From positions 1-49,284 of IMG/VR virus record IMGVR_UViG_3300035701_000054: a DNA stretch of 49,284 nucleotides; one strand, written 5' to 3'. Source of the DNA: a virus. The position numbers were made by a program, and so were the translations under genes. Position 1 is the stretch's first letter. Every line of letters starts with the position of its first letter. Positions 1 through 49,284 of this stretch are shown here, one piece after another. The notes beneath the pieces were generated by a model, which saw only the letters and a list, made by a program, of their open reading frames with translations, was not told the origin of the DNA and made no database searches.

Positions 1-2
1 CT

Positions 3-1154
3 GAAGCTAGGGAAAATGGCTTCACTGCAGTTTATATTCCTTGGTGGAAGTTTCCCGGTAGAGATAATCCTTGGTTAGAAAAAATAGAAAATAAAGATAT
101 AACTTGGATTGAGAGTCAATTAGAGCCTGAAAAATTAAAAGAAATCCAGAAAGATTTTACAATTAGAATGTTAAAGACTAGCGAAGATGAGGCTTATTAT
201 AAAGTCTTAGTTGAAGCATTTATCACCTCTGAAGAAGAGAAAGCTATGTTTACTAAAGCGCCAGTGGGTGAATGGCCATGGCTAAAGAAAATGTATGAGG
301 CTTTAGGGACTCGTAAATTCAATCAAGAAATCATATCTAGGTTCTTAGGATCTGGAAATACAGTTATATCAACTAAGGCACTTGAAGAGATAGAGGCTAA
401 CGTTAAAGAGCCATTGTTTGAGGGCCATTTAAGTGAAAATGAAAAAATATCGAACTTAATAATAATTCAAAGACCAGTAGACGATATAACATATACGTTA
501 TCATCTGATGTAGCTTCTGGTTCTGGTAAAGATTATAGTACTATGCAAGTTTTTAGAGACGACACTCTTGAACAAGTTGCTGAATATAAATCGCAAATTG
601 ACACTAAAGAATTTGGCAAGCTTATCAAGCGAGTTGCTAAACATTATAATTACGCTTATGTGATAATAGAAACTAATCAAGGTCAATCAGTATTTAATGA
701 AGTCTTTTCTAGCGAAAACGACCCTTATCCCAATGTATTTTATGAGTTCAAGAAAAAAGCATACAGAGGTCTTCATACTGGACCAGCTAACAAAAAGTTG
801 ATGCTTGATGAATTCATGCACAATGTTGAAAATGGTATTATCAAAATCTATTGTAAGAGAACTTTTGAAGAATTACAAGTTTTCATATGGCACAACGGAA
901 AACCGACAGCTAGCGTTGGCTATAACGATGACTTAGTAATGCCACTCATGTTTTTGTCTTATCTGATGAAATATGGCAATAACCATACTAAGCTTCTTGG
1001 CTTTGTAACAGGTACTCAAACTGTGGGAATGAAACAAACGCAAGCTGAAGAAATGGAAGAAGAAATAGGGTATGCAAAAGAAGAAGAAGCTAGAAAATTT
1101 ATTAAAGATGGATATGGCCTTGAATGGGAAGATTATAGGGATTTAGTTAGATAA
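3..1154 (+). CDS. terL: Large terminase subunit, C-terminal part (nuclease domain); 5' end outside window
   Basis: The frame is open from the first bases of the window, so this is the 3' part (383 codons) of a longer gene. It encodes the headful-packaging motor and nuclease that cuts and pumps phage DNA into the prohead through the portal. The RNase H-like nuclease triad is visible: an Asp in DVASGSGKD (nt 507), a Glu in IIETNQG (nt 669) and an Asp pair in YNDDLVM (nt 927-932). Their spacing of about 54 and 86 residues is close to that of T4 gp17. The ATPase domain with Walker motifs would lie upstream of the window. The last residues, DLVR, are repeated at the end of the next gene. I see no intein in the visible part. 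Confidence 0.9.
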   Translation, partial: EARENGFTAVYIPWWKFPGRDNPWLEKIENKDITWIESQLEPEKLKEIQKDFTIRMLKTSEDEAYYKVLVEAFITSEEEKAMFTKAPVGEWPWLKKMYEALGTRKFNQEIISRFLGSGNTVISTKALEEIEANVKEPLFEGHLSENEKISNLIIIQRPVDDITYTLSSDVASGSGKDYSTMQVFRDDTLEQVAEYKSQIDTKEFGKLIKRVAKHYNYAYVIIETNQGQSVFNEVFSSENDPYPNVFYEFKKKAYRGLHTGPANKKLMLDEFMHNVENGIIKIYCKRTFEELQVFIWHNGKPTASVGYNDDLVMPLMFLSYLMKYGNNHTKLLGFVTGTQTVGMKQTQAEEMEEEIGYAKEEEARKFIKDGYGLEWEDYRDLVR

Positions 1155-1156
1155 TA
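1140..1156 (+). repeat. Left copy of terminase-end repeat
   Basis: The last codons of the terminase (GATTTAGTTAGATAATA) recur almost unchanged at the end of the following HNH gene. Both copies encode Asp-Leu-Val-Arg followed by stop. The pair brackets the HNH gene like a target duplication. Confidence 0.7.
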
Positions 1157-1728
1157 TGGTAGCAGAAGAGCTTAAACTTAAACGAAAAGAATGGCGTAAA
1201 GCCCGAAGAGCTAATATTGTTTACGTAGAAAAGTACAGAGAAAGGCGCAGAGAATATCATTCTAAAAACAAAGAACGACATAAGCTTGCTATGAAGAAGT
1301 ATCAAGATTTTGGTAAAAGGAATTTGATGATGAAGGCCAGAAGACAACGTCCCGATTGGAAGTTTAAAAAGAATAAACGAGTATTGTCTAAGTTACGCTC
1401 CGATCTAATTTACCACTTAAATAGACGATTGTCTTGTTCGATATTCCAATCTATTAGAGACAATAAACAAGGTCGGCGATGGGAAGATTTGACGGTTTAT
1501 ACCGTCGAGCAACTTAAAGAACACTTAGAAGCTAAATTTCAACCAGGTATGTCTTGGGAAAATTATGGAAAATGGCACATTGATCACGTGATTCCAAAAT
1601 CTTGGTGGGAATATGAAAAGCCCGAAGATAGAGAATTTAAGCAGTGTTGGTCTTTAGCAAATTTACAGCCTTTGTGGAAAATAGATAATATTAAGAAAGG
1701 CAACGGTTATGCCGATCTAGTTAGATGA
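1156..1728 (+). CDS. Free-standing HNH endonuclease
   Basis: This 190-residue protein has a very basic N-terminal half and a C-terminal HNH nuclease domain. The motif is WHIDHVIPKS (about residues 142-151) followed by SLANLQPLWKIDNIKKGN, the usual HNH layout of phage homing endonucleases. Such enzymes cut intron- or gene-lacking alleles and spread by recombination. The start lies 2 nt after the terminase stop and has no clear Shine-Dalgarno, so translation may depend on coupling. The C-terminus ends in DLVR, as the terminase does, which suggests insertion at the extreme 3' end of terL with the target end regenerated. A host-acting nuclease role is possible but less likely. Confidence 0.85.
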   Translation: MVAEELKLKRKEWRKARRANIVYVEKYRERRREYHSKNKERHKLAMKKYQDFGKRNLMMKARRQRPDWKFKKNKRVLSKLRSDLIYHLNRRLSCSIFQSIRDNKQGRRWEDLTVYTVEQLKEHLEAKFQPGMSWENYGKWHIDHVIPKSWWEYEKPEDREFKQCWSLANLQPLWKIDNIKKGNGYADLVR

Positions 1729-1733
1729 TAATA
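1714..1733 (+). repeat. Right copy of terminase-end repeat
   Basis: GATCTAGTTAGATGATAATA matches 1140-1156 apart from one T/C change and a GAT/T length difference after the Arg codon. It may be the original 3' end of terL, displaced by the HNH gene. Confidence 0.65.
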
Positions 1734-1753
1734 CAACGATTTAATGTGATAAC

Positions 1754-1764
1754 GAAAGATAAAT
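1754..1764 (+). promoter_or_regulatory. GAAAGATAAAT motif upstream of a gene
   Basis: One of six non-coding occurrences of AAGATAAA followed by C or T in this window, here 31 nt before a start codon. It faintly resembles the T4 late promoter TATAAATA. The function is inferred only from recurrence and position. Confidence 0.3.
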
Positions 1765-1795
1765 CTGAAATACTCTTTATTACAGGAGAACAATT

Positions 1796-2104
1796 ATGGG
1801 AATGACAATGCACGACTTTTTCAAGGAACTAAATTATACACTCAACGAAGAGACTTCAAAATATCTAGAAAATTTAAGTGAAGTAAATCTTAAGCTTCTG
1901 ATAAAAAGAGTTTATGAGAGTGCTGACTTAATTAAGAACGAGTTAAATAGACAAGTAAAACTTACTAAATATGAAAACGTTCAAGAAGTAGTTAAGACTC
2001 TCGATAAAGATGAGACTGTAAGATTTATTCATTGGATGTCAGAGAATATTTTTGGTGCCAATCAAGTCATCGAAGAACAATTAGAAAAAATTCTTGTGAA
2101 GTAG
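1796..2104 (+). CDS. Small protein of unknown function
   Basis: This 102-residue protein is charged and predicted largely helical, with no motif I recognise. The start is set by AGGAG at 1784-1788, 7 nt before the ATG. A second ATG lies two codons later. After the TAG stop the same frame stays open for 20 more codons (to 2167), which could be a relic of a longer protein. It lies between the packaging genes and a resolvase-like nuclease. Confidence 0.7.
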   Translation: MGMTMHDFFKELNYTLNEETSKYLENLSEVNLKLLIKRVYESADLIKNELNRQVKLTKYENVQEVVKTLDKDETVRFIHWMSENIFGANQVIEEQLEKILVK

Positions 2105-2189
2105 GAGCTTGTCTGCGAAAGAGTTGAAAAACAAGTTTATCAGATATTGAAGACTTACTTGAAATAATATTTTTAAAGGGGTTAATATA

Positions 2190-2762
2190 ATGGCTAATTC
2201 AAAAAAGAAAGGGAATAGAGGCGAGCTAGAGCTCGTCCATTTGTTATGTGAAAAATTCGGAGAGGGACGATTTAAAAGGACTCCCAGCTCTGGCGCTCAT
2301 ACTGGCGGCAAAAATCAAGAAGCTGCTAAAAATCTACCCTGGGAGGCTAAGATTACTTTAGTAAGCGATCTAATTACTCCTTCAGATTTTAACTTTGTGA
2401 TTGAACACAAATTTTATGCAGATGCTAATTTTTGGGATTTATTTTCTGAAAAATCAAATTGGAACCAATGGATAAATCAAGTCGAATCTGATGCTAACTT
2501 CGTTGATAAAACGCCACTTTTGGTTATCAAATACAATAGACACCAGAGGATAGCTTTAATAGATTATATATATTTAACAAGTTATGCGGTTTCCATGTAT
2601 AGTGGAGACGAAGTTACAGAAGCAGAAGTAGATGAAGATCTTGTTGAAAAGATCAAAAACATGGCTCAAAGATTTATATGGAAAGGTTATTCTATTGTTG
2701 AATTTGACGATCTATTAAATCTACCTAAAGATTTCTGGTTTGATAGGAGTAACAATGCCTAG
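2190..2762 (+). CDS. PD-(D/E)XK nuclease, Holliday-junction-resolvase-like
   Basis: The 190-residue protein begins KKKGNRGELELVHLLCEKFG and continues with RTPSSGAHTGG and VIEHKFY. A Glu after GNRG, an acidic residue and the EHK triad are the layout of small archaeal-type resolvases and related phage restriction-fold nucleases. Its place beside terminase and portal suggests that it resolves branched DNA before packaging, the job of endonuclease VII in T4; that role is inferred. The start has an upstream AAAGGGG. Its last codons overlap the portal start by 8 nt. Confidence 0.65.
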   Translation: MANSKKKGNRGELELVHLLCEKFGEGRFKRTPSSGAHTGGKNQEAAKNLPWEAKITLVSDLITPSDFNFVIEHKFYADANFWDLFSEKSNWNQWINQVESDANFVDKTPLLVIKYNRHQRIALIDYIYLTSYAVSMYSGDEVTEAEVDEDLVEKIKNMAQRFIWKGYSIVEFDDLLNLPKDFWFDRSNNA

Positions 2763-5700
2763 TCGCACAAAAGAAATAGAAAAACGTTCTGAAACTATAC
2801 AACAGTATTTTAACAAAATTAATATTACTAGAATCAGAGATCTTACGACTCCCGTCGATAAAAGACCAGATGATTCATCTTTTGCATTTAGTGCTTACAG
2901 AACTTCCATTGAAAACTTAACGGTTATAGATCAAGGTAGGTTACAGAGATATAGAGAATATGAGCAAATGTGTTATGTACCCGAATTGAATGGTGGTTTA
3001 GAGCTCTACGCTGATGACGCTTCATTATATAATGAAGATGACGAAGTAGTAGAGACAGAATCAGAAAATCAAGAGATATCTGATAATTTATACGACATGT
3101 GGTTTAAATCATTAGATATGAACTCTATTCTATGGCACATCGTTTTCAATACTTGTAAGTACGGTGATGCTTTTTATGAAGTAATTCCCGACAATTATAC
3201 TAACCCTAAAAAGATTAAGTATATTCGTTTTATACCGCCACAATTTGTGGTTAGAAGAGAAAAAGACGGAAACTTGTTAGAGTTTGTAGTAAAGATTACT
3301 CCTGACTCTAGAACACCGACTTCTGCTACTTATTATAGTTCAGCGGAAGCTTCTGAATTTATACTCAAACCTTGGCAGATGGTACATTTTAAATTAGACG
3401 ATAAAGAATTTGATCCCTATGGTAAATCAATTCTGGAACCTGGAAGATTAACATTTAAGCAAATGAAGTTGATTGAAGATGCTATGTTAATTTACAGAAT
3501 TAGTAGAGCACCAGAAAGAAGAGTTTTTGGTATTCCAGTTGGTAATTTACCATATAGAGAAGCAATGAAAAGAGTCGAAGATATTAAAACTAGATATAGA
3601 AAAACTCCATGGATTGACCCAACATGTTTATCATTAGAAACAGAGATACCACTACTTAACGACGAAACAAAAACTCTGGAGCAATTAATAAAAGATTTCG
3701 ACTCTGATAAAGAAAATTGGGTTTATTCTGTTGATAGAGAAAATGAAAATCAAATTGTTCCTGGTAAAATTATTTGGGCTGGCGTCACAAGAAAAAATAC
3801 TCAAGTAATAAAAATAACACTTGATGATGGTCAGTCATTTAAGTTTACTCCAGATCATAAATTTATTTTAAGAAATGGGGAATATTGCGAAGCAAAGAAT
3901 CTTAAAGTCGGAGATTCTTTAATGCCGCTTTATACTAAAGAAACTAAAAGAGGCTATAGAACAGTTTATAATCCTAAGAATGAAAAATATTATCCCAGAT
4001 ACATGATGTCAGCAAGATTTACAAATAACGAATGGGATTCAAATTGGATAAAAAGAACTACGCACCATATTGATTTTAACAAGAAGAATGATTATCCAGA
4101 TAATCTTAGTCTTAATATTAGCTATAACGAGTGGAAGGAAAGTCTTACCAAATATGAATACGACAAAATAATTGAAGGTATTACTTTCACACAAATTGAA
4201 AACTTAATGGGAAATCAAATTTTAGCGAGATGCAAAGTTGCACAACAATTAAATTGTAATCCTGGAGTAGTTCTTGATAGAGTAAAAAAACATGGTTATT
4301 CTTCTTGGAAAGACTATTGCTTAACAAAAAATCATAAAGTTGCTTTAATTGAATTTTTAGAAGAAAAGATTGACACTGGAACTTTAACAATTGATAAATA
4401 CCATAACTTCGCAGTAGGAAAACAAAGTAGTGGTATTCTTGTTAAGAATTCTGGTGAGATAAACTATAACGCTAATCCATTGTGCTTAACACTTGATACT
4501 AAAATAGATTTACTAGATGGTAGGTCTGAGCCACTATCTACTTTAATAGAAGAATATAAAGCTGGTAAAGAAAATTGGGTTTATTCTATTGATACTACTA
4601 GAGATAATAAAGTAGTACCTGGTAAAATAGAATGGGCTGGAATAACTCGAAAGAATGCAAAATTAGTAGAAGTATTTGTAGACAATGGAAAATCCATTAA
4701 ATGTACTCCCGACCATAAATTTATGCTTAGAGACGGTAACTATAAAGAAGCAAAAGATTTATTAGTCGGTGAAAGCCTTATGCCTAAATATACTAAAACA
4801 TCTAAAAAAGGATATGAATTAATATTCAATCCAAGTACTAGAAAATATGTACCAACTTATATGATGGTGGTTAGAGAGACTCAATCAGGTCTTTGGAATA
4901 AAAAGTATTCTAAAAAACATATCCATCATAACGATTTAAGAAAGATCAACAATTCACCAAATAATTTGAAAATATTAGAATCAGTTGAACATTTAAGATT
5001 ACATGCTATACACAACAAAGAAAACTGGCAAAGTAATGAATATAGATCAAAACAAATAGCTTCTAGAAAAAAAGCTTGGATAAATGCTTCAGATGGTAGA
5101 AGACAGCTTCAATCAGAAATTATGACCGAGTATAATAAAAGCGGGACTCATAAGAAAAGTGTAATAGCTAGAAACAATAAATTCTGGGCTGATGTAGAAA
5201 ACAGAAAAAAAACTTCTTCTAAAATGCGAAAACCAAAATCTACAACGGAAAAAATGCATATAAAATTTGATGATAAATTTTGGGCTTATGTAGATTCGGC
5301 TATTAAGGTATACAATTTACAAGATAAGATGGTCGAATCTTTAAACTCAAATCAAGAATTTATAAATCATTTTACTTCTATTACGCCAAGGTCGAATAAG
5401 AAAATCCATCGACATCTTTTAACTAAAGCTTATAGATCAAAGGGATTTGATACTTTCGCAGAGTATTCTTCTTTTGTAAAAAATAGCGAGAACCATAAAG
5501 TTGTATCAGTTGTGTATTTAGACTATAAAGAAGACACTGGCTGTATAACAGTAACCGAATGGCACAACTTTATGACAAATGGAATAACCGTGAGAAATTC
5601 GATAAATGATGATTTTTTCTTACCTCGTCGACCAGATGGATCTGGTATTACAATTGAATATTTACCAGGTGGTCAACAATTAGGTGAAATAGATGACGTT

Positions 5701-6591
5701 AGATATTTTAAAGAAAAAATTCTTCGAACGATGAGAATTCCTATGGCTTATTTGACGGGAGAACTGACAGGTGATGTGGCCAGAACTTCTTTGTCTGCTA
5801 TGGACGTAAGATTTGCCAAAACAATAGAAAGAATACAAAAACAGATTATAAAAGGACTAGAAAAGTTATCAATTATCGAGTTAGCTTTTAAAAGATTCTC
5901 AATTCAAGATATGCATGATTTTAGAATCTTATTAACTCCTCCATCTAAAATTTACGAAATACAAGAACTAGAAACATTGGCAAACAAATTTAATGTAATC
6001 CAGACAGCTCTACAAATGGCTGATGATAAGGGAAACTTATATTTGCCCAGAGAATGGTTATACAAAAAGATTAGTAAATTCAACGATCAAGAAATTTCTA
6101 ACATTAAACTAATGCAACAAAGGGAACAGGCTGAGAAAGCTGAAGTTGAAGGTACAGAAGCTGAAGCTGGCGGATTGGGTGCAGGTGCAGGTGCAGGTGG
6201 ATTAGGAGCTCCGGGCGCTGAAGCTGGTATCGCTGGGCCTGAGGCCGGTATGGCTGCTGGTCCCGAAGTAGCTGGTCCCGAAGCTGTGGCTGCTACTCCT
6301 CCAGAAGAAGCACCTGCAGCAACTGGTGGTGGGGCTGCTTTAACTGCTGCTCAAATTATAAAAGTAGCTGGCCAAGAGTTCTTGGTTGAAAACGAAGAAG
6401 ACATAAAAGACCTTATAAAATTCGTGAAGCAATACAGAGAAAATGAAAAGATAACTAAAGATAAACCTATCCTGAAGACTGGGAGAAAAATGTACGAAAA
6501 CAACTTCGAAAATTTATTCCTACATGGTGAGCTCAAAGGGCTTATCAGACGACGAAATAACAATAACAAAAGGGAAATGTTAAAAGATTAG
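2755..6591 (+). CDS. gp20: Portal protein (gp20-like) precursor containing two inteins
   Basis: The 1278-residue precursor should mature by protein splicing to a 631-residue portal, the dodecameric ring at the head vertex through which DNA enters and leaves. Exteins are residues 1-290, 566-576 and 949-1278. Joined, they give WIDPT-SGEINYNANPL-SINDDFFLPRR, followed by EYLPGGQQLGEIDDVRYF, the conserved gp20 core. The C-terminal extein carries an Ala/Gly/Pro/Glu-rich low-complexity stretch (nt about 6130-6350) and a basic tail. I place the start at ATG 2755 because AGGAG lies at 2745-2749; an upstream in-frame TTG at 2740 is less likely. No stop codon or frameshift occurs in the whole reading frame, so both inteins must splice for a working portal. 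Confidence 0.93.
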   Translation: MPSRTKEIEKRSETIQQYFNKINITRIRDLTTPVDKRPDDSSFAFSAYRTSIENLTVIDQGRLQRYREYEQMCYVPELNGGLELYADDASLYNEDDEVVETESENQEISDNLYDMWFKSLDMNSILWHIVFNTCKYGDAFYEVIPDNYTNPKKIKYIRFIPPQFVVRREKDGNLLEFVVKITPDSRTPTSATYYSSAEASEFILKPWQMVHFKLDDKEFDPYGKSILEPGRLTFKQMKLIEDAMLIYRISRAPERRVFGIPVGNLPYREAMKRVEDIKTRYRKTPWIDPTCLSLETEIPLLNDETKTLEQLIKDFDSDKENWVYSVDRENENQIVPGKIIWAGVTRKNTQVIKITLDDGQSFKFTPDHKFILRNGEYCEAKNLKVGDSLMPLYTKETKRGYRTVYNPKNEKYYPRYMMSARFTNNEWDSNWIKRTTHHIDFNKKNDYPDNLSLNISYNEWKESLTKYEYDKIIEGITFTQIENLMGNQILARCKVAQQLNCNPGVVLDRVKKHGYSSWKDYCLTKNHKVALIEFLEEKIDTGTLTIDKYHNFAVGKQSSGILVKNSGEINYNANPLCLTLDTKIDLLDGRSEPLSTLIEEYKAGKENWVYSIDTTRDNKVVPGKIEWAGITRKNAKLVEVFVDNGKSIKCTPDHKFMLRDGNYKEAKDLLVGESLMPKYTKTSKKGYELIFNPSTRKYVPTYMMVVRETQSGLWNKKYSKKHIHHNDLRKINNSPNNLKILESVEHLRLHAIHNKENWQSNEYRSKQIASRKKAWINASDGRRQLQSEIMTEYNKSGTHKKSVIARNNKFWADVENRKKTSSKMRKPKSTTEKMHIKFDDKFWAYVDSAIKVYNLQDKMVESLNSNQEFINHFTSITPRSNKKIHRHLLTKAYRSKGFDTFAEYSSFVKNSENHKVVSVVYLDYKEDTGCITVTEWHNFMTNGITVRNSINDDFFLPRRPDGSGITIEYLPGGQQLGEIDDVRYFKEKILRTMRIPMAYLTGELTGDVARTSLSAMDVRFAKTIERIQKQIIKGLEKLSIIELAFKRFSIQDMHDFRILLTPPSKIYEIQELETLANKFNVIQTALQMADDKGNLYLPREWLYKKISKFNDQEISNIKLMQQREQAEKAEVEGTEAEAGGLGAGAGAGGLGAPGAEAGIAGPEAGMAAGPEVAGPEAVAATPPEEAPAATGGGAALTAAQIIKVAGQEFLVENEEDIKDLIKFVKQYRENEKITKDKPILKTGRKMYENNFENLFLHGELKGLIRRRNNNNKREMLKD
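3625..4449 (+). other. Intein 1 of the portal (275 aa), degenerate endonuclease region
   Basis: The element starts with Cys (CLSLETEI) and ends VKN before a Ser +1 residue. Block B TPDHKF and block F YHNF are present, giving a complete HINT splicing fold. The usual penultimate His is Lys here. The middle contains HHIDFNKKNDYPDNLSL (His pair at nt 4063-4068), an HNH-like start that lacks the expected final His, so nuclease activity is probably lost. Its N-terminal 125 residues are clearly related to those of intein 2. Confidence 0.92.
4483..5598 (+). other. Intein 2 of the portal (372 aa) with HNH homing endonuclease
   Basis: The element starts with Cys (CLTLDTKI) and ends VRN before a Ser +1 residue. 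It has block B TPDHKF and block F WHNF. The insert carries HIHHNDLRKINNSPNNLKI followed by EHLRLH (His pair at nt 4924-4929), a full HNH endonuclease motif, then basic helical sequence that probably binds DNA. As in intein 1, the penultimate His is replaced, here by Arg. It sits 33 nt after intein 1. Confidence 0.92.
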
Positions 6592-6603
6592 GAGGACATT
6601 TCT

Positions 6604-7863
6604 ATGAATTTAAAATATAGTCAGGTAGCAATGCTATCTAACTTCAGCAACGACAAAATGGTGGGTTTAATTAAGAATAAAATTTCTGAATCAGAGAACG
6701 CTGCCGTTGCTTTAGTATTTGACGACAAGCTAATCATACTTGATGAAGACAATAATAAATTCTATACAGTAGATTATAAAGTAGAAGATAAGGCTCTAAT
6801 TCTTGCCAACTGGGAACCAATTGAATTGATACCAGATAATGACACAAGACTCGAAGAGCTTTCTGGAAAATTCTTCGACGTGCAAAACGAAGATGAAATC
6901 GCTGTTAAAGACTTAGTTGAAGCCTTCAGACTCAAGTTTTCTGATGAGCCCGTCAAAGAGCTAATTAATAGAACTGCATTAGATAAGAAATCTATTGTGG
7001 AATCTAATTCAAAAATCAAGGCTTTAAGAGAAGTTAGACAGACTAGAGCTCTATTTATAGACGACATCATAGACATTATGGAAGATCCTAAGATCAAAGC
7101 TTTAGCCTCAAGAATTAGTGAAAATAGCCCCATACAAGGGACAATAACTTCTATCAACTTCAAACAGCCAGTATCTGTAGCGCTATTTGAAGAATCTTCA
7201 AACAGAGTTGTTAATCTCTCCGAAAAAAAGAAATGCAAAATGAGATCGGGCAACGTTAAGAAGAAAGTTCAGAACATGTGGACCTCTGAATCTTTCAAAG
7301 AAGACATTAAGAGTATGATCGAAGAAATGACTAGCACTAACGATGTAAAGAAAGTGCTAGAAGATTTTGTAAATCAACATATCGAACTTCTAATTCTTGA
7401 AGAGAATGAATTAGAAGATTTAATTCTTAAGACAGCTCTTATGATCGGAGAATCTAAAAAGGCCGAAAGTCTATCAAGTTTATTCAAAGAATATTATAAC
7501 TTAGAAGAAACAAAAAAGTCTAGAGAGGAATTCGTAAGCAGAAACAACTTATCTGAAGAAGAAGAAAAGGAAGTTCCTGCTGAAGAACTAGCCGCTGACG
7601 AAAAGAAACCCGAAGAAAAGCCAGCAGAAAAAGAAACTTCGATTGACGAAGATTCAATCAACAAGATCCTAAAGGTTATGAACAAGATCAAAGACAACCT
7701 TGAAGAAAAGACATTAGAAGCTAAATATGTTAATTCTTTTATTAATGCTTTAGAAGACGCTAAAGTTGGCTCTATCGGAGAAGGTAAACTTAAGGAAATT
7801 GTCGATTTCTTAAACTCTATCTATGAGCAAGCTCAAGAAGAGAAAGATTCCGAGGAGGAATAA
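6604..7863 (+). CDS. Probable head/prohead protein between portal and protease
   Basis: This 419-residue acidic protein has no motif I can name. The C-terminal third is rich in Glu and Lys and likely coiled coil (about residues 270-415). It follows the portal by 12 nt with an AGGAGG-type site and precedes the acidic gene and the gp21-like protease. In T4 the small core proteins gp67 and gp68 occupy this slot, so a role in the prohead core or head assembly is inferred from position. It is much longer than gp67 or gp68, so equivalence is not claimed. Confidence 0.75.
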   Translation: MNLKYSQVAMLSNFSNDKMVGLIKNKISESENAAVALVFDDKLIILDEDNNKFYTVDYKVEDKALILANWEPIELIPDNDTRLEELSGKFFDVQNEDEIAVKDLVEAFRLKFSDEPVKELINRTALDKKSIVESNSKIKALREVRQTRALFIDDIIDIMEDPKIKALASRISENSPIQGTITSINFKQPVSVALFEESSNRVVNLSEKKKCKMRSGNVKKKVQNMWTSESFKEDIKSMIEEMTSTNDVKKVLEDFVNQHIELLILEENELEDLILKTALMIGESKKAESLSSLFKEYYNLEETKKSREEFVSRNNLSEEEEKEVPAEELAADEKKPEEKPAEKETSIDEDSINKILKVMNKIKDNLEEKTLEAKYVNSFINALEDAKVGSIGEGKLKEIVDFLNSIYEQAQEEKDSEEE

Positions 7864-7864
7864 A

Positions 7865-8263
7865 ATGGGCGAATTCAAAATATTTTTGAATGAGATGCTC
7901 GAACTGGCTAAATGTCCTCCCATTGAGGAGCAAGAAAAAGATGATGAGACAGATCTAGATATACCGCCTGCAGCACCGAAGCCAGACGAAGAAGAACCCG
8001 AGGCTGAAGAGCCCGTTAAACCTAAAAAAGAAAAAGAAGAAAAGAAAGATGACGAGCCTGAAGAAGAACTACAAGATGAATGGGAAAAGGATATAAGAAC
8101 TAGTAGCAAATTTAAAATCCAAATTCATGAAAATTATATCTATGTATGGTACAGGAACAAGAAGAGTCAAAAGATTCAAGTTCCAGCAAAACTCAAACCA
8201 TATAGTGATCTAGTTAGTGGGCTATTAGAAAAGATTATGGCTCACGTGGAGAAAGTAAGCTAA
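7865..8263 (+). CDS. Acidic prohead-core-like protein
   Basis: The 132-residue protein has an acidic Glu/Asp/Lys/Pro-rich middle (residues about 20-70) and a short folded C-terminal part with YIYVWYRNKK. AGGAGG at 7853-7858 sets the start at 7865 rather than the upstream in-frame codon at 7823. Its stop overlaps the start of the protease gene (TAATG). Position and composition resemble the gp67/gp68 core proteins of T4, but no sequence match can be claimed. Confidence 0.7.
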   Translation: MGEFKIFLNEMLELAKCPPIEEQEKDDETDLDIPPAAPKPDEEEPEAEEPVKPKKEKEEKKDDEPEEELQDEWEKDIRTSSKFKIQIHENYIYVWYRNKKSQKIQVPAKLKPYSDLVSGLLEKIMAHVEKVS

Positions 8264-8889
8264 TGGCTGAAAAATTACTTCAAGAATTTCAAGATTTTTC
8301 TTATCAAGTGGTATCTGAATCTGCCGAACAAGACGGTAAGAAGAAGACTTTTCTTAGAGGTCTTTTTCAACATGGTGGAATCCGTAACGGCAACGGAAGA
8401 GTATATCCTGTACCCATATTAGAAAGAGAAATTAATAGAAACACAGATAAAATTAAAAATAGAAATATGTTGGGAGAGTTAGATCACCCAACTGAAGGAA
8501 AAATTCATCTAGAAAAAGTCTCACACTGTGTAACTGATCTGAAAATGGAACAAAGTGGTAAAGTTCTAGGGTCAGTCGAAGTATTTGACGGACTAGATGA
8601 AGAGGGTGGAACTCCGAAGGGGAGAATCTTAGGATCTTTGATCCGAAGAGGCGTTAGACTGGGTATTTCATCTAGAGGCTGGGGCACGACCAAAGAAAAC
8701 GCCGGAGTCAACGAAGTTCAGGACGACTTTAAATTGATAACCTTCGATATAGTAGCTGATCCCTCTACTCCAGAAGCTTACCCTTCGGCTGTTTACGAGG
8801 AAAAAAATCCTGAAGCTGAAGGTTGGATCAAAGAAGAAAAAGACACAAAGTCGTTTTCTGAAATATTAAATGAAAACTTAAATGACTAG
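8263..8889 (+). CDS. gp21: Prohead core serine protease (gp21-like)
   Basis: The 208-residue protein is the size of the T4 gp21 protease, which cleaves scaffold and capsid proteins during head maturation. Visible family motifs are RNGNGRVYP, GELDHP with catalytic His 75, and GISSRGWG with the catalytic Ser near 136-137, followed by FDIVADPS. The H-S spacing is close to that of gp21. The gene lies directly before the scaffold and the major capsid gene, as in T4. Translation is probably coupled to the preceding gene through TAATG. Confidence 0.92.
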   Translation: MAEKLLQEFQDFSYQVVSESAEQDGKKKTFLRGLFQHGGIRNGNGRVYPVPILEREINRNTDKIKNRNMLGELDHPTEGKIHLEKVSHCVTDLKMEQSGKVLGSVEVFDGLDEEGGTPKGRILGSLIRRGVRLGISSRGWGTTKENAGVNEVQDDFKLITFDIVADPSTPEAYPSAVYEEKNPEAEGWIKEEKDTKSFSEILNENLND

Positions 8890-8901
8890 GAGGTTAGCTT
8901 C

Positions 8902-9891
8902 ATGCCCAATCTATTAGCCGAAATCGAACTTAACGATAAGCAAATTAAGGCTTTTAATGAAGAATTGAATAAATGGAAAGAGAAGACCAAAGCTCAACTC
9001 TCTGAAGAGACTCGATCTGAGGTTCAAACTGAATACGACGTAAAACTTCGCCAGATTGAAGAAGAGAAAGCCAACTTCAAGAAAGAGCAGATCGCTCTAG
9101 TTGAAGAAATTAAATCCAAGATGCAGAAAGTGATGGTAAAGAGATTCACTTCTGTTCTTAAAGAAATGTATGACGAACTAAAGGTCGAGGCTAGAAAGGA
9201 CGTTCTAAACGATCCTAGAATCCTCGCTCTTGAAGAGATCAAGAACGTTCTCTTCCCACTTATGGACGAGACTGTCACTAAGGGATATGTAGATGAACTA
9301 CAGAAGTCTCTGAAGATGCTCGAAGATAGAGAGGACGAGAATGATAAGCTTAGAGCTAGACTCAAGCTGAAAGAAATTACTTCTAACCTGTCTCCTGTAG
9401 TTGCTGAAGCCGTTGAAGCTTTCATCGGTGATGCCTCAACTGAAGAAGAAGTCGTAGAAAAGTATTCTAAGCTAAAGAACTTAGTAAAAGAAGCTGGCGA
9501 CGACGAAGAAGCTGAAGAAGAGCCCGAGGAAGAAGAGTCTGACGAAGACGAAGATGGCAAGAAAAAGAAGAAGAAGAAGAAAGGCAAGAAAGACGACGAA
9601 GAGAAATCTGACGAGGAAGAGCCCGAAGAAGATGAGATGGGTGAAGCCAAGAAAGACAAAGATAAAGATGATGAAGATGAAGACGAAGACGAAGAAGAGG
9701 ACGAGAAGTCCGATGATGATGACGATGAGGAAGAAGACGAAGAAGAAAAAGAGGATGACGAAGAGGTAGAAGAAACTCTCGAGATCAATCCCAAGGTTCA
9801 CTTCGAAAGAAAAGAAAAAGAAGTAAATGAATTTATGGGACAACTTAATGAATTATTGAATCTCTCGGGTATTCCTACTAAAAGAGAATAA
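8902..9891 (+). CDS. gp22: Prohead scaffold core protein (gp22-like)
   Basis: The 329-residue protein is helical and coiled coil over residues 1-165. An extremely acidic Asp/Glu/Lys stretch follows (about residues 195-295) and a short helical tail ends the protein. Scaffold proteins of T4-like phages are helical, acidic and degraded by the gp21 protease before DNA packaging. AGGAGG at 8888-8893 lies 8 nt before the ATG. The location between protease and major capsid gene is that of gp22. The acidic low-complexity region creates long spurious open frames on the other strand. Confidence 0.85.
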   Translation: MPNLLAEIELNDKQIKAFNEELNKWKEKTKAQLSEETRSEVQTEYDVKLRQIEEEKANFKKEQIALVEEIKSKMQKVMVKRFTSVLKEMYDELKVEARKDVLNDPRILALEEIKNVLFPLMDETVTKGYVDELQKSLKMLEDREDENDKLRARLKLKEITSNLSPVVAEAVEAFIGDASTEEEVVEKYSKLKNLVKEAGDDEEAEEEPEEEESDEDEDGKKKKKKKKGKKDDEEKSDEEEPEEDEMGEAKKDKDKDDEDEDEDEEEDEKSDDDDDEEEDEEEKEDDEEVEETLEINPKVHFERKEKEVNEFMGQLNELLNLSGIPTKRE

Positions 9892-9925
9892 AAACCAAGA
9901 GATGCACAACTTAGGAGGATTTTAA

Positions 9926-11548
9926 ATGAATGGTCTTTTTGACTATAACAGATTAAGAAAGGAACAGAAAGAGAAAATCTTGGCTAAGTGGAAACCTTTC
10001 CTCAAAGGAATCGAAGACGATTATCTAAGAGAATCCACAGCCATGTTACTTGAGAATGAGGCACAGTACCTTGTGGAAGAGCCCTCTACGACAGCTTCTG
10101 ACGTAGTTGGTATCCAGAAGATTCTTCTACCTATCGTACGAAGAGTATTCCCCAATCTAGTTGCTAACAACTTGGTTTCTGTTCAGCCATTGGCTGGACC
10201 AACTGGTGTTATCTTCTATCTTAAGTATGAATTTGCTAGCACAAAGTCTGGTACGACTGCTGGCGACGAGTACAGCATGTACTCTGAGAACCCATCTGAT
10301 ACAGCACAGGGTTATAACCCTTACTATTCAACAGATGAAGTTCTAGTTTCAACCGTAACTATAACAGACGGTGCCGGTGGTGCTCCTTCCGAGTATCACT
10401 TCACTGCTGTTACAGCTTGGTTGAACGGGTTGGATACACTCGGTGACGCAACTGATTCAACTAATGCTCTTCTAAAGAGAGTAAAAATTAGATTCAAGAT
10501 TTCAGTTACTGCAACTCCAACAACTTATTCCTCTTTCTTGATTCAATTCGACGGAAGAACAGGAAAGAATTATTGGCAAATTAAAGAAACAGACAGAGGC
10601 GGAGTTGGTGTTCCATTGGATTCTGCATTCACAACACTGACAGCTGCTGAGTGGATTTCTAGCACTGGTCAACTACCAAAGGGTTCTGTCGCATTCACGG
10701 ATGCTACTAACCTTATAACAGTTTATCCATTTGGTTCAGCCTTCAACTCTGACTTCATCAACGCAACTTATACGTCTCTAGGACTTGAAGGCTTCTATGC
10801 TTACAAACAAGAGGGATCTAGTGCTATTCCCGATATGGCAATTAGCATTTCTCAGTTCCCGATTACAGTTAAGTCTAGAAAGCTGAAAGCAACCTGGACG
10901 AACGAAGCTGAGCAAGACCTCAAGGCTTACCACGGCTTGAACGCAGACGCAGAGCTTACAGCTCTAGTATCTAATGAGATGATCGCAGAAATTGACAGAG
11001 AGATCGTTAAGTTCTGCATGGACATCGTTCCTATCTCTTCATTCAGATATTTGGACTGGAACTCTGACGTTGGTAACAACACGTCTGGCAACTTCTTGGA
11101 CAGAAACAGAAATCTAGTTCAGGTCGTTGTAGAGCTAAGCAATGAAATTTATAGAAAGTCTAAGATCGGGGCTGCTAACTGGATGATCACATCACCCAAG
11201 GTAGCATCTTATCTTGAAGTTCTCGAAGGTTTCGTGGCTGCTCCTGCTGCACAGCAAGGTGGTCTTGGAATCGTAAAAGCCGGCGACATGAGAGGTGGCA
11301 TGGCAGTTTACAAGGATCCTCTATTCCCAACGAATAAGATTCTCGTAGGACACAAGAGCCCAGCATCTCCATTCGGAGCTGGCGTAGTTTATGCACCGTA
11401 CGTAACCCAAGTAACACCTACCCTGTACGGACCAGATGACTTCACACCGAGAAAGGGATTCCTCGCTAGATACGGCCTTATTCAAGTGCCCATTGGCGAT
11501 TTACTCTACGGCATGATTTCAATTTCTGATTTACCAGGTTCGGTCTAA
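9926..11548 (+). CDS. gp23: Major capsid protein (gp23-like)
   Basis: The 540-residue protein is the shell subunit. The N-terminal segment is followed by the family hallmark LLPIVRRVFPNLVANNLVSV (residues 68-87) and QPLAGPTGVIFYLKYEF. The C-terminal part has APYVTQVTPTLYGPDDFTPRK and ARYGLIQVP, also typical of gp23. A gp21-type cleavage motif (Leu-x-Glu) may lie at LVE, residues 49-51, just before the core; this site is inferred. AGGAGG at 9913-9918 lies 7 nt before the ATG. A strong terminator follows, consistent with very high expression. Confidence 0.95.
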   Translation: MNGLFDYNRLRKEQKEKILAKWKPFLKGIEDDYLRESTAMLLENEAQYLVEEPSTTASDVVGIQKILLPIVRRVFPNLVANNLVSVQPLAGPTGVIFYLKYEFASTKSGTTAGDEYSMYSENPSDTAQGYNPYYSTDEVLVSTVTITDGAGGAPSEYHFTAVTAWLNGLDTLGDATDSTNALLKRVKIRFKISVTATPTTYSSFLIQFDGRTGKNYWQIKETDRGGVGVPLDSAFTTLTAAEWISSTGQLPKGSVAFTDATNLITVYPFGSAFNSDFINATYTSLGLEGFYAYKQEGSSAIPDMAISISQFPITVKSRKLKATWTNEAEQDLKAYHGLNADAELTALVSNEMIAEIDREIVKFCMDIVPISSFRYLDWNSDVGNNTSGNFLDRNRNLVQVVVELSNEIYRKSKIGAANWMITSPKVASYLEVLEGFVAAPAAQQGGLGIVKAGDMRGGMAVYKDPLFPTNKILVGHKSPASPFGAGVVYAPYVTQVTPTLYGPDDFTPRKGFLARYGLIQVPIGDLLYGMISISDLPGSV

Positions 11549-11576
11549 CAATTACTTGTAGTATAATGATTTACAC

Positions 11577-11609
11577 GAGGAGCTCTAAAAATTTAGAGCT
11601 CCTCTTTTT
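11577..11609 (+). terminator. Rho-independent terminator after the major capsid gene
   Basis: A long perfect stem GAGGAGCTCTAAA/TTTAGAGCTCCTC is followed by TTTTTG. Confidence 0.9.
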
Positions 11610-11755
11610 GTGTGTAATCTTCTCATATATTTCGCATATTTTTTTAATATGATAAAATATAATAAGCAAAGAAGCGGTAAAATCAATCAAACTTACAACG
11701 TCGACGAATTAAAATGGAGCATTAAGCGGAAAATTTGGTCATAACAGGAGAGTAT

Positions 11756-12040
11756 ATGAACAAACCTAATTGTTATGAATGCGTTCACCGAAAGAATTTA
11801 CCCGGAGATGCTCATAGTCGATGCAGTCATCCGAGTGTGGGAACGACTAATCCACTCGAAGAGCTTCTTGCTACTTTCGCGTCTGTAGGTAGAGGGTCTC
11901 CAACTGTCAAACAAGATATAGTTGACAAGCTCGGTATCAAAGCAGACTATCATGGCATCAAAAATGGATGGTTTAACTGGCCTTATAACTTTGACCCAAT
12001 ATGGCTTATAGAGTGCAAGGGATATGAGTCCAAGCCATAA
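11756..12040 (+). CDS. Small Cys-containing protein
   Basis: The 94-residue protein starts MNKPNCYECVHRK and has further Cys residues at CSHP and ECKGYES near the end. The C-x2-C opening and a late Cys recall the Cys-rich family at 13.7-14.7 kb and suggest a small zinc-binding fold. AGGAG at 11746-11750 sets the start. It is bracketed by two strong terminators, so it forms a single-gene transcript. The function is unknown. Confidence 0.7.
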   Translation: MNKPNCYECVHRKNLPGDAHSRCSHPSVGTTNPLEELLATFASVGRGSPTVKQDIVDKLGIKADYHGIKNGWFNWPYNFDPIWLIECKGYESKP

Positions 12041-12055
12041 TAAATCTAATCTTAC

Positions 12056-12082
12056 GGGCCATCCTCTTGGATGGCCCTTTTT
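12056..12082 (+). terminator. Rho-independent terminator
   Basis: The stem GGGCCATCC/GGATGGCCC with a TCTT loop is followed by TTTTTG. Confidence 0.9.
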
Positions 12083-12085
12083 GTT

Positions 12086-12096
12086 GAAAGATAAAC
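12086..12096 (+). promoter_or_regulatory. GAAAGATAAAC motif
   Basis: A member of the recurrent AAGATAAA motif set, right after a terminator and 4 nt before the next ATG. Its closeness to the start means it may act as a weak ribosome-binding or RNA signal rather than a promoter. Confidence 0.3.
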
Positions 12097-12100
12097 TCGT

Positions 12101-12535
12101 ATGGATATATCTGTAAAACAAGAGAATAAATTAATTTCTTTGAATATGAAAAAGGGCGCTATTTTTTATGTGACTCTTATAGAAATGCCCATGTTTAGTA
12201 ATTACACTAAGAAATTCAAGTTCTCTATTTTTGAAGCTAAATTTGAAGGTTTTAAAAAATCTTGGGATTTGTATAAATTTTCTATCATTAGACGAATTAA
12301 TTTTAACAAAGGCGTAAAATTCCAACTCATCGGTGGACGCGGCTTCATCAGTAATATAATCTACACTGGATCTACTATCTTTGAGGTTGAGAACCACGGA
12401 GAAGTTAGTTTTATACATCATACATCATCAGAAGCTCAAAGAAATATGATTTCTTTGATTTTTACTGGATCTATAGAAAGCTCTCTTAGCGATGGAAGAG
12501 AGCAAATCTATTTTAAAAGGCCGGTTGGTTTATAA
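12101..12535 (+). CDS. Unknown protein
   Basis: The 144-residue protein is rich in beta-forming aromatic and basic residues and has no motif I recognise. It begins right after a terminator. The stop overlaps the ATG of the next gene (TAATG), so the two are probably translated together. Confidence 0.65.
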   Translation: MDISVKQENKLISLNMKKGAIFYVTLIEMPMFSNYTKKFKFSIFEAKFEGFKKSWDLYKFSIIRRINFNKGVKFQLIGGRGFISNIIYTGSTIFEVENHGEVSFIHHTSSEAQRNMISLIFTGSIESSLSDGREQIYFKRPVGL

Positions 12536-12717
12536 TGAAGTTCTATATAGAGTATACTTCGGGGACAGGCCGCTTCTCTCCAGGGAAAATAGCTAATTTA
12601 TATTCAGAAAGGAAAGCGCCCCTCTTATTGAAATCAACAAGTAGGCCGATAAATACTCATGAAGTTTTAGATTATATATTTAGACTGAAAGGCTATACTT
12701 GGACAATAAAAGTATAA
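12535..12717 (+). CDS. Small unknown protein
   Basis: The 60-residue basic protein is coupled to the preceding gene by TAATG. The codons for its C-terminal LKGYTWTIK are partly repeated about 63 nt further on, outside any gene, which suggests a local duplication. Confidence 0.6.
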   Translation: MKFYIEYTSGTGRFSPGKIANLYSERKAPLLLKSTSRPINTHEVLDYIFRLKGYTWTIKV

Positions 12718-12774
12718 AGTCGAAACTAAAAAGAAAGTAGACTAACTTCTAAAGGTTATACTTGGATAATAAAA
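12688..12774 (+). repeat. Imperfect direct repeat around a gene 3' end
   Basis: The 24-nt unit at 12688-12711 recurs at 12751-12774 with two C-to-T differences. The first copy is coding (KGYTWTIK). The second would read KGYTWIIKT and stop, but it has no start codon and looks like a gene-end remnant. Confidence 0.7.
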
Positions 12775-12788
12775 ACATGAAACTAATC

Positions 12789-12799
12789 GAAAGATAAAC
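12789..12799 (+). promoter_or_regulatory. GAAAGATAAAC motif
   Basis: A member of the recurrent AAGATAAA motif set, 27 nt before the ATG of a probable virion protein gene that also has AGGAGG. Confidence 0.35.
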
Positions 12800-12826
12800 T
12801 AAACTTCTATAGGAGGAAAATTTTAA

Positions 12827-13582
12827 ATGGCTATAGATACGACTTATGTAAATAACGAGCAGACACCACCTAGATGGAGAGTTTTAGCTACTCATTTAGT
12901 TGGAACAGATACTGTACAATTCAATGCATTAAATGCAGATGATAAAACTTTCTTTCAATATATATATGACAATGTTCCAGCAACTGGAAGCCCACAGCTT
13001 GAAGCAGGTGTAGCTTCAATCAGTGTTGGAGTAAATGCTGTAATAGGTTTCAGCTCAAGCGACCCTGATGCTCCGTTCTTGTCTTACTATTCTATATCAG
13101 ATATAGTAAATTACGGAGTAACAGTTACTAATGTTCCAACTGATGCTGCTACTTTAGTAGCTAACTCTAACTGGAAATTCACAATTGCTAATGCTGGTTT
13201 CACAGCTGGTAAACATATCAAAGCGATGGTCAGACTTAACGACGCAGAGTTAGAAGGTAAGGGCGATAAAATCATTGTAGATATTATTGTACCGCCCGCC
13301 ACTCCAGCTACATTTACAGCTGCAGATGGTGTAGGTCAATCAGTATGTGCTTGGACTAACTCTACAGGCGCTGCAAGCTACTTGATAAGCTATAAAATTG
13401 GCTCACTAGTATATACTAATGCTCAAATCTTAGCATCACCAACTGGATCTAAAGTAGATACAGATGGAACACCTAACACTGTTACAGGTTTAGCAGCTGG
13501 AGCATATTCATTCTGCATTCAAGCTGTTAATCCAGGTGGAACTTCTGCTGCAACTGCATCAGACGGCGCAACAATAACTTAA
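12827..13582 (+). CDS. Probable virion decoration protein with C-terminal Fn3/Ig-like domain
   Basis: The 251-residue protein is Ala/Thr/Ser-rich and beta-rich. Residues 160-251 form a fibronectin-III-like domain, with VCAWTNSTGAASYLISYKIG in the middle and TGLAAGAYSFCIQAVNPGGT near the end. Such domains are common on phage head decoration proteins and fibres. A strong ribosome-binding site, a dedicated terminator and a location just after the capsid gene suggest abundant late expression. A Hoc-like surface role is inferred; a tail or fibre role is an alternative. Confidence 0.6.
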   Translation: MAIDTTYVNNEQTPPRWRVLATHLVGTDTVQFNALNADDKTFFQYIYDNVPATGSPQLEAGVASISVGVNAVIGFSSSDPDAPFLSYYSISDIVNYGVTVTNVPTDAATLVANSNWKFTIANAGFTAGKHIKAMVRLNDAELEGKGDKIIVDIIVPPATPATFTAADGVGQSVCAWTNSTGAASYLISYKIGSLVYTNAQILASPTGSKVDTDGTPNTVTGLAAGAYSFCIQAVNPGGTSAATASDGATIT

Positions 13583-13600
13583 TAGAGAACAGAAAATTAA

Positions 13601-13627
13601 AGGGCTGACTTCGGTCAGCCCTTTTTG
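13601..13627 (+). terminator. Rho-independent terminator with TTCG tetraloop
   Basis: The perfect stem AGGGCTGAC/GTCAGCCCT closes on TTCG and is followed by TTTTTG. Confidence 0.92.
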
Positions 13628-13716
13628 TGTGCGCATACTTTAAATCTATTATGCTAAAGAATATTATTGTGGCCCTGAGCCGTTTGCAGAAGTCTTGCCC
13701 GAAAAAAGAACCTGCG

Positions 13717-13989
13717 ATGGATTTGAAAGAAGTGGTTCTAAATCTTCTCAAAGACAGATCATGTGATACATGCGGTTATATGAACCCTGCCCAAAGGAGA
13801 GAATTTGTGAGCACTATATTGGACCCAGGTAAAAAGAAAACTATCCTTATTCTAAAAGGTCATAATTGCGACGACTGTGATCATGATCGCCATATTAATC
13901 GTGAACGTCTTTGGTATTGCTATTATCGCAAAATGAAACCCATAGATGAAGTTTGCACAAAATGGAAGAGAAAATTTTTTGATGACTGA
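13717..13989 (+). CDS. Cys-rich small protein, member 1 of tandem family
   Basis: The 90-residue protein shares the pattern KEVVLNLLKDxxCxxC with the next three genes, here followed by CDDCDHD, YCYY and VCTKWK. The pattern C-x2-C with a final Cys two residues before a Trp-Lys suggests a small zinc-binding domain. I chose ATG 13717 because the homology with the sister proteins begins there; upstream in-frame starts at 13627 and 13651 lack ribosome-binding sites. The end overlaps the next gene by 8 nt. The function is unknown. Confidence 0.65.
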   Translation: MDLKEVVLNLLKDRSCDTCGYMNPAQRREFVSTILDPGKKKTILILKGHNCDDCDHDRHINRERLWYCYYRKMKPIDEVCTKWKRKFFDD

Positions 13990-14233
13990 AAAAGAAAAAA
14001 CACTCCGCCTGTTGAGAAATGAAGCTTGTTCTACGTGCACTTACTATTTTCTGAATCGACATGAAAGGAGAGATTGGTGTTTCCAGCTTATTGATGTTCC
14101 AGACTCTCCAACTTGCGAAAACTGGGTAAAGGCTGATGAGAGTGGAGTCGGTACATCGTTTACCTCATGCTCTGCATATTCTTCGGCTGATCTTCAAGGT
14201 CTTCTCAACTTGAATGGAAATAATTTTTCATGA
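13982..14233 (+). CDS. Cys-rich small protein, member 2 of tandem family
   Basis: The 83-residue protein begins MTEKEKTLRLLRNEACSTC and later has DWCFQL and TCENWVK, matching the family pattern of C-x2-C, an isolated Cys and Cys-x2-Trp. ATG 13982 overlaps the previous stop. It ends in an ATGA overlap with member 3. The function is unknown. Confidence 0.65.
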   Translation: MTEKEKTLRLLRNEACSTCTYYFLNRHERRDWCFQLIDVPDSPTCENWVKADESGVGTSFTSCSAYSSADLQGLLNLNGNNFS

Positions 14234-14493
14234 AAGAAAGATATCCAAAAGAAGTAATTCAAAATTTACTTAGAGATCGAGTTTGTGATATATGTTACCA
14301 TAAAAATACTAAGCTCACAGAATTTACAAATTGGTGCAACGTCCAATGTAATCAACCGAGTTTAAACTCTTGCGAAAAATGGAAAGCTTTTGATTTAGGC
14401 GTTATACGAAAAACTTATCCCAGTCTAGTAGCGAACGAGATAGTTTCAGTTCAGCCGATAGGTCTGCCGAAGAAAGTATCGAATGAAGGATAA
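14230..14493 (+). CDS. Cys-rich small protein, member 3, fused to a gp23 fragment
   Basis: Residues 1-56 follow the family pattern (EVIQNLLRDRVCDIC, WCNVQC, SCEKWK). The remaining residues switch to VIRKTYPSLVANEIVSVQP (nt 14401-14457), which matches residues 70-88 of the major capsid protein of this phage and continues for a few residues. Twelve of 23 aligned residues are identical, so the piece comes from a divergent gp23. The protein is therefore a chimera formed by recombination. Whether the tail has a function is unknown. Confidence 0.65.
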   Translation: MKERYPKEVIQNLLRDRVCDICYHKNTKLTEFTNWCNVQCNQPSLNSCEKWKAFDLGVIRKTYPSLVANEIVSVQPIGLPKKVSNEG

Positions 14494-14725
14494 AATAGAA
14501 AAAGAAGTAGTTCTAAATTTGCTCAAGGATCAGATATGCGATAATTGCTACTATAAAGTTAGTGTCGCTCGTTTGCTGGCTTGCTTTTTAAATCCCGATT
14601 TAAACTGTTGCCAAAGATGGAAAAAAGCTACTGCTATTATATATAGAGATCTTGCTTTAGAATTAACAAGAATTCTTAAAAAAGAAATTGATGAAAAAAT
14701 CCTTGAGAGCTTGGGAGGAGAATGA
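14483..14725 (+). CDS. Cys-rich small protein, member 4 of tandem family
   Basis: The 80-residue protein begins MKDKIEKEVVLNLLKDQICD and has C-x2-C, an isolated Cys and CCQRWKK, as in its sisters. The C-terminal 30 residues form a charged helix unique to this copy. It overlaps member 3 by 11 nt. The function is unknown. Confidence 0.65.
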   Translation: MKDKIEKEVVLNLLKDQICDNCYYKVSVARLLACFLNPDLNCCQRWKKATAIIYRDLALELTRILKKEIDEKILESLGGE

Positions 14726-14727
14726 CA

Positions 14728-15144
14728 ATGGCTATCGAGACTTTATCTGACAAACAAAAACTTGAAAAGTGGAATGAAATTTGCAAGGAGTTTGGATGGT
14801 CTAGTCCTGGTGAACTTCAATCGTGGATTAGTAGATCCAATATAAAGTTTACAGGAGCTGATAGTTGTTTAGCGCCTGAAACTATGGGAGTGGTCTCGAA
14901 CTCTGATGGTGCTATGGCTTTAATTGTTAAATCGTCTGGTGAAGCTATGGCAACTAGAGTGTTAGAAATTTACACTGGAATTCTTACGTTCGCATCAACA
15001 ACGATAGAAGCCGTATTCTGGAAAAATTTAATAGAACGTATGAGTAAAGAGTTTGGTACGTTTGTACCACCAGAACTCGTTCCCAAATATATAAGGGAAA
15101 TTATAAAATATCCCAAAGATGGCAATGGCAGCCTTCCCGCATAA
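14728..15144 (+). CDS. Unknown protein
   Basis: The 138-residue protein has no motif I can name. ATG 14728 is preferred over ATG 14722 because AGGAG at 14716-14720 is 7 nt from the former and only 1 nt from the latter. The preceding gene ends just upstream, so the two are likely co-translated. Confidence 0.65.
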   Translation: MAIETLSDKQKLEKWNEICKEFGWSSPGELQSWISRSNIKFTGADSCLAPETMGVVSNSDGAMALIVKSSGEAMATRVLEIYTGILTFASTTIEAVFWKNLIERMSKEFGTFVPPELVPKYIREIIKYPKDGNGSLPA

Positions 15145-15209
15145 CGTCTCACAGAAAGCTTCGAAGATATGTTATTATTAAACTATCTTAATCTTAGGAG
15201 GAACAAGAG

Positions 15210-15935
15210 ATGGGAAAGGCTGACACAATGGATTACATTTCACAGGGCTATGTTGACCGGATCGAGATTTCACTCGGCAACATCAGCCGCCGGCCTGAAG
15301 ACAAGTTCGCCATCGTCGCCATGAAGTACGTCCCGGCTTCTTTCAAATGCGAACTCTGTGGCCACGAACCTTGCCTTTACGCCTACAGTATCAAGAACCT
15401 CGAGACGGATATCATCATCGATGTCGGCTCTGAATGTGTCAAACACTTCAGGGCTAAGGGCTGCAACATCGACGTAGCTTCCGGCCTCAAGAAGCGGATC
15501 AAGTCCGTCACCCGGAAGATGAGGCGGTACATGAAGAACACTCTGGAGGAAAAAGAATACAAGGAGTTGACTCCGGAGAAAAGACGGGAACTGACCGTCC
15601 GGCTTTTCATGAAGCACCAAGCGATCGAAGCTCTCAAGGACAACGCTGGCAAGAAGGCTCTTCTGGACAAAGAAGATGTCCTGGCTGTTATCACCGATTG
15701 CCCTGACATCGCTCCCCGAGAGAAGAAAGAGAAAGTCAAGAAAGAGAAGCTCAGTCCTAACCAGAAAGCTCTGGCAGCTGCAGAAAAAGCTCTCGCTGAA
15801 CTCTCCAACAAAGACCTCAACGACGAGGACAAGAAGAACAAGAAGAAGCTCCAAGACAAGATTCGGTACTACAAGAACAAGGTCGACAATGGCTCGAACG
15901 TCCCGGCCGTTCCCATGGCAGCGATGGCTAGCTAA
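15210..15935 (+). CDS. GC-rich gene, zinc-binding domain plus Lys-rich coiled coil
   Basis: The 241-residue protein has FKCELCGHEPCLYAYSI and VGSECVKHF (residues about 45-80), a Cys-rich pattern suggestive of a zinc-binding domain. A basic helical region follows, then a Lys/Glu/Ala-rich coiled coil (about 170-230). The start is fixed by AGGAGG near 15197. Codon use is strikingly unlike the neighbours: Cys, Leu, Arg, Pro and Ile codons mostly end in G or C and rare-for-this-phage codons such as CGG and CCG are common. This points to recent acquisition or selection for different translation. The biochemical role is unknown; nucleic-acid binding is a guess from the basic residues. Confidence 0.8.
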   Translation: MGKADTMDYISQGYVDRIEISLGNISRRPEDKFAIVAMKYVPASFKCELCGHEPCLYAYSIKNLETDIIIDVGSECVKHFRAKGCNIDVASGLKKRIKSVTRKMRRYMKNTLEEKEYKELTPEKRRELTVRLFMKHQAIEALKDNAGKKALLDKEDVLAVITDCPDIAPREKKEKVKKEKLSPNQKALAAAEKALAELSNKDLNDEDKKNKKKLQDKIRYYKNKVDNGSNVPAVPMAAMAS

Positions 15936-15970
15936 ACATCGCCTCCAGCTCGGAACCATCTACTATGTAG

Positions 15971-16009
15971 AAGGAGGGGAGGAATTACTTCTTCCCTCCT
16001 TTTATTTTA
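15971..16009 (+). terminator. Rho-independent terminator
   Basis: The stem AAGGAGGG/CCCTCCTT extends inward with G-U and A-T pairs and is followed by TTATTTTAT. Confidence 0.8.
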
Positions 16010-16044
16010 TAATAACTGGTTGGTCTGAAGAGTGTCGTTTTAAA

Positions 16045-16194
16045 ATGACGGCTCTTGCCCTACGACCAAAAATTTTAGGCCCACTACAAGTTAAAATTTT
16101 GCCAGAAATAATGGAGAGTCTTTATCTTCATGGTATAATTAGAGAAGTATTGGGTAAAGAAAAAACAATTCTAAATCTTAAAGGCCTTTTTTGA
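16045..16194 (+). CDS. Possible 49-aa protein
   Basis: The frame encodes MTALALRPKILGPLQVKILP and then a helical segment ending LNLKGLF. The composition is protein-like, but there is no clear ribosome-binding site and it lies just after a terminator. It converges with the minus-strand zinc-ribbon gene and overlaps its 3' end by 17 nt. Confidence 0.35.
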   Translation: MTALALRPKILGPLQVKILPEIMESLYLHGIIREVLGKEKTILNLKGLF

Positions 16195-16354
16195 AATCTC
16201 GAGGCTTTCTTCTTTCGGCGCCGCACTTGTTACACTTAGCGACCATTTTTATCTTGCCATCAAATTTAGCGAGCATCCTCACTTCGCCGCCACACTCACA
16301 ATAAATTTTTTGATCAAGTACTTTTTTGCCAGCGTTCTTAGATTTTCCAGCCAT
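16178..16354 (-). CDS. Zinc-ribbon protein (58 aa)
   Basis: The minus-strand frame encodes MAGKSKNAGKKVLDQKIYCE, then C-x-C (CEC) and later CNKC, a four-Cys zinc ribbon with a basic N-terminus. Upstream TAGGCGG is a modest ribosome-binding site. It is the last of three minus-strand genes in the island at 16.2-17.2 kb. The function is unknown; small zinc ribbons in phages often bind nucleic acid or host polymerase. Confidence 0.65.
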   Translation of the reverse strand: MAGKSKNAGKKVLDQKIYCECGGEVRMLAKFDGKIKMVAKCNKCGAERRKPRDFKKGL

Positions 16355-16408
16355 ATAAAATCCGCCTATTTCATTTTTGTTTAAAACATATTTACTTATC
16401 TTATAGTA

Positions 16409-16428
16409 AGGGAGCTGAAGAGCTCCCT
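16409..16428 (-). terminator. Hairpin between minus-strand genes
   Basis: AGGGAGCT/AGCTCCCT with a GAAG loop lies downstream of the 16435-16893 gene and upstream of the 16178-16354 gene. The T-run is short, so it may attenuate rather than terminate. Confidence 0.5.
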
Positions 16429-16434
16429 TTGAAA

Positions 16435-16893
16435 TTACTCTTCTTCATCAATAAGTTCTTTCTTTAACTTAAGACGTGGCTCAATCTTTGCAAATTGACC
16501 TTTTTCTGAAAAGATAAATTCAATCTCATTTTTTCTGACTTTCTTTTTCATTTCGGGTGTGAGGTCTAATTCTAGCATCGCTTTCTCTTTGTCAGCAGCG
16601 ATGACATCTTTTTTTATTATGACCTCACACTCTTTTTTGTCAATCACGTAAATTTCAAAAATCTTCATGATATTTTCCTCCTTTTGTTTGTATAATTTTC
16701 TTACTGCATCGTGAATTTTTTTAAGCTCTTCTGTTTGAGGCTGTATATATGGCGTTATCACTGTAGTCAATGGTACAGGCGTCCACGGCACTGAATAATC
16801 TGACCACGAATCTACTGCTGTTGTCTCCGAAGTTGTCACAGTCATCGTATGAATTGTGTTCGCATATGACTGATCGTTGTTATTATAATTCAC
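16435..16893 (-). CDS. Unknown minus-strand protein with a possible internal start
   Basis: The 152-residue protein starts at GTG with AAGGAGG 7 nt upstream. The N-terminal half is Thr/Pro/Tyr-rich (YSVPWTPVPLTTVITPYIQP) followed by a helical segment. At codon 76 there is an in-frame ATG (nt 16668) with its own AGGAGG 8 nt upstream, which would give a separate 77-residue C-terminal product starting MKIFEIYVIDKKE. Both starts look usable, so the locus may make a long and a short form. The C-terminal part is highly charged. The function is unknown. Confidence 0.6.
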   Translation of the reverse strand: MNYNNNDQSYANTIHTMTVTTSETTAVDSWSDYSVPWTPVPLTTVITPYIQPQTEELKKIHDAVRKLYKQKEENIMKIFEIYVIDKKECEVIIKKDVIAADKEKAMLELDLTPEMKKKVRKNEIEFIFSEKGQFAKIEPRLKLKKELIDEEE

Positions 16894-16903
16894 TCGTTCC
16901 TCC

Positions 16904-17230
16904 TTATTCTATTATTATATCTTTTGCTGTTGTAGTATTGCAAGCTAAAATAGTAGCGTCTGTAGAGGCAGCATTAGACGTATTAGTAAATGAAACATTA
17001 TTGACTTGAACATATCCACTATCTATATTCATATTCCATTGATCTAAATTAAAATTAAAACTCCTTACATCAGCACTTGAATATATTTTGGGATATTCGC
17101 TAGTAAGATTTTTCAATCTCCATTTCATATAATCTTCGAGTTCTTGTGAAGCTCTGCCTTTGAATTTTTCTTTGAATTTATTCCATACATCTGGATCGAT
17201 AGAAACACCGGCTTGAATTTTGGGCGCCAT
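16904..17230 (-). CDS. Possible ribbon-helix-helix-like protein
   Basis: The 108-residue protein starts MAPKIQAGVSIDPDVWNKFK and continues with a second helix, SQELEDYMKWRL. A short strand and two helices of this type are seen in Arc/MetJ-like DNA-binding proteins. The C-terminal half is Asn/Ser/Thr-rich and beta-like, which is unusual for a repressor. GGAGGTT at 17234-17240 fixes ATG 17230. It is the first gene of the minus-strand island, facing away from the tail module, so a regulatory role is possible but inferred. Confidence 0.5.
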   Translation of the reverse strand: MAPKIQAGVSIDPDVWNKFKEKFKGRASQELEDYMKWRLKNLTSEYPKIYSSADVRSFNFNLDQWNMNIDSGYVQVNNVSFTNTSNAASTDATILACNTTTAKDIIIE

Positions 17231-17405
17231 AAATAACCTCCACAATCAATATATACCACCTGTATATATCTTATGAAAATTGAAGAAAAATTCTTCATCT
17301 TTCAAAAAAATTTTAGAAGAGTAAGGAGAGTTCATGTAGAAACTAATAAGCACTCTTCTCATCACAAGATAAATAAAAATCTCATGAAGAGAGGAGATGT
17401 TTAAT
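17231..17405. promoter_or_regulatory. Divergent intergenic region
   Basis: This is the only head-to-head gene boundary in the window. It should hold promoters for both directions. On the + side a CAAGATAAAT motif (17365-17374) and AGGAG (17392-17396) precede the ATG at 17406. No convincing sigma-70 -35/-10 pair can be assigned by eye. Confidence 0.45.
17365..17374 (+). promoter_or_regulatory. CAAGATAAAT motif
   Basis: A member of the recurrent AAGATAAA set, 31 nt upstream of the first gene of the tail module and extended to AAGATAAATA, the closest match to the T4 late promoter core. Confidence 0.35.
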
Positions 17406-18041
17406 ATGAGTAAAAAAATTAGTCAATTAAATACTGCTACGACTCCAGTTGAAACTGATATATTTCCTGTGGTCAACTCGGGTGAAACAAAGAAATTAAC
17501 ATTGGGAGCTTTATTAGCTGTACCCCACTCAACTAATTTAGTATATGAAGATATTAATTTCGTTATGCATAAAGGCTTACAAGACTCTGGCAGTAAACCA
17601 GATTACGACTATACTAATGTTGGCTTGCTATTCGATTCGGCAGCAACTGAGTCAGTTTTTGTTACAACTAAGATGCCACATTCATGGGCTGAGGGTACTA
17701 ATATAATTCCTCAAGTACATTGGGTTCAAGGTGCTTCAGGTGTTGTAGTATGGCAATTGCAATACAAATGGACGAATAGAAATGAATTAGTCGCTGGAGC
17801 TTTTACAACCATCACAGCATCAACTACAGACTATACATGGAGCGCTGGTAATTTGCACCAGATAACTAAATTCGCTGCTTTGTCCGGTACTGGAAAAACT
17901 GTAGGGAGCTTCTTACAAATTATACTCAGCAGACTGGGTGGCGACGGTAGCGACTCTTATGCTGGAGATGCACTAACAATACAATTTAGCTTACGAATTC
18001 AATTAGATGCAATAGGAACTAGACAGGAGTACATTAAGTAA
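17406..18041 (+). CDS. Virion structural protein
   Basis: The 211-residue protein begins MSKKISQLNTATTPVETDIF and continues PVVNSGETKKLT, an N-terminal signature common in phage tail, fibre and appendage proteins. The rest is beta-rich with many Thr, Ser and Gly. ATG 17406 has AGGAG 9 nt upstream; ATG 17397 is too close to that site. It is joined to the neck gene (TAATG). A head-fibre or neck-fibre role is inferred. Confidence 0.6.
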   Translation: MSKKISQLNTATTPVETDIFPVVNSGETKKLTLGALLAVPHSTNLVYEDINFVMHKGLQDSGSKPDYDYTNVGLLFDSAATESVFVTTKMPHSWAEGTNIIPQVHWVQGASGVVVWQLQYKWTNRNELVAGAFTTITASTTDYTWSAGNLHQITKFAALSGTGKTVGSFLQIILSRLGGDGSDSYAGDALTIQFSLRIQLDAIGTRQEYIK

Positions 18042-18862
18042 TGGAATACTATGTCCCCCTTATAACAGAGAATGGGGAGTTCTTTCTTACTGAATTTGAC
18101 GATCAACTGACGACAGAAGAAGCGCTTCCTGTTTCAGATCAGAATATTATAACGCCGGGTGGAGCTTATAACTCTATAAAGAACTTTGTCATGCGACGTC
18201 TGGGTTATCCCAGAATCAAAATATATATGGCAGAAGAAGAGCTAGATGATTGCGTCTGGCTTGCAATTAATAGATACTTTGAATATAAAGACGTCAAAAT
18301 GAGTACAGCTTATATTCCTGGGATGGCAGGAGTTAGCAATTATGAAATTCCAGCAGGAATAGTTCCAGAGTTAATTCATGAAGTCATATTCAAACCAACA
18401 GATCCTTTAATGTCTATGACCGGAGTCATGCAAGACGTTTATATCCTGTATTATTTACAGAACGCAGGTGGAGCCTCAAACTTTATTGTAGATTATTGGC
18501 TAACCTTAACTAGTTATAAAGAATATACTCGAGTTCTTGGAAATCAACCACACTGGGAGATTGTAGACGAAAAGTTATTCTTGGATCCGCGACCGTCAGT
18601 AGATTTCACAATAGGGATTCGGTACTCCGAATTACCTAGTGAAGTTGTTATAGAAAATATCAGGTGGATTAAAGAATATACATTAGCACAAGCAAAACTT
18701 GTAGAGGGCGAAATCAGATCTAAGTTTAGTTCATTTAGCGCAGGCTCTGGAGAAATTAGCTTAAATGGAGATGCTCTATTAAGTGCAGGAAACCAAGAAA
18801 TCCAAAAGCTTGAAGACGAACTATTCAGCAAGCAGATTCCCCTCGGTTTTATCGTCGGGTAG
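18041..18862 (+). CDS. gp13: Neck protein (gp13-like)
   Basis: The 273-residue protein carries features of the T4 gp13 head-completion family: an N-terminal region with DCVWLAINRYFEYKD, a central beta domain, and the C-terminal helix IRWIKEYTLAQAKLVEGEIR followed by SKF, then ISLNGDALLSAGNQEIQKLE. In T4, gp13 and gp14 cap the filled head and form the site where the tail attaches. The order neck, tail terminator, sheath, tube downstream supports the call. Confidence 0.75.
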   Translation: MEYYVPLITENGEFFLTEFDDQLTTEEALPVSDQNIITPGGAYNSIKNFVMRRLGYPRIKIYMAEEELDDCVWLAINRYFEYKDVKMSTAYIPGMAGVSNYEIPAGIVPELIHEVIFKPTDPLMSMTGVMQDVYILYYLQNAGGASNFIVDYWLTLTSYKEYTRVLGNQPHWEIVDEKLFLDPRPSVDFTIGIRYSELPSEVVIENIRWIKEYTLAQAKLVEGEIRSKFSSFSAGSGEISLNGDALLSAGNQEIQKLEDELFSKQIPLGFIVG

Positions 18863-19019
18863 AGTTATTTTCTAAACACTCTAGCAACATTATAACAAAA
18901 ACAGTAGTTTAAGAAAACGTGATATAACTAAACGAAAAGAAGTTCTCGAAGAATATCCCAACTATGAATATTGGTTTATCAAAGAAGATACAATGCAAAT
19001 AGATAAAATTACAAGATAA
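18863..19019 (+). pseudogene. Orphan protein-like reading frame without a start codon
   Basis: The frame ending at TAA 19017-19019 reads RDITKRKEVLEEYPNYEYWF and then IKEDTMQIDKITR, which looks like genuine protein. The open frame begins near the neck-gene stop but contains no ATG, GTG or TTG early enough to include this part. It may be a remnant of a small gene or start at an unusual codon such as ATT. Otherwise the stretch holds nothing I recognise. Confidence 0.35.
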
Positions 19020-19023
19020 TCTT

Positions 19024-19278
19024 ATGATGTATTTTGGTTGGGGCGGCAAAGAAGAAGGAAAATTGAATTTCTTAGTTCAAGAGATTGAACACCTCAAAGG
19101 AGTTAGCCCATATCATCCTGGGTGGAGAGTGGCGGACACAGGAAAAACAATATATTCTAGTTATGGGCCAAGATCTCTTATTTTCGATAGAGACATTGAG
19201 ATGAATAAACTAAATATTTTTAATACTATCGAAGAGGCGATGCAAGAAGCTATAAAAGGACTATTTCGTGAAACTTGA
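19024..19278 (+). CDS. Small unknown protein
   Basis: The 84-residue protein starts with two Met codons and has a Gly/Tyr-rich N-terminal half and a helical C-terminus. It overlaps the next gene by 11 nt. It is one of a cluster of small genes lying between gp13 and the gp14-like gene. Confidence 0.55.
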   Translation: MMYFGWGGKEEGKLNFLVQEIEHLKGVSPYHPGWRVADTGKTIYSSYGPRSLIFDRDIEMNKLNIFNTIEEAMQEAIKGLFRET

Positions 19279-19579
19279 TACGCTAAAAGATTTGAAGCCA
19301 GGAATGTGGATTTATAATCCAAGTGATTATCTTGCAGCTGTAGATATTCGCAGATATTGGTTTATAGAAAAAGTTGAAAAAGATAAGATAGCTTATATTT
19401 ATTTTGGTATTAATAGAAGTAAAGAAAACAGTTTAATGATACGCCGTAGCGGCAGTAATTTTAGTCTCATGGGTTTAGAAAGATTAACAAAAAGCAGAGC
19501 TACTACGTTCAAGAAAACGTTAATGGATAAGATCTTTAAGGGAAAATTACGAGTAATATATAGAAGAACCTCTGAATGA
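19268..19579 (+). CDS. Small unknown protein, probable paralog of the next gene
   Basis: The 103-residue basic protein starts at GTG and opens with LKDLKPGMWIYNP. The general layout (short Gly turn, beta strands with YWFIEKVEKDKI, then SLMGLERL and a helical tail) parallels the next gene, which suggests an old duplication. The function is unknown. Confidence 0.55.
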   Translation: MKLDTLKDLKPGMWIYNPSDYLAAVDIRRYWFIEKVEKDKIAYIYFGINRSKENSLMIRRSGSNFSLMGLERLTKSRATTFKKTLMDKIFKGKLRVIYRRTSE

Positions 19580-19588
19580 AGAACATCT

Positions 19589-19930
19589 ATGAAATTTGAA
19601 AATTTAAGAAAGGGTCAAATAATACACGTCGAAGTAAAAGGACAATGGAATGAATTCTTCTTGATACTTTCTAAACCAATACTTTCTAAATTAAAGAATA
19701 AAGTGTTCCCGGCACTATCATATGATTTTAGCGGAATAAAAGCCCGGGCTGCTAGATTTTCTATCATGGGTGAAGAAGAATGGAGAGTTCATTTTGGTAA
19801 TGCTGAATTCGCCACCGAGAAAGAAAAACAAAAATTAGAAAATATGAATTGGTTGAGCTTTTTTATAAAAAATATTTTTGATGATCCTGAAGATTGGAAA
19901 TCCTTTATGTATTGGCGTAAAAGAATATGA
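19589..19930 (+). CDS. Small unknown protein, probable paralog of the previous gene
   Basis: The 113-residue protein opens MKFENLRKGQIIHVEVKGQW and has FSIMGEEEW near the middle and a helical C-terminus, aligning loosely with the preceding protein. It overlaps the next gene by an ATGA. The function is unknown. Confidence 0.55.
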   Translation: MKFENLRKGQIIHVEVKGQWNEFFLILSKPILSKLKNKVFPALSYDFSGIKARAARFSIMGEEEWRVHFGNAEFATEKEKQKLENMNWLSFFIKNIFDDPEDWKSFMYWRKRI

Positions 19931-20187
19931 AACTAAAACAAGCAGTAATGAAAACAGAGCAACTACCTGAACAACCAAAACCAGGAAGCAAAGGCGACAA
20001 GAGTAGGATTGGTGATTGGATTCGATTGCTTAAAAAAGGTGATTCTCTTGGTATTACTTACGCTGTTAATAAAGTACCAAGATTAGAAATTCAAAATTGG
20101 ATTGATAAGCTTAGTCGGTACAAGTATAAAAAACATCCTGGTACTGAAGTGGCTATCAGCAAACTCAAATGGAGAAGGGGATACTAA
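19927..20187 (+). CDS. Small unknown basic protein
   Basis: The 86-residue protein is Lys-rich, with a disordered N-terminus (QLPEQPKPGSKGDKSR) and a helical C-terminal half containing NWIDKLSRYKYKKHPG. Its stop overlaps the start of the zinc-ribbon gene. A DNA-binding role is possible from charge only. Confidence 0.55.
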   Translation: MKLKQAVMKTEQLPEQPKPGSKGDKSRIGDWIRLLKKGDSLGITYAVNKVPRLEIQNWIDKLSRYKYKKHPGTEVAISKLKWRRGY

Positions 20188-20345
20188 TGAACTTAAAAGA
20201 ATTGATAGATGGGTTAGTAGAAGATAAGAAGTCTGGCACATTCAAATGCCCACACTGTGGAGGCAAAGTCCTCAAGAACACGGGCTATTGTGTAAAGTGC
20301 AAAAAGAAAGTTGAATCAGGCAAAGCAGAAGGCGATGAAAACTAA
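20187..20345 (+). CDS. Zinc-ribbon protein (52 aa)
   Basis: The protein has a short helix, then FKCPHCGGKV and YCVKCKKKV, a classic C-x2-C/C-x2-C zinc ribbon. GGAGAAGGGG upstream and a TAATG overlap support the start. It overlaps the next gene by 11 nt. Confidence 0.7.
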   Translation: MNLKELIDGLVEDKKSGTFKCPHCGGKVLKNTGYCVKCKKKVESGKAEGDEN

Positions 20346-20601
20346 ACCAGAAGAAATTGTTGGTAAATGGATTAGCAATCTTAGGGGTGAGCCTAGAAAC
20401 TATCAGTTTATTTTGAATGCAAAAAGTCATGTAGCAGCTGATGTAGAGATTAGTTATATCCAATTAAAACCAAGTGGTAAGATTCAGATTATAGAGTGTG
20501 GCCTATATAACTATAAAACTATAGGTGGGCCCATCAAGAGCGGAATAGATTTAGACTTTGTTAATAAGAAACTTGTCGGGGCAATCTTCAGACACTTTTA
20601 G
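20335..20601 (+). CDS. Small unknown protein
   Basis: The 88-residue protein begins MKTKPEEIVGKWISNLRGEP. ATG 20335 is preferred over the upstream in-frame TTG at 20311 because AGAAGG lies 7 nt before it. No motif is recognised. Confidence 0.55.
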   Translation: MKTKPEEIVGKWISNLRGEPRNYQFILNAKSHVAADVEISYIQLKPSGKIQIIECGLYNYKTIGGPIKSGIDLDFVNKKLVGAIFRHF

Positions 20602-20602
20602 A

Positions 20603-20613
20603 GAAAGATAAAC
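20603..20613 (+). promoter_or_regulatory. GAAAGATAAAC motif
   Basis: A member of the recurrent AAGATAAA set, ending 2 nt before the ATG of the gp14-like gene, as at 12086-12096. Confidence 0.3.
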
Positions 20614-20615
20614 TT

Positions 20616-21131
20616 ATGCCAATATATGAATTCGAATTATACGAAGAGGGCGCTAAGATTGAGATGAACCTCTTCAACGAAGTTGATCAAGAAAAGATCA
20701 AAATCGAAGGTGCACCTTTTACGATTTGGAAATTTGATCTAGAAGCAACTAGACTCACAAACGATTCTATTCCCGATGACGGAATTGATTTGAATACTTT
20801 ATATGGTGAAGCACTTCCTGAGAATATGGTATTCGCAGGACCTTATGGTCCAATTAAAGGAAGTTTCTTAGAGCCTACATGGACTCAAGAGTTAAGAGCT
20901 TTTGGTATTTCTGAACCTGAAGAAATCAATATCAAATTCAATAAAACTCAAATAATAGATTTACTCGGTAGACCCTTTATGATTGGGGACATAATCAGGT
21001 CTCATAGGGGTAAGTATTATATAGTGGAAGACTCTTATGTCAGTGAAGAAACTCCCCTCTGGGAATATATTCATATAAATGTGATCGGTAGAAAAGTTGA
21101 TTATTCTCAACTAGTTTTGCCAGGAGCTTAA
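20616..21131 (+). CDS. gp14: Probable neck/head-tail connector protein (gp14-like)
   Basis: The 171-residue protein has an N-terminal beta region, a middle segment YGEALPENMVFAGPYGPIKG, and a C-terminal part GRPFMIGDIIRSHRGKYYIV followed by WEYIHINVIGRKVDY. The late sequence pattern (a boundary-defining strand, a GDII turn, a VED loop and a terminal strand) resembles gp14 of T4-like phages. It lies between gp13-like and gp15-like genes, which supports a neck role. It is shorter than T4 gp14 (256 aa), so the call is moderate. Confidence 0.5.
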   Translation: MPIYEFELYEEGAKIEMNLFNEVDQEKIKIEGAPFTIWKFDLEATRLTNDSIPDDGIDLNTLYGEALPENMVFAGPYGPIKGSFLEPTWTQELRAFGISEPEEINIKFNKTQIIDLLGRPFMIGDIIRSHRGKYYIVEDSYVSEETPLWEYIHINVIGRKVDYSQLVLPGA

Positions 21132-21593
21132 ATGCCACAAAAAGTTCACGAAGTTAAAATAAAAATTCAGGGCTCTAAAGATTATTTGAAAGCCATTAAG
21201 AAAAATCTTAATCAGATTTTTACTGATGAAGTTAGTCCTGAAATGTACGAAGGAATAAGAGACATCTTTCTTTATAGGAAGATGCCAATGGGTTTTACTA
21301 AAAAAATAGATGTGTTCATGGCAAGTCATGCTGGATTATTCTCAGCTTCTATTGTAAGAAATGTTAAAGCTAGTGTTATTAATTATGGGAATTCAAAAAC
21401 TTACGCAGTAGTAGATCAACCAAAAAAGATACCAGAACTAGTGTTATCGTTAGCAGTCACAAAAGAAGTTGCAGATAAATTTGAGCAAGCTAATAAAGAT
21501 GAAGAAGCTATATTCAAACTTGTTACGAAGTTAGATGAAGCAACGACTAAGAGAATATTTGATGAAGCTCTAAAAGAGATGGGAAAGAAATAA
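21132..21593 (+). CDS. Unknown protein of neck/tail module
   Basis: The 153-residue basic protein starts directly after the previous stop. It has alternating helices with KEVADKFEQANKDEEAIFKL near the C-terminus. No motif is recognised. Position between gp14-like and gp15-like genes suggests a tail-completion or assembly role. Confidence 0.55.
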   Translation: MPQKVHEVKIKIQGSKDYLKAIKKNLNQIFTDEVSPEMYEGIRDIFLYRKMPMGFTKKIDVFMASHAGLFSASIVRNVKASVINYGNSKTYAVVDQPKKIPELVLSLAVTKEVADKFEQANKDEEAIFKLVTKLDEATTKRIFDEALKEMGKK

Positions 21594-22288
21594 TGTATAA
21601 TGTATTTCCAATATTTGCTGAATACAGTTTTTTTATAAAGAAGTGGCTTGAGACTCTTATGAAGCTACCTAGAATAGATGCACTCGGTAAAAGTATTCCC
21701 GTGGTATATAGTTCACCGCGAAGAGCTTTTGCTTTAGGAAGCTCTGAAGATACAGCAGGAGGTCCTGGTGGAGAACCATTATATGCTCCTCCGAACGAGG
21801 GCAATAACTGGTTGCCGATCATGACTTTTCGATTAAACGCAATCACACCAGTGTTAGGAAAAACTGTGCCCTATGAACACGTTTTGGTCCAACAAGTGAA
21901 AGATAATAATAACAACGTTACGGGATATTTGAAAAGCAAGCCGATGCAAGTTTATGAAGTAGGATACATCGGAACGTTGTATGCTGGTCTGATGCAAGAC
22001 GCAGACATTCTAGTCTATAAATTCTTAACTGAATTTAGGCCGAATGCTTATCTTTGGATCGGACCTTGTTCTGAAGCTGGCGATAACACAAAGGGAGTTT
22101 GGGCTCATATGGTTCTTGAGGGCATCGCTGATGCAACAGACTATGAACCGATGGACATAGGAGAAAGGGTAGTAAGAAAAGATTTCAGTTGGAAAATCAC
22201 TGATGCATTCGTCCCGACTTCGGAAGGTGTATTAACAGACGATATAGTAGAACAAATTTATACAGACTATTATAAAATAGAGAATTGA
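21593..22288 (+). CDS. gp15: Tail sheath terminator (gp15-like)
   Basis: The 231-residue protein shows the gp15 pattern: an N-terminal helix, a beta core with IPVVYSSPRRAFAL and TFRLNAITPVLGKT, then PMQVYEVGYIGTLYAGLMQD, a long helix DILVYKFLTEFRP, and DFSWKITDAFVP. T4 gp15 caps the tube and sheath and joins the tail to the neck. It precedes the sheath gene. The start overlaps the previous stop (TAATG). Confidence 0.72.
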   Translation: MYNVFPIFAEYSFFIKKWLETLMKLPRIDALGKSIPVVYSSPRRAFALGSSEDTAGGPGGEPLYAPPNEGNNWLPIMTFRLNAITPVLGKTVPYEHVLVQQVKDNNNNVTGYLKSKPMQVYEVGYIGTLYAGLMQDADILVYKFLTEFRPNAYLWIGPCSEAGDNTKGVWAHMVLEGIADATDYEPMDIGERVVRKDFSWKITDAFVPTSEGVLTDDIVEQIYTDYYKIEN

Positions 22289-22293
22289 TAAAA

Positions 22294-22479
22294 ATGAAGT
22301 ATTTAGTAAAAAATAAAACAACAAAAAACATTGCACTATTAATTAATGGCTCTACAGATTTCCTTTATCCAAAGGGCGATTTAAAAAATAGAGACCGCAA
22401 AATTGTGGAGATATTAACTCCACAACTCAAAAATATTAAAAACTTGAAATTTATACAAATTTCTAAGGTAGAAGATTAA
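22294..22479 (+). CDS. Small unknown protein
   Basis: The 61-residue basic protein starts at ATG 22294, just after the gp15-like stop. It contains VKNKTTKNIALLINGS and LKNLKFIQISKVED-like segments. Small proteins of this kind before sheath genes are common in T4-like genomes; the function is unknown. Confidence 0.5.
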   Translation: MKYLVKNKTTKNIALLINGSTDFLYPKGDLKNRDRKIVEILTPQLKNIKNLKFIQISKVED

Positions 22480-22491
22480 GGAGGCTGATTA

Positions 22492-25239
22492 ATGGCTCAC
22501 AATATTAAAAGCCCTGGAGTTTCAGTACAAGTAAAGGATCAAACCTCATACCCGGCAGCCGTAGCAGGTACAGTAGCTGCAGCAGTCGGATTTGCTGAAA
22601 AGGGGCCAATCAATGAACCTACTTTGATATTATCTAAAGAAGAATTTGCAAATACTTTTGGCAGTCCAATAGCCGATAATTATTACTTGGGCATGTTCGC
22701 TGATAAGTATCTAGATGTGGCAGCATCTTATTTTACCAGAGTGGCTCTAGAGGCTGACTATGAAGCAGTGGTTGGAACGATTCCTCCCAACTTCACGACT
22801 TTTCCCGCTAGCGGTATACTATGGGTAGAGCTAGAGGGATTCCCCGAACCAAACAATGGGCTTTATAGAGTAGTACTAGCTACAACGCCTACTACTTTAG
22901 CAACGTTAATTACTGCTCTTAACACAGCATTCAGTTCAGTAACTCTAGCTGACGGTTTAAACTTTCTGGGATCATATATAACAGCTCAGGCCAACGTAAC
23001 AACACCAACGCTACTCGAGATTAAATCCGATCTTTACAGGAATGTAATAATTACGATTAGGGCAGAGACAGTAACTTCTGCTTCTAACATAGTCGGAATT
23101 ATAGCGGGAACGATTGGTATAGCAGATGGATCTTCTTCAACAGACGTAGGAAATTTTGCTTATTCTTATTTAAGAGTTCCTATAACAGCAGTAGCAGCAA
23201 CACCAGCTAGCATAGTGGGAACAGGTGCTATGGTTCAGGCAGATCTTGATAAGTTATCTGGACTGAATAAAGTAAATATCTCAGTTGATGGTAATGGAAC
23301 TAATCCATACAAAACTTATACTAACGTCAACATTAAGCCAACGACTGGCACAGACGGTACTTTCCCCGCTCTGACTGCTCCAGGTGCTCCAACTTTTCCT
23401 CTGACTTTAACAGCTGGAACTTTTGATGTCACTCTGACTGGTTTCTATCATTTTGAAGATGCAACACATAACTCTGGCAACATAAACGTCGCACATTCTA
23501 TAACAGTGGCAACAGGACCTCACGTTAACATGAGTGCTCTTGTGGCAGCTTTGAACGCAGCTCTGGTAGCTGTCGTACTTCCAGGTGTTGGAAAAAATTT
23601 ACAGGACTATGTCCAATTTGCATCTATTGTAGTTGGAATAAATACAGTGTTAACAACGATTAAAGGCACTGCTGCTTTATTTAATTTTGGTGCAGCCGTT
23701 CAAGTAACGCTAGACGATACGGGAACAGCAAATATCACCCAACTCGGTTATGTTGTTGGTCCAAACTCGGCACCAGGAACAGTTTCAACTTTTACAGCAG
23801 CTGGAGTAGCAGCAAAGATTACAGCAGCAGTTGCTGAACTTACAGCAACAGCAGCATCAAGCATTATCACGTTAGACTCTGACAGACTTGGAACTACAAG
23901 CTTTATCAAAATCAACAACGCAACTCTGACTTTAGATAATGCTATCTCTCTACTTCACTTTACAGATAGTACCTCAGATACAGGATCTAACGGATCAAAT
24001 AGCGGTGTAGTAAACTTTGTTGCTAAAGATGCTGGAACTTGGGGTGACAATATTAAAGTTAGAACTTATACCACAACCAACCCAGTAACTATGGCAAGTC
24101 AATATTACATTGAAGTATACTATAACGATGAAAGCGTGGAAATTATAGGGCCAATAGATTGGATTGACCCTGATGCAACTAACTATATTAAAACACTTCT
24201 TGAGGCTTCAAATTATCTCAGAGTAGATTTTGGTGAAACAGTTGAATACCCTAATACAGACATTATAACAGTATTGACAGCAACACCACCAAACAGTGGT
24301 ACACCGAACCCAGATTATTGGCAATTGGCTGGTGGAGGTGATGGTATTCCAGCTAGCACTACAACACAAGATGGTTTAGTAATAGCTGCTCTCGACGAAT
24401 ATTCTGACAGAGAGCAATACGTAGTAGACTTAATTCTAGCTCCAGGATTCTCAAGCAACGCGGTAGTAGCTAAATTACAAAGCGTTGGTGAAGCAAGACA
24501 AGATGTAGTGGTATTAGTAGATCCACCTCCATTCTTGACTTACATTCAAATCATCGACTGGCACAATGGAAGTTATCTGACTTCTACTCCGTTAACTTCA
24601 AGCCACGTTGTATTACTATGGGATTGGCAGCGAGATTTCGATGCAGCAAATTCACAATACGTAGATCTACCACCTTCTATCTATGAAGCAGTAGCTATGG
24701 CTCGAACTGAGAAAAACTTTGAGCTATGGGAAGCTCCTGCAGGACCTGAGAGGGGAATTGTAAATTCTATCTCTTCTTACAGCAAGCCTTCACAGGCTCA
24801 GAGAGAGTATCTATACAATGATACTGATCCAGCATGTGTCAACCCTATCGTTCAGTTTCCTGCCCAAGGTATTTTGATTTATGGTCAGAAAACATGCTTG
24901 AAGCTGAACAAAGCTACAAATAGAATTAACGTAAGACGATTGGTAAACTATATAAAACGAAATGTAGAATTAATCGGAAGCAGATATCTCTTTACGCTCA
25001 ACCAAGCTTCGACTTGGGCTAGTATTTCAAGAGAGATTACATCTTTCTTAGCTAACATTCAAGAACGAGGCGGCCTACAGTCATTCTCGGTAATATTCGA
25101 TGCTTCTACTACTACAGCAGATTACATCGATGCTGGAATCATGTATGGCAAGATTTTCATTCAGCCAACGAGAGTAGCAGAGAGAATCTTTATCGATCTT
25201 ACTATTCAGAGAACTGGAGCATTAGTTACTGAAGTTTAA
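22492..25239 (+). CDS. gp18: Tail sheath protein (gp18-like), enlarged
   Basis: The 915-residue protein is the contractile sheath subunit. The N-terminal IKSPGVSVQVKDQTSYPAAV and VGFAEKGPINEP and the C-terminal region with NRINVRRLVNYIKRNVELIG and FIQPTRVAERIFIDLTIQRT are diagnostic. T4 gp18 has 659 residues; the extra length lies in the middle (about 90-480) and is Thr/Ala-rich beta sequence. Within it two stretches with LITALNTAF and LVAALNAALV look like repeats of one domain. These outer domains probably decorate the tail surface. AGGAGG is near 22480. Confidence 0.93.
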   Translation: MAHNIKSPGVSVQVKDQTSYPAAVAGTVAAAVGFAEKGPINEPTLILSKEEFANTFGSPIADNYYLGMFADKYLDVAASYFTRVALEADYEAVVGTIPPNFTTFPASGILWVELEGFPEPNNGLYRVVLATTPTTLATLITALNTAFSSVTLADGLNFLGSYITAQANVTTPTLLEIKSDLYRNVIITIRAETVTSASNIVGIIAGTIGIADGSSSTDVGNFAYSYLRVPITAVAATPASIVGTGAMVQADLDKLSGLNKVNISVDGNGTNPYKTYTNVNIKPTTGTDGTFPALTAPGAPTFPLTLTAGTFDVTLTGFYHFEDATHNSGNINVAHSITVATGPHVNMSALVAALNAALVAVVLPGVGKNLQDYVQFASIVVGINTVLTTIKGTAALFNFGAAVQVTLDDTGTANITQLGYVVGPNSAPGTVSTFTAAGVAAKITAAVAELTATAASSIITLDSDRLGTTSFIKINNATLTLDNAISLLHFTDSTSDTGSNGSNSGVVNFVAKDAGTWGDNIKVRTYTTTNPVTMASQYYIEVYYNDESVEIIGPIDWIDPDATNYIKTLLEASNYLRVDFGETVEYPNTDIITVLTATPPNSGTPNPDYWQLAGGGDGIPASTTTQDGLVIAALDEYSDREQYVVDLILAPGFSSNAVVAKLQSVGEARQDVVVLVDPPPFLTYIQIIDWHNGSYLTSTPLTSSHVVLLWDWQRDFDAANSQYVDLPPSIYEAVAMARTEKNFELWEAPAGPERGIVNSISSYSKPSQAQREYLYNDTDPACVNPIVQFPAQGILIYGQKTCLKLNKATNRINVRRLVNYIKRNVELIGSRYLFTLNQASTWASISREITSFLANIQERGGLQSFSVIFDASTTTADYIDAGIMYGKIFIQPTRVAERIFIDLTIQRTGALVTEV

Positions 25240-25329
25240 TCTTCAGCTTATGCTGCTTTAAAAACTAGAATTTAATTTCTTACTTTCAAAAGATATATTA
25301 AAGGAAGAAATTTTATGGAGGAATAAAAC

Positions 25330-25974
25330 ATGGCAATTAGCTTATCCTCAGCCATATCAGGAAAAAGAGAACCGAAGAGAGCTAACCGTTGGGTGCTCAA
25401 ATTTGAAACCGTACCTTACCCTGCAGCAGCAGGCAACGTAGTAGGCAGTCAGCTTTCTAATGGTGCTTCTGATGCAGCAGAGTCCTTAGCCATAGACTTA
25501 GTTTCTGCTTCAAGACCAACCCTGAACGTTAACCAGGCTGAAATCTCTCGATTAAACGAGAAATGGAAGTTTGCACAGAACCCTACGTGGGAGCCGGTCA
25601 CAGTTACTTTCTATGACTTCGACTCTGGCCAAGGTTCTGCAACACAGATCATGTGGAGATGGATGCAGACTATTTATGATGTACTAAATGGCACAATGGG
25701 TTATGCAGCTGTCTATAAAGTAGATGCTTCGTTAATCCTTTTGGGACCAGGCCAGACAAGCACTGGTGGAACAAAAGAGTCCAGCACTTCTATAGAAATT
25801 ATTGAGGCTTGGGACCTGTTCGGATGTTTCCCAAATAATATGAGCACTGGAGAACTTTCTTATGAATCTACAGATGCTTTAAGAGTAACGGTTGAACTCG
25901 TGTATGATTATGCTAATTTGCATACTAATGCTGATACTGGCGGTCAAGGTGGAACTTGGTCTAAGATCGGCTAA
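25330..25974 (+). CDS. gp19: Tail tube protein (gp19-like)
   Basis: The 214-residue protein forms the inner tube through which DNA is injected. Family features include KRANRWVLKF, WKFAQNPTWEPVTVTFYDFD, MWRWMQTIYD and IEAWDLFGCFPNNMSTGELS. It directly follows the sheath gene, as in T4. GGAGG lies upstream of ATG 25330. Confidence 0.92.
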   Translation: MAISLSSAISGKREPKRANRWVLKFETVPYPAAAGNVVGSQLSNGASDAAESLAIDLVSASRPTLNVNQAEISRLNEKWKFAQNPTWEPVTVTFYDFDSGQGSATQIMWRWMQTIYDVLNGTMGYAAVYKVDASLILLGPGQTSTGGTKESSTSIEIIEAWDLFGCFPNNMSTGELSYESTDALRVTVELVYDYANLHTNADTGGQGGTWSKIG

Positions 25975-26010
25975 GCGCATAATTTACAATGATTAAAAAC
26001 TGGAATTTTT

Positions 26011-26044
26011 CTAAGTAGTTGGCAAATTAATATAAACTACTTAG
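26011..26044 (+). promoter_or_regulatory. Hairpin immediately upstream of the gp26-like start
   Basis: A perfect 10-bp inverted repeat CTAAGTAGTT/AACTACTTAG with a 14-nt loop ends right before the ribosome-binding site of the next gene. It has no T-run, so a terminator is unlikely; it may control translation or RNA stability. Confidence 0.55.
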
Positions 26045-26056
26045 GAAGGAGCAAAT

Positions 26057-26983
26057 ATGTCAGATAGATCTTCAAATGAAATAGAAATACCTCAAGCAAT
26101 AAACAAACCAAAGGGTGATGAGAAATTAAAGGCTGGACATCCAATAGGCTCTAAGAACAAAATGGAGGTCCAGCCTAAGCCCATAACTATAACCCAAGTT
26201 AAATCTAAATCCAGATTTGAACCCGAAGCTATACCTGTAGAAATTCCTTCACACGGTTTTCTTTACAAAGGCAAAACTAATGATGGGGATCTTGTCAGAG
26301 GCATTGTAAAAATTCGTCAGATGACTTTGAATGAAGAGAAGATCCTCACTACAGATCGGCTTGTACAACAAGGTAAAGCTTTAGATATGATTTTAGAAAA
26401 TTGTATCAAATCTGATTTTAGTCCTTATGACTTGTTATCTAGCGACAGATTGTATCTTCTGTTCTATCTAAGAGGGATGTCATATGGGCTAGATTATGAT
26501 TTCGATGTGAGATGTTATCACTGTGGAGCTAATTTCCTTCAGACAATTCAAATTGATAAGCTTCCCGTAAAAGAATGGGAGACACCTGAAGACGCAATCG
26601 AACCAATCGTTATAAAGTTGCCTCAATCTGGAGCTATAGTTGAATCGCATTATATGCGCGGGAGCGATGAAAGTAAGTTAATGGAAAAAGCGAGAGAAAT
26701 CCGAAATTTCAATCAAGCAGATGATGACATCGGCGATTCACTCGTACTTCTCATTGACAAAGTTACTATGGCTGACGGAGAAATGCTCAATCCCAGAGAC
26801 AGAGAAGACTTCATTAATTTTGGACTGATTGGTGGTGATGCTGATTTCTTCAGAGATGTCTTAAGAGAAAAGGATTGTGGAATTAAGCAACTTGACCATA
26901 TTTATTGTCCAAAGTGCAATGGTGATTTAGCTTTTAACGTGCCTCTTGGTAGAAACTTTTTTCGTCGATCTCGACGCGGCTAG
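26057..26983 (+). CDS. gp26: Baseplate hub protein (T4 gp26-like)
   Basis: The 308-residue protein has a disordered basic N-terminus (1-55), then the T4-baseplate-family core: VEIPSHGFLYKGK, IVKIRQMTLNEEKILTTDRL, LLSSDRLYLLFYLRGMSYGL. Two C-x2-C pairs (CYHC and CPKC) probably bind one zinc. The gene follows the tube gene. The next reading frame overlaps its 3' end in the +1 frame at a TTT-TTT-C run, so part of the product may be extended by frameshifting. Confidence 0.8.
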   Translation: MSDRSSNEIEIPQAINKPKGDEKLKAGHPIGSKNKMEVQPKPITITQVKSKSRFEPEAIPVEIPSHGFLYKGKTNDGDLVRGIVKIRQMTLNEEKILTTDRLVQQGKALDMILENCIKSDFSPYDLLSSDRLYLLFYLRGMSYGLDYDFDVRCYHCGANFLQTIQIDKLPVKEWETPEDAIEPIVIKLPQSGAIVESHYMRGSDESKLMEKAREIRNFNQADDDIGDSLVLLIDKVTMADGEMLNPRDREDFINFGLIGGDADFFRDVLREKDCGIKQLDHIYCPKCNGDLAFNVPLGRNFFRRSRRG

Positions 26984-27272
26984 GAATCAGCGTCGATATT
27001 ATGCCCTTCTAGAGGAACAATATAGAATAGCCTATATATCTCAGGGTGCTATGAGTTTTTACGATGTAGAGTGTTTAACTTTTGAAGATAGAAAGTCAGT
27101 CGTAGAAATTATATCTAATATTAAAAAGGAAGAAAAAGAATCTATAGACAAAACTACATCAGGAAGCAGAGTACCTTCTACACCTCCGAAAACTTTTCCA
27201 AAGACGCACAAATATAGTTCCGTTAATAATAAGTTTAAAGCCCCGTTCAGAGCGCCATATGTTAAAAAATAG
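26946..27272 (+). CDS. Frame overlapping the gp26-like gene; probable frameshift extension
   Basis: The reading frame encodes YYALLEEQYRIAYISQGAMS, then FYDVECLTFEDRKSVVEI and a Pro/Lys-rich tail. This resembles the small helical tail-assembly segments that follow gp26-type genes in other phages. The only early in-frame start is TTG 26946, which has no ribosome-binding site, and the first ATG (27051) would drop the conserved part. A +1 shift at TTT-TTT-C (26957-26963) would fuse it to the gp26-like protein. Confidence 0.6.
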   Translation: MVETFFVDLDAARNQRRYYALLEEQYRIAYISQGAMSFYDVECLTFEDRKSVVEIISNIKKEEKESIDKTTSGSRVPSTPPKTFPKTHKYSSVNNKFKAPFRAPYVKK

Positions 27273-27286
27273 CATATTTCTTTCAT

Positions 27287-28321
27287 ATGAAAATAGCAAT
27301 ATATTCTGACTTGCATCTATATAATCACCACAAGCTTCTAATCAATTCAGAAACAGCTCTTAAATTTCTTACATACCTAAAAGAATATTGCATCGAGAAT
27401 AAAATCGAAATTATCGTTAATGCTGGTGATTTCTTTCACACTAAGGCTCGAGCGTACGCTCCTCATGTTATTCAAGCCTGGCTTCGAATTAAAGACATAA
27501 ATAAAAGCAAGATCAAACAGTATACGCTTATCGGTAATCACGATATGTCAAATCCGAATAACACAATGAATTCGATCTTGTTTGTATTTAGCGATTATTC
27601 AAAAATCATACCAGATTATTATTTTATTGATTATGAAAAAGTAAGAGTGCATTTTTTAAGCTTCACAAATAGCATGTTCGAGGGCTTCATCTTATCTGAG
27701 GAAAAGAAAAATGTATTAGTTGCTCATTTAGACATCATAGGGTTTTTAATGCCGAATGGATTTAGAGCTGTTACTGGTTTTAAGATAGAAGACTTCAAAG
27801 GTTTTGATTTAGTCGTAACTGGGCATTATCACAAACATCAATTCAGAGATAACGTTGTTTATGTCGGTAGCCCATATCAAACAAACTTTGCTGAGCGAGA
27901 TCAAGAGCACGGCTTTTTAGTACTTGATACCGATAATGTTACTTGGGAGTTTATTGAATATAAAGATGCTCCAAAATATAAAGTTGTAACGATTAAAAAA
28001 AATAGCGATATAAATGTTGATGATATCAAAGGAAATTTTGTAAAAGTCAAATTGCTTAACGAAAAAATTGATAAGTCAAAACTCAGAGATAATATTTTTT
28101 CTATGGGTGCCGTCAGCATCGATATTATACCACCAGAAGATGTAAAAGAGATTGAGAAATATTATGACAAAATATTAGGGAATGAGCCTCAAGAAGTGGC
28201 AACAGCCTATTTAAAGAGCTTGACAAACCCTACTCTTAATAAAGAAAAGCTTCTCAAGTATTTTAGCAAAATAGAAGATATCGCTAATAAAATGTCGGAG
28301 TTTGAGCTAGATGAAATTTAA
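27287..28321 (+). CDS. gp47: Recombination nuclease subunit (gp47, Mre11/SbcD-like)
   Basis: The 344-residue calcineurin-like phosphoesterase has all metal-binding motifs: SDLHL (Asp 8, His 10), NAGDFF (Asp 48), GNHD (84-86), a His at 147 and GHYHKH (His 180, 182). With gp46 it forms the Mre11-Rad50-type nuclease that resects ends for recombination-dependent replication in T4. The next gene starts 11 nt before its end. Confidence 0.93.
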   Translation: MKIAIYSDLHLYNHHKLLINSETALKFLTYLKEYCIENKIEIIVNAGDFFHTKARAYAPHVIQAWLRIKDINKSKIKQYTLIGNHDMSNPNNTMNSILFVFSDYSKIIPDYYFIDYEKVRVHFLSFTNSMFEGFILSEEKKNVLVAHLDIIGFLMPNGFRAVTGFKIEDFKGFDLVVTGHYHKHQFRDNVVYVGSPYQTNFAERDQEHGFLVLDTDNVTWEFIEYKDAPKYKVVTIKKNSDINVDDIKGNFVKVKLLNEKIDKSKLRDNIFSMGAVSIDIIPPEDVKEIEKYYDKILGNEPQEVATAYLKSLTNPTLNKEKLLKYFSKIEDIANKMSEFELDEI

Positions 28322-30131
28322 CTATATAAAATTCAAGAACTTCATGAGCTATGGTGATGATGTCTATACAATCTCGCTATCAAGTATAGGTATTACTCTT
28401 ATTACTGGTTCTAATAAAAAAGACGGCGGAAGTAACGGATCTGGGAAAAGTACTGCGATAGTAGAGTCTGTAGTCTATGCTTTATATGGGCAAACTACGA
28501 AGAAACTTAAGGCTGAGCATGTTATAAACAACAAAAATAAAAAAGACTGTTTTGTTGAGATTTCTTTTAATATAAACCAAGATGAATACGTCATAAGAAG
28601 ATATCGCAATCACGGAGAAAAAGGAAACCAATTAATATTTGAAAAGAATGGCAAGGACTTATCTTTAGAAAAAATTCGCGATACTCAAAGTCTCATAGAA
28701 GCAACAATACGGATAAGCTTTAAATCGTTTATACTTTCTATAGTTCTTTCACAAGAGAAGATGGCGGGATTTGCAGAGAATGAGCCCATAGAAAGAAGAA
28801 AGATTATTGAAAGTCTTTTGATGTATGATTTCATATCTAAATATAATAAAGTGGCTAAAGAGGCTCTTCGAATAATAAAACCAGAAATAGAAACTCTCTC
28901 AAGTACTTATCGTGATAAAAATGAAACTGCAAATACTTTAACTAACAATTTGTTAAGCTATGTTGATAAATGGGAAACCGAAGAAAGTACTAAGAAGAAT
29001 AGAGTAAAAGAGCTCACAAAAGAACTAGATGAATGGAAGAAAATTAACCCTACAGAAGAGCTAAAACATAGAGAAGAACTTAGAAAGAAGATTCGCGAAA
29101 AAGATACTCTTGTAAACTCTAAAGAACAGTTCGAGGATAGCGTCCTCAGTGCCACTAGTAATTTGCAAAAGCTCAAACCTAAACTAGCTGAGAAAGAAAA
29201 AGAGATAGCTGAAATAAGCCTGAATCCTGAAAATTGTCCTACTTGCGGAAGTGCAATTAAAGATGATCTATTTAAGAAATATCTACAGAAGAGAATTGAT
29301 GAAAGAGACGAGTTTAAGAATTCGATATCGGTAGCGAAAGACAATATATCTAATCTGAAAGAGAAAATATCTAACTACGAATCTCTCATTAAAAACAAGA
29401 CTAATGAAATAGTCGCTTTAAGCGAAAGTGTTTTTTCAGATCTTTCAGATGAAGAGGTAGGACATTTAAGGGAGAAAATAACAAGTACTGAATCAGAAAT
29501 TAGCGTTTTGAATTCACAGACTACCCACTCTATTGAAGAAGATGAGTATATAAAAAATACACAAAAGAAAGTTGAAGAGATCAAGCAACAATCGTTAAAA
29601 TTGAAAAAGAAAATAAATAAGTTTCAAGAAGAACAATCTTATTTCGAGTGGTGGAAAGATGCATTAGGGAACTCGCCCAATTCAATGAAGTCTTTTTGCA
29701 TTAATCACGTTTTAATGTCGTTAAATAAATATATCAACTATTACCTCGGATTCTTTGGTTACGATATGAGTTATAACTTAGACGCTGAGTTGGAAGACGC
29801 AATAATCAAAGACGGTGAAAATACAACTTTTGGACAATTAAGCGGTGGCGAGAAAAGATCGGTAGAAATAAGCTTAGTCTTCGCTTTGTATGAAATAGTC
29901 CGGCTGAAAATGCCCGACAACATAAATATAATAGTCCTTGACGAAATACTGTCTAACTATTTAGATGAAGTCAGAGTTGCTGGTACTCTAGATTTACTCA
30001 GCGAATTGGAGAGAAGAGGGTTGAGCATATTTGTAATTGATCACAGAAATCTCATCAAAGAGAACTTGGATTGTAAAGTCATCAACGTTCTAAAAGACAA
30101 AGATGGTTTTTCCAGTTTAGAATTAAGCTGA
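28311..30131 (+). CDS. gp46: Recombination nuclease ATPase (gp46, Rad50/SbcC-like)
   Basis: The 606-residue SMC-family ATPase has Walker A GSNGSGKS (40-47), Q-loop region VLSQEKM, long coiled coils (about 190-440) around a CPTC zinc hook (309-312), signature LSGGEKR (510-516) and Walker B IIVLDEI (540-546). It partners with the overlapping gp47 gene. The Walker A loop is preceded by NKKDG, a small local extension. Confidence 0.93.
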   Translation: MKFNYIKFKNFMSYGDDVYTISLSSIGITLITGSNKKDGGSNGSGKSTAIVESVVYALYGQTTKKLKAEHVINNKNKKDCFVEISFNINQDEYVIRRYRNHGEKGNQLIFEKNGKDLSLEKIRDTQSLIEATIRISFKSFILSIVLSQEKMAGFAENEPIERRKIIESLLMYDFISKYNKVAKEALRIIKPEIETLSSTYRDKNETANTLTNNLLSYVDKWETEESTKKNRVKELTKELDEWKKINPTEELKHREELRKKIREKDTLVNSKEQFEDSVLSATSNLQKLKPKLAEKEKEIAEISLNPENCPTCGSAIKDDLFKKYLQKRIDERDEFKNSISVAKDNISNLKEKISNYESLIKNKTNEIVALSESVFSDLSDEEVGHLREKITSTESEISVLNSQTTHSIEEDEYIKNTQKKVEEIKQQSLKLKKKINKFQEEQSYFEWWKDALGNSPNSMKSFCINHVLMSLNKYINYYLGFFGYDMSYNLDAELEDAIIKDGENTTFGQLSGGEKRSVEISLVFALYEIVRLKMPDNINIIVLDEILSNYLDEVRVAGTLDLLSELERRGLSIFVIDHRNLIKENLDCKVINVLKDKDGFSSLELS

Positions 30132-30134
30132 GCA

Positions 30135-30629
30135 ATGAAAGATAATACTATGGAGAAAGAATTTGTTCAAACTAAGACATTTATTGTTAGCGATAATCTA
30201 ATTGAAACTGTTAGACATTTACTTTCTGATGGATGGCGGAAGTTAGAAAACTATTGTTTTTTCAAAGAACGTAATAATTATGTTCTAAAAATCGATGGTA
30301 GTAAGCATCCAATGTGGCAAATAGAAGTAAAACCAAAGACCAATGAGTTCGACAACAATGATTGGAAATTACGCCAAGACATGAGAAACTTATTGCAATT
30401 AGGGAAAGAAGGACATCGAAAGAAACTTTATGTAAATGATAAAAATCGAAAAGACATAACTAATCTTATTTCAATGATGAAGCAAAATAACTATAATTTG
30501 ATTTTCAATAATGAATATATTTTGTTTAGAACTAAAAGCAATAGTGTTAAGATATTCAAAATAGCTGCTGCTATAGATCTCGTTGAACAACTTGATGGTT
30601 GGTATGTTGGACAGAAAAGGATGTTCTAA
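30135..30629 (+). CDS. Unknown protein
   Basis: The 164-residue basic protein lies between the gp46 and uvsX genes. Two in-frame ATGs (30135, 30150) are possible. The sequence is mixed alpha/beta with WRKLENYCFFKERNNYVLKI early and no motif I recognise. It ends in TAATG with the next gene. Confidence 0.6.
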   Translation: MKDNTMEKEFVQTKTFIVSDNLIETVRHLLSDGWRKLENYCFFKERNNYVLKIDGSKHPMWQIEVKPKTNEFDNNDWKLRQDMRNLLQLGKEGHRKKLYVNDKNRKDITNLISMMKQNNYNLIFNNEYILFRTKSNSVKIFKIAAAIDLVEQLDGWYVGQKRMF

Positions 30630-31090
30630 TGGAATTTAGACCAGGTGCTAAAATTATACTCAAAGGCGAATATATTAAAAAATTTACTAAAGAAGAACAT
30701 GATTCTCGTAGTTTTCAAATAGTAGCTCTAACTGATAATGCTGTTGGCGTCAGAAATATAAGATCCCAAAGAATGTATACTTTACCGTTAGAAGCAGTAT
30801 CACGTAATATAGATATTGTAGCCACAGCCAATTTGACAAAACCAATTCCATTTTTCACGTCTACTACTAGACCAGATGTAGTAATCGTTTCACCGCCAGT
30901 AATACCGATTCCACCGCCATTTGTTCCGACTCCAAAGCCGATGCCAGTGCCAGCACCTACACCCCCACCACTTATGTTTACACACGTTGCTCCTCTACCC
31001 AAAGGTGGCATTACTATAAAATCTATATCGGCTCAAGCATCTGTAATTTCTTCTGACAACCCGTTTAGCAGTCTTTATGGTAATGGCTAG
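30629..31090 (+). CDS. Unknown protein with proline-rich segment
   Basis: The 153-residue protein has an N-terminal beta-rich part (FRPGAKIILKGEYIKKF) and a Pro-rich linker (about residues 85-120) with repeated PPP and PxP. AAAAGG near 30615 and the TAATG overlap fix ATG 30629. The C-terminal 30 residues are Ser-rich. The function is unknown; Pro-rich linkers often tether partners. Confidence 0.6.
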   Translation: MEFRPGAKIILKGEYIKKFTKEEHDSRSFQIVALTDNAVGVRNIRSQRMYTLPLEAVSRNIDIVATANLTKPIPFFTSTTRPDVVIVSPPVIPIPPPFVPTPKPMPVPAPTPPPLMFTHVAPLPKGGITIKSISAQASVISSDNPFSSLYGNG

Positions 31091-31421
31091 AACTTTAAAA
31101 AAGATACCACCCAAGATAATTGAAGTGTTAAAAGAAGCAGCAGAAACGATGGCATTGATCGAGGGAAAGTCAGTAACTAAAGAAACGAAAGACTATGAGA
31201 CCTTAGTGGCAAAAATAGTAAATGGAATAATAAAGAAAAAAAAAGTAGATATACTGGCGTATGACACAATGGTTCGTGTATATCCACAAACAAGGAATAT
31301 AATTAACCAACTTATCAAAGAGGTTAGGCTTTTCTCTTTATATGACAGAGAACCTGCTACTATAAATTTCGACTATTCGGCATATTTAAAACAAATTGAA
31401 GAACTTGCAGAAATCAGATAG
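31083..31421 (+). CDS. Unknown protein upstream of uvsX
   Basis: The 112-residue basic, helical protein starts at ATG 31083, or at ATG 31077 two codons earlier; neither has a good ribosome-binding site, so coupling to the previous gene is likely. It has KKIPPKIIEVLKEAAETMAL and a helical C-terminus. No motif is recognised. Confidence 0.6.
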   Translation: MARTLKKIPPKIIEVLKEAAETMALIEGKSVTKETKDYETLVAKIVNGIIKKKKVDILAYDTMVRVYPQTRNIINQLIKEVRLFSLYDREPATINFDYSAYLKQIEELAEIR

Positions 31422-31438
31422 AATGAAGGAGAGTTTAT

Positions 31439-32587
31439 ATGGATCGTGAGTTAACTGTGCTTGAAAAAAGTCTTATGGAAAATATAAATAAGAAGTTTGG
31501 TCAGAATAATCCGATGGTTCAACTCAAAGATGACGCTGAATATGGTAGGCCGCGAGGGTGGATAGACACAGGAGTTTATTCTATCAATTGGCTTATATCG
31601 GGAGATCTTCACGGTGGCTGGCCAGTCGGTAGAATTTCCGAACTTGATGGAGATCCTGGAACTGGAAAAACGTTGCTTTGTGAAACCGCTATGAAAGATC
31701 CGACTATAGATCTCATTATATACTTCGACACTGAGGCTGCCATGAATATGGACTTCCTAAAATTTCTCGGAGTTGATCCTTCTAAAGTGCTTTATCAACC
31801 GATTGATACAGTCGAGCAACTCCAAGATGTTTGTGAAGAAGTTCTCAACACTATCATTGCTAATAAGCAAGGCAATAAAAAGATTTTGATGATTGTTGAC
31901 TCAATCGCTCTAGCTTCAACTGAAAAAGAAATGAACCCCGAGGGCGGATCAGATATGGGCTATAAAGCTAGAGAGCTTAGGAGCTTCCTCAGAAAGTACG
32001 CTAGAAGAATCGAGAAGTATAATATTGCTCTTCTAGTAACTAACCATTATACACAGAAGATCGGCGTTGTATATGGTCCAAACAAAACTACAACTGGTGG
32101 CACAGCACTTCCTTACGCTGCTTCAGTTCGGTTAGACCTCAAAATTGAAGAACTTGAGATCGATAAAAAACTAGAAGCTATCGGAGCTAGCTCGGTTACT
32201 CTTAAAGCTACAACTATAAAGAACAGATGTTTCTCGCCGAGAAGACGAGTCACTTTTGTACTTGATTTTGAGAGAGGAGTTCATCGATTTAGTGGACTTT
32301 TCAAAATTCTTTTAGACTATGGAATTGCTAAGAAAGCTAGTGCTTGGTGTACACTTCCTTCTTGGGATCCAGAGCAAAAGTTTTACGCGAAGGACTTCGC
32401 AGATATAGTAGAAAAAAACAATCTGCTTCCCAAGATTCAAGAACTTCTAACTGAAGCTGTAAAAAGCGGAACTGATGAAAAAAATATTGCCATAGAGTCT
32501 GAAGTAATGGATGAAGTAATTGAAAAAGAAAGTGCTCTTGAACGTACAACTGAAAGCTTTAAAAAATCAAGAGGTAAGAAAGAATGA
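31439..32587 (+). CDS. uvsX: RecA-like recombinase (UvsX)
   Basis: The 382-residue strand-exchange protein has GDPGTGKT (Walker A, 71-78), IIYFDTEAAMNMDFL, ILMIVDSIALASTEKE (Walker B) and LLVTNHYTQKIG. UvsX drives recombination-dependent replication and repair. AAGGAGAG lies upstream of ATG 31439. It overlaps the next gene by ATGA. Neighbours gp46/47 and UvsW are its functional partners in T4. Confidence 0.93.
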   Translation: MDRELTVLEKSLMENINKKFGQNNPMVQLKDDAEYGRPRGWIDTGVYSINWLISGDLHGGWPVGRISELDGDPGTGKTLLCETAMKDPTIDLIIYFDTEAAMNMDFLKFLGVDPSKVLYQPIDTVEQLQDVCEEVLNTIIANKQGNKKILMIVDSIALASTEKEMNPEGGSDMGYKARELRSFLRKYARRIEKYNIALLVTNHYTQKIGVVYGPNKTTTGGTALPYAASVRLDLKIEELEIDKKLEAIGASSVTLKATTIKNRCFSPRRRVTFVLDFERGVHRFSGLFKILLDYGIAKKASAWCTLPSWDPEQKFYAKDFADIVEKNNLLPKIQELLTEAVKSGTDEKNIAIESEVMDEVIEKESALERTTESFKKSRGKKE

Positions 32588-32967
32588 CAGAATATGAGGC
32601 TAAAATCAGAACTGTATCTTCAACTATAAACGAGATGAGGGCTACATCTGGCTCGACATCTACGACTTTGATGTTTGCTTTTATTTCTATAATGTTGGCT
32701 AAGAATAAGATAACAGATAGTGACTTGGAGGTTATCTTTGACGTAGAGAAAAATCAAACTAAACAAACACTACGCAGTTTCTTTGATCAACACTATGGCG
32801 ATCCTGATTTCGAACTTCAGAATGAAAAAGAGATGGAGGATGCTATAAAATTCTGCTTAGAATATGTTGATAACATAAAAGCGAATATAAAGTTAGCTGC
32901 AGAGCAGTTATCAACTACTAAGCGTAAGAAAAAAGAAAATGAAGTACTTGAAGAAGCTTCAGAATAA
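32584..32967 (+). CDS. Unknown protein coupled to uvsX
   Basis: The 127-residue acidic, helical protein overlaps uvsX by ATGA. It has SSTINEMRATSGSTSTTLMF and a Lys-rich C-terminal tail. A role as a recombination accessory protein is possible from position only. Confidence 0.6.
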   Translation: MTEYEAKIRTVSSTINEMRATSGSTSTTLMFAFISIMLAKNKITDSDLEVIFDVEKNQTKQTLRSFFDQHYGDPDFELQNEKEMEDAIKFCLEYVDNIKANIKLAAEQLSTTKRKKKENEVLEEASE

Positions 32968-32978
32968 AAAGAGAGAAT

Positions 32979-33149
32979 ATGAATTATCGGTTTAAGCTAT
33001 CATATGAAGAAGCGCTTCTTGTTCTTGCAGTAATAAATAAAACTTTGCAAAAGCCCTGTATGGAAGTGCAAATGAGAAAAGCATTAAAAGATTTATTTAA
33101 TAAAATTAATGGAGCACTTAGTTTTAATGGGGTTCCTCCATTGCATTAG
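32979..33149 (+). CDS. Small unknown protein (56 aa)
   Basis: The frame encodes MNYRFKLSYEEALLVLAVIN followed by a basic helix and LSFNGVPPLH. GAGAG upstream acts as a ribosome-binding site. No motif is recognised. Confidence 0.55.
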   Translation: MNYRFKLSYEEALLVLAVINKTLQKPCMEVQMRKALKDLFNKINGALSFNGVPPLH

Positions 33150-33158
33150 GAGAACGAT

Positions 33159-33431
33159 ATGAAATTTAAAAATTTTACTTATACCAAAAAGAAAGATGGT
33201 GAAACTAAGAATTATCTCGTCATGATTTTAAATGAAGATACAAATCATTTCGGTGGAATAGATCTGACTAAACTTAATGAAAAAGAAATATCAGAGATTG
33301 TAGAAATTCAAAAACAATATGAAAAAGCAATTCGGCCTTTCGAAGAAAAAGCTTATAGACTATTTCTAAAAGGAAACATTGTTAATGAGGTCGATACTGA
33401 TTATCCGCAACAACTACCTGATCCTAAGTAG
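33159..33431 (+). CDS. Small unknown protein
   Basis: The 90-residue charged protein starts after GGAGAACGAT. It contains TYTKKKDGETKNYLVMILNE, a possible DNA-mimic-like or WYL-like fold that I cannot assign. Its 3' end overlaps the helicase start by 47 nt. Confidence 0.6.
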   Translation: MKFKNFTYTKKKDGETKNYLVMILNEDTNHFGGIDLTKLNEKEISEIVEIQKQYEKAIRPFEEKAYRLFLKGNIVNEVDTDYPQQLPDPK

Positions 33432-34779
33432 TGAAGATGAAGATTTTCTCGATGCGGTATACGACACTTTAAGTTTTAAAGACTCTTCTAAAGCTTTTAC
33501 TTACGGTGGGCGATTTGATGCTAATAGAATTGTGACAGTTAGGTTCGCAAAGTTTGTAAAAGATTTAGACTTACCAAGCTTGAAGATACCCATAGGCTTT
33601 GTTGATTTTGTCCAATCTGTTTTAGAGGATAAAGAACATTCTACAATAGACGAAAGAAAACCTATACCCGAAGTAGAGATAGATCAAATAGAAAATCTCG
33701 AAGGTATAGAATTAATGGATCACCAGGTTGGTGCGATCTATACTGCTCTATCATATAGACGCGGCATAGTAATGGCGCCGACTGGAAGTGGCAAGACTGA
33801 AATATTTCTAGCTATTTTAAATATGTTAGAAAGTCCTTCGCTTGTTGTATTTAATCGACAACAACTAACTCAACAAACCGTAGAAAGAGCTCGAGAGCGA
33901 GGACTTGATGTGGGAATAGTTCAGGGTCAAAATATCGAAGAGAAAGATATTACTATGGCTACTATTCAAAGTATTCACAAAATCGAGAACATTAAGAAAT
34001 ACAAGAACCTTATCCTCGACGAAATACACAATGTAGCTTCACGACAATATCAAGAAATTTTAAAACTTTCACATTGGGAAAGAGTTTATGGTTTTTCAGC
34101 TACGCCAGTTAATCCAAGAAAGATAGATCTTAAGTCAGCCAAGATCATAGCTAACGTTGGATCTGTAATTTACAATATTGGCGCTAAAGATTTGATGGAA
34201 AAAGGAATCATTGCTAAACCAAAAATTTATATGGTTCCTATCAATATGCCCGACGATATAGATGATTTCTCTTACAGAGAGGCTGAAAAGGCTGGGATAA
34301 TTTTTAATAAATACCGAAACAAAATGATCGCTAGCATCGCTGAACGACATCGAGGTGAGGGTGTTCTTATTCTGAATAAGTACGTAGACCAAGGCAAAGA
34401 GATTCAGAAACTTATACCTGATGCTCCTTTTATATGGCACGAAATTCTAGTTAAAGATAGACTTAAAATCGTTCAAAGATTTGATGATGGTGAAATAGAG
34501 ATATTGATAGCTTCACGAATATTAGACGAAGGCATAGATATTAAGAACTTCAAAGTACTCATTATTGCTAGTGCTGGAATTAGTTTTATTAAGACTATCC
34601 AAAGACTTGGTCGAGGCTTACGAGTCACAGATGAGAAAAAAAACATTACAGTTTATGATTTCATAGATAATACAAATTTTAGATTGCTTAAACATTCAAG
34701 GTACAGAATAAAAACTTACAAGATGTTTGAGTATAAAGATATCATTGAGTTTAAGGAGATTGATGATGCCCATATTTGA
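33385..34779 (+). CDS. uvsW: Superfamily 2 DNA helicase (UvsW-like)
   Basis: The 464-residue protein has an N-terminal accessory domain like that of T4 UvsW, the Q-box MDHQVGAIYTAL, Walker A APTGSGKT (nt about 33774-33797), DEIH (Walker B), SAT (motif III), ILIASRILDEGID and QRLGRGLR (motifs V-VI). UvsW unwinds R-loops and recombination branches. The start is ATG 33385; an in-frame TTG lies two codons upstream. No classical ribosome-binding site is seen, so coupling to the overlapping gene is likely. Confidence 0.88.
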   Translation: MRSILIIRNNYLILSSEDEDFLDAVYDTLSFKDSSKAFTYGGRFDANRIVTVRFAKFVKDLDLPSLKIPIGFVDFVQSVLEDKEHSTIDERKPIPEVEIDQIENLEGIELMDHQVGAIYTALSYRRGIVMAPTGSGKTEIFLAILNMLESPSLVVFNRQQLTQQTVERARERGLDVGIVQGQNIEEKDITMATIQSIHKIENIKKYKNLILDEIHNVASRQYQEILKLSHWERVYGFSATPVNPRKIDLKSAKIIANVGSVIYNIGAKDLMEKGIIAKPKIYMVPINMPDDIDDFSYREAEKAGIIFNKYRNKMIASIAERHRGEGVLILNKYVDQGKEIQKLIPDAPFIWHEILVKDRLKIVQRFDDGEIEILIASRILDEGIDIKNFKVLIIASAGISFIKTIQRLGRGLRVTDEKKNITVYDFIDNTNFRLLKHSRYRIKTYKMFEYKDIIEFKEIDDAHI

Positions 34780-35014
34780 TTTTGAATGCCCCGAATGCCA
34801 TATTATAAGAGAAGAGTTAATCTTGTTAAAAGGCACTGATATTATTTGTGAGTGCGGCACTAAGATGGATAGAAAGTTCCCTACTACAACCGCTATTAGA
34901 TTTGGCGATAGTTTTATTGTCGGGACTGATAAACCATCTAAGGAAGTTTCACAAAAAATTGAAGAATTTCAAAAACATCCCGAGAAAGATCCTTATGGGA
35001 GATGGAGAGGTTAA
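34766..35014 (+). CDS. FmdB-like zinc-ribbon protein
   Basis: The 82-residue protein opens MPIFDFECPECHIIREELIL and has CECG, the usual four-Cys FmdB/CxxC regulatory-protein ribbon. AAGGAGAT precedes two adjacent ATGs (34763, 34766). The C-terminal half is a short helix with KDPYGRWRG. It overlaps the helicase end and the next start. Small ribbons of this type are frequent in phages; the target is unknown. Confidence 0.75.
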   Translation: MPIFDFECPECHIIREELILLKGTDIICECGTKMDRKFPTTTAIRFGDSFIVGTDKPSKEVSQKIEEFQKHPEKDPYGRWRG

Positions 35015-35211
35015 TGGCCGAAATAACAATTTGCTTAGAGGGGATAACTTATGAAATCCCAAAAAATAAAATTAAAAGCTTAAAACAGTGGTTAAATGAA
35101 AATTGTATAACTGAATCAACTGAAGAATTAATCATAGATTTAGAGACTACAAAAGGACTTGAAATAGAGTTCGATGAAACTAAAGAGAAGAAGGAGGAAG
35201 ATAGTAAATAA
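35014..35211 (+). CDS. Small acidic protein
   Basis: The 65-residue protein starts at ATG 35014 (TAATG with the previous stop) with GGAGAGG upstream. It has a short beta-helical part and a Glu/Lys-rich end. The function is unknown. Confidence 0.6.
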   Translation: MAEITICLEGITYEIPKNKIKSLKQWLNENCITESTEELIIDLETTKGLEIEFDETKEKKEEDSK

Positions 35212-35213
35212 TC

Positions 35214-35357
35214 ATGATTGAACAACAGGTCAGCAAAGAACTCAAGACTGAGATTGAAGAAGAAGAAGATCTCTACGAAGAACTTGAGAGAGAAGAAATT
35301 AAAGAACACAAAAAGAAAATAGAACATAGAAATACAAAAAGATTTATGAAAAGATAA
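35214..35357 (+). CDS. Small charged helical protein (47 aa)
   Basis: The frame encodes MIEQQVSKELKTEIEEEEDL followed by a Glu/Lys coiled-coil helix. AAGGAGGAAG lies upstream of ATG 35214. It lies just before the tubulin-like gene and could be an adaptor for it; that is only positional. Confidence 0.55.
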   Translation: MIEQQVSKELKTEIEEEEDLYEELEREEIKEHKKKIEHRNTKRFMKR

Positions 35358-35368
35358 GGGGCAAATTA

Positions 35369-36445
35369 ATGGCAAGAAAAAGAATGATTTTAGGAGCCGG
35401 TCAGTGTGGTATGAAATTGGCCTATGAATATTATATTAAATTTTCTAACTCGAATGAGTTAGTAGCGCTAAGTACAAGTACAGAAGATTCAGTGAACATT
35501 CCAAAATCAAGTCTAATACAAATTGCAACTGAGGGAAGCGGTAAAAAATTTACCAATGGAACTGCTATTTGGCAATCTGCGCGAGAACGACTTCAAAGAG
35601 AATTTGAAGATGTTCAGCAAACAGATATCATTTATTTCGTTTCAGCAGGAGGCGGCAGTGGAAGTAGCTCAGTCCGACATGTTGCTGATATAGTTCTTAG
35701 CGATAACAAATTTAATAGGATATTTCTTGTCATGACTCTTCCGTTTGAATACGAAAAGCTTCCATTTAAGCCTAATGCTTTAAGAGCTATCAGTACTTTA
35801 CAAGAAGATGGATATCTTGAGAAGATGAGCATTCTTCTTTTTGACAACGAAAAATTGTCTAAGCAATATTTCAATATAGAAAGGATCGACCGAGAAACAA
35901 CTATAAATACAACTGATCTCAATAAAATTAATAATCATATTGTAAATTCAACTAGTTTAGTACTCGATATGATCAACACTTATCATGATCCTCGCAAGTT
36001 TTCACCTTTTACGATTGATGAAATTGAGCATGAATCTGTTATATTTTCTTATGGATTTATTGGAGTAGACTCTAGAATTTATGACGGAGCTGGGGCTGAG
36101 GTCAAATTTGATTATGGTAAAATATCAGATGCAAAAAACGTTATCATCGCTAAAGCCGTTAACTTAAGAGAGTCAGATAATGCAATCAAATCTACTTCGG
36201 GAATTTTCTTAGAGAAGGTCAAGATCATATCTAAAAAAGCTAAAAATGCTAGAATCATGTATGGTATTATTCGAACGGATCGCATTCAGAATGGAACTTT
36301 TATTATAATTGCCAACAATCTCGATGTTGGAAAATATGTTAATAAAATAAAGAACAAAGTAGGAAGCAACGTAGACGCTTTCTTGACAAAAGATAGCAGA
36401 GAAAAAGTTTTAACTAATAGAGAAAAGAGTTTATTCGACATATGA
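35369..36445 (+). CDS. Tubulin/FtsZ-like GTPase (phage cytoskeletal protein)
   Basis: The 358-residue protein has the tubulin/FtsZ nucleotide fold: an N-terminal beta-strand with GAGQCG (9-14), LSTST near 34-38, a T3-like region TEGSGKKFTNG, and the signature SAGGGSGSSS (92-101), equivalent to GGGTGSG of tubulin and FtsZ. A T7-loop-like INTTDLNKI (179-187) follows; its second catalytic acidic residue is not obvious. Phage tubulins (PhuZ, TubZ-type) form filaments that position phage DNA or nuclei. The close relatives are unknown to me. GGGG lies upstream of ATG 35369. Confidence 0.8.
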   Translation: MARKRMILGAGQCGMKLAYEYYIKFSNSNELVALSTSTEDSVNIPKSSLIQIATEGSGKKFTNGTAIWQSARERLQREFEDVQQTDIIYFVSAGGGSGSSSVRHVADIVLSDNKFNRIFLVMTLPFEYEKLPFKPNALRAISTLQEDGYLEKMSILLFDNEKLSKQYFNIERIDRETTINTTDLNKINNHIVNSTSLVLDMINTYHDPRKFSPFTIDEIEHESVIFSYGFIGVDSRIYDGAGAEVKFDYGKISDAKNVIIAKAVNLRESDNAIKSTSGIFLEKVKIISKKAKNARIMYGIIRTDRIQNGTFIIIANNLDVGKYVNKIKNKVGSNVDAFLTKDSREKVLTNREKSLFDI

Positions 36446-36511
36446 GCGAAGACAGTATTCTGCTTTGAAGATTATCGACATAATTATACCTAAAATGAAA
36501 AAAGGTTTAAA

Positions 36512-37534
36512 TTGAGAATAAAATATTCTTTCAAAGCAATCGAAAATTTCTTAAAACATTATAACGTCGAATATAAAGTAATGAGTGATGGCGAGATAGC
36601 AATAAATTCTCCATTTTTGCATGACACTACGTTTGACTGTAGAATAAATCTCGACAAGCAATGTTACCACGATTTTGAAAGCGATGAGAGTGGGAATATT
36701 GAAAAGCTCATAGCTGAGTTAGCCGATACAGATATCGAAGAAGCTCGTAGGATTCTCCTCACTTTTGGTATAAGTGATATTATAGAAAAGCCCAAACTAA
36801 AAGAACCAGAGATAGTCGAAGTTAAAAAAGTTGAGATGCCTGCAGGTGCTTTCACTTTTACTAAAGATGATAACAGAGGCAATCTATATAATTTTAGAAT
36901 GGCTCGATCTTTTCTAACAAGTAAAATGGTCGATTATACTTTGGCTAAAAAATATAACATTCGATGGACTGAAGCTTCTTTCATAACAACTAAAAAAGAT
37001 CCTATCAAGAAGATGAATCTAAGTCATAGGATTATAATACCATCTTATGAAAACGAAAACCTCGTATACTTTCAAGCTCGCGATTATACTAGCAAAAGCA
37101 CTATGAGATATAAGAACCCTCCTAAAGAAATACAAAAGAAAAGTATCATAGTTCCATTCTATGATTTATTATTACCCAATGAGATTTTATTTATAAGTGA
37201 AGGCCCCTGGGAGGCTATCCAATATGGCGGCACTTATATGTTGGGCTCGGTTTTATCTGATAGGCAGATTTATAAGATTAAACAGAAGAATCCGAAAGCA
37301 ATATACTTTGTGCCCGACAACGACGAAACAGCGCGAAGAAAATTGGCTGACAATGTCACTTTACTAAGAAGATATCTGAGTTGTCCTGTTTATATCGTGA
37401 AATGGTGGATTGGAGATTACGCTAAATTCAAGGATCCTATTGATGCCAAAATATCTTTTGATGATTTAGTTAAGGTTGATTTTATAGAAGCCGATAGAAA
37501 TGTTGAGCTTAAGCTAAAGCTGAGAGTTATATGA
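36512..37534 (+). CDS. DNA primase, TOPRIM type (gp61-like position)
   Basis: The 340-residue protein has a TOPRIM domain: ILFISEGPWEAIQYGG with the catalytic Glu (nt about 37190-37240) and FVPDNDETARRKLADN with the metal-binding Asp residues. The N-terminal part (FLKHYNVEYKVMSDGEIAIN) carries no visible zinc-finger Cys cluster. It lies before the replicative helicase gene, as expected for gp61/gp41 partners. The start is TTG 36512 after AAAAAGG. Confidence 0.75.
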   Translation: MRIKYSFKAIENFLKHYNVEYKVMSDGEIAINSPFLHDTTFDCRINLDKQCYHDFESDESGNIEKLIAELADTDIEEARRILLTFGISDIIEKPKLKEPEIVEVKKVEMPAGAFTFTKDDNRGNLYNFRMARSFLTSKMVDYTLAKKYNIRWTEASFITTKKDPIKKMNLSHRIIIPSYENENLVYFQARDYTSKSTMRYKNPPKEIQKKSIIVPFYDLLLPNEILFISEGPWEAIQYGGTYMLGSVLSDRQIYKIKQKNPKAIYFVPDNDETARRKLADNVTLLRRYLSCPVYIVKWWIGDYAKFKDPIDAKISFDDLVKVDFIEADRNVELKLKLRVI

Positions 37535-38031
37535 TGCTTGAAGCTAATTTTAACTGGATTGGTGAAGGTTTCAATTATGGACAAAAAGTTAAATTCTTTT
37601 GCGTCACTAAAGAAGGTGTCGAGTTAATATATATAGTTTATAAAACAACTTCATTTAGTGATGAGTTTTTTAAGATTGAGAGAGTTCATAGATCAGCTGT
37701 TAGTGTAAACATTATTAGAGAAATAGAAGAACCTATTTTAGGAATTTTCATTATAAAAACTGACGATGAGTTTCGTAAGAAGTTCAAACGTAGTTATTAC
37801 CTTCTAAAAATAATAACAGAGACTCAAGCTATAACTATTGGTGCTTATACTGACAATGATAGAAAAGTGAGCCCAGATAATCTTTATTTGCTTTGTGATT
37901 CTGATTTTATAAATATTCTCACCAGAATTAAAAAAGTAGAATTTATAGGGCAAATAGTTGGAACTGTTTTTGAACCACTCAAAGTTCTTTTTGACAAGAA
38001 AGAATTGGCATTAGAACTATTAAGGAATTAG
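37531..38031 (+). CDS. Unknown protein between primase and helicase
   Basis: The 166-residue protein overlaps the primase stop (ATGATG). It is beta-rich with FNWIGEGFNYGQKVKFFCVT near the start and an Ile/Lys-rich C-terminus. No motif is recognised. A primosome accessory role is a positional guess. Confidence 0.6.
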   Translation: MMLEANFNWIGEGFNYGQKVKFFCVTKEGVELIYIVYKTTSFSDEFFKIERVHRSAVSVNIIREIEEPILGIFIIKTDDEFRKKFKRSYYLLKIITETQAITIGAYTDNDRKVSPDNLYLLCDSDFINILTRIKKVEFIGQIVGTVFEPLKVLFDKKELALELLRN

Positions 38032-38044
38032 CATAATTCAAGTC

Positions 38045-38716
38045 ATGGAAAAAGAAAAAACATTAGATCTCGGAAAACTTGAATATCTTATTTTAAATTA
38101 TTCGATAAAAGACAGATCTTTTTGGCTTAAAATATTTGAGCCAATTGAACCTAAATTTTTTGAAAATATAGAAAATCAAAATATATTCAGGTTCTTCAAA
38201 AAATATTTCGCAAAGTATAATCAAATCCCCGATGTTCAAATTACAATAAATGAATTAAGAAATGTAGATACTGAGATCATATCTCAAATTTATGGAGATT
38301 CACCAAAAGAAACTAAAGATTATATTTACGATAAAACCCTGAAGTTTATTAAGTCTAGTTTAATCAGAAATGCACTGATTGAATCAATTGATCTTTTGGA
38401 AAAGAATGAGTTTGAAGAGATTGAAGTTAAAATAAAAAATGCCGTAAAGTTCAATCTAGACGTTTCATTAGGTTTAAAATTAGCAGATGTTGATGAGAGA
38501 TATGAGAAAATTAAAAATTTAGAGACAGAAAGAATACCTACAGGATTTCCACAATTTGACGTAATACTTAATGGAGGATGGGGACGCAAAGAACTTTATG
38601 CCTGTGCGGCACCTCCAGGAATAGGAAAATGTCATACTTATGAATCAGAAATTGAAATAGAAATCGAAGAAGAAGATAAAATTTATGATAAGATAAAGAT
38701 ATATCTCAAATCCTGA
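38045..38716 (+). CDS. gp41: DnaB-type helicase (gp41), N-terminal half fused to intein N-fragment
   Basis: Residues 1-195 are the N-terminal part of the replicative helicase, ending at the Walker A sequence APPGIGK. Residue 196 is the Cys that opens an intein N-fragment of 28 residues beginning CHTYESEIEIEIEEEDKIYD, then stop (TGA 38714-38716). The Ser needed to complete GKS is the +1 residue of the C-terminal half at nt 40087. The product must join the second half by trans-splicing to make a working ATPase. Spliced length would be 420 residues. Confidence 0.9.
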   Translation: MEKEKTLDLGKLEYLILNYSIKDRSFWLKIFEPIEPKFFENIENQNIFRFFKKYFAKYNQIPDVQITINELRNVDTEIISQIYGDSPKETKDYIYDKTLKFIKSSLIRNALIESIDLLEKNEFEEIEVKIKNAVKFNLDVSLGLKLADVDERYEKIKNLETERIPTGFPQFDVILNGGWGRKELYACAAPPGIGKCHTYESEIEIEIEEEDKIYDKIKIYLKS

Positions 38717-38741
38717 CAGCGCAGCGCAAGTTAATATAACT

Positions 38742-39716
38742 ATGGCATATAAAGAAAGAGAATCTATCTGTAAAATTTGCGGTAACAAATTCAAGAGCAG
38801 ACAACTAAATCCAGCCACTTGTTCTAAATCTTGCAAAATGAAATTCATAAGCAAACAATTAAAATCTGAGAAGAAAACTATTGGGGAATGCGAACAGTGT
38901 CATAAAGAGTTTGAATATGTCCCAACTTCTCGCCACTCAATTTATAGATTCTGTTCACAAGATTGTCGTTACACCCATAGAGCTCAATATATAAAAGAGC
39001 ACGGTAATTCAGAAGAAGCTAAAAAGAAAATATCTGAGAGCTTATCTGGTAGATCGTTAGTTGATCGAGGTTTTAGCAAAGAAGCGATTGAATCCTCCGT
39101 AGCTGCTTTAAAAATTGCTGGTAAAGAATGGAATGACTCAATAAGAAATAAAACTTATGAAGAAATTCATGGCGAAGAAAAAGCAAGAGAGATAAAGCGA
39201 AAATTCTCAGAAGATAGAATTGGAGATAAAAACTCATTTTATGATCACCATCACTCAATAGAAACTAAAGAAAAAATAGTAAAAAACAGAAACGGAAAAC
39301 TTTACATTTTTGCTAATGGTATATTTGATGATGTAAAATGGCAAGGAAGTTATGAACTTCAGTTATTAACTTATTGCTATGATAACGGTATTCGAATCAA
39401 GCGGTTTGACAAGAAGCCAATAGAATATGTTTATCAAAACAAAACCAGACACTACTTTCCAGATTTTATTATTTTAGAAAATAAGAAAGAGATCATAGTA
39501 GAGTGTAAAGGATATAGCAACGAACAAAACTTAGTAAAAATAAAAAGTGCTTCAAAAAAATATAAAAAGAAATTTAAAGTATATAAAAGAAAAGATTTTC
39601 CTTTAAATCAAGTACCGGACAAAGACATAAATGCATGGTACAAAGTTATGCAACAAAAATATGGTGACATACTTGTAATCAAATATAATCCTCACGAGGC
39701 AAAAATTGAGAATTAG
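38742..39716 (+). CDS. Homing endonuclease within the split helicase locus
   Basis: The 324-residue protein has two Cys clusters (C10-C13/C27-C31 and C50-C53/C71-C75) that look like zinc fingers, then a Ser/Lys/Arg linker with SEEAKKKISESLSGRS, a NUMOD3-like element. The C-terminal nuclease domain has GSYELQLL (Glu 205), HYFPDF (Asp 241) and VECKGY (Glu 254, Lys 256), a PD-(D/E)XK/Vsr-like layout. Such nucleases sit between split-intein halves in environmental phage genes. It overlaps the downstream half by 11 nt. Confidence 0.8.
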   Translation: MAYKERESICKICGNKFKSRQLNPATCSKSCKMKFISKQLKSEKKTIGECEQCHKEFEYVPTSRHSIYRFCSQDCRYTHRAQYIKEHGNSEEAKKKISESLSGRSLVDRGFSKEAIESSVAALKIAGKEWNDSIRNKTYEEIHGEEKAREIKRKFSEDRIGDKNSFYDHHHSIETKEKIVKNRNGKLYIFANGIFDDVKWQGSYELQLLTYCYDNGIRIKRFDKKPIEYVYQNKTRHYFPDFIILENKKEIIVECKGYSNEQNLVKIKSASKKYKKKFKVYKRKDFPLNQVPDKDINAWYKVMQQKYGDILVIKYNPHEAKIEN

Positions 39717-40764
39717 AGCTAAAATTAAAATTGGTGACTTAGTAGAAGCATTGGGCTGTAATAGTCCCGAACAAGAAATCAACATTTCTAATTCTACATT
39801 AAGAGTTAACACCCCTAAAGGATATCAAAAAATATTAGGGGTCAGAAAAACTAAAGAGTTACCTATAGTTAGATTAGAAACAGAAAGAAATATTTTAAGG
39901 TGTGCTACTGAACATAGAGTAGAAACATCTCTTGGATTTCAATTTGTAACAGAAGCAAAAGACGTTTTTACTAAAAATGGATTTCAAGTGTGCAAAATAA
40001 TAACAGAAAATATAAAAGAAAATTGTTATGATGTTCAAATTGAAAACACGCACTCATACTGGGCTAATGAGATCCATAGTCACAACTCGATCTTTTTAGC
40101 GAACTGGGCCGTGGCAACTATTAAACAAGGATTTAATGCGTTAGTCTATACTCTAGAAATTTCTGAAGAACGCTTGAGCATGAGACATGACGCGATACTC
40201 ACAAAGATCCACGTTGATGAGCTAATTTATGATATAGATAAAATCAAAGAAAAATATAAGAACTTCGCTAAAATAAGCAAAGCCAATCTTTGGGTCAAAG
40301 AGTTTCCAACTAAGTTAGCTTCGATCAACACTCTCAGAAGCCACTTTGAACAACTTTACACTTATGAAGATTTTCGACCTGATGTTATTTTCGTTGACTA
40401 TGCAGCCTTATTAAAACCCTCGTTTCGGGTAGATTCATATGAAGATTTAAAAGCAATCTACGAAGAACTTCGAGGATGGGCAGTTGAGCTAGATATTCCG
40501 ATTGTGACAGCTGCTCAAACAAATAGAACATCTCTCGATCCGAAGGGTGGCACTAAAGAAATTATTACCCAAGCTCAAGTTGCTGATTCACTTGGCATTG
40601 CGCAAACAGTCGATCTTTTTATGACGATAACTCAATCAAGAACTGAAAAAGAACAAGGTACTATCAACCTCTATATAGACAAGCACAGACACGGTGAATC
40701 TTCAAAAACTATTAAATACTATATAGACTACAAGAACTTTATATTAGATGAAATAGCGATTTAA
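39706..40764 (+). CDS. gp41: Intein C-fragment fused to DnaB-type helicase (gp41) C-terminal half
   Basis: The first 127 residues are the intein C-part: KIKIGDLVEAL, CATEHRVETS (block B), YDVQIENTHSYWANEIHSHN (blocks F and G, penultimate His present). The Ser +1 (nt 40087) then begins SIFLANWAVATIKQGFNALV, the helicase core, with VIFVDYAALLK (Walker B), TAAQTNRTS and YIDKHRHGESS (arginine-finger region). The start is TTG 39706, with GAGG 6 nt upstream inside the endonuclease gene. Confidence 0.9.
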   Translation: MRIRAKIKIGDLVEALGCNSPEQEINISNSTLRVNTPKGYQKILGVRKTKELPIVRLETERNILRCATEHRVETSLGFQFVTEAKDVFTKNGFQVCKIITENIKENCYDVQIENTHSYWANEIHSHNSIFLANWAVATIKQGFNALVYTLEISEERLSMRHDAILTKIHVDELIYDIDKIKEKYKNFAKISKANLWVKEFPTKLASINTLRSHFEQLYTYEDFRPDVIFVDYAALLKPSFRVDSYEDLKAIYEELRGWAVELDIPIVTAAQTNRTSLDPKGGTKEIITQAQVADSLGIAQTVDLFMTITQSRTEKEQGTINLYIDKHRHGESSKTIKYYIDYKNFILDEIAI

Positions 40765-40769
40765 AAAAT

Positions 40770-40779
40770 CAAGATAAAT
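40770..40779 (+). promoter_or_regulatory. CAAGATAAAT motif
   Basis: A member of the recurrent AAGATAAA set, 24 nt before the cupin start, with GGAGGG in between. Confidence 0.3.
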
Positions 40780-40803
40780 CATATAATTGCTGGAGGGACG
40801 CTA

Positions 40804-41271
40804 ATGCCAGATTTAAAAGATTTTCTTGACCTACTTAACGAAGCTGAGAATACCGAGAAGAAGCTCGATGAAAAGAGCACAGGGTTTCATACAGACATAG
40901 AGAAAGACACTGTAGACAACAAGAACTATCGCAAGATTCTTTTTACAGGTGACTATCTACAATTAGGTTTGATGTCAATCGAACCCGGAAAAGACGTTGG
41001 ATTAGAAACGCATCCCGATACTGACCAATTTTTCAGAGTTGATGGTGGTAGCGGAGAAGCTACAATCGGAGGAAAGAAATATCCTCTAAAGGATGGAGAT
41101 GCAATAGTAATCCCCGCAGGATCTGAACACAACATAACAGCTTCAGATAAGGGAATAAAGCTATATACTGTTTATGCGCCGCCGCACCACAAAGATAAAG
41201 TTATTCATAAAACTAAAGCAGATGCAGAAGCAGATAAAACTGATAAACCTCCAAAAGAAGCTTCGAATTAG
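40804..41271 (+). CDS. Cupin-domain protein
   Basis: The 155-residue protein has a single cupin barrel: LETHPDTDQFFRVDGGSGEA (first metal motif, His and Gln) and KDGDAIVIPAGSEHNI (second motif, His). Flanking N- and C-terminal tails are charged and disordered. Such cupins bind metals or small sugars; substrate is unknown. It begins the metabolic segment with GGAGGG upstream of the ATG. Confidence 0.85.
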   Translation: MPDLKDFLDLLNEAENTEKKLDEKSTGFHTDIEKDTVDNKNYRKILFTGDYLQLGLMSIEPGKDVGLETHPDTDQFFRVDGGSGEATIGGKKYPLKDGDAIVIPAGSEHNITASDKGIKLYTVYAPPHHKDKVIHKTKADAEADKTDKPPKEASN

Positions 41272-41286
41272 TTTTATAATGGAAAC

Positions 41287-41481
41287 ATGAAAACTGAAGA
41301 GAAGTTTCAGTTATTTCAAGCAGCTCTCAAAAAATATAAAGACATAACTCCGTGCACTGGTAAAACTTGGGACGAATGTTATATTGAATATGACGGAGTT
41401 TTGCATCTTTACTTTAATACTACACTTCCAGGGAAAACTGAAAAAACAACTACAGTTATTAGTAGTACAAACCTTCGATAA
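41287..41481 (+). CDS. Small unknown protein
   Basis: The 64-residue protein has a helical N-terminus (MKTEEKFQLFQAALKKYKDI) and a short beta C-terminus. It overlaps the next ATG by one base (TAATG). Confidence 0.6.
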   Translation: MKTEEKFQLFQAALKKYKDITPCTGKTWDECYIEYDGVLHLYFNTTLPGKTEKTTTVISSTNLR

Positions 41482-41711
41482 TGTCTTACAATAAAAGTAT
41501 GACAATTACAGCTCGCTATCGACAAGAGGCATTTTCAGTAGAGCATAATAAACGACACTATACAGCTCTTCGGTTTGAAAATTTACAAGACGGTGGCATA
41601 TCCTACAGCATAAAAGACGACGGAAAAATTTTTGCAAATGTAAATCCAAATACTACTACTTTCAAAATCATCGCAAACGCTATAGAATATAGGAAGAGCC
41701 CAAAGTCATGA
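41481..41711 (+). CDS. Small unknown protein upstream of PARP
   Basis: The 76-residue basic beta-rich protein overlaps both neighbours by 1-4 nt, so it is translationally linked to the PARP gene. No motif is recognised. Confidence 0.6.
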   Translation: MSYNKSMTITARYRQEAFSVEHNKRHYTALRFENLQDGGISYSIKDDGKIFANVNPNTTTFKIIANAIEYRKSPKS

Positions 41712-42922
41712 ACTACGGTTCTAAAAAGTTGATAATGGTTACCGGTGATAACAACAACAAGTTCTATAACATGAAAGACAACAACGACGGGACTTTCACA
41801 AGCGAGTGGGGTCGCATTGGTGCAACAAAAGACTCGACTACGTATCCCATAAAGAAGTGGAACTCTATTTACCGCAACAAAACTGGCAAAGGTTACAAAG
41901 ACATCACAGAGATTTTCGCCGAGAAGATCGACGACAATGTGAACTTCGCTGATATTAAGGACAGTCAGATCTCTCGGTTAGTTTCTGCTTTACAATCTTA
42001 CGCGAAGAAATCAGTCACAGAGAATTATACAGTCACTTCTGAGTCAGTCACTCAAAAGCAAGTCGATGAAGCTCAGATTATTCTCGATAAGTTGACTGTC
42101 CTCAAGGCTATAGATGTATCGCCTCTCAACGAAACTCTCATTGAACTTTACACTATTATTCCTCGTAGAATGAGTAATGTGAAGCATCATCTTTTTGGTA
42201 ACGACATTGGTTTGGTACTCTCAAAAGAAAATCTTGAAAGAGTGATTGCTAACGAACAAGCAACTCTCGACGTCATGAGTGGTCAGGTTTCTACTAACAC
42301 TAAAACAAAAGACGTCAACGATAAAGAACACAAAACACTTCTTGATGTTATGGGCTTGGCTGTCGAAGCAATAAACGATCAAGATCATCAGACGATTCTT
42401 AAACTTCTCGGTCCCAATGCTCGGCAATTCAAATCTGCTTATAGAGTCATCAACCTGAAGACACAAGATACATACGATAAGTGGCTTGACAAAGTTACAA
42501 ACAAATCTGCTTATCTTTTCTGGCATGGTTCTCGCAATGAGAACTGGTGGTCTATTCTTGACTCTGGACTTCTAATCCGCCCTTCGAACGCAGTTTTCTC
42601 GGGAGCTATGTTTGGTCACGGAGTTTACTTTGCCGATAAAGCTCAGAAGTCAATAGGATACACTTCTCTTCGTGGAAGTTATTGGGCTGCAGGCTCTTCG
42701 AATCGAGCATATTTGGCTGTATTCAATGTTCATACGGGAAACTGGTTGAAGAGCCAACGACATGAAACTTGGATGTACGATTTAAATGAAAGTAAGTTAA
42801 AGAATCGAGGTAATTACGATTCGCTCTTTGCACTCGGTGGCTATGACCTTCGAAACAATGAATACATCGTCTACAACAAAAACCAATGCACAATTCAATA
42901 TCTCGTTGAGATAGGAGACTAA
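41708..42922 (+). CDS. Poly(ADP-ribose) polymerase with WGR, regulatory and catalytic domains
   Basis: The 404-residue protein has an N-terminal WGR domain (EWGRIGATKDSTTYPIKKW, residues 33-51), a helical PARP regulatory domain (about 80-235) and a catalytic ART domain. The H-Y-E triad is intact: WHGSRNENWW (His 273), GHGVYFADKAQKS (Tyr 307) and NEYIVYN (Glu 385). This is the full architecture of eukaryotic DNA-dependent PARPs, distinct from the T4 Alt/Mod enzymes. It uses NAD to modify proteins or DNA. The start overlaps the previous stop. Confidence 0.9.
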   Translation: MNYGSKKLIMVTGDNNNKFYNMKDNNDGTFTSEWGRIGATKDSTTYPIKKWNSIYRNKTGKGYKDITEIFAEKIDDNVNFADIKDSQISRLVSALQSYAKKSVTENYTVTSESVTQKQVDEAQIILDKLTVLKAIDVSPLNETLIELYTIIPRRMSNVKHHLFGNDIGLVLSKENLERVIANEQATLDVMSGQVSTNTKTKDVNDKEHKTLLDVMGLAVEAINDQDHQTILKLLGPNARQFKSAYRVINLKTQDTYDKWLDKVTNKSAYLFWHGSRNENWWSILDSGLLIRPSNAVFSGAMFGHGVYFADKAQKSIGYTSLRGSYWAAGSSNRAYLAVFNVHTGNWLKSQRHETWMYDLNESKLKNRGNYDSLFALGGYDLRNNEYIVYNKNQCTIQYLVEIGD

Positions 42923-42998
42923 ATGATATAGATCTTCGACAGTAGTTTAAAACACTTTTGTAAAGAGCATAATATAGATATAAGAAATCTAACTATAA

Positions 42999-43037
42999 GA
43001 GGTTCCAGTAAAGGCTGGCGGCCCCTCAGAAAGGAGG
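42999..43037 (+). promoter_or_regulatory. Structured leader of pncB
   Basis: GAGG (42999-43002) can pair with CCTC (43024-43027), enclosing the hairpin CCAG/CTGG (43005-43008/43015-43018). The same CCTC can alternatively pair with GAGG inside the ribosome-binding site (43034-43037). Two mutually exclusive pairings around a Shine-Dalgarno site suggest translational control, possibly by a ligand. I cannot assign a known riboswitch class; the GAGGTTC start faintly recalls preQ1-I. Confidence 0.45.
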
Positions 43038-43050
43038 CTAAAAACAAGTC

Positions 43051-44204
43051 ATGTCAATAATCAATAGTTTGTTGGACACTGACTTGTACTGAAGTACAAG
43101 TTAACAATGATGCAAGCTGTCTTACATCAGTTTCCAGAAACTACAGTCGAGTATACTTTCAAGTGTAGAAATAAAGCGAACTGGAATGAGAATATAGTTC
43201 GCGAAATTAAAAAAGAGATTTACAACTTTTGTACTTTACGATTTCAACATAGTGAACTTGAATATCTGAGAAGTATCCGATTTCTTAAAAATGATTTCAT
43301 TGATTTCTTAAATTTGTATCATCCGAACTACCAACACATTAAAGTTTTTTTAAATGAAGGCCAGCTCGAGATTAAAATCGAAGGGAGTTGGTTATTGACT
43401 ATTTTGTTTGAAGTTCCTGTTCTCGCAATTGTAAATGAAGTATATTTTAGAGAAGTACCTCAAAAAGAAGGTATTAATCGGTTATTTAAAAAGTTTGAAT
43501 TAGCTCGTTCTGTTAAAGACTTCAAATTTACAGACTTCGGAACTCGGCGAAGAATAAGCAAACAGTGGCAAGAAATAGTTGTTGAAAATTTTGCTAAAAC
43601 TATTCCCGAAATCTTCATAGGAACTTCAAATGTACTTCTTGCAAAAGAGTATAGAATAAAAGTTATAGGAACTATGGCTCACGAATGGATTCAAGCTGGT
43701 CAAGCTATCGGAGTGAGGCTTATCGATTCTCAGAAAAGAATGCTTCAGGCTTGGGTTGATGAATATCGGGGAGACCTTGGAATAGCTTTGACTGACACTC
43801 TCGGAGTTAATGCTTTTATCAAAGACTTCGATCTTTATTTCGCAAAGCTATACGACGGAGTACGCCACGATTCTGGAGACCCAATTGAGTGGGGTGAGAA
43901 GATGATTGCTCATTATCAATCATTGGGTATCGACTCCCGAACTAAACTTTTTATATTTAGTGATGGTCTGACATTCGCCAGGGCCATAGAAATCTTCAAG
44001 CATTTCAGAAACAGAGTAAAACTTTCTTTTGGTATTGGCACGAATCTTACCAACGACTTTGCCGACATTGAGCCTTTGCAGATTGTTCTTAAAATGACTA
44101 AATGCAATGGTCGTCCAGTCGCGAAGTTATCAGATTCGCCGAGTAAAGGAATGTGTCAAGATGAAGCATATTTATTTTATCTAAAGAATGTGTTTGGAAT
44201 ATAA
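43051..44204 (+). CDS. pncB: Nicotinate phosphoribosyltransferase, interrupted near the start (candidate translational bypass)
   Basis: The enzyme condenses nicotinate and PRPP to nicotinate mononucleotide in NAD salvage. ATG 43051, after AAGGAGG (43031-43037), reads MSIINSLLDTDLY and then meets TGA (43090-43092). The remaining 369 codons lie in another frame from AAG 43098: KLTMMQAVLHQFPETTVEY onwards. Joining TAC 43087 to AAG 43098 gives DTDLYKLTMMQA, the conserved NAPRT opening whose Tyr contacts substrate. Later motifs GTMAHEW (catalytic His) and YDGVRHDSGDP are intact. ATG 43107 has no ribosome-binding site and would lose this motif. The gene is therefore either expressed by bypassing an 8-nt gap or inactivated. 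Confidence 0.85.
43080..43103 (+). promoter_or_regulatory. Hairpin with stop codon in its loop at the pncB interruption
   Basis: CTTGTAC/GTACAAG closes on a TGAA tetraloop; A-T, G-U and T-A pairs extend the stem to about 10 pairs. The TAC take-off codon lies at the top of the 5' arm, the TGA stop in the loop and the identical TAC landing codon in the 3' arm. This mirrors the take-off hairpin of T4 gene 60. Confidence 0.8.
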
Positions 44205-44215
44205 AAGGAATAGGC

Positions 44216-44452
44216 ATGAAACTCTTCAGATGCAGACATAAGTTTGGTAAAGTAGAAAATGGTTATCAATATTGTCTCAAGTGCGGCAGAATGATTGTAG
44301 CTCCTTGTTCTCACAAGTGGGAAGATATAGAAAGAGTTAATGTATCAATGTGGAAAAATATCACTGGATATATCATAGTACAGTGCTGTTCACTTTGTAC
44401 AGAGATTAGACAAGTACACATTGGAGAAACACGTGGGCACTGGCCTTTTTGA
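44216..44452 (+). CDS. Cys/His-rich small protein
   Basis: The 78-residue protein has FRCRHKF, YCLKCGRM, PCSHKWED and CCSLC, enough Cys and His for one or two zinc sites. It follows pncB by 11 nt. The function is unknown. Confidence 0.65.
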   Translation: MKLFRCRHKFGKVENGYQYCLKCGRMIVAPCSHKWEDIERVNVSMWKNITGYIIVQCCSLCTEIRQVHIGETRGHWPF

Positions 44453-44464
44453 AGGGAGTTAAAT

Positions 44465-44629
44465 ATGTTCAAGAAAAAGAAAAAAGAAATTCCTAATTGT
44501 GCTATCTGTAAATGGTTGGTTAAAGGTTATGGTAGTCCAACTTGCTCAGCTATAGGCGACAGTTTTACGACTGTAGTTCATAATACAAGATTATGTAAAA
44601 ATCTATTTCAGAGAAAAGAAACAAGATGA
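44465..44629 (+). CDS. Cys-rich small protein (54 aa)
   Basis: The frame encodes a Lys-rich start, then NCAICKWLVKGYGSPTC and LCKNLF. The C-x2-C, Cys, Cys pattern resembles the tandem Cys-rich family at 13.7-14.7 kb. AAGGGAG lies upstream. It ends in ATGA with the PspC gene. Confidence 0.6.
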   Translation: MFKKKKKEIPNCAICKWLVKGYGSPTCSAIGDSFTTVVHNTRLCKNLFQRKETR

Positions 44630-44817
44630 AAAAACTATATAGATATCCCTGTGATGGAATGATCGGTGGGGTCTGCGAAGGTCTTGGCAGATATCTTAAT
44701 ATAGAGCCCGGTATTTTACGTATTGTCTGGTGCGCACTCATAATAGGCTTAGGAGTAGGATTATTTGCTTATCTCGTTGCTTGGATATGCATCCCCGAAT
44801 TGATAGAGGAAGAATAA
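44626..44817 (+). CDS. PspC-domain membrane protein
   Basis: The 63-residue protein is a compact PspC domain: KKLYRYPCDGMIGGVCEGLG, RYLNIEPGILRIVW and a hydrophobic membrane segment (about 36-56) ending CIPEL. PspC senses membrane stress with PspA/B in bacteria. Here it stands alone, so it may dampen or mimic the host phage-shock response; this is inferred. Confidence 0.85.
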   Translation: MKKLYRYPCDGMIGGVCEGLGRYLNIEPGILRIVWCALIIGLGVGLFAYLVAWICIPELIEEE

Positions 44818-44841
44818 GATCGACGCTATGAAAGAGTTAAT

Positions 44842-45474
44842 ATGAGCACTAAAGTATATGATGCATATTCTTATTCTGGCACTCCAGAGGAGTTGATGCA
44901 ATGGTTAATAGAGTTTCGTAGTCTCTACGAAGAAGTTGCAATTGCAGAACTTCAACCTCTGTTTAAAACCGAAGAAGCCCTTTTTCAAAGAGACGCTGAC
45001 AGGTATAAAAATATGAGTTCGCGGACTCTTGAGAAAATTTCTAACGAAAAACTCTTCGAAGATATAACGAATTATTTTAATACGCAGCGGGCGTTAGAGG
45101 CATTTATTGATAGCCAGCTAAACCATCATCTCAATATTGATTCATCGGTCGTGGTCTATTTCTATAAAAGCAAAACCGTTGTTCAGTTTTTCGGTCTAGA
45201 CTTCGGATTACGTAATTATACAAAGAAACTAAGAGAAGAAATAAGCAGCAATAATAAGTTTTCTGATTACTCTTATTGGAATAACACCGATAAACCAGAC
45301 AAAGTCAGTGAAGAAGAATGGGATGAGCGCGAAAAGTTTTATGATGACCTGACTGAACAATATCATTGTTTTAATTCCTTTGGCCTTGTTTATGAGCTTT
45401 CAAACTCAGAAACTTTATTGCATATTTGTCATACGATAGCGGAGAATCGTAAAAAAGAAAAACGGGAGAAGTGA
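44842..45474 (+). CDS. Unknown protein
   Basis: The 210-residue acidic, mostly helical protein has EELMQWLIEFRSLYEEVAIA early, an alternating beta region with SSVVVYFYKSKTVVQFFGLD, and a helical Lys-rich end. No motif is recognised. It lies between the PspC and RNA ligase genes. Confidence 0.65.
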   Translation: MSTKVYDAYSYSGTPEELMQWLIEFRSLYEEVAIAELQPLFKTEEALFQRDADRYKNMSSRTLEKISNEKLFEDITNYFNTQRALEAFIDSQLNHHLNIDSSVVVYFYKSKTVVQFFGLDFGLRNYTKKLREEISSNNKFSDYSYWNNTDKPDKVSEEEWDEREKFYDDLTEQYHCFNSFGLVYELSNSETLLHICHTIAENRKKEKREK

Positions 45475-45475
45475 A

Positions 45476-45793
45476 ATGCAAGAACTGGGAAGATACTATC
45501 TTCATGTTAATGGTGATTTAATATTCAAAAGAGCATTAGTCTATGAGATGGATCTACAATATTTTGATAGTCCTTTCGTAGTGAAGACGTGGGTTATACC
45601 GAAAGAATCACCGACTGGTAATGCAGAAAAAGATATTCATTATATTATGGATTTTTTACTAGAAGCGCTTACCCTATCAGAGGATAAGGAGAGAACTAAA
45701 ATCAGGGTGTACGAGATATGTGATAAGCAGGGTTTTTTGAGAACAGTGCCCGACGAAATAGTTAAAGCGTGGGAGAGTAAAAATAATGTCTAA
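45476..45793 (+). CDS. Unknown protein
   Basis: The 105-residue protein follows the preceding gene by one base, with GGGAGAAG upstream. It is beta-rich with YLHVNGDLIFKRALVYEMDL at the start. No motif is recognised. Confidence 0.6.
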   Translation: MQELGRYYLHVNGDLIFKRALVYEMDLQYFDSPFVVKTWVIPKESPTGNAEKDIHYIMDFLLEALTLSEDKERTKIRVYEICDKQGFLRTVPDEIVKAWESKNNV

Positions 45794-45832
45794 GGCAACT
45801 TATATTTCATGTATTTATAATTGGGGAAGAAA

Positions 45833-46882
45833 ATGGAAAGAAAATTAGCTAGCATTCAAATTATCAAAGAAATCAATCTAATTCCCGACGCTGATGCAAT
45901 CGATCGAGCTACTATTCTTGGGTGGCAATGTGTAGTCAAGAAGGGTGAATTCAAAGTTGGCGATCTTTGTGTTTATTGCGAAGTCGACTCGCTTCTGCCA
46001 ATAAAACCTGAGTTTGAGTTCCTTCGTAAGAGCTGCTTCAATTCTCGTCTTAATGGATTTAGAATTAAAACAATGAAACTAAGAGGCCAAATATCTCAAG
46101 GCATCGCTTTTCCTCTTTCTGTTCTCCCGCCTACGCTTCAAATATTTCCTCCTGTTGAGGATTCTGATGTTAGTATAGTCCTCGAAGTTCGAAAGTATGA
46201 AGTCCCGATTCCCGTATGTCTTGGCGGTGAAGTAAGTGGCAATTTCCCATCTTTCATTCCGAAGACTGATGAAACTCGCATTCAATCTGTACTTAATGTA
46301 CTTAATCGTCATCACGGAGTTCCTTTCACAGTAACTGAAAAATTAGATGGTACTTCTTCTACTTTTTATATTAAAGAAGGAACATTTGGTGTATGTGGTA
46401 GGAATTGGGAGTTCAAGCCTGGAGTGGAAAATGTTTATTGGGAAATAGCTAAAAAATATGACCTTGAAAACAAAATGAAAGCTCTTGGTGCTGGTGACTT
46501 CGCAATTCAAGGTGAAATTGTGGGTCCCGGTATTCAGAAAAACAAATACGCTTTATCTGAACATAAGCTCTTTATTTATCATGCTTTCGACATTTTAAGC
46601 CATACATATTATTATCAAATCGGAGTTGAGAACGTTTGTTATTACCTTGGAGTTCCGATGGTACCCGTTCTTGAAAGGAATTTTTTCCTCAATGAAAAAA
46701 TGAGAAGCGTTGAAGAAGCAGTTAATTTCAGTAGTGGTCTCTCTGTTATCAATAAAAATATTCAGAGAGAAGGTATTGTAGTTAAGTCAGCGCTTGAAAT
46801 GACTGATCCCGAATTAGGGCGACTTTCTTTTAAGGTTGTCAATCCAAACTTTCTTCTTAAATATGAAAAGGACGAAGAATGA
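45833..46882 (+). CDS. RNA ligase, DRB0094 (Rnl5-like) family
   Basis: The 349-residue protein has an N-terminal OB-type domain (ERKLASIQIIKEI; GEFKVGDLCVYCEVDSLLP) and a nucleotidyltransferase core: TEKLDGTSS with catalytic Lys 170, VCGRNWE, QGEIVGPGIQKNKY, REGIVVKS (motif IV) and FKVVNPNFLLKY (motif V). This matches the Deinococcus DraRnl-type ligase, which seals 3'-OH/5'-P nicks in RNA strands. Phage RNA ligases commonly counter tRNA-cleaving host defences. ATG 45833 is preferred because GGGGAAG precedes it. Confidence 0.87.
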   Translation: MERKLASIQIIKEINLIPDADAIDRATILGWQCVVKKGEFKVGDLCVYCEVDSLLPIKPEFEFLRKSCFNSRLNGFRIKTMKLRGQISQGIAFPLSVLPPTLQIFPPVEDSDVSIVLEVRKYEVPIPVCLGGEVSGNFPSFIPKTDETRIQSVLNVLNRHHGVPFTVTEKLDGTSSTFYIKEGTFGVCGRNWEFKPGVENVYWEIAKKYDLENKMKALGAGDFAIQGEIVGPGIQKNKYALSEHKLFIYHAFDILSHTYYYQIGVENVCYYLGVPMVPVLERNFFLNEKMRSVEEAVNFSSGLSVINKNIQREGIVVKSALEMTDPELGRLSFKVVNPNFLLKYEKDEE

Positions 46883-47031
46883 AAAAATTCTTGAGCTGGT
46901 TAAAAGCTGTGATAATTGTAATCATTGTGGCCCTATTAATTGGCTTCGGAGTATTTGTTTCATATAAAATCTATTTTGCTGCACATCCAAACGCTCCTCT
47001 ATGGACATGGTTTTTACATGGAGAATCTTAA
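46879..47031 (+). CDS. Single-pass membrane protein (50 aa)
   Basis: The protein opens MKKFLSWLKAVIIVIIVALL and continues IGFGVFVSYKIYF, one clear membrane helix, then a short Trp-rich tail. It overlaps the RNA ligase stop by ATGA and is directly followed by the lipoprotein gene. A holin or spanin subunit is possible but unproven. Confidence 0.65.
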   Translation: MKKFLSWLKAVIIVIIVALLIGFGVFVSYKIYFAAHPNAPLWTWFLHGES

Positions 47032-47355
47032 ATGAAAGTGTCGTTAATTTTGTTGACTCTTTTCGCGTTAATTTTAGTAAGTTGTGAGAAGCAACACCCA
47101 ACTACTTTCACGGGTAAAATCATTAAAAAAGAAATTATAAAATTAGAAACTAATCATAGTGCTTTTCAGTACAACATAACTTATATACAGTTTCACAATA
47201 ATGTTTATCGTACTAAGAATGATACTGTATATTTCATGTATAACGAGGGAGATGAAATAACATTCCAGACTTGGTCTAAAGAACCTTGGAAAAGTGATCC
47301 CCCTATTATTTATTTGACCAACCACAATAATCAATCTGTCGAAATAGAAAGGTGA
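47032..47355 (+). CDS. Lipoprotein
   Basis: The 107-residue protein has a signal sequence MKVSLILLTLFALILVSC with a lipobox (LVSC) and lipidated Cys 18. The mature part is beta-rich with many aromatic residues (YRTKNDTVYFMYNEGDE). Phage lipoproteins often act in superinfection exclusion; that role is inferred. It starts one base after the preceding TAA. Confidence 0.8.
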   Translation: MKVSLILLTLFALILVSCEKQHPTTFTGKIIKKEIIKLETNHSAFQYNITYIQFHNNVYRTKNDTVYFMYNEGDEITFQTWSKEPWKSDPPIIYLTNHNNQSVEIER

Positions 47356-47359
47356 TAAC

Positions 47360-47560
47360 ATGGAAATTTGCAGAAACGGAAATCATACTCTCATAGAAAT
47401 AATGAGGAAGTACGTTGGCTATGACACAGATCATGTAGTAAGATGGTGTACTTTTTGTGGTGCAGTCGTAGTCGACGTAGAAACTGACAATAGATTGATG
47501 AATCATTTTGAAGAGATGCGGTTTCCCAAATTAATGGATCTTCACATGAAGAAGTCATGA
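47360..47560 (+). CDS. Small Cys-containing protein
   Basis: The 66-residue protein has ICRNGNH and WCTFCGAVVVD, a plausible half zinc ribbon. It overlaps the next start by ATGA. The function is unknown. Confidence 0.55.
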   Translation: MEICRNGNHTLIEIMRKYVGYDTDHVVRWCTFCGAVVVDVETDNRLMNHFEEMRFPKLMDLHMKKS

Positions 47561-47739
47561 ACGATATAATCGATAGAATAGAAAGACTCGGTTATATTCA
47601 GCAAGTGAAAAAGTTGAAGCGCAAGTCTAATGAAGGTTCTGACATATATACAGATGAAGCGATAGAAATGCCAGATGAAAAAGGCCAGAAAATAAATGAA
47701 AAGAGAATTACTGATAGGAAGCGGTCCCAGTCGGGTTAA
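47557..47739 (+). CDS. Small charged protein
   Basis: The 60-residue protein is highly charged (DRIERLGYIQQVKKLKRKSN) and overlaps the methyltransferase gene by 44 nt. No motif is recognised. Confidence 0.5.
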   Translation: MNDIIDRIERLGYIQQVKKLKRKSNEGSDIYTDEAIEMPDEKGQKINEKRITDRKRSQSG

Positions 47740-48244
47740 GAAAATAACTACAAACGGCTCTAATGTGCAAATCCATCTTAAAGAGTGGGAAAATCTTACA
47801 ACTTTAGATATAGATCCTAATTGTGGGGCTGATGTAATATGGGACTTAGGAGTTTTTCCCTATCCATTCGAAGATAATACTTTTGATGAAATTCATGCAT
47901 ATGAAATATTAGAACATTTGGGATCTCTTGGAGATTACAAATTCTTTTTCAAACAATTCGAAGAAATGTGGAGAATTCTTAAACCCGAAGGTTTGCTCTT
48001 TGGCTTAGTCCCTGGGCCGAAGTCTCCTTGGATTTGGGGCGATCCCGGTCACACAAGAGTAATAACGCCAGAGCAACTCCAATTCCTTGACCAGAGCTTT
48101 TATGAAGTTGATAGCGAAGGTAATTTTATGAAAGTTCAATCAAATTATTATCAGACTATTTACAAAGGAAATTTGCAGACAGTAACTAAAGTTTTTGAAA
48201 ATGATTATAAGAGTTTTTTGTTTATGCTTAAAGCTATTAAATAA
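47696..48244 (+). CDS. SAM-dependent methyltransferase-like protein
   Basis: The 182-residue protein has a class-I methyltransferase layout: LLIGSGPSR (SAM loop), LTTLDIDPNCGADVIWDLGV, FPYPFEDNTFDEIHAYEILE and MWRILKPEGLLFGLVPG. Substrate is unknown; DNA, glycan or small molecule are all possible. Confidence 0.8.
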   Translation: MKRELLIGSGPSRVKKITTNGSNVQIHLKEWENLTTLDIDPNCGADVIWDLGVFPYPFEDNTFDEIHAYEILEHLGSLGDYKFFFKQFEEMWRILKPEGLLFGLVPGPKSPWIWGDPGHTRVITPEQLQFLDQSFYEVDSEGNFMKVQSNYYQTIYKGNLQTVTKVFENDYKSFLFMLKAIK

Positions 48245-48254
48245 GGGGAAAAAG

Positions 48255-48665
48255 ATGAAAAGATTACTTGTTGTTTTATCAATTTTGATAATTCTCGGAA
48301 TCGCTTGCACTTCTTTTGCTGAAGAGTATAATGTTCTTATCGGAGCAGTTCGGGGATATAATTGGAGCTCGATGATGGCAAATGAAAAGGCCGGCTATGT
48401 TCTTGGACTTCTTACTGGTTTTGAAGTTATTAGAATTAACATGTATGTAGCAGTTACAGCAGAAGCAGCAGCCAAAGGATCTTCGCAAAAGAGACTTGAT
48501 AAAACTTATGAGAAAGTAGATAATTTGACGTTTCTCGGGAAAGAGACAGTTGGTCAAATGATAGCGATGTTAGATATTTATTATGCATTTGATGAAACGC
48601 AAGATGTTCCAGTCATTCAAGCGTTATCAGATATTTACAAAAAGAATTGGATTATGAACTGGTAA
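48255..48665 (+). CDS. Secreted/periplasmic protein
   Basis: The 136-residue protein starts with the signal peptide MKRLLVVLSILIILGIACTS (cleavage likely after SFA), followed by a helical mature part with YNVLIGAVRGYNWSSMMANE and VTAEAAAKGSSQKRLDKTYE. The start is set by AAGGGG before ATG 48255; the longer in-frame start at 48195 would place the signal internally. The role outside the membrane is unknown. Confidence 0.75.
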   Translation: MKRLLVVLSILIILGIACTSFAEEYNVLIGAVRGYNWSSMMANEKAGYVLGLLTGFEVIRINMYVAVTAEAAAKGSSQKRLDKTYEKVDNLTFLGKETVGQMIAMLDIYYAFDETQDVPVIQALSDIYKKNWIMNW

Positions 48666-48668
48666 ATT

Positions 48669-48824
48669 ATGATCTGGATAAACTTCGGTCGATGGAGCTG
48701 GAGTGCTAGAAAATTCTTTTGTTATGAAAGAATTTATTTCAAAGGCTGGAAGTGGACTCCTTTTTGCTATGTTGAAAAGAGGTATAAACCTCAGCACTAC
48801 ATAGTTTGTGTAAAGCTTCGTTGA
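48669..48824 (+). CDS. Small Trp/aromatic-rich protein (51 aa)
   Basis: The frame encodes MIWINFGRWSWSARKFFCYE followed by a basic, aromatic-rich segment. The gene ends within the terminator hairpin. The function is unknown. Confidence 0.5.
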   Translation: MIWINFGRWSWSARKFFCYERIYFKGWKWTPFCYVEKRYKPQHYIVCVKLR

Positions 48825-48830
48825 AGCTTT
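48812..48830 (+). terminator. Hairpin at the end of the operon
   Basis: The perfect stem AAAGCTTC/GAAGCTTT with loop GTT is followed by an AT-rich run (ATTATATA). The missing T-run makes termination less certain. Confidence 0.55.
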
Positions 48831-48884
48831 ATTATATACTAAAGCCTAACCAAGAATTAGGTGAACCAAGATTAGGAGGCGTAA

Positions 48885-49049
48885 ATGAGTTACAAGACGT
48901 TGCAAAATTCGGATGTCGAAGCAGCCGTAGATGAGTTGCTCGACAAGAATGGGAAGGTGACTTCCCTGGAAGTAAAAGAGAATCTTCGAAGCAAGGGATT
49001 TTGGGCGACACAAGCCATCGTTGGAGTAGACAAGTCGATGAAGCGGTGA
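48885..49049 (+). CDS. Small GC-richer protein (54 aa), possibly frameshifted
   Basis: After AGGAGG, ATG 48885 encodes MSYKTLQNSDVEAAVDELLD followed by VTSLEVKENLRSKGFWATQ, which looks like a small winged-helix or cold-shock-modulator-type fold. The stop at 49047 comes just as another frame opens (next entry), so it may be one protein broken by a frameshift. Codon use is less AT-biased than upstream genes. Confidence 0.6.
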   Translation: MSYKTLQNSDVEAAVDELLDKNGKVTSLEVKENLRSKGFWATQAIVGVDKSMKR

Positions 49050-49135
49050 GAATCGAACGTGCGAAGGATAGGAAAGAGATTGAATTGCTGAAGGATGAAA
49101 TTGAAAAACTGCGGCATAAATTATTGGGATATTAA
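49046..49135 (+). CDS. Possible continuation of the previous gene in another frame
   Basis: The frame reads VRIERAKDRKEIELLKDEIE and ends KLRHKLLGY. Its upstream extension QVDEA reads naturally after the preceding protein. GTG 49046 overlaps the previous stop (GTGA), but no ribosome-binding site is seen. It could be a separate 29-residue peptide or the C-terminus of a frameshifted gene. Confidence 0.4.
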   Translation: MRIERAKDRKEIELLKDEIEKLRHKLLGY

Positions 49136-49157
49136 GGATGCCGGTAAGGAGGGGGAG

Positions 49158-49284
49158 ATGGCGCAGATGACACCGTATTTATGGGTAGTTGAGAGATTGG
49201 TAAAAAACATTTGGATGCCTACTTACGGAGTAAGTTTCAACAAAGTTAATGGGATGTGTGAACTTAGGGAACTCAGGAAAGCTA
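49158..49284 (+). CDS. Start of an unknown gene, running off the window
   Basis: ATG 49158 after AAGGAGGGGG encodes MAQMTPYLWVVERLVKNIWM and stays open to the end of the window. No motif is recognised in the 42 residues visible. Confidence 0.6.
   Translation, partial: MAQMTPYLWVVERLVKNIWMPTYGVSFNKVNGMCELRELRKA

Follow-up and report, generated by a model that had tools for sequence, protein, structure and literature searches.

The gene at positions 2755-6591 of the window (the whole stretch of DNA analysed here, 49,284 nucleotides, positions 1 to 49,284 of IMG/VR virus record IMGVR_UViG_3300035701_000054) encodes a portal vertex protein of the T4 gp20 type and is broken by two class 1 inteins, i1 and i2. 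Only 11 residues of extein lie between the two, and they are very probably of separate origin. The gene is a single open frame of 1278 codons with an ATG at 2755 and a stop that ends at 6591; once both inteins are taken out, a portal of ~631 aa is left. Its parts are as follows.

2755..6591, + strand: portal vertex protein precursor (T4 gp20 type), 1278 aa; Portal_T4 profile (Pfam PF07230) E=2.3e-68, phrog_213 against the outer parts E=2.4e-70
2755..3624, + strand: N-extein, end ...YRKTPWIDPT; gapless junction alignment to intein-free L054, L056-L059, L063 and L064
3625..4449, + strand: intein 1 (i1), site a, class 1, 275 aa, HNH degenerate; Intein_splicing profile (Pfam PF14890) E=3.3e-13
4063..4140, + strand: HNH remnant of i1; intein alignment, weak phrog_7545 match E=0.0018
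4450..4482, + strand: spacer extein SGEINYNANPL, 11 aa; contiguous in intein-free relatives
4483..5598, + strand: intein 2 (i2), site b, class 1, 372 aa, HNH region; PF14890 E=2.5e-18
4924..5004, + strand: intact HNH motif of i2, HHNDLRKINNSPNNLKILESVEHLRLH; phrog_7545 HNH endonuclease E=1.4e-11, 30-intein alignment
5599..6588, + strand: C-extein, start SINDDFFLPRR...; matches T4 gp20 from residue 330 (solved structures)

The two profiles place the host protein among the T4 gp20 portals, and it also matches solved structures of T4 gp20. The preliminary description, made from the sequence alone, had given the same coordinates, intein lengths and spacer, all of which stand, and its placement of both inteins inside the conserved gp20 core is supported by the sequence motifs and profile matches, by the empty alleles and by the predicted folds. 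The empty alleles are seven IMG/VR portals (the intein-free relatives named above) that were retrieved by the C-extein sequence and compared with the in silico spliced window protein; they lack both inserts, are gapless at both junctions and conserve the spacer region, and the nearest of them, L054, is 91% identical.

Both inteins carry the anatomy attributed to them at the outset: Cys at residue 1 (the class 1 nucleophile), a block B TPDH at residues 75-78, a block F HNF, and a final Asn followed by Ser, i1 ending in LVKN and i2 in TVRN. C1, the block B H78 and the last Asn are invariant among 27 aligned inteins. A penultimate His, usual though not defining, is replaced by Lys in i1 and Arg in i2; in the intein alignment, the near relatives at both sites likewise have Lys in that position. 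The AlphaFold models (mean pLDDT 85.3 for i1 and 86.7 for i2) both have inteins as their top PDB matches and adopt the HINT fold when compared with intein structures (E about 1e-6). Chance is excluded as the source of these features, and both inteins look able to splice, as far as sequence and predicted fold can tell. The preliminary description had further held that two ordered splicing events are required. This part is not supported: both splicing domains are complete, nothing in the anatomy forces an order, and either order is possible because the spacer can serve both as the C-extein of i1 and as the N-extein of i2.

That i1 and i2 are related was clear from the start, but the likeness extends beyond the first 125 residues originally proposed, with 49% identity over the first 164 and 34% identity over roughly the final 56 (E=5e-58). 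At the DNA level identity is 57% over aligned codons. The closest kin of each lies elsewhere: i1 is 64% identical to the site-a intein of L053, and i2 is 86% identical to the site-b intein of L002. A tree of both inteins had been proposed in the preliminary description, and in the splicing-domain tree each falls with separate same-site kin, i1 pairing with the L053 site-a intein (100/98) and i2 grouping with the site-b inteins of L002 and L003. Constraining i1 and i2 to be sisters is rejected by the AU test (p=3.5e-7), also when L053 and L002 are included (p=0.00125). The same-site kinship and the rejection of the constraint indicate that the window gene acquired its inteins from two lineages that are related but distinct, one per site.

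The alternative is a local tandem duplication in which one intein was copied to the adjoining site within this gene. The kinship of i1 and i2 over 164 residues fits such an event, and a comparable within-gene move seems real. Mini-inteins of 140-144 residues without an HNH region occupy T4 site 83 in L004, L008 and L065. They nest within the site-b inteins (support 100/97, six rows); this suggests, on moderate evidence, that a site-b intein moved to site 83 of its own portal gene and lost its endonuclease. For this nesting the AU test gave p=0.023 for a site-b-only group including L061 and no rejection (p=0.15) for a narrower group of the window, L002 and L003, both groups having been named only once the tree had been seen. 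For i1 and i2 themselves duplication is very unlikely: their DNA has little in common, each is closer to own-site inteins elsewhere than to the other, and tree and AU test together speak against local duplication of one intein.

Separate acquisition at the two sites thus remains our reading, and the endonuclease regions bear on how it may have come about. In the alignment of 30 portal inteins i2 displays the full HNH pattern HH...N...EH..H; i1 retains HH and N, and its final EH..H is replaced. The site-a intein of L053 lacks an HNH region. In the comparison of the window with L002, dS is 0.62 for i2 as against 1.44-1.68 for the exteins, and this lower synonymous divergence than that of the host gene is consistent with homing. 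At a dN/dS of 0.126 for i2 and 0.16 for its endonuclease region, i2 keeps its HNH region under purifying selection. Occupancy was surveyed by an IMG/VR pattern scan for the spacer region, which yielded 17 informative alleles besides the window, some of them near-duplicates of one another: site a is filled in 1/17, site b in 5/17, neither in 11/17 and both in 0/17. For i2, this sporadic occurrence and the reduced dS point to horizontal spread. The 30 nt just 3' of site b are 97% identical to the i2-bearing L002 and 70% identical to the empty L054, despite the L054 portal being closer overall to that of the window than L002; this flank is possibly a short co-conversion tract, short enough that it could be chance.

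We propose that i1 and i2 are homing elements that invaded two adjoining sites in the part of the gene coding for the clip domain. After translation each would excise autocatalytically and independently, in any order, with ligation of ...DPT to SGE... and of ...NPL to SIND... yielding an ordinary portal subunit of ~631 residues. The HNH of i2 probably still cleaves site b of co-infecting phages that lack the intein, and repair after the cut would copy i2 plus some flanking DNA. With its endonuclease decayed, i1 probably no longer homes by itself and most likely persists via splicing alone or via carriage with the homing of i2, 33 bp away. Such co-homing of i1 with i2, judged from the distance and the HNH decay only, is possible, with slightly less to be said for it than against it. 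Counter to it, the L053 site-a intein persists without an endonuclease and without i2; in experiments on adjoining haloarchaeal MCM inteins, close double homing was found to be inefficient, and co-homing had no support from phylogeny (PMC10643990). The same study raises the question of how frequently an intein lacking an endonuclease homes with a neighbour's help (PMC10643990), and the window, where an intein with an apparently live HNH and one with a dead HNH lie 33 bp apart, offers a natural test case.

The position of the inserts is of functional interest. Alignment with T4 gp20 places sites a and b before residues 318 and 329, respectively, and both fall in the gp20 clip domain (residues 279-358), the docking place of the packaging ATPase gp17 (PMC4493910). 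A subunit left unspliced there would therefore probably give no working portal. Many hotspot inteins, described below, sit at this docking region of the DNA-packaging motor, and splicing could conceivably gate portal assembly.

A total of 62 inteins, spread over about 28 sites in 38 portal genes, emerged from intein scans and in silico splicing. At least two inteins are present in 19/38 genes, with a maximum of four in L020. Close neighbour pairs, with spacers of 6-21 residues, occur in nine genes including the window (in residues: L096 6, L022 10, window 11, L083 11, L020 15, L016 18, L118 18, L087 19 and L010 21). Random draws from the pooled observed sites give 4.3 such genes on average as against nine (P about 0.01), a rough P, since all 38 genes came from intein queries and some are related to one another; for the same reason none of these counts is a population frequency. 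The preliminary description had called the tandem unusual, which holds relative to the literature found; within the retrieved portals it recurs in eight others. No report of tandem inteins in gp20 was found in the open-access literature, a scope that leaves subscription journals and InBase outside. T4-type portal genes of uncultured phages thus apparently represent an undescribed intein hotspot. More broadly, one may picture a dense hotspot in which inteins gather adjacently, some move to another site and lose their endonuclease, and dead ones such as i1 survive by co-homing; this is a tentative picture that we would sooner doubt than accept. The recurrent spacers of 6-21 residues provide a measure of how short an inter-intein extein can be, as well as candidate parts for linking multiple protein segments.

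Further variety was seen among these genes. L084, L091 and L103 each have one portal intein that starts with Pro and has a block F Cys (DVYC, DVFC), features that resemble class 3, the other intein of each gene starting with Cys. In the L115 portal the first intein is LAGLIDADG-like (GFLDADGW) and the second HNH-like, giving two endonuclease families in one gene. In the L096 record (182,840 bases) the intein splicing profile matches at least ten times, and the portal gene holds three inteins, two of them only six residues apart.

The recurrence of short spacers also bears on whether the tandem could be an assembly chimera, formed when alleles filled at site a and at site b were fused across the 33-bp spacer. 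Within the IMG/VR census of the clade, the window alone has both sites filled, which speaks for an artefact. Against it, a bridge of 33 bp is below usual assembly word lengths, and other contigs (L022, L083) independently have pairs with spacers of 10-11 residues; a chimera is accordingly highly improbable. We consider it just as improbable that cross-splicing sometimes pairs the N-half of i1 and the C-half of i2, so that all the intervening sequence is excised, the 11-residue spacer included, and a second portal form arises. Their splicing domains are related and very near each other, but they differ at about half of their residues, each intein is predicted by AlphaFold to fold completely alone, and conservation of the spacer in relatives suggests that the mature portal needs it. 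Retention of the inserts as non-splicing domains of the mature portal, to which the penultimate residues other than His might point, is extremely unlikely, above all in view of the empty alleles: no homologous portal was found that keeps the segments as mature domains, close relatives simply and gaplessly lacking them, occupancy is sporadic, C1, H78 and the final Asn are invariant in the 27 aligned inteins, and an insert at the ATPase-docking clip domain (PMC4493910) would be expected to block assembly. The preferred reading is therefore that of two inteins, each acquired at its own site.

The portal of mycobacteriophage cluster C1 belongs to a different portal family from T4 gp20. Its PORT inteins likewise lie within a phage portal protein; in the part of the source available, six PORT inteins are listed and a tandem pair is not described (PMC5050341). 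Another known precedent is that of the haloarchaeal MCM (CDC21) inteins a-d, at sites 335, 362, 401 and 415, the nearest being 14 residues apart (PMC3972481). As in the portals, several close inteins, up to four, share one essential ring-forming protein (PMC3972481); MCM is, in contrast, an archaeal helicase and its inteins carry LAGLIDADG endonucleases (PMC10643990), whereas the window has a phage structural protein, HNH and an 11-residue spacer. The pair hence represents a known kind of arrangement, but with unusually short spacing. Campylobacter phage IBB_35 also has phage genes with inteins, one with an intein plus an intron, but according to the part of the report available these are phoH, nrdA and terminase genes and not the portal (PMC3322345). 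Class 1 inteins of other phage genes have splicing motifs in common with i1 and i2, with a best isolate-phage identity of about 26-36%. Among 13 isolate-phage intein matches none is annotated as a portal, three being without annotation, and the search for isolate-phage portals holding close relatives of i1 or i2 found none; near kin were found only in uncultured IMG/VR contigs.

Other genes of the window and of a related phage also attracted attention. At 38045-40764 of the window a DnaB-like (gp41) helicase gene is split at its Walker A motif, between PPGIGK and CHTYES. The break begins with about 28 residues that form a short N-intein-like end, encloses a separate endonuclease-like ORF (38742-39716), for which a search returned no relatives, and continues with a C-intein-like start that ends in SHN before SIFLANW; it is a probable atypically split intein. 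In L075, the record of the related phage L002, a gp46-like gene (1242-2589) is similarly broken at Walker A, between GSGK and CVYRGTK, and a different endonuclease-like ORF follows the break; the gp46 of the window is unbroken. A free-standing endonuclease VII/HNH-like ORF (1156-1728) separates the portal gene of the window from a fragment of the terminase large subunit (168-1154). Finally, on this T4-type phage contig, positions 41708-42922 encode a possible ADP-ribosyltransferase with WGR and PARP catalytic domains, and positions 35369-36445 a GTPase of the Tubulin/FtsZ family (E=5.6e-11).

What the first reader, a model, noticed from the sequence alone, without database searches (positions are those of the whole stretch)
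38045..40764. gp41 helicase split inside Walker A by an atypically split intein
The helicase stops after APPGIGK plus a 28-residue intein N-part starting with Cys; the other half starts with a 127-residue intein C-part ending HSHN and continues at Ser with the helicase core. The Walker A GKS exists only after trans-splicing. An N-part this short is rare; most split inteins break near the endonuclease site, giving about 100 + 35 residues. The known short-N examples (for example AceL-TerL) also come from phage terminase or helicase genes.
Basis: partly seen in the sequence, partly recalled or inferred. Interest (0 to 1): 0.9.

Follow-up and report, generated by a model that had tools for sequence, protein, structure and literature searches.

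The report
Phage helicase in two trans-spliced pieces
In this phage the gene for the replicative DNA helicase is broken in the middle of its ATP-binding loop by a split intein and a DNA-cutting mobile gene, so a working helicase should form only after the two protein halves splice themselves together; this is a well-supported new example of a known arrangement, not a new kind of system.

Summary
ORF 38045-38716 is a gp41/DnaB-like helicase N-half (195 aa) plus a 28-aa IntN starting Cys. ORF 39706-40764 (TTG start, GAGG ribosome-binding site) is a 127-aa IntC ending HSHN plus a 225-aa helicase core starting Ser. The exteins meet seamlessly in the DnaB-like profile (366|367), and an intein-free relative reads APPGIGKS straight through. 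This is therefore a 'fractured gene', in the sense of Dassa 2009. Two other contigs (L015, L039) have the same layout with homologous endonucleases; L009 is split without one; L013 has the same intein contiguous. The closest solved structure is VidaL (profile E 1.1e-14), an atypically split intein, not AceL-TerL. The family occupies P-loops of phage helicases and gp46/SbcC-like ATPases, and split, endonuclease and contiguous states are interspersed on its tree. Trans-splicing is inferred, not shown. New member of a known kind. The family-level pattern (fixed split point, changing endonuclease classes, possible re-fusion) is the more interesting lead and is unresolved.

The parts
38045..38629 (+). 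N-extein: N-terminal half of a gp41/DnaB-like replicative helicase, 195 aa, ending ...APPGIGK (first part of Walker A)
   Evidence: phrog_19 E 4.8e-28, profile 162-366
38630..38713 (+). IntN, 28 aa, CHTYESEIEIEIEEEDKIYDKIKIYLKS; Cys1 nucleophile; stop TGA at 38714-38716
   Evidence: aligned with the N-terminus of the contiguous intein of L013
38742..39716 (+). Free-standing putative homing endonuclease, 324 aa: two CxxC zinc-finger-like modules, NUMOD3-like repeat, C-terminal PD-(D/E)XK-like nuclease motif (PDFIILENKKEIIVECKG)
   Evidence: weak Pfam hits below cut-off: NUMOD3 1.8e-3, Phage_endo_I 2.1e-3, TnsA-like 0.039; NCBIfam restriction endonuclease partial 1.7e-6; phrog_1271 HNH endonuclease 1.6e-7 over the N-terminal part; homologues L015, L039 at the same place
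39696..39699 (+). Shine-Dalgarno-like GAGG, 6 nt before the TTG start of the C-half
   Evidence: sequence; L009 (AAGGA) and L015 (AGGAG) have counterparts before their IntC starts
39706..40086 (+). IntC, 127 aa, TTG start overlapping the end of the endonuclease ORF by 11 nt, ending ...HSHN (penultimate His, terminal Asn)
   Evidence: PF14890 C-terminal match 1.1e-3; profile versus VidaL 1.1e-14 and gp41-1 1.1e-11
40087..40761 (+). C-extein: helicase core, 225 aa, Ser+1 completes Walker A GKS
   Evidence: phrog_19 E 2.4e-45, profile 367-580; DnaB_C 5.5e-17

Best explanation
A class-1, atypically (N-terminally) split intein interrupts the phage's gp41/DnaB-like helicase at GK|S of Walker A. The two halves are translated from separate ribosome-binding sites, probably on one message. 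IntN and IntC associate; Cys1 attacks the upstream Lys-Cys bond, the N-half moves to Ser+1, the terminal Asn cyclises, and an O-N shift leaves a 420-aa helicase whose ATP-binding loop exists only after splicing. The gene lodged between the halves encodes a putative homing endonuclease that would cut intein-free helicase alleles, so that repair copies the whole intein-N/endonuclease/intein-C cassette. Shown here: anatomy, seamless extein junction, intein motifs and homology, empty sites, recurrence in other contigs. Inferred: trans-splicing, endonuclease activity and target, homing.
For: Seamless profile junction 366|367, repeated in L009, L015 and L017. Intact intein-free homologues with the identical flanks APPGIGK|SIFLAN. 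Cys1, penultimate His, terminal Asn and Ser+1 all present; family profile hits VidaL 1.1e-14, gp41-1 1.1e-11, CatC 4.8e-8, NrdJ-1 8.7e-6. Same fractured layout with homologous endonuclease in L015 and L039. IntC is constrained about as much as the exteins (pN/pS 0.30 against 0.26-0.40, window vs L013). The same intein occurs contiguous in a 583-aa ORF in L013, so the window's two pieces are one domain. Each split C-half has its own start codon, some with clear SD motifs. Rfam finds no intron. The window's helicase is nearest to intein-free ones while its intein is nearest to L013, as for a mobile element.
Against: No experiment. AlphaFold2 models of IntC and of the endonuclease were useless (pLDDT 32 and 38). 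The block-B Thr of TxxH is Ala here (CATEH), also in L009 and L013. The endonuclease family hits lie below curated cut-offs. The genome is a 49-kb fragment, so a second intact helicase elsewhere is not excluded. Synonymous sites are near saturation, so pN/pS is only a rough guide.
Confidence: 0.92

Rival explanations
1. Genes-in-pieces without splicing: the halves assemble non-covalently into a working helicase, as described for the endonuclease-split NrdA of Aeromonas phage Aeh1, and the intein remnants are inert.
For: A precedent exists for endonuclease-split phage enzymes that work unligated (PMC2988022).
Against: The break lies inside Walker A and both halves carry an intein part with conserved catalytic residues; IntC is constrained about as much as the exteins; the same intein is contiguous in L013. 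Inert remnants would decay.
Confidence: 0.04
2. The helicase is broken (pseudogene) or the break is a sequencing or assembly artefact; the real gene has a continuous maxi-intein with an endonuclease domain.
For: Metagenomic contig; related inteins in L013, L020, L023, L025, L034 are contiguous.
Against: Three different frames, separate starts, and the same layout in independent contigs L015, L039, and with other endonucleases in L017, L019, L021, L024, L029, L030, L035-L037. No frameshift-like decay; all ORFs are full length.
Confidence: 0.02
3. An RNA-level element (group I or II intron carrying the endonuclease) joins the halves before translation.
For: Free-standing endonucleases in phages often sit in introns.
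Against: No Rfam intron at gathering threshold, and only chance-level matches at E up to 1. The sequence bordering the endonuclease encodes an intein, and the intein-free allele joins at the protein splice points, not at the endonuclease borders.
Confidence: 0.01

Closest known systems
VidaL split intein (PDB 6VGV/6VGW)
   Same: Best solved relative by sequence: single fused sequence E 3.3e-4, family profile E 1.1e-14. Atypical split early in the intein; Cys-dependent; IntN 16 aa, split directly after strand beta2 (S1 position) per PMC13014065.
   Different: IntN here is 28 aa, with a longer C-terminal tail. From memory only: VidaL was found in a T4-type helicase gene; its host gene and insertion residue were not checked here.
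Fractured genes with split inteins and free-standing endonucleases (Dassa et al. 2009, NAR; gp41-1, gp41-8, NrdJ-1, IMPDH-1)
   Same: Host gene broken into N-half/IntN, endonuclease gene, IntC/C-half; gp41-type helicase host; gp41-1 is the second best PDB match.
   Different: Canonical members split near the endonuclease site (gp41-1: 88 + 37 aa, PMC11766414); here 28 + 127. The 2009 paper was not readable here; from memory its endonucleases are Vsr-like, whereas the window's nuclease motif is D...ExK.
AceL-TerL, GOS-TerL and CatC atypical split inteins
   Same: Short IntN (25 and 37 aa for the natural ones), long IntC, phage gene host; profile E 4.8e-8 to CatC.
   Different: Host is terminase; split at S2, after helix alpha1, whereas here the IKIGDL segment, taken to be helix alpha1, is in IntC.
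gp41 locus of Vibrio phage vB_VmeM-32 (KU160494)
   Same: Public isolate with split gp41, endonuclease ORF between, IntN 27 aa, IntC about 118 aa; IntC aligns at 1e-9.
   Different: Apparent insertion before TGKS (GVN|TGKS), three residues upstream of GIGK|S; +1 Thr; no detectable similarity of the endonucleases. The C-half is not annotated in the record.

Membership tests
Split intein (HINT, class 1) | Nucleophile Cys/Ser at position 1, penultimate His plus terminal Asn, Cys/Ser/Thr at +1 | tested here: met
   Cys1, H126-N127, Ser+1
Split intein (HINT, class 1) | Sequence homology to HINT/intein domain | tested here: met
   PF14890 4.9e-5 for fused halves, below the curated cut-off; family profile versus VidaL 1.1e-14 and gp41-1 1.1e-11
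Split intein (HINT, class 1) | Two separate genes carrying complementary parts fused to the two host halves | tested here: met
Split intein (HINT, class 1) | Canonical block-B TxxH | tested here: inconclusive
   His present, Thr position is Ala (CATEH); same in L009 and L013
Split intein (HINT, class 1) | Trans-splicing activity | not testable with these tools
   needs co-expression
Atypically split intein (short IntN) | Split near the N-terminus, IntN about 15-37 aa | tested here: met
   IntN 28, IntC 127; range from PMC13014065
Fractured gene (split intein + free-standing endonuclease between halves) | Endonuclease gene located between IntN and IntC genes | tested here: met
   ORF 38742-39716 with homologues at the same place in L015 and L039
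Fractured gene (split intein + free-standing endonuclease between halves) | The intervening protein is an active site-specific homing endonuclease | not testable with these tools
   family matches are weak; the PD...ExK motif is conserved in window, L015 and L039
VidaL-like lineage | Split immediately after strand beta2 (S1) | tested here: inconclusive
   The split lies before the IKIGDL segment, as in S1, but IntN has an extra tail of about 15 aa; no structural model obtained

The most novel reading that the evidence does not exclude
The split point of this intein family is old and fixed while the endonuclease in it is swapped between unrelated nuclease classes or lost, and contiguous members such as L013 and L023 are naturally re-fused split inteins. 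Splitting would then be reversible in nature rather than a one-way event.
Probability: 0.35. Interest if true: 0.65.

Novelty: new member of a known kind. Interest (0 to 1): 0.45.

Why it matters
It adds a clean natural, N-terminally split intein in an essential replication enzyme, with the catalytic P-loop rebuilt only by splicing, so imprecise loss of the cassette should destroy the helicase. At family level it supplies, at one insertion site, empty, split with endonuclease, split without endonuclease, and contiguous states, which makes the origin and reversibility of split inteins testable. The IntN parts of 27-29 aa are candidates for peptide-based protein labelling.

Tried and rejected
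Single-protein scans of viral contigs with IntC and with the endonuclease found nothing; alignments were needed. AlphaFold2 of the endonuclease (pLDDT 38) and of IntC (pLDDT 32) was too poor for fold searches. tblastn of the endonuclease against phages found nothing at 1e-5; its L015 relative found Prevotella Lak phages, two mycobacteriophages and two uncultured phages. Genome contigs gave no relatives of the intein. T4-type hits H2-H8, which seemed to cover the intein region, look like ordinary uninterrupted gp41 genes; the two inspected are 476-aa ORFs. Group I/II intron rejected. The free-standing endonuclease downstream of the helicase in L006/L010 is not detectably related to the window's. 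Re-fusion versus repeated splitting was tested on trees: the direction is unresolved in the window's clade, although strictly irreversible splitting fits poorly (11 splits; lnL -22.2 against -11.4). Promoter and terminator scans were at chance. Dassa 2009 and the 2015 GOS-TerL paper were not held.

Full report
WHAT IS THERE. Three consecutive + strand ORFs in three frames. Helicase N-half 38045-38716: 195 aa of helicase ending APPGIGK, then a 28-aa IntN beginning with Cys. A 324-aa ORF 38742-39716. Helicase C-half 39706-40764: TTG start preceded by GAGG at 39696-39699, a 127-aa IntC ending HSHN, then 225 aa of helicase core beginning Ser.

WHY IT IS NOT CHANCE. The two exteins match one DnaB-like profile end to end: positions 162-366 by the N-half, 367-580 by the C-half. 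An intein-free relative (L006/L010, 419 aa, 70% identical to the joined exteins) reads CAAPPGIGKSIFLANWA, and L007/L008 (422 aa) do the same. IntC plus IntN match intein models, and a profile of the family finds VidaL (1.1e-14), gp41-1 (1.1e-11), CatC (4.8e-8) and NrdJ-1 (8.7e-6) in the PDB. IntC is constrained about as much as the exteins (pN/pS 0.30 against 0.26-0.40, window vs L013), though synonymous sites are near saturation.

THE MIDDLE GENE. It has CxxC zinc-finger-like modules, a NUMOD3-like repeat and a C-terminal PD-(D/E)XK-like motif. Library hits are weak, but two other contigs carry homologues in exactly the same place: L015 (36% identical) and L039 (44%), both between an IntN of 29 aa and an IntC of 139 aa inserted at the same GK|S. 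In the window, L015 and L039 the endonuclease ORF overlaps the IntC start, as expected for coupled translation. Its identification as a homing endonuclease is an inference from position, modules and relatives.

STATES OF THE SAME INTEIN. At the same residue of the helicase: empty (L007, L008, L010); split with endonuclease (window, L015, L039); split without endonuclease, the two ORFs overlapping by 20 nt with an AAGGA before the IntC ATG (L009); contiguous in a 583-aa ORF (L013). L013 has a Met at the position of the IntC start codon of the split forms. Helicase trees put the window with the empty L007/L010, while the intein tree puts it with L013, L009, L015 and L039, as for a mobile element.

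WIDER FAMILY. An IntC-alignment scan gave 22 further loci with the same intein type in P-loops (GK|C ... HN|S/T) of DnaB-like helicases and of gp46/SbcC-like ATPases. Over 23 non-redundant loci (L039 and vB_VmeM-32 included): 14 split with an endonuclease-like ORF between, 4 split without, 5 contiguous. Eight split gp46 inteins end IntN at the same residue (xLPxELK, stop, or xIPxELK) although the ORFs inserted there belong to different nuclease classes: Vsr-like with YHANP/YHGNP motifs in most (phrog_22677), GIY-YIG in L035, and none in L038. States are not clustered on the 22-row IntC tree (9 changes, shuffled mean 8.3). If splitting were irreversible 11 independent splits would be needed, against 5 fusions from a split ancestor; a reversible two-state model fits better (lnL -11.4 against -22.2). 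This is suggestive only: endonucleases can target one site repeatedly, the trees are weakly supported, and in the window's own clade the direction is unresolved.

HOW IT WORKS (inferred). Class-1 protein trans-splicing: association of IntN and IntC, N-S acyl shift at Cys1, transfer to Ser+1, Asn cyclisation with the preceding His, O-N shift, giving a 420-aa helicase whose Walker A is created by ligation. The endonuclease would spread the cassette by cutting intein-free alleles. The non-covalent genes-in-pieces rival has a precedent (PMC2988022) but does not explain the constrained intein parts at a Walker A break.

COMPARISON. Natural short-IntN inteins are published (15-37 aa; VidaL 16, AceL-TerL 25, PolB16 OarG 15; PMC13014065, PMC10189870; GOS-TerL 37, PMC11766414). 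P-loop insertion is common for inteins (PMC5050341, PMC5874633). Fractured genes were named in 2009 (title cited in PMC13014065; the paper itself was not readable here). A public isolate, Vibrio phage vB_VmeM-32, has the same kind of locus at a site about three residues away, with its C-half unannotated. The window is therefore a new member of a known kind.

LIMITS. No splicing or cleavage was tested; structure prediction failed; the genome is a 49-kb fragment; the endonuclease assignment rests on weak domain hits plus conserved position and motif.

Noticed in passing
window 2740-6591: The portal protein ORF (1283 aa) contains a second, contiguous intein with an HNH endonuclease: intein N-terminal model 6.9e-22 at residue 582, C-terminal model ending at residue 953, HNH match at 683-776.
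   Followed up: partly
window 41708-42922: WGR plus PARP catalytic domain protein (PARP 1.4e-23), next to a nicotinate phosphoribosyltransferase-family gene at 43107-44204 (1.4e-82) and an RNA ligase at 45821-46882: a possible phage NAD/ADP-ribosylation gene group.
   Followed up: no
window 35369-36445: Tubulin/FtsZ-family GTPase-like protein (5.6e-11) with a homologue in the related contig L006 1085-2155.
   Followed up: no
L002 (KU160494 62765-69697) and L005: Vibrio phage vB_VmeM-32: gp41 split by an intein and an endonuclease, with N-half and C-half not annotated as helicase; annotations also suggest a split uvsX with an endonuclease between (HintC noted) and a split DNA polymerase.
   Followed up: partly
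L030 3343-7223 and relatives L019, L029, L033, L035-L038: gp46/SbcC-like recombination ATPase split inside its P-loop by the same intein family, IntN always 29 aa ending in ELK, with Vsr-like or GIY-YIG endonucleases or none between; no previous report was found, though the literature search was not aimed at gp46.
   Followed up: partly
L013 4890-5375 and L023 4836-5309: Contiguous inteins with a Met at the position of the IntC start codon in split relatives, possible scars of re-fusion.
   Followed up: partly
L010 7133-7846: A different free-standing endonuclease-like gene (zinc ribbon...FPDYY...IIEWDEKSH) lies about 450 nt downstream of the intein-free helicase gene.
   Followed up: no
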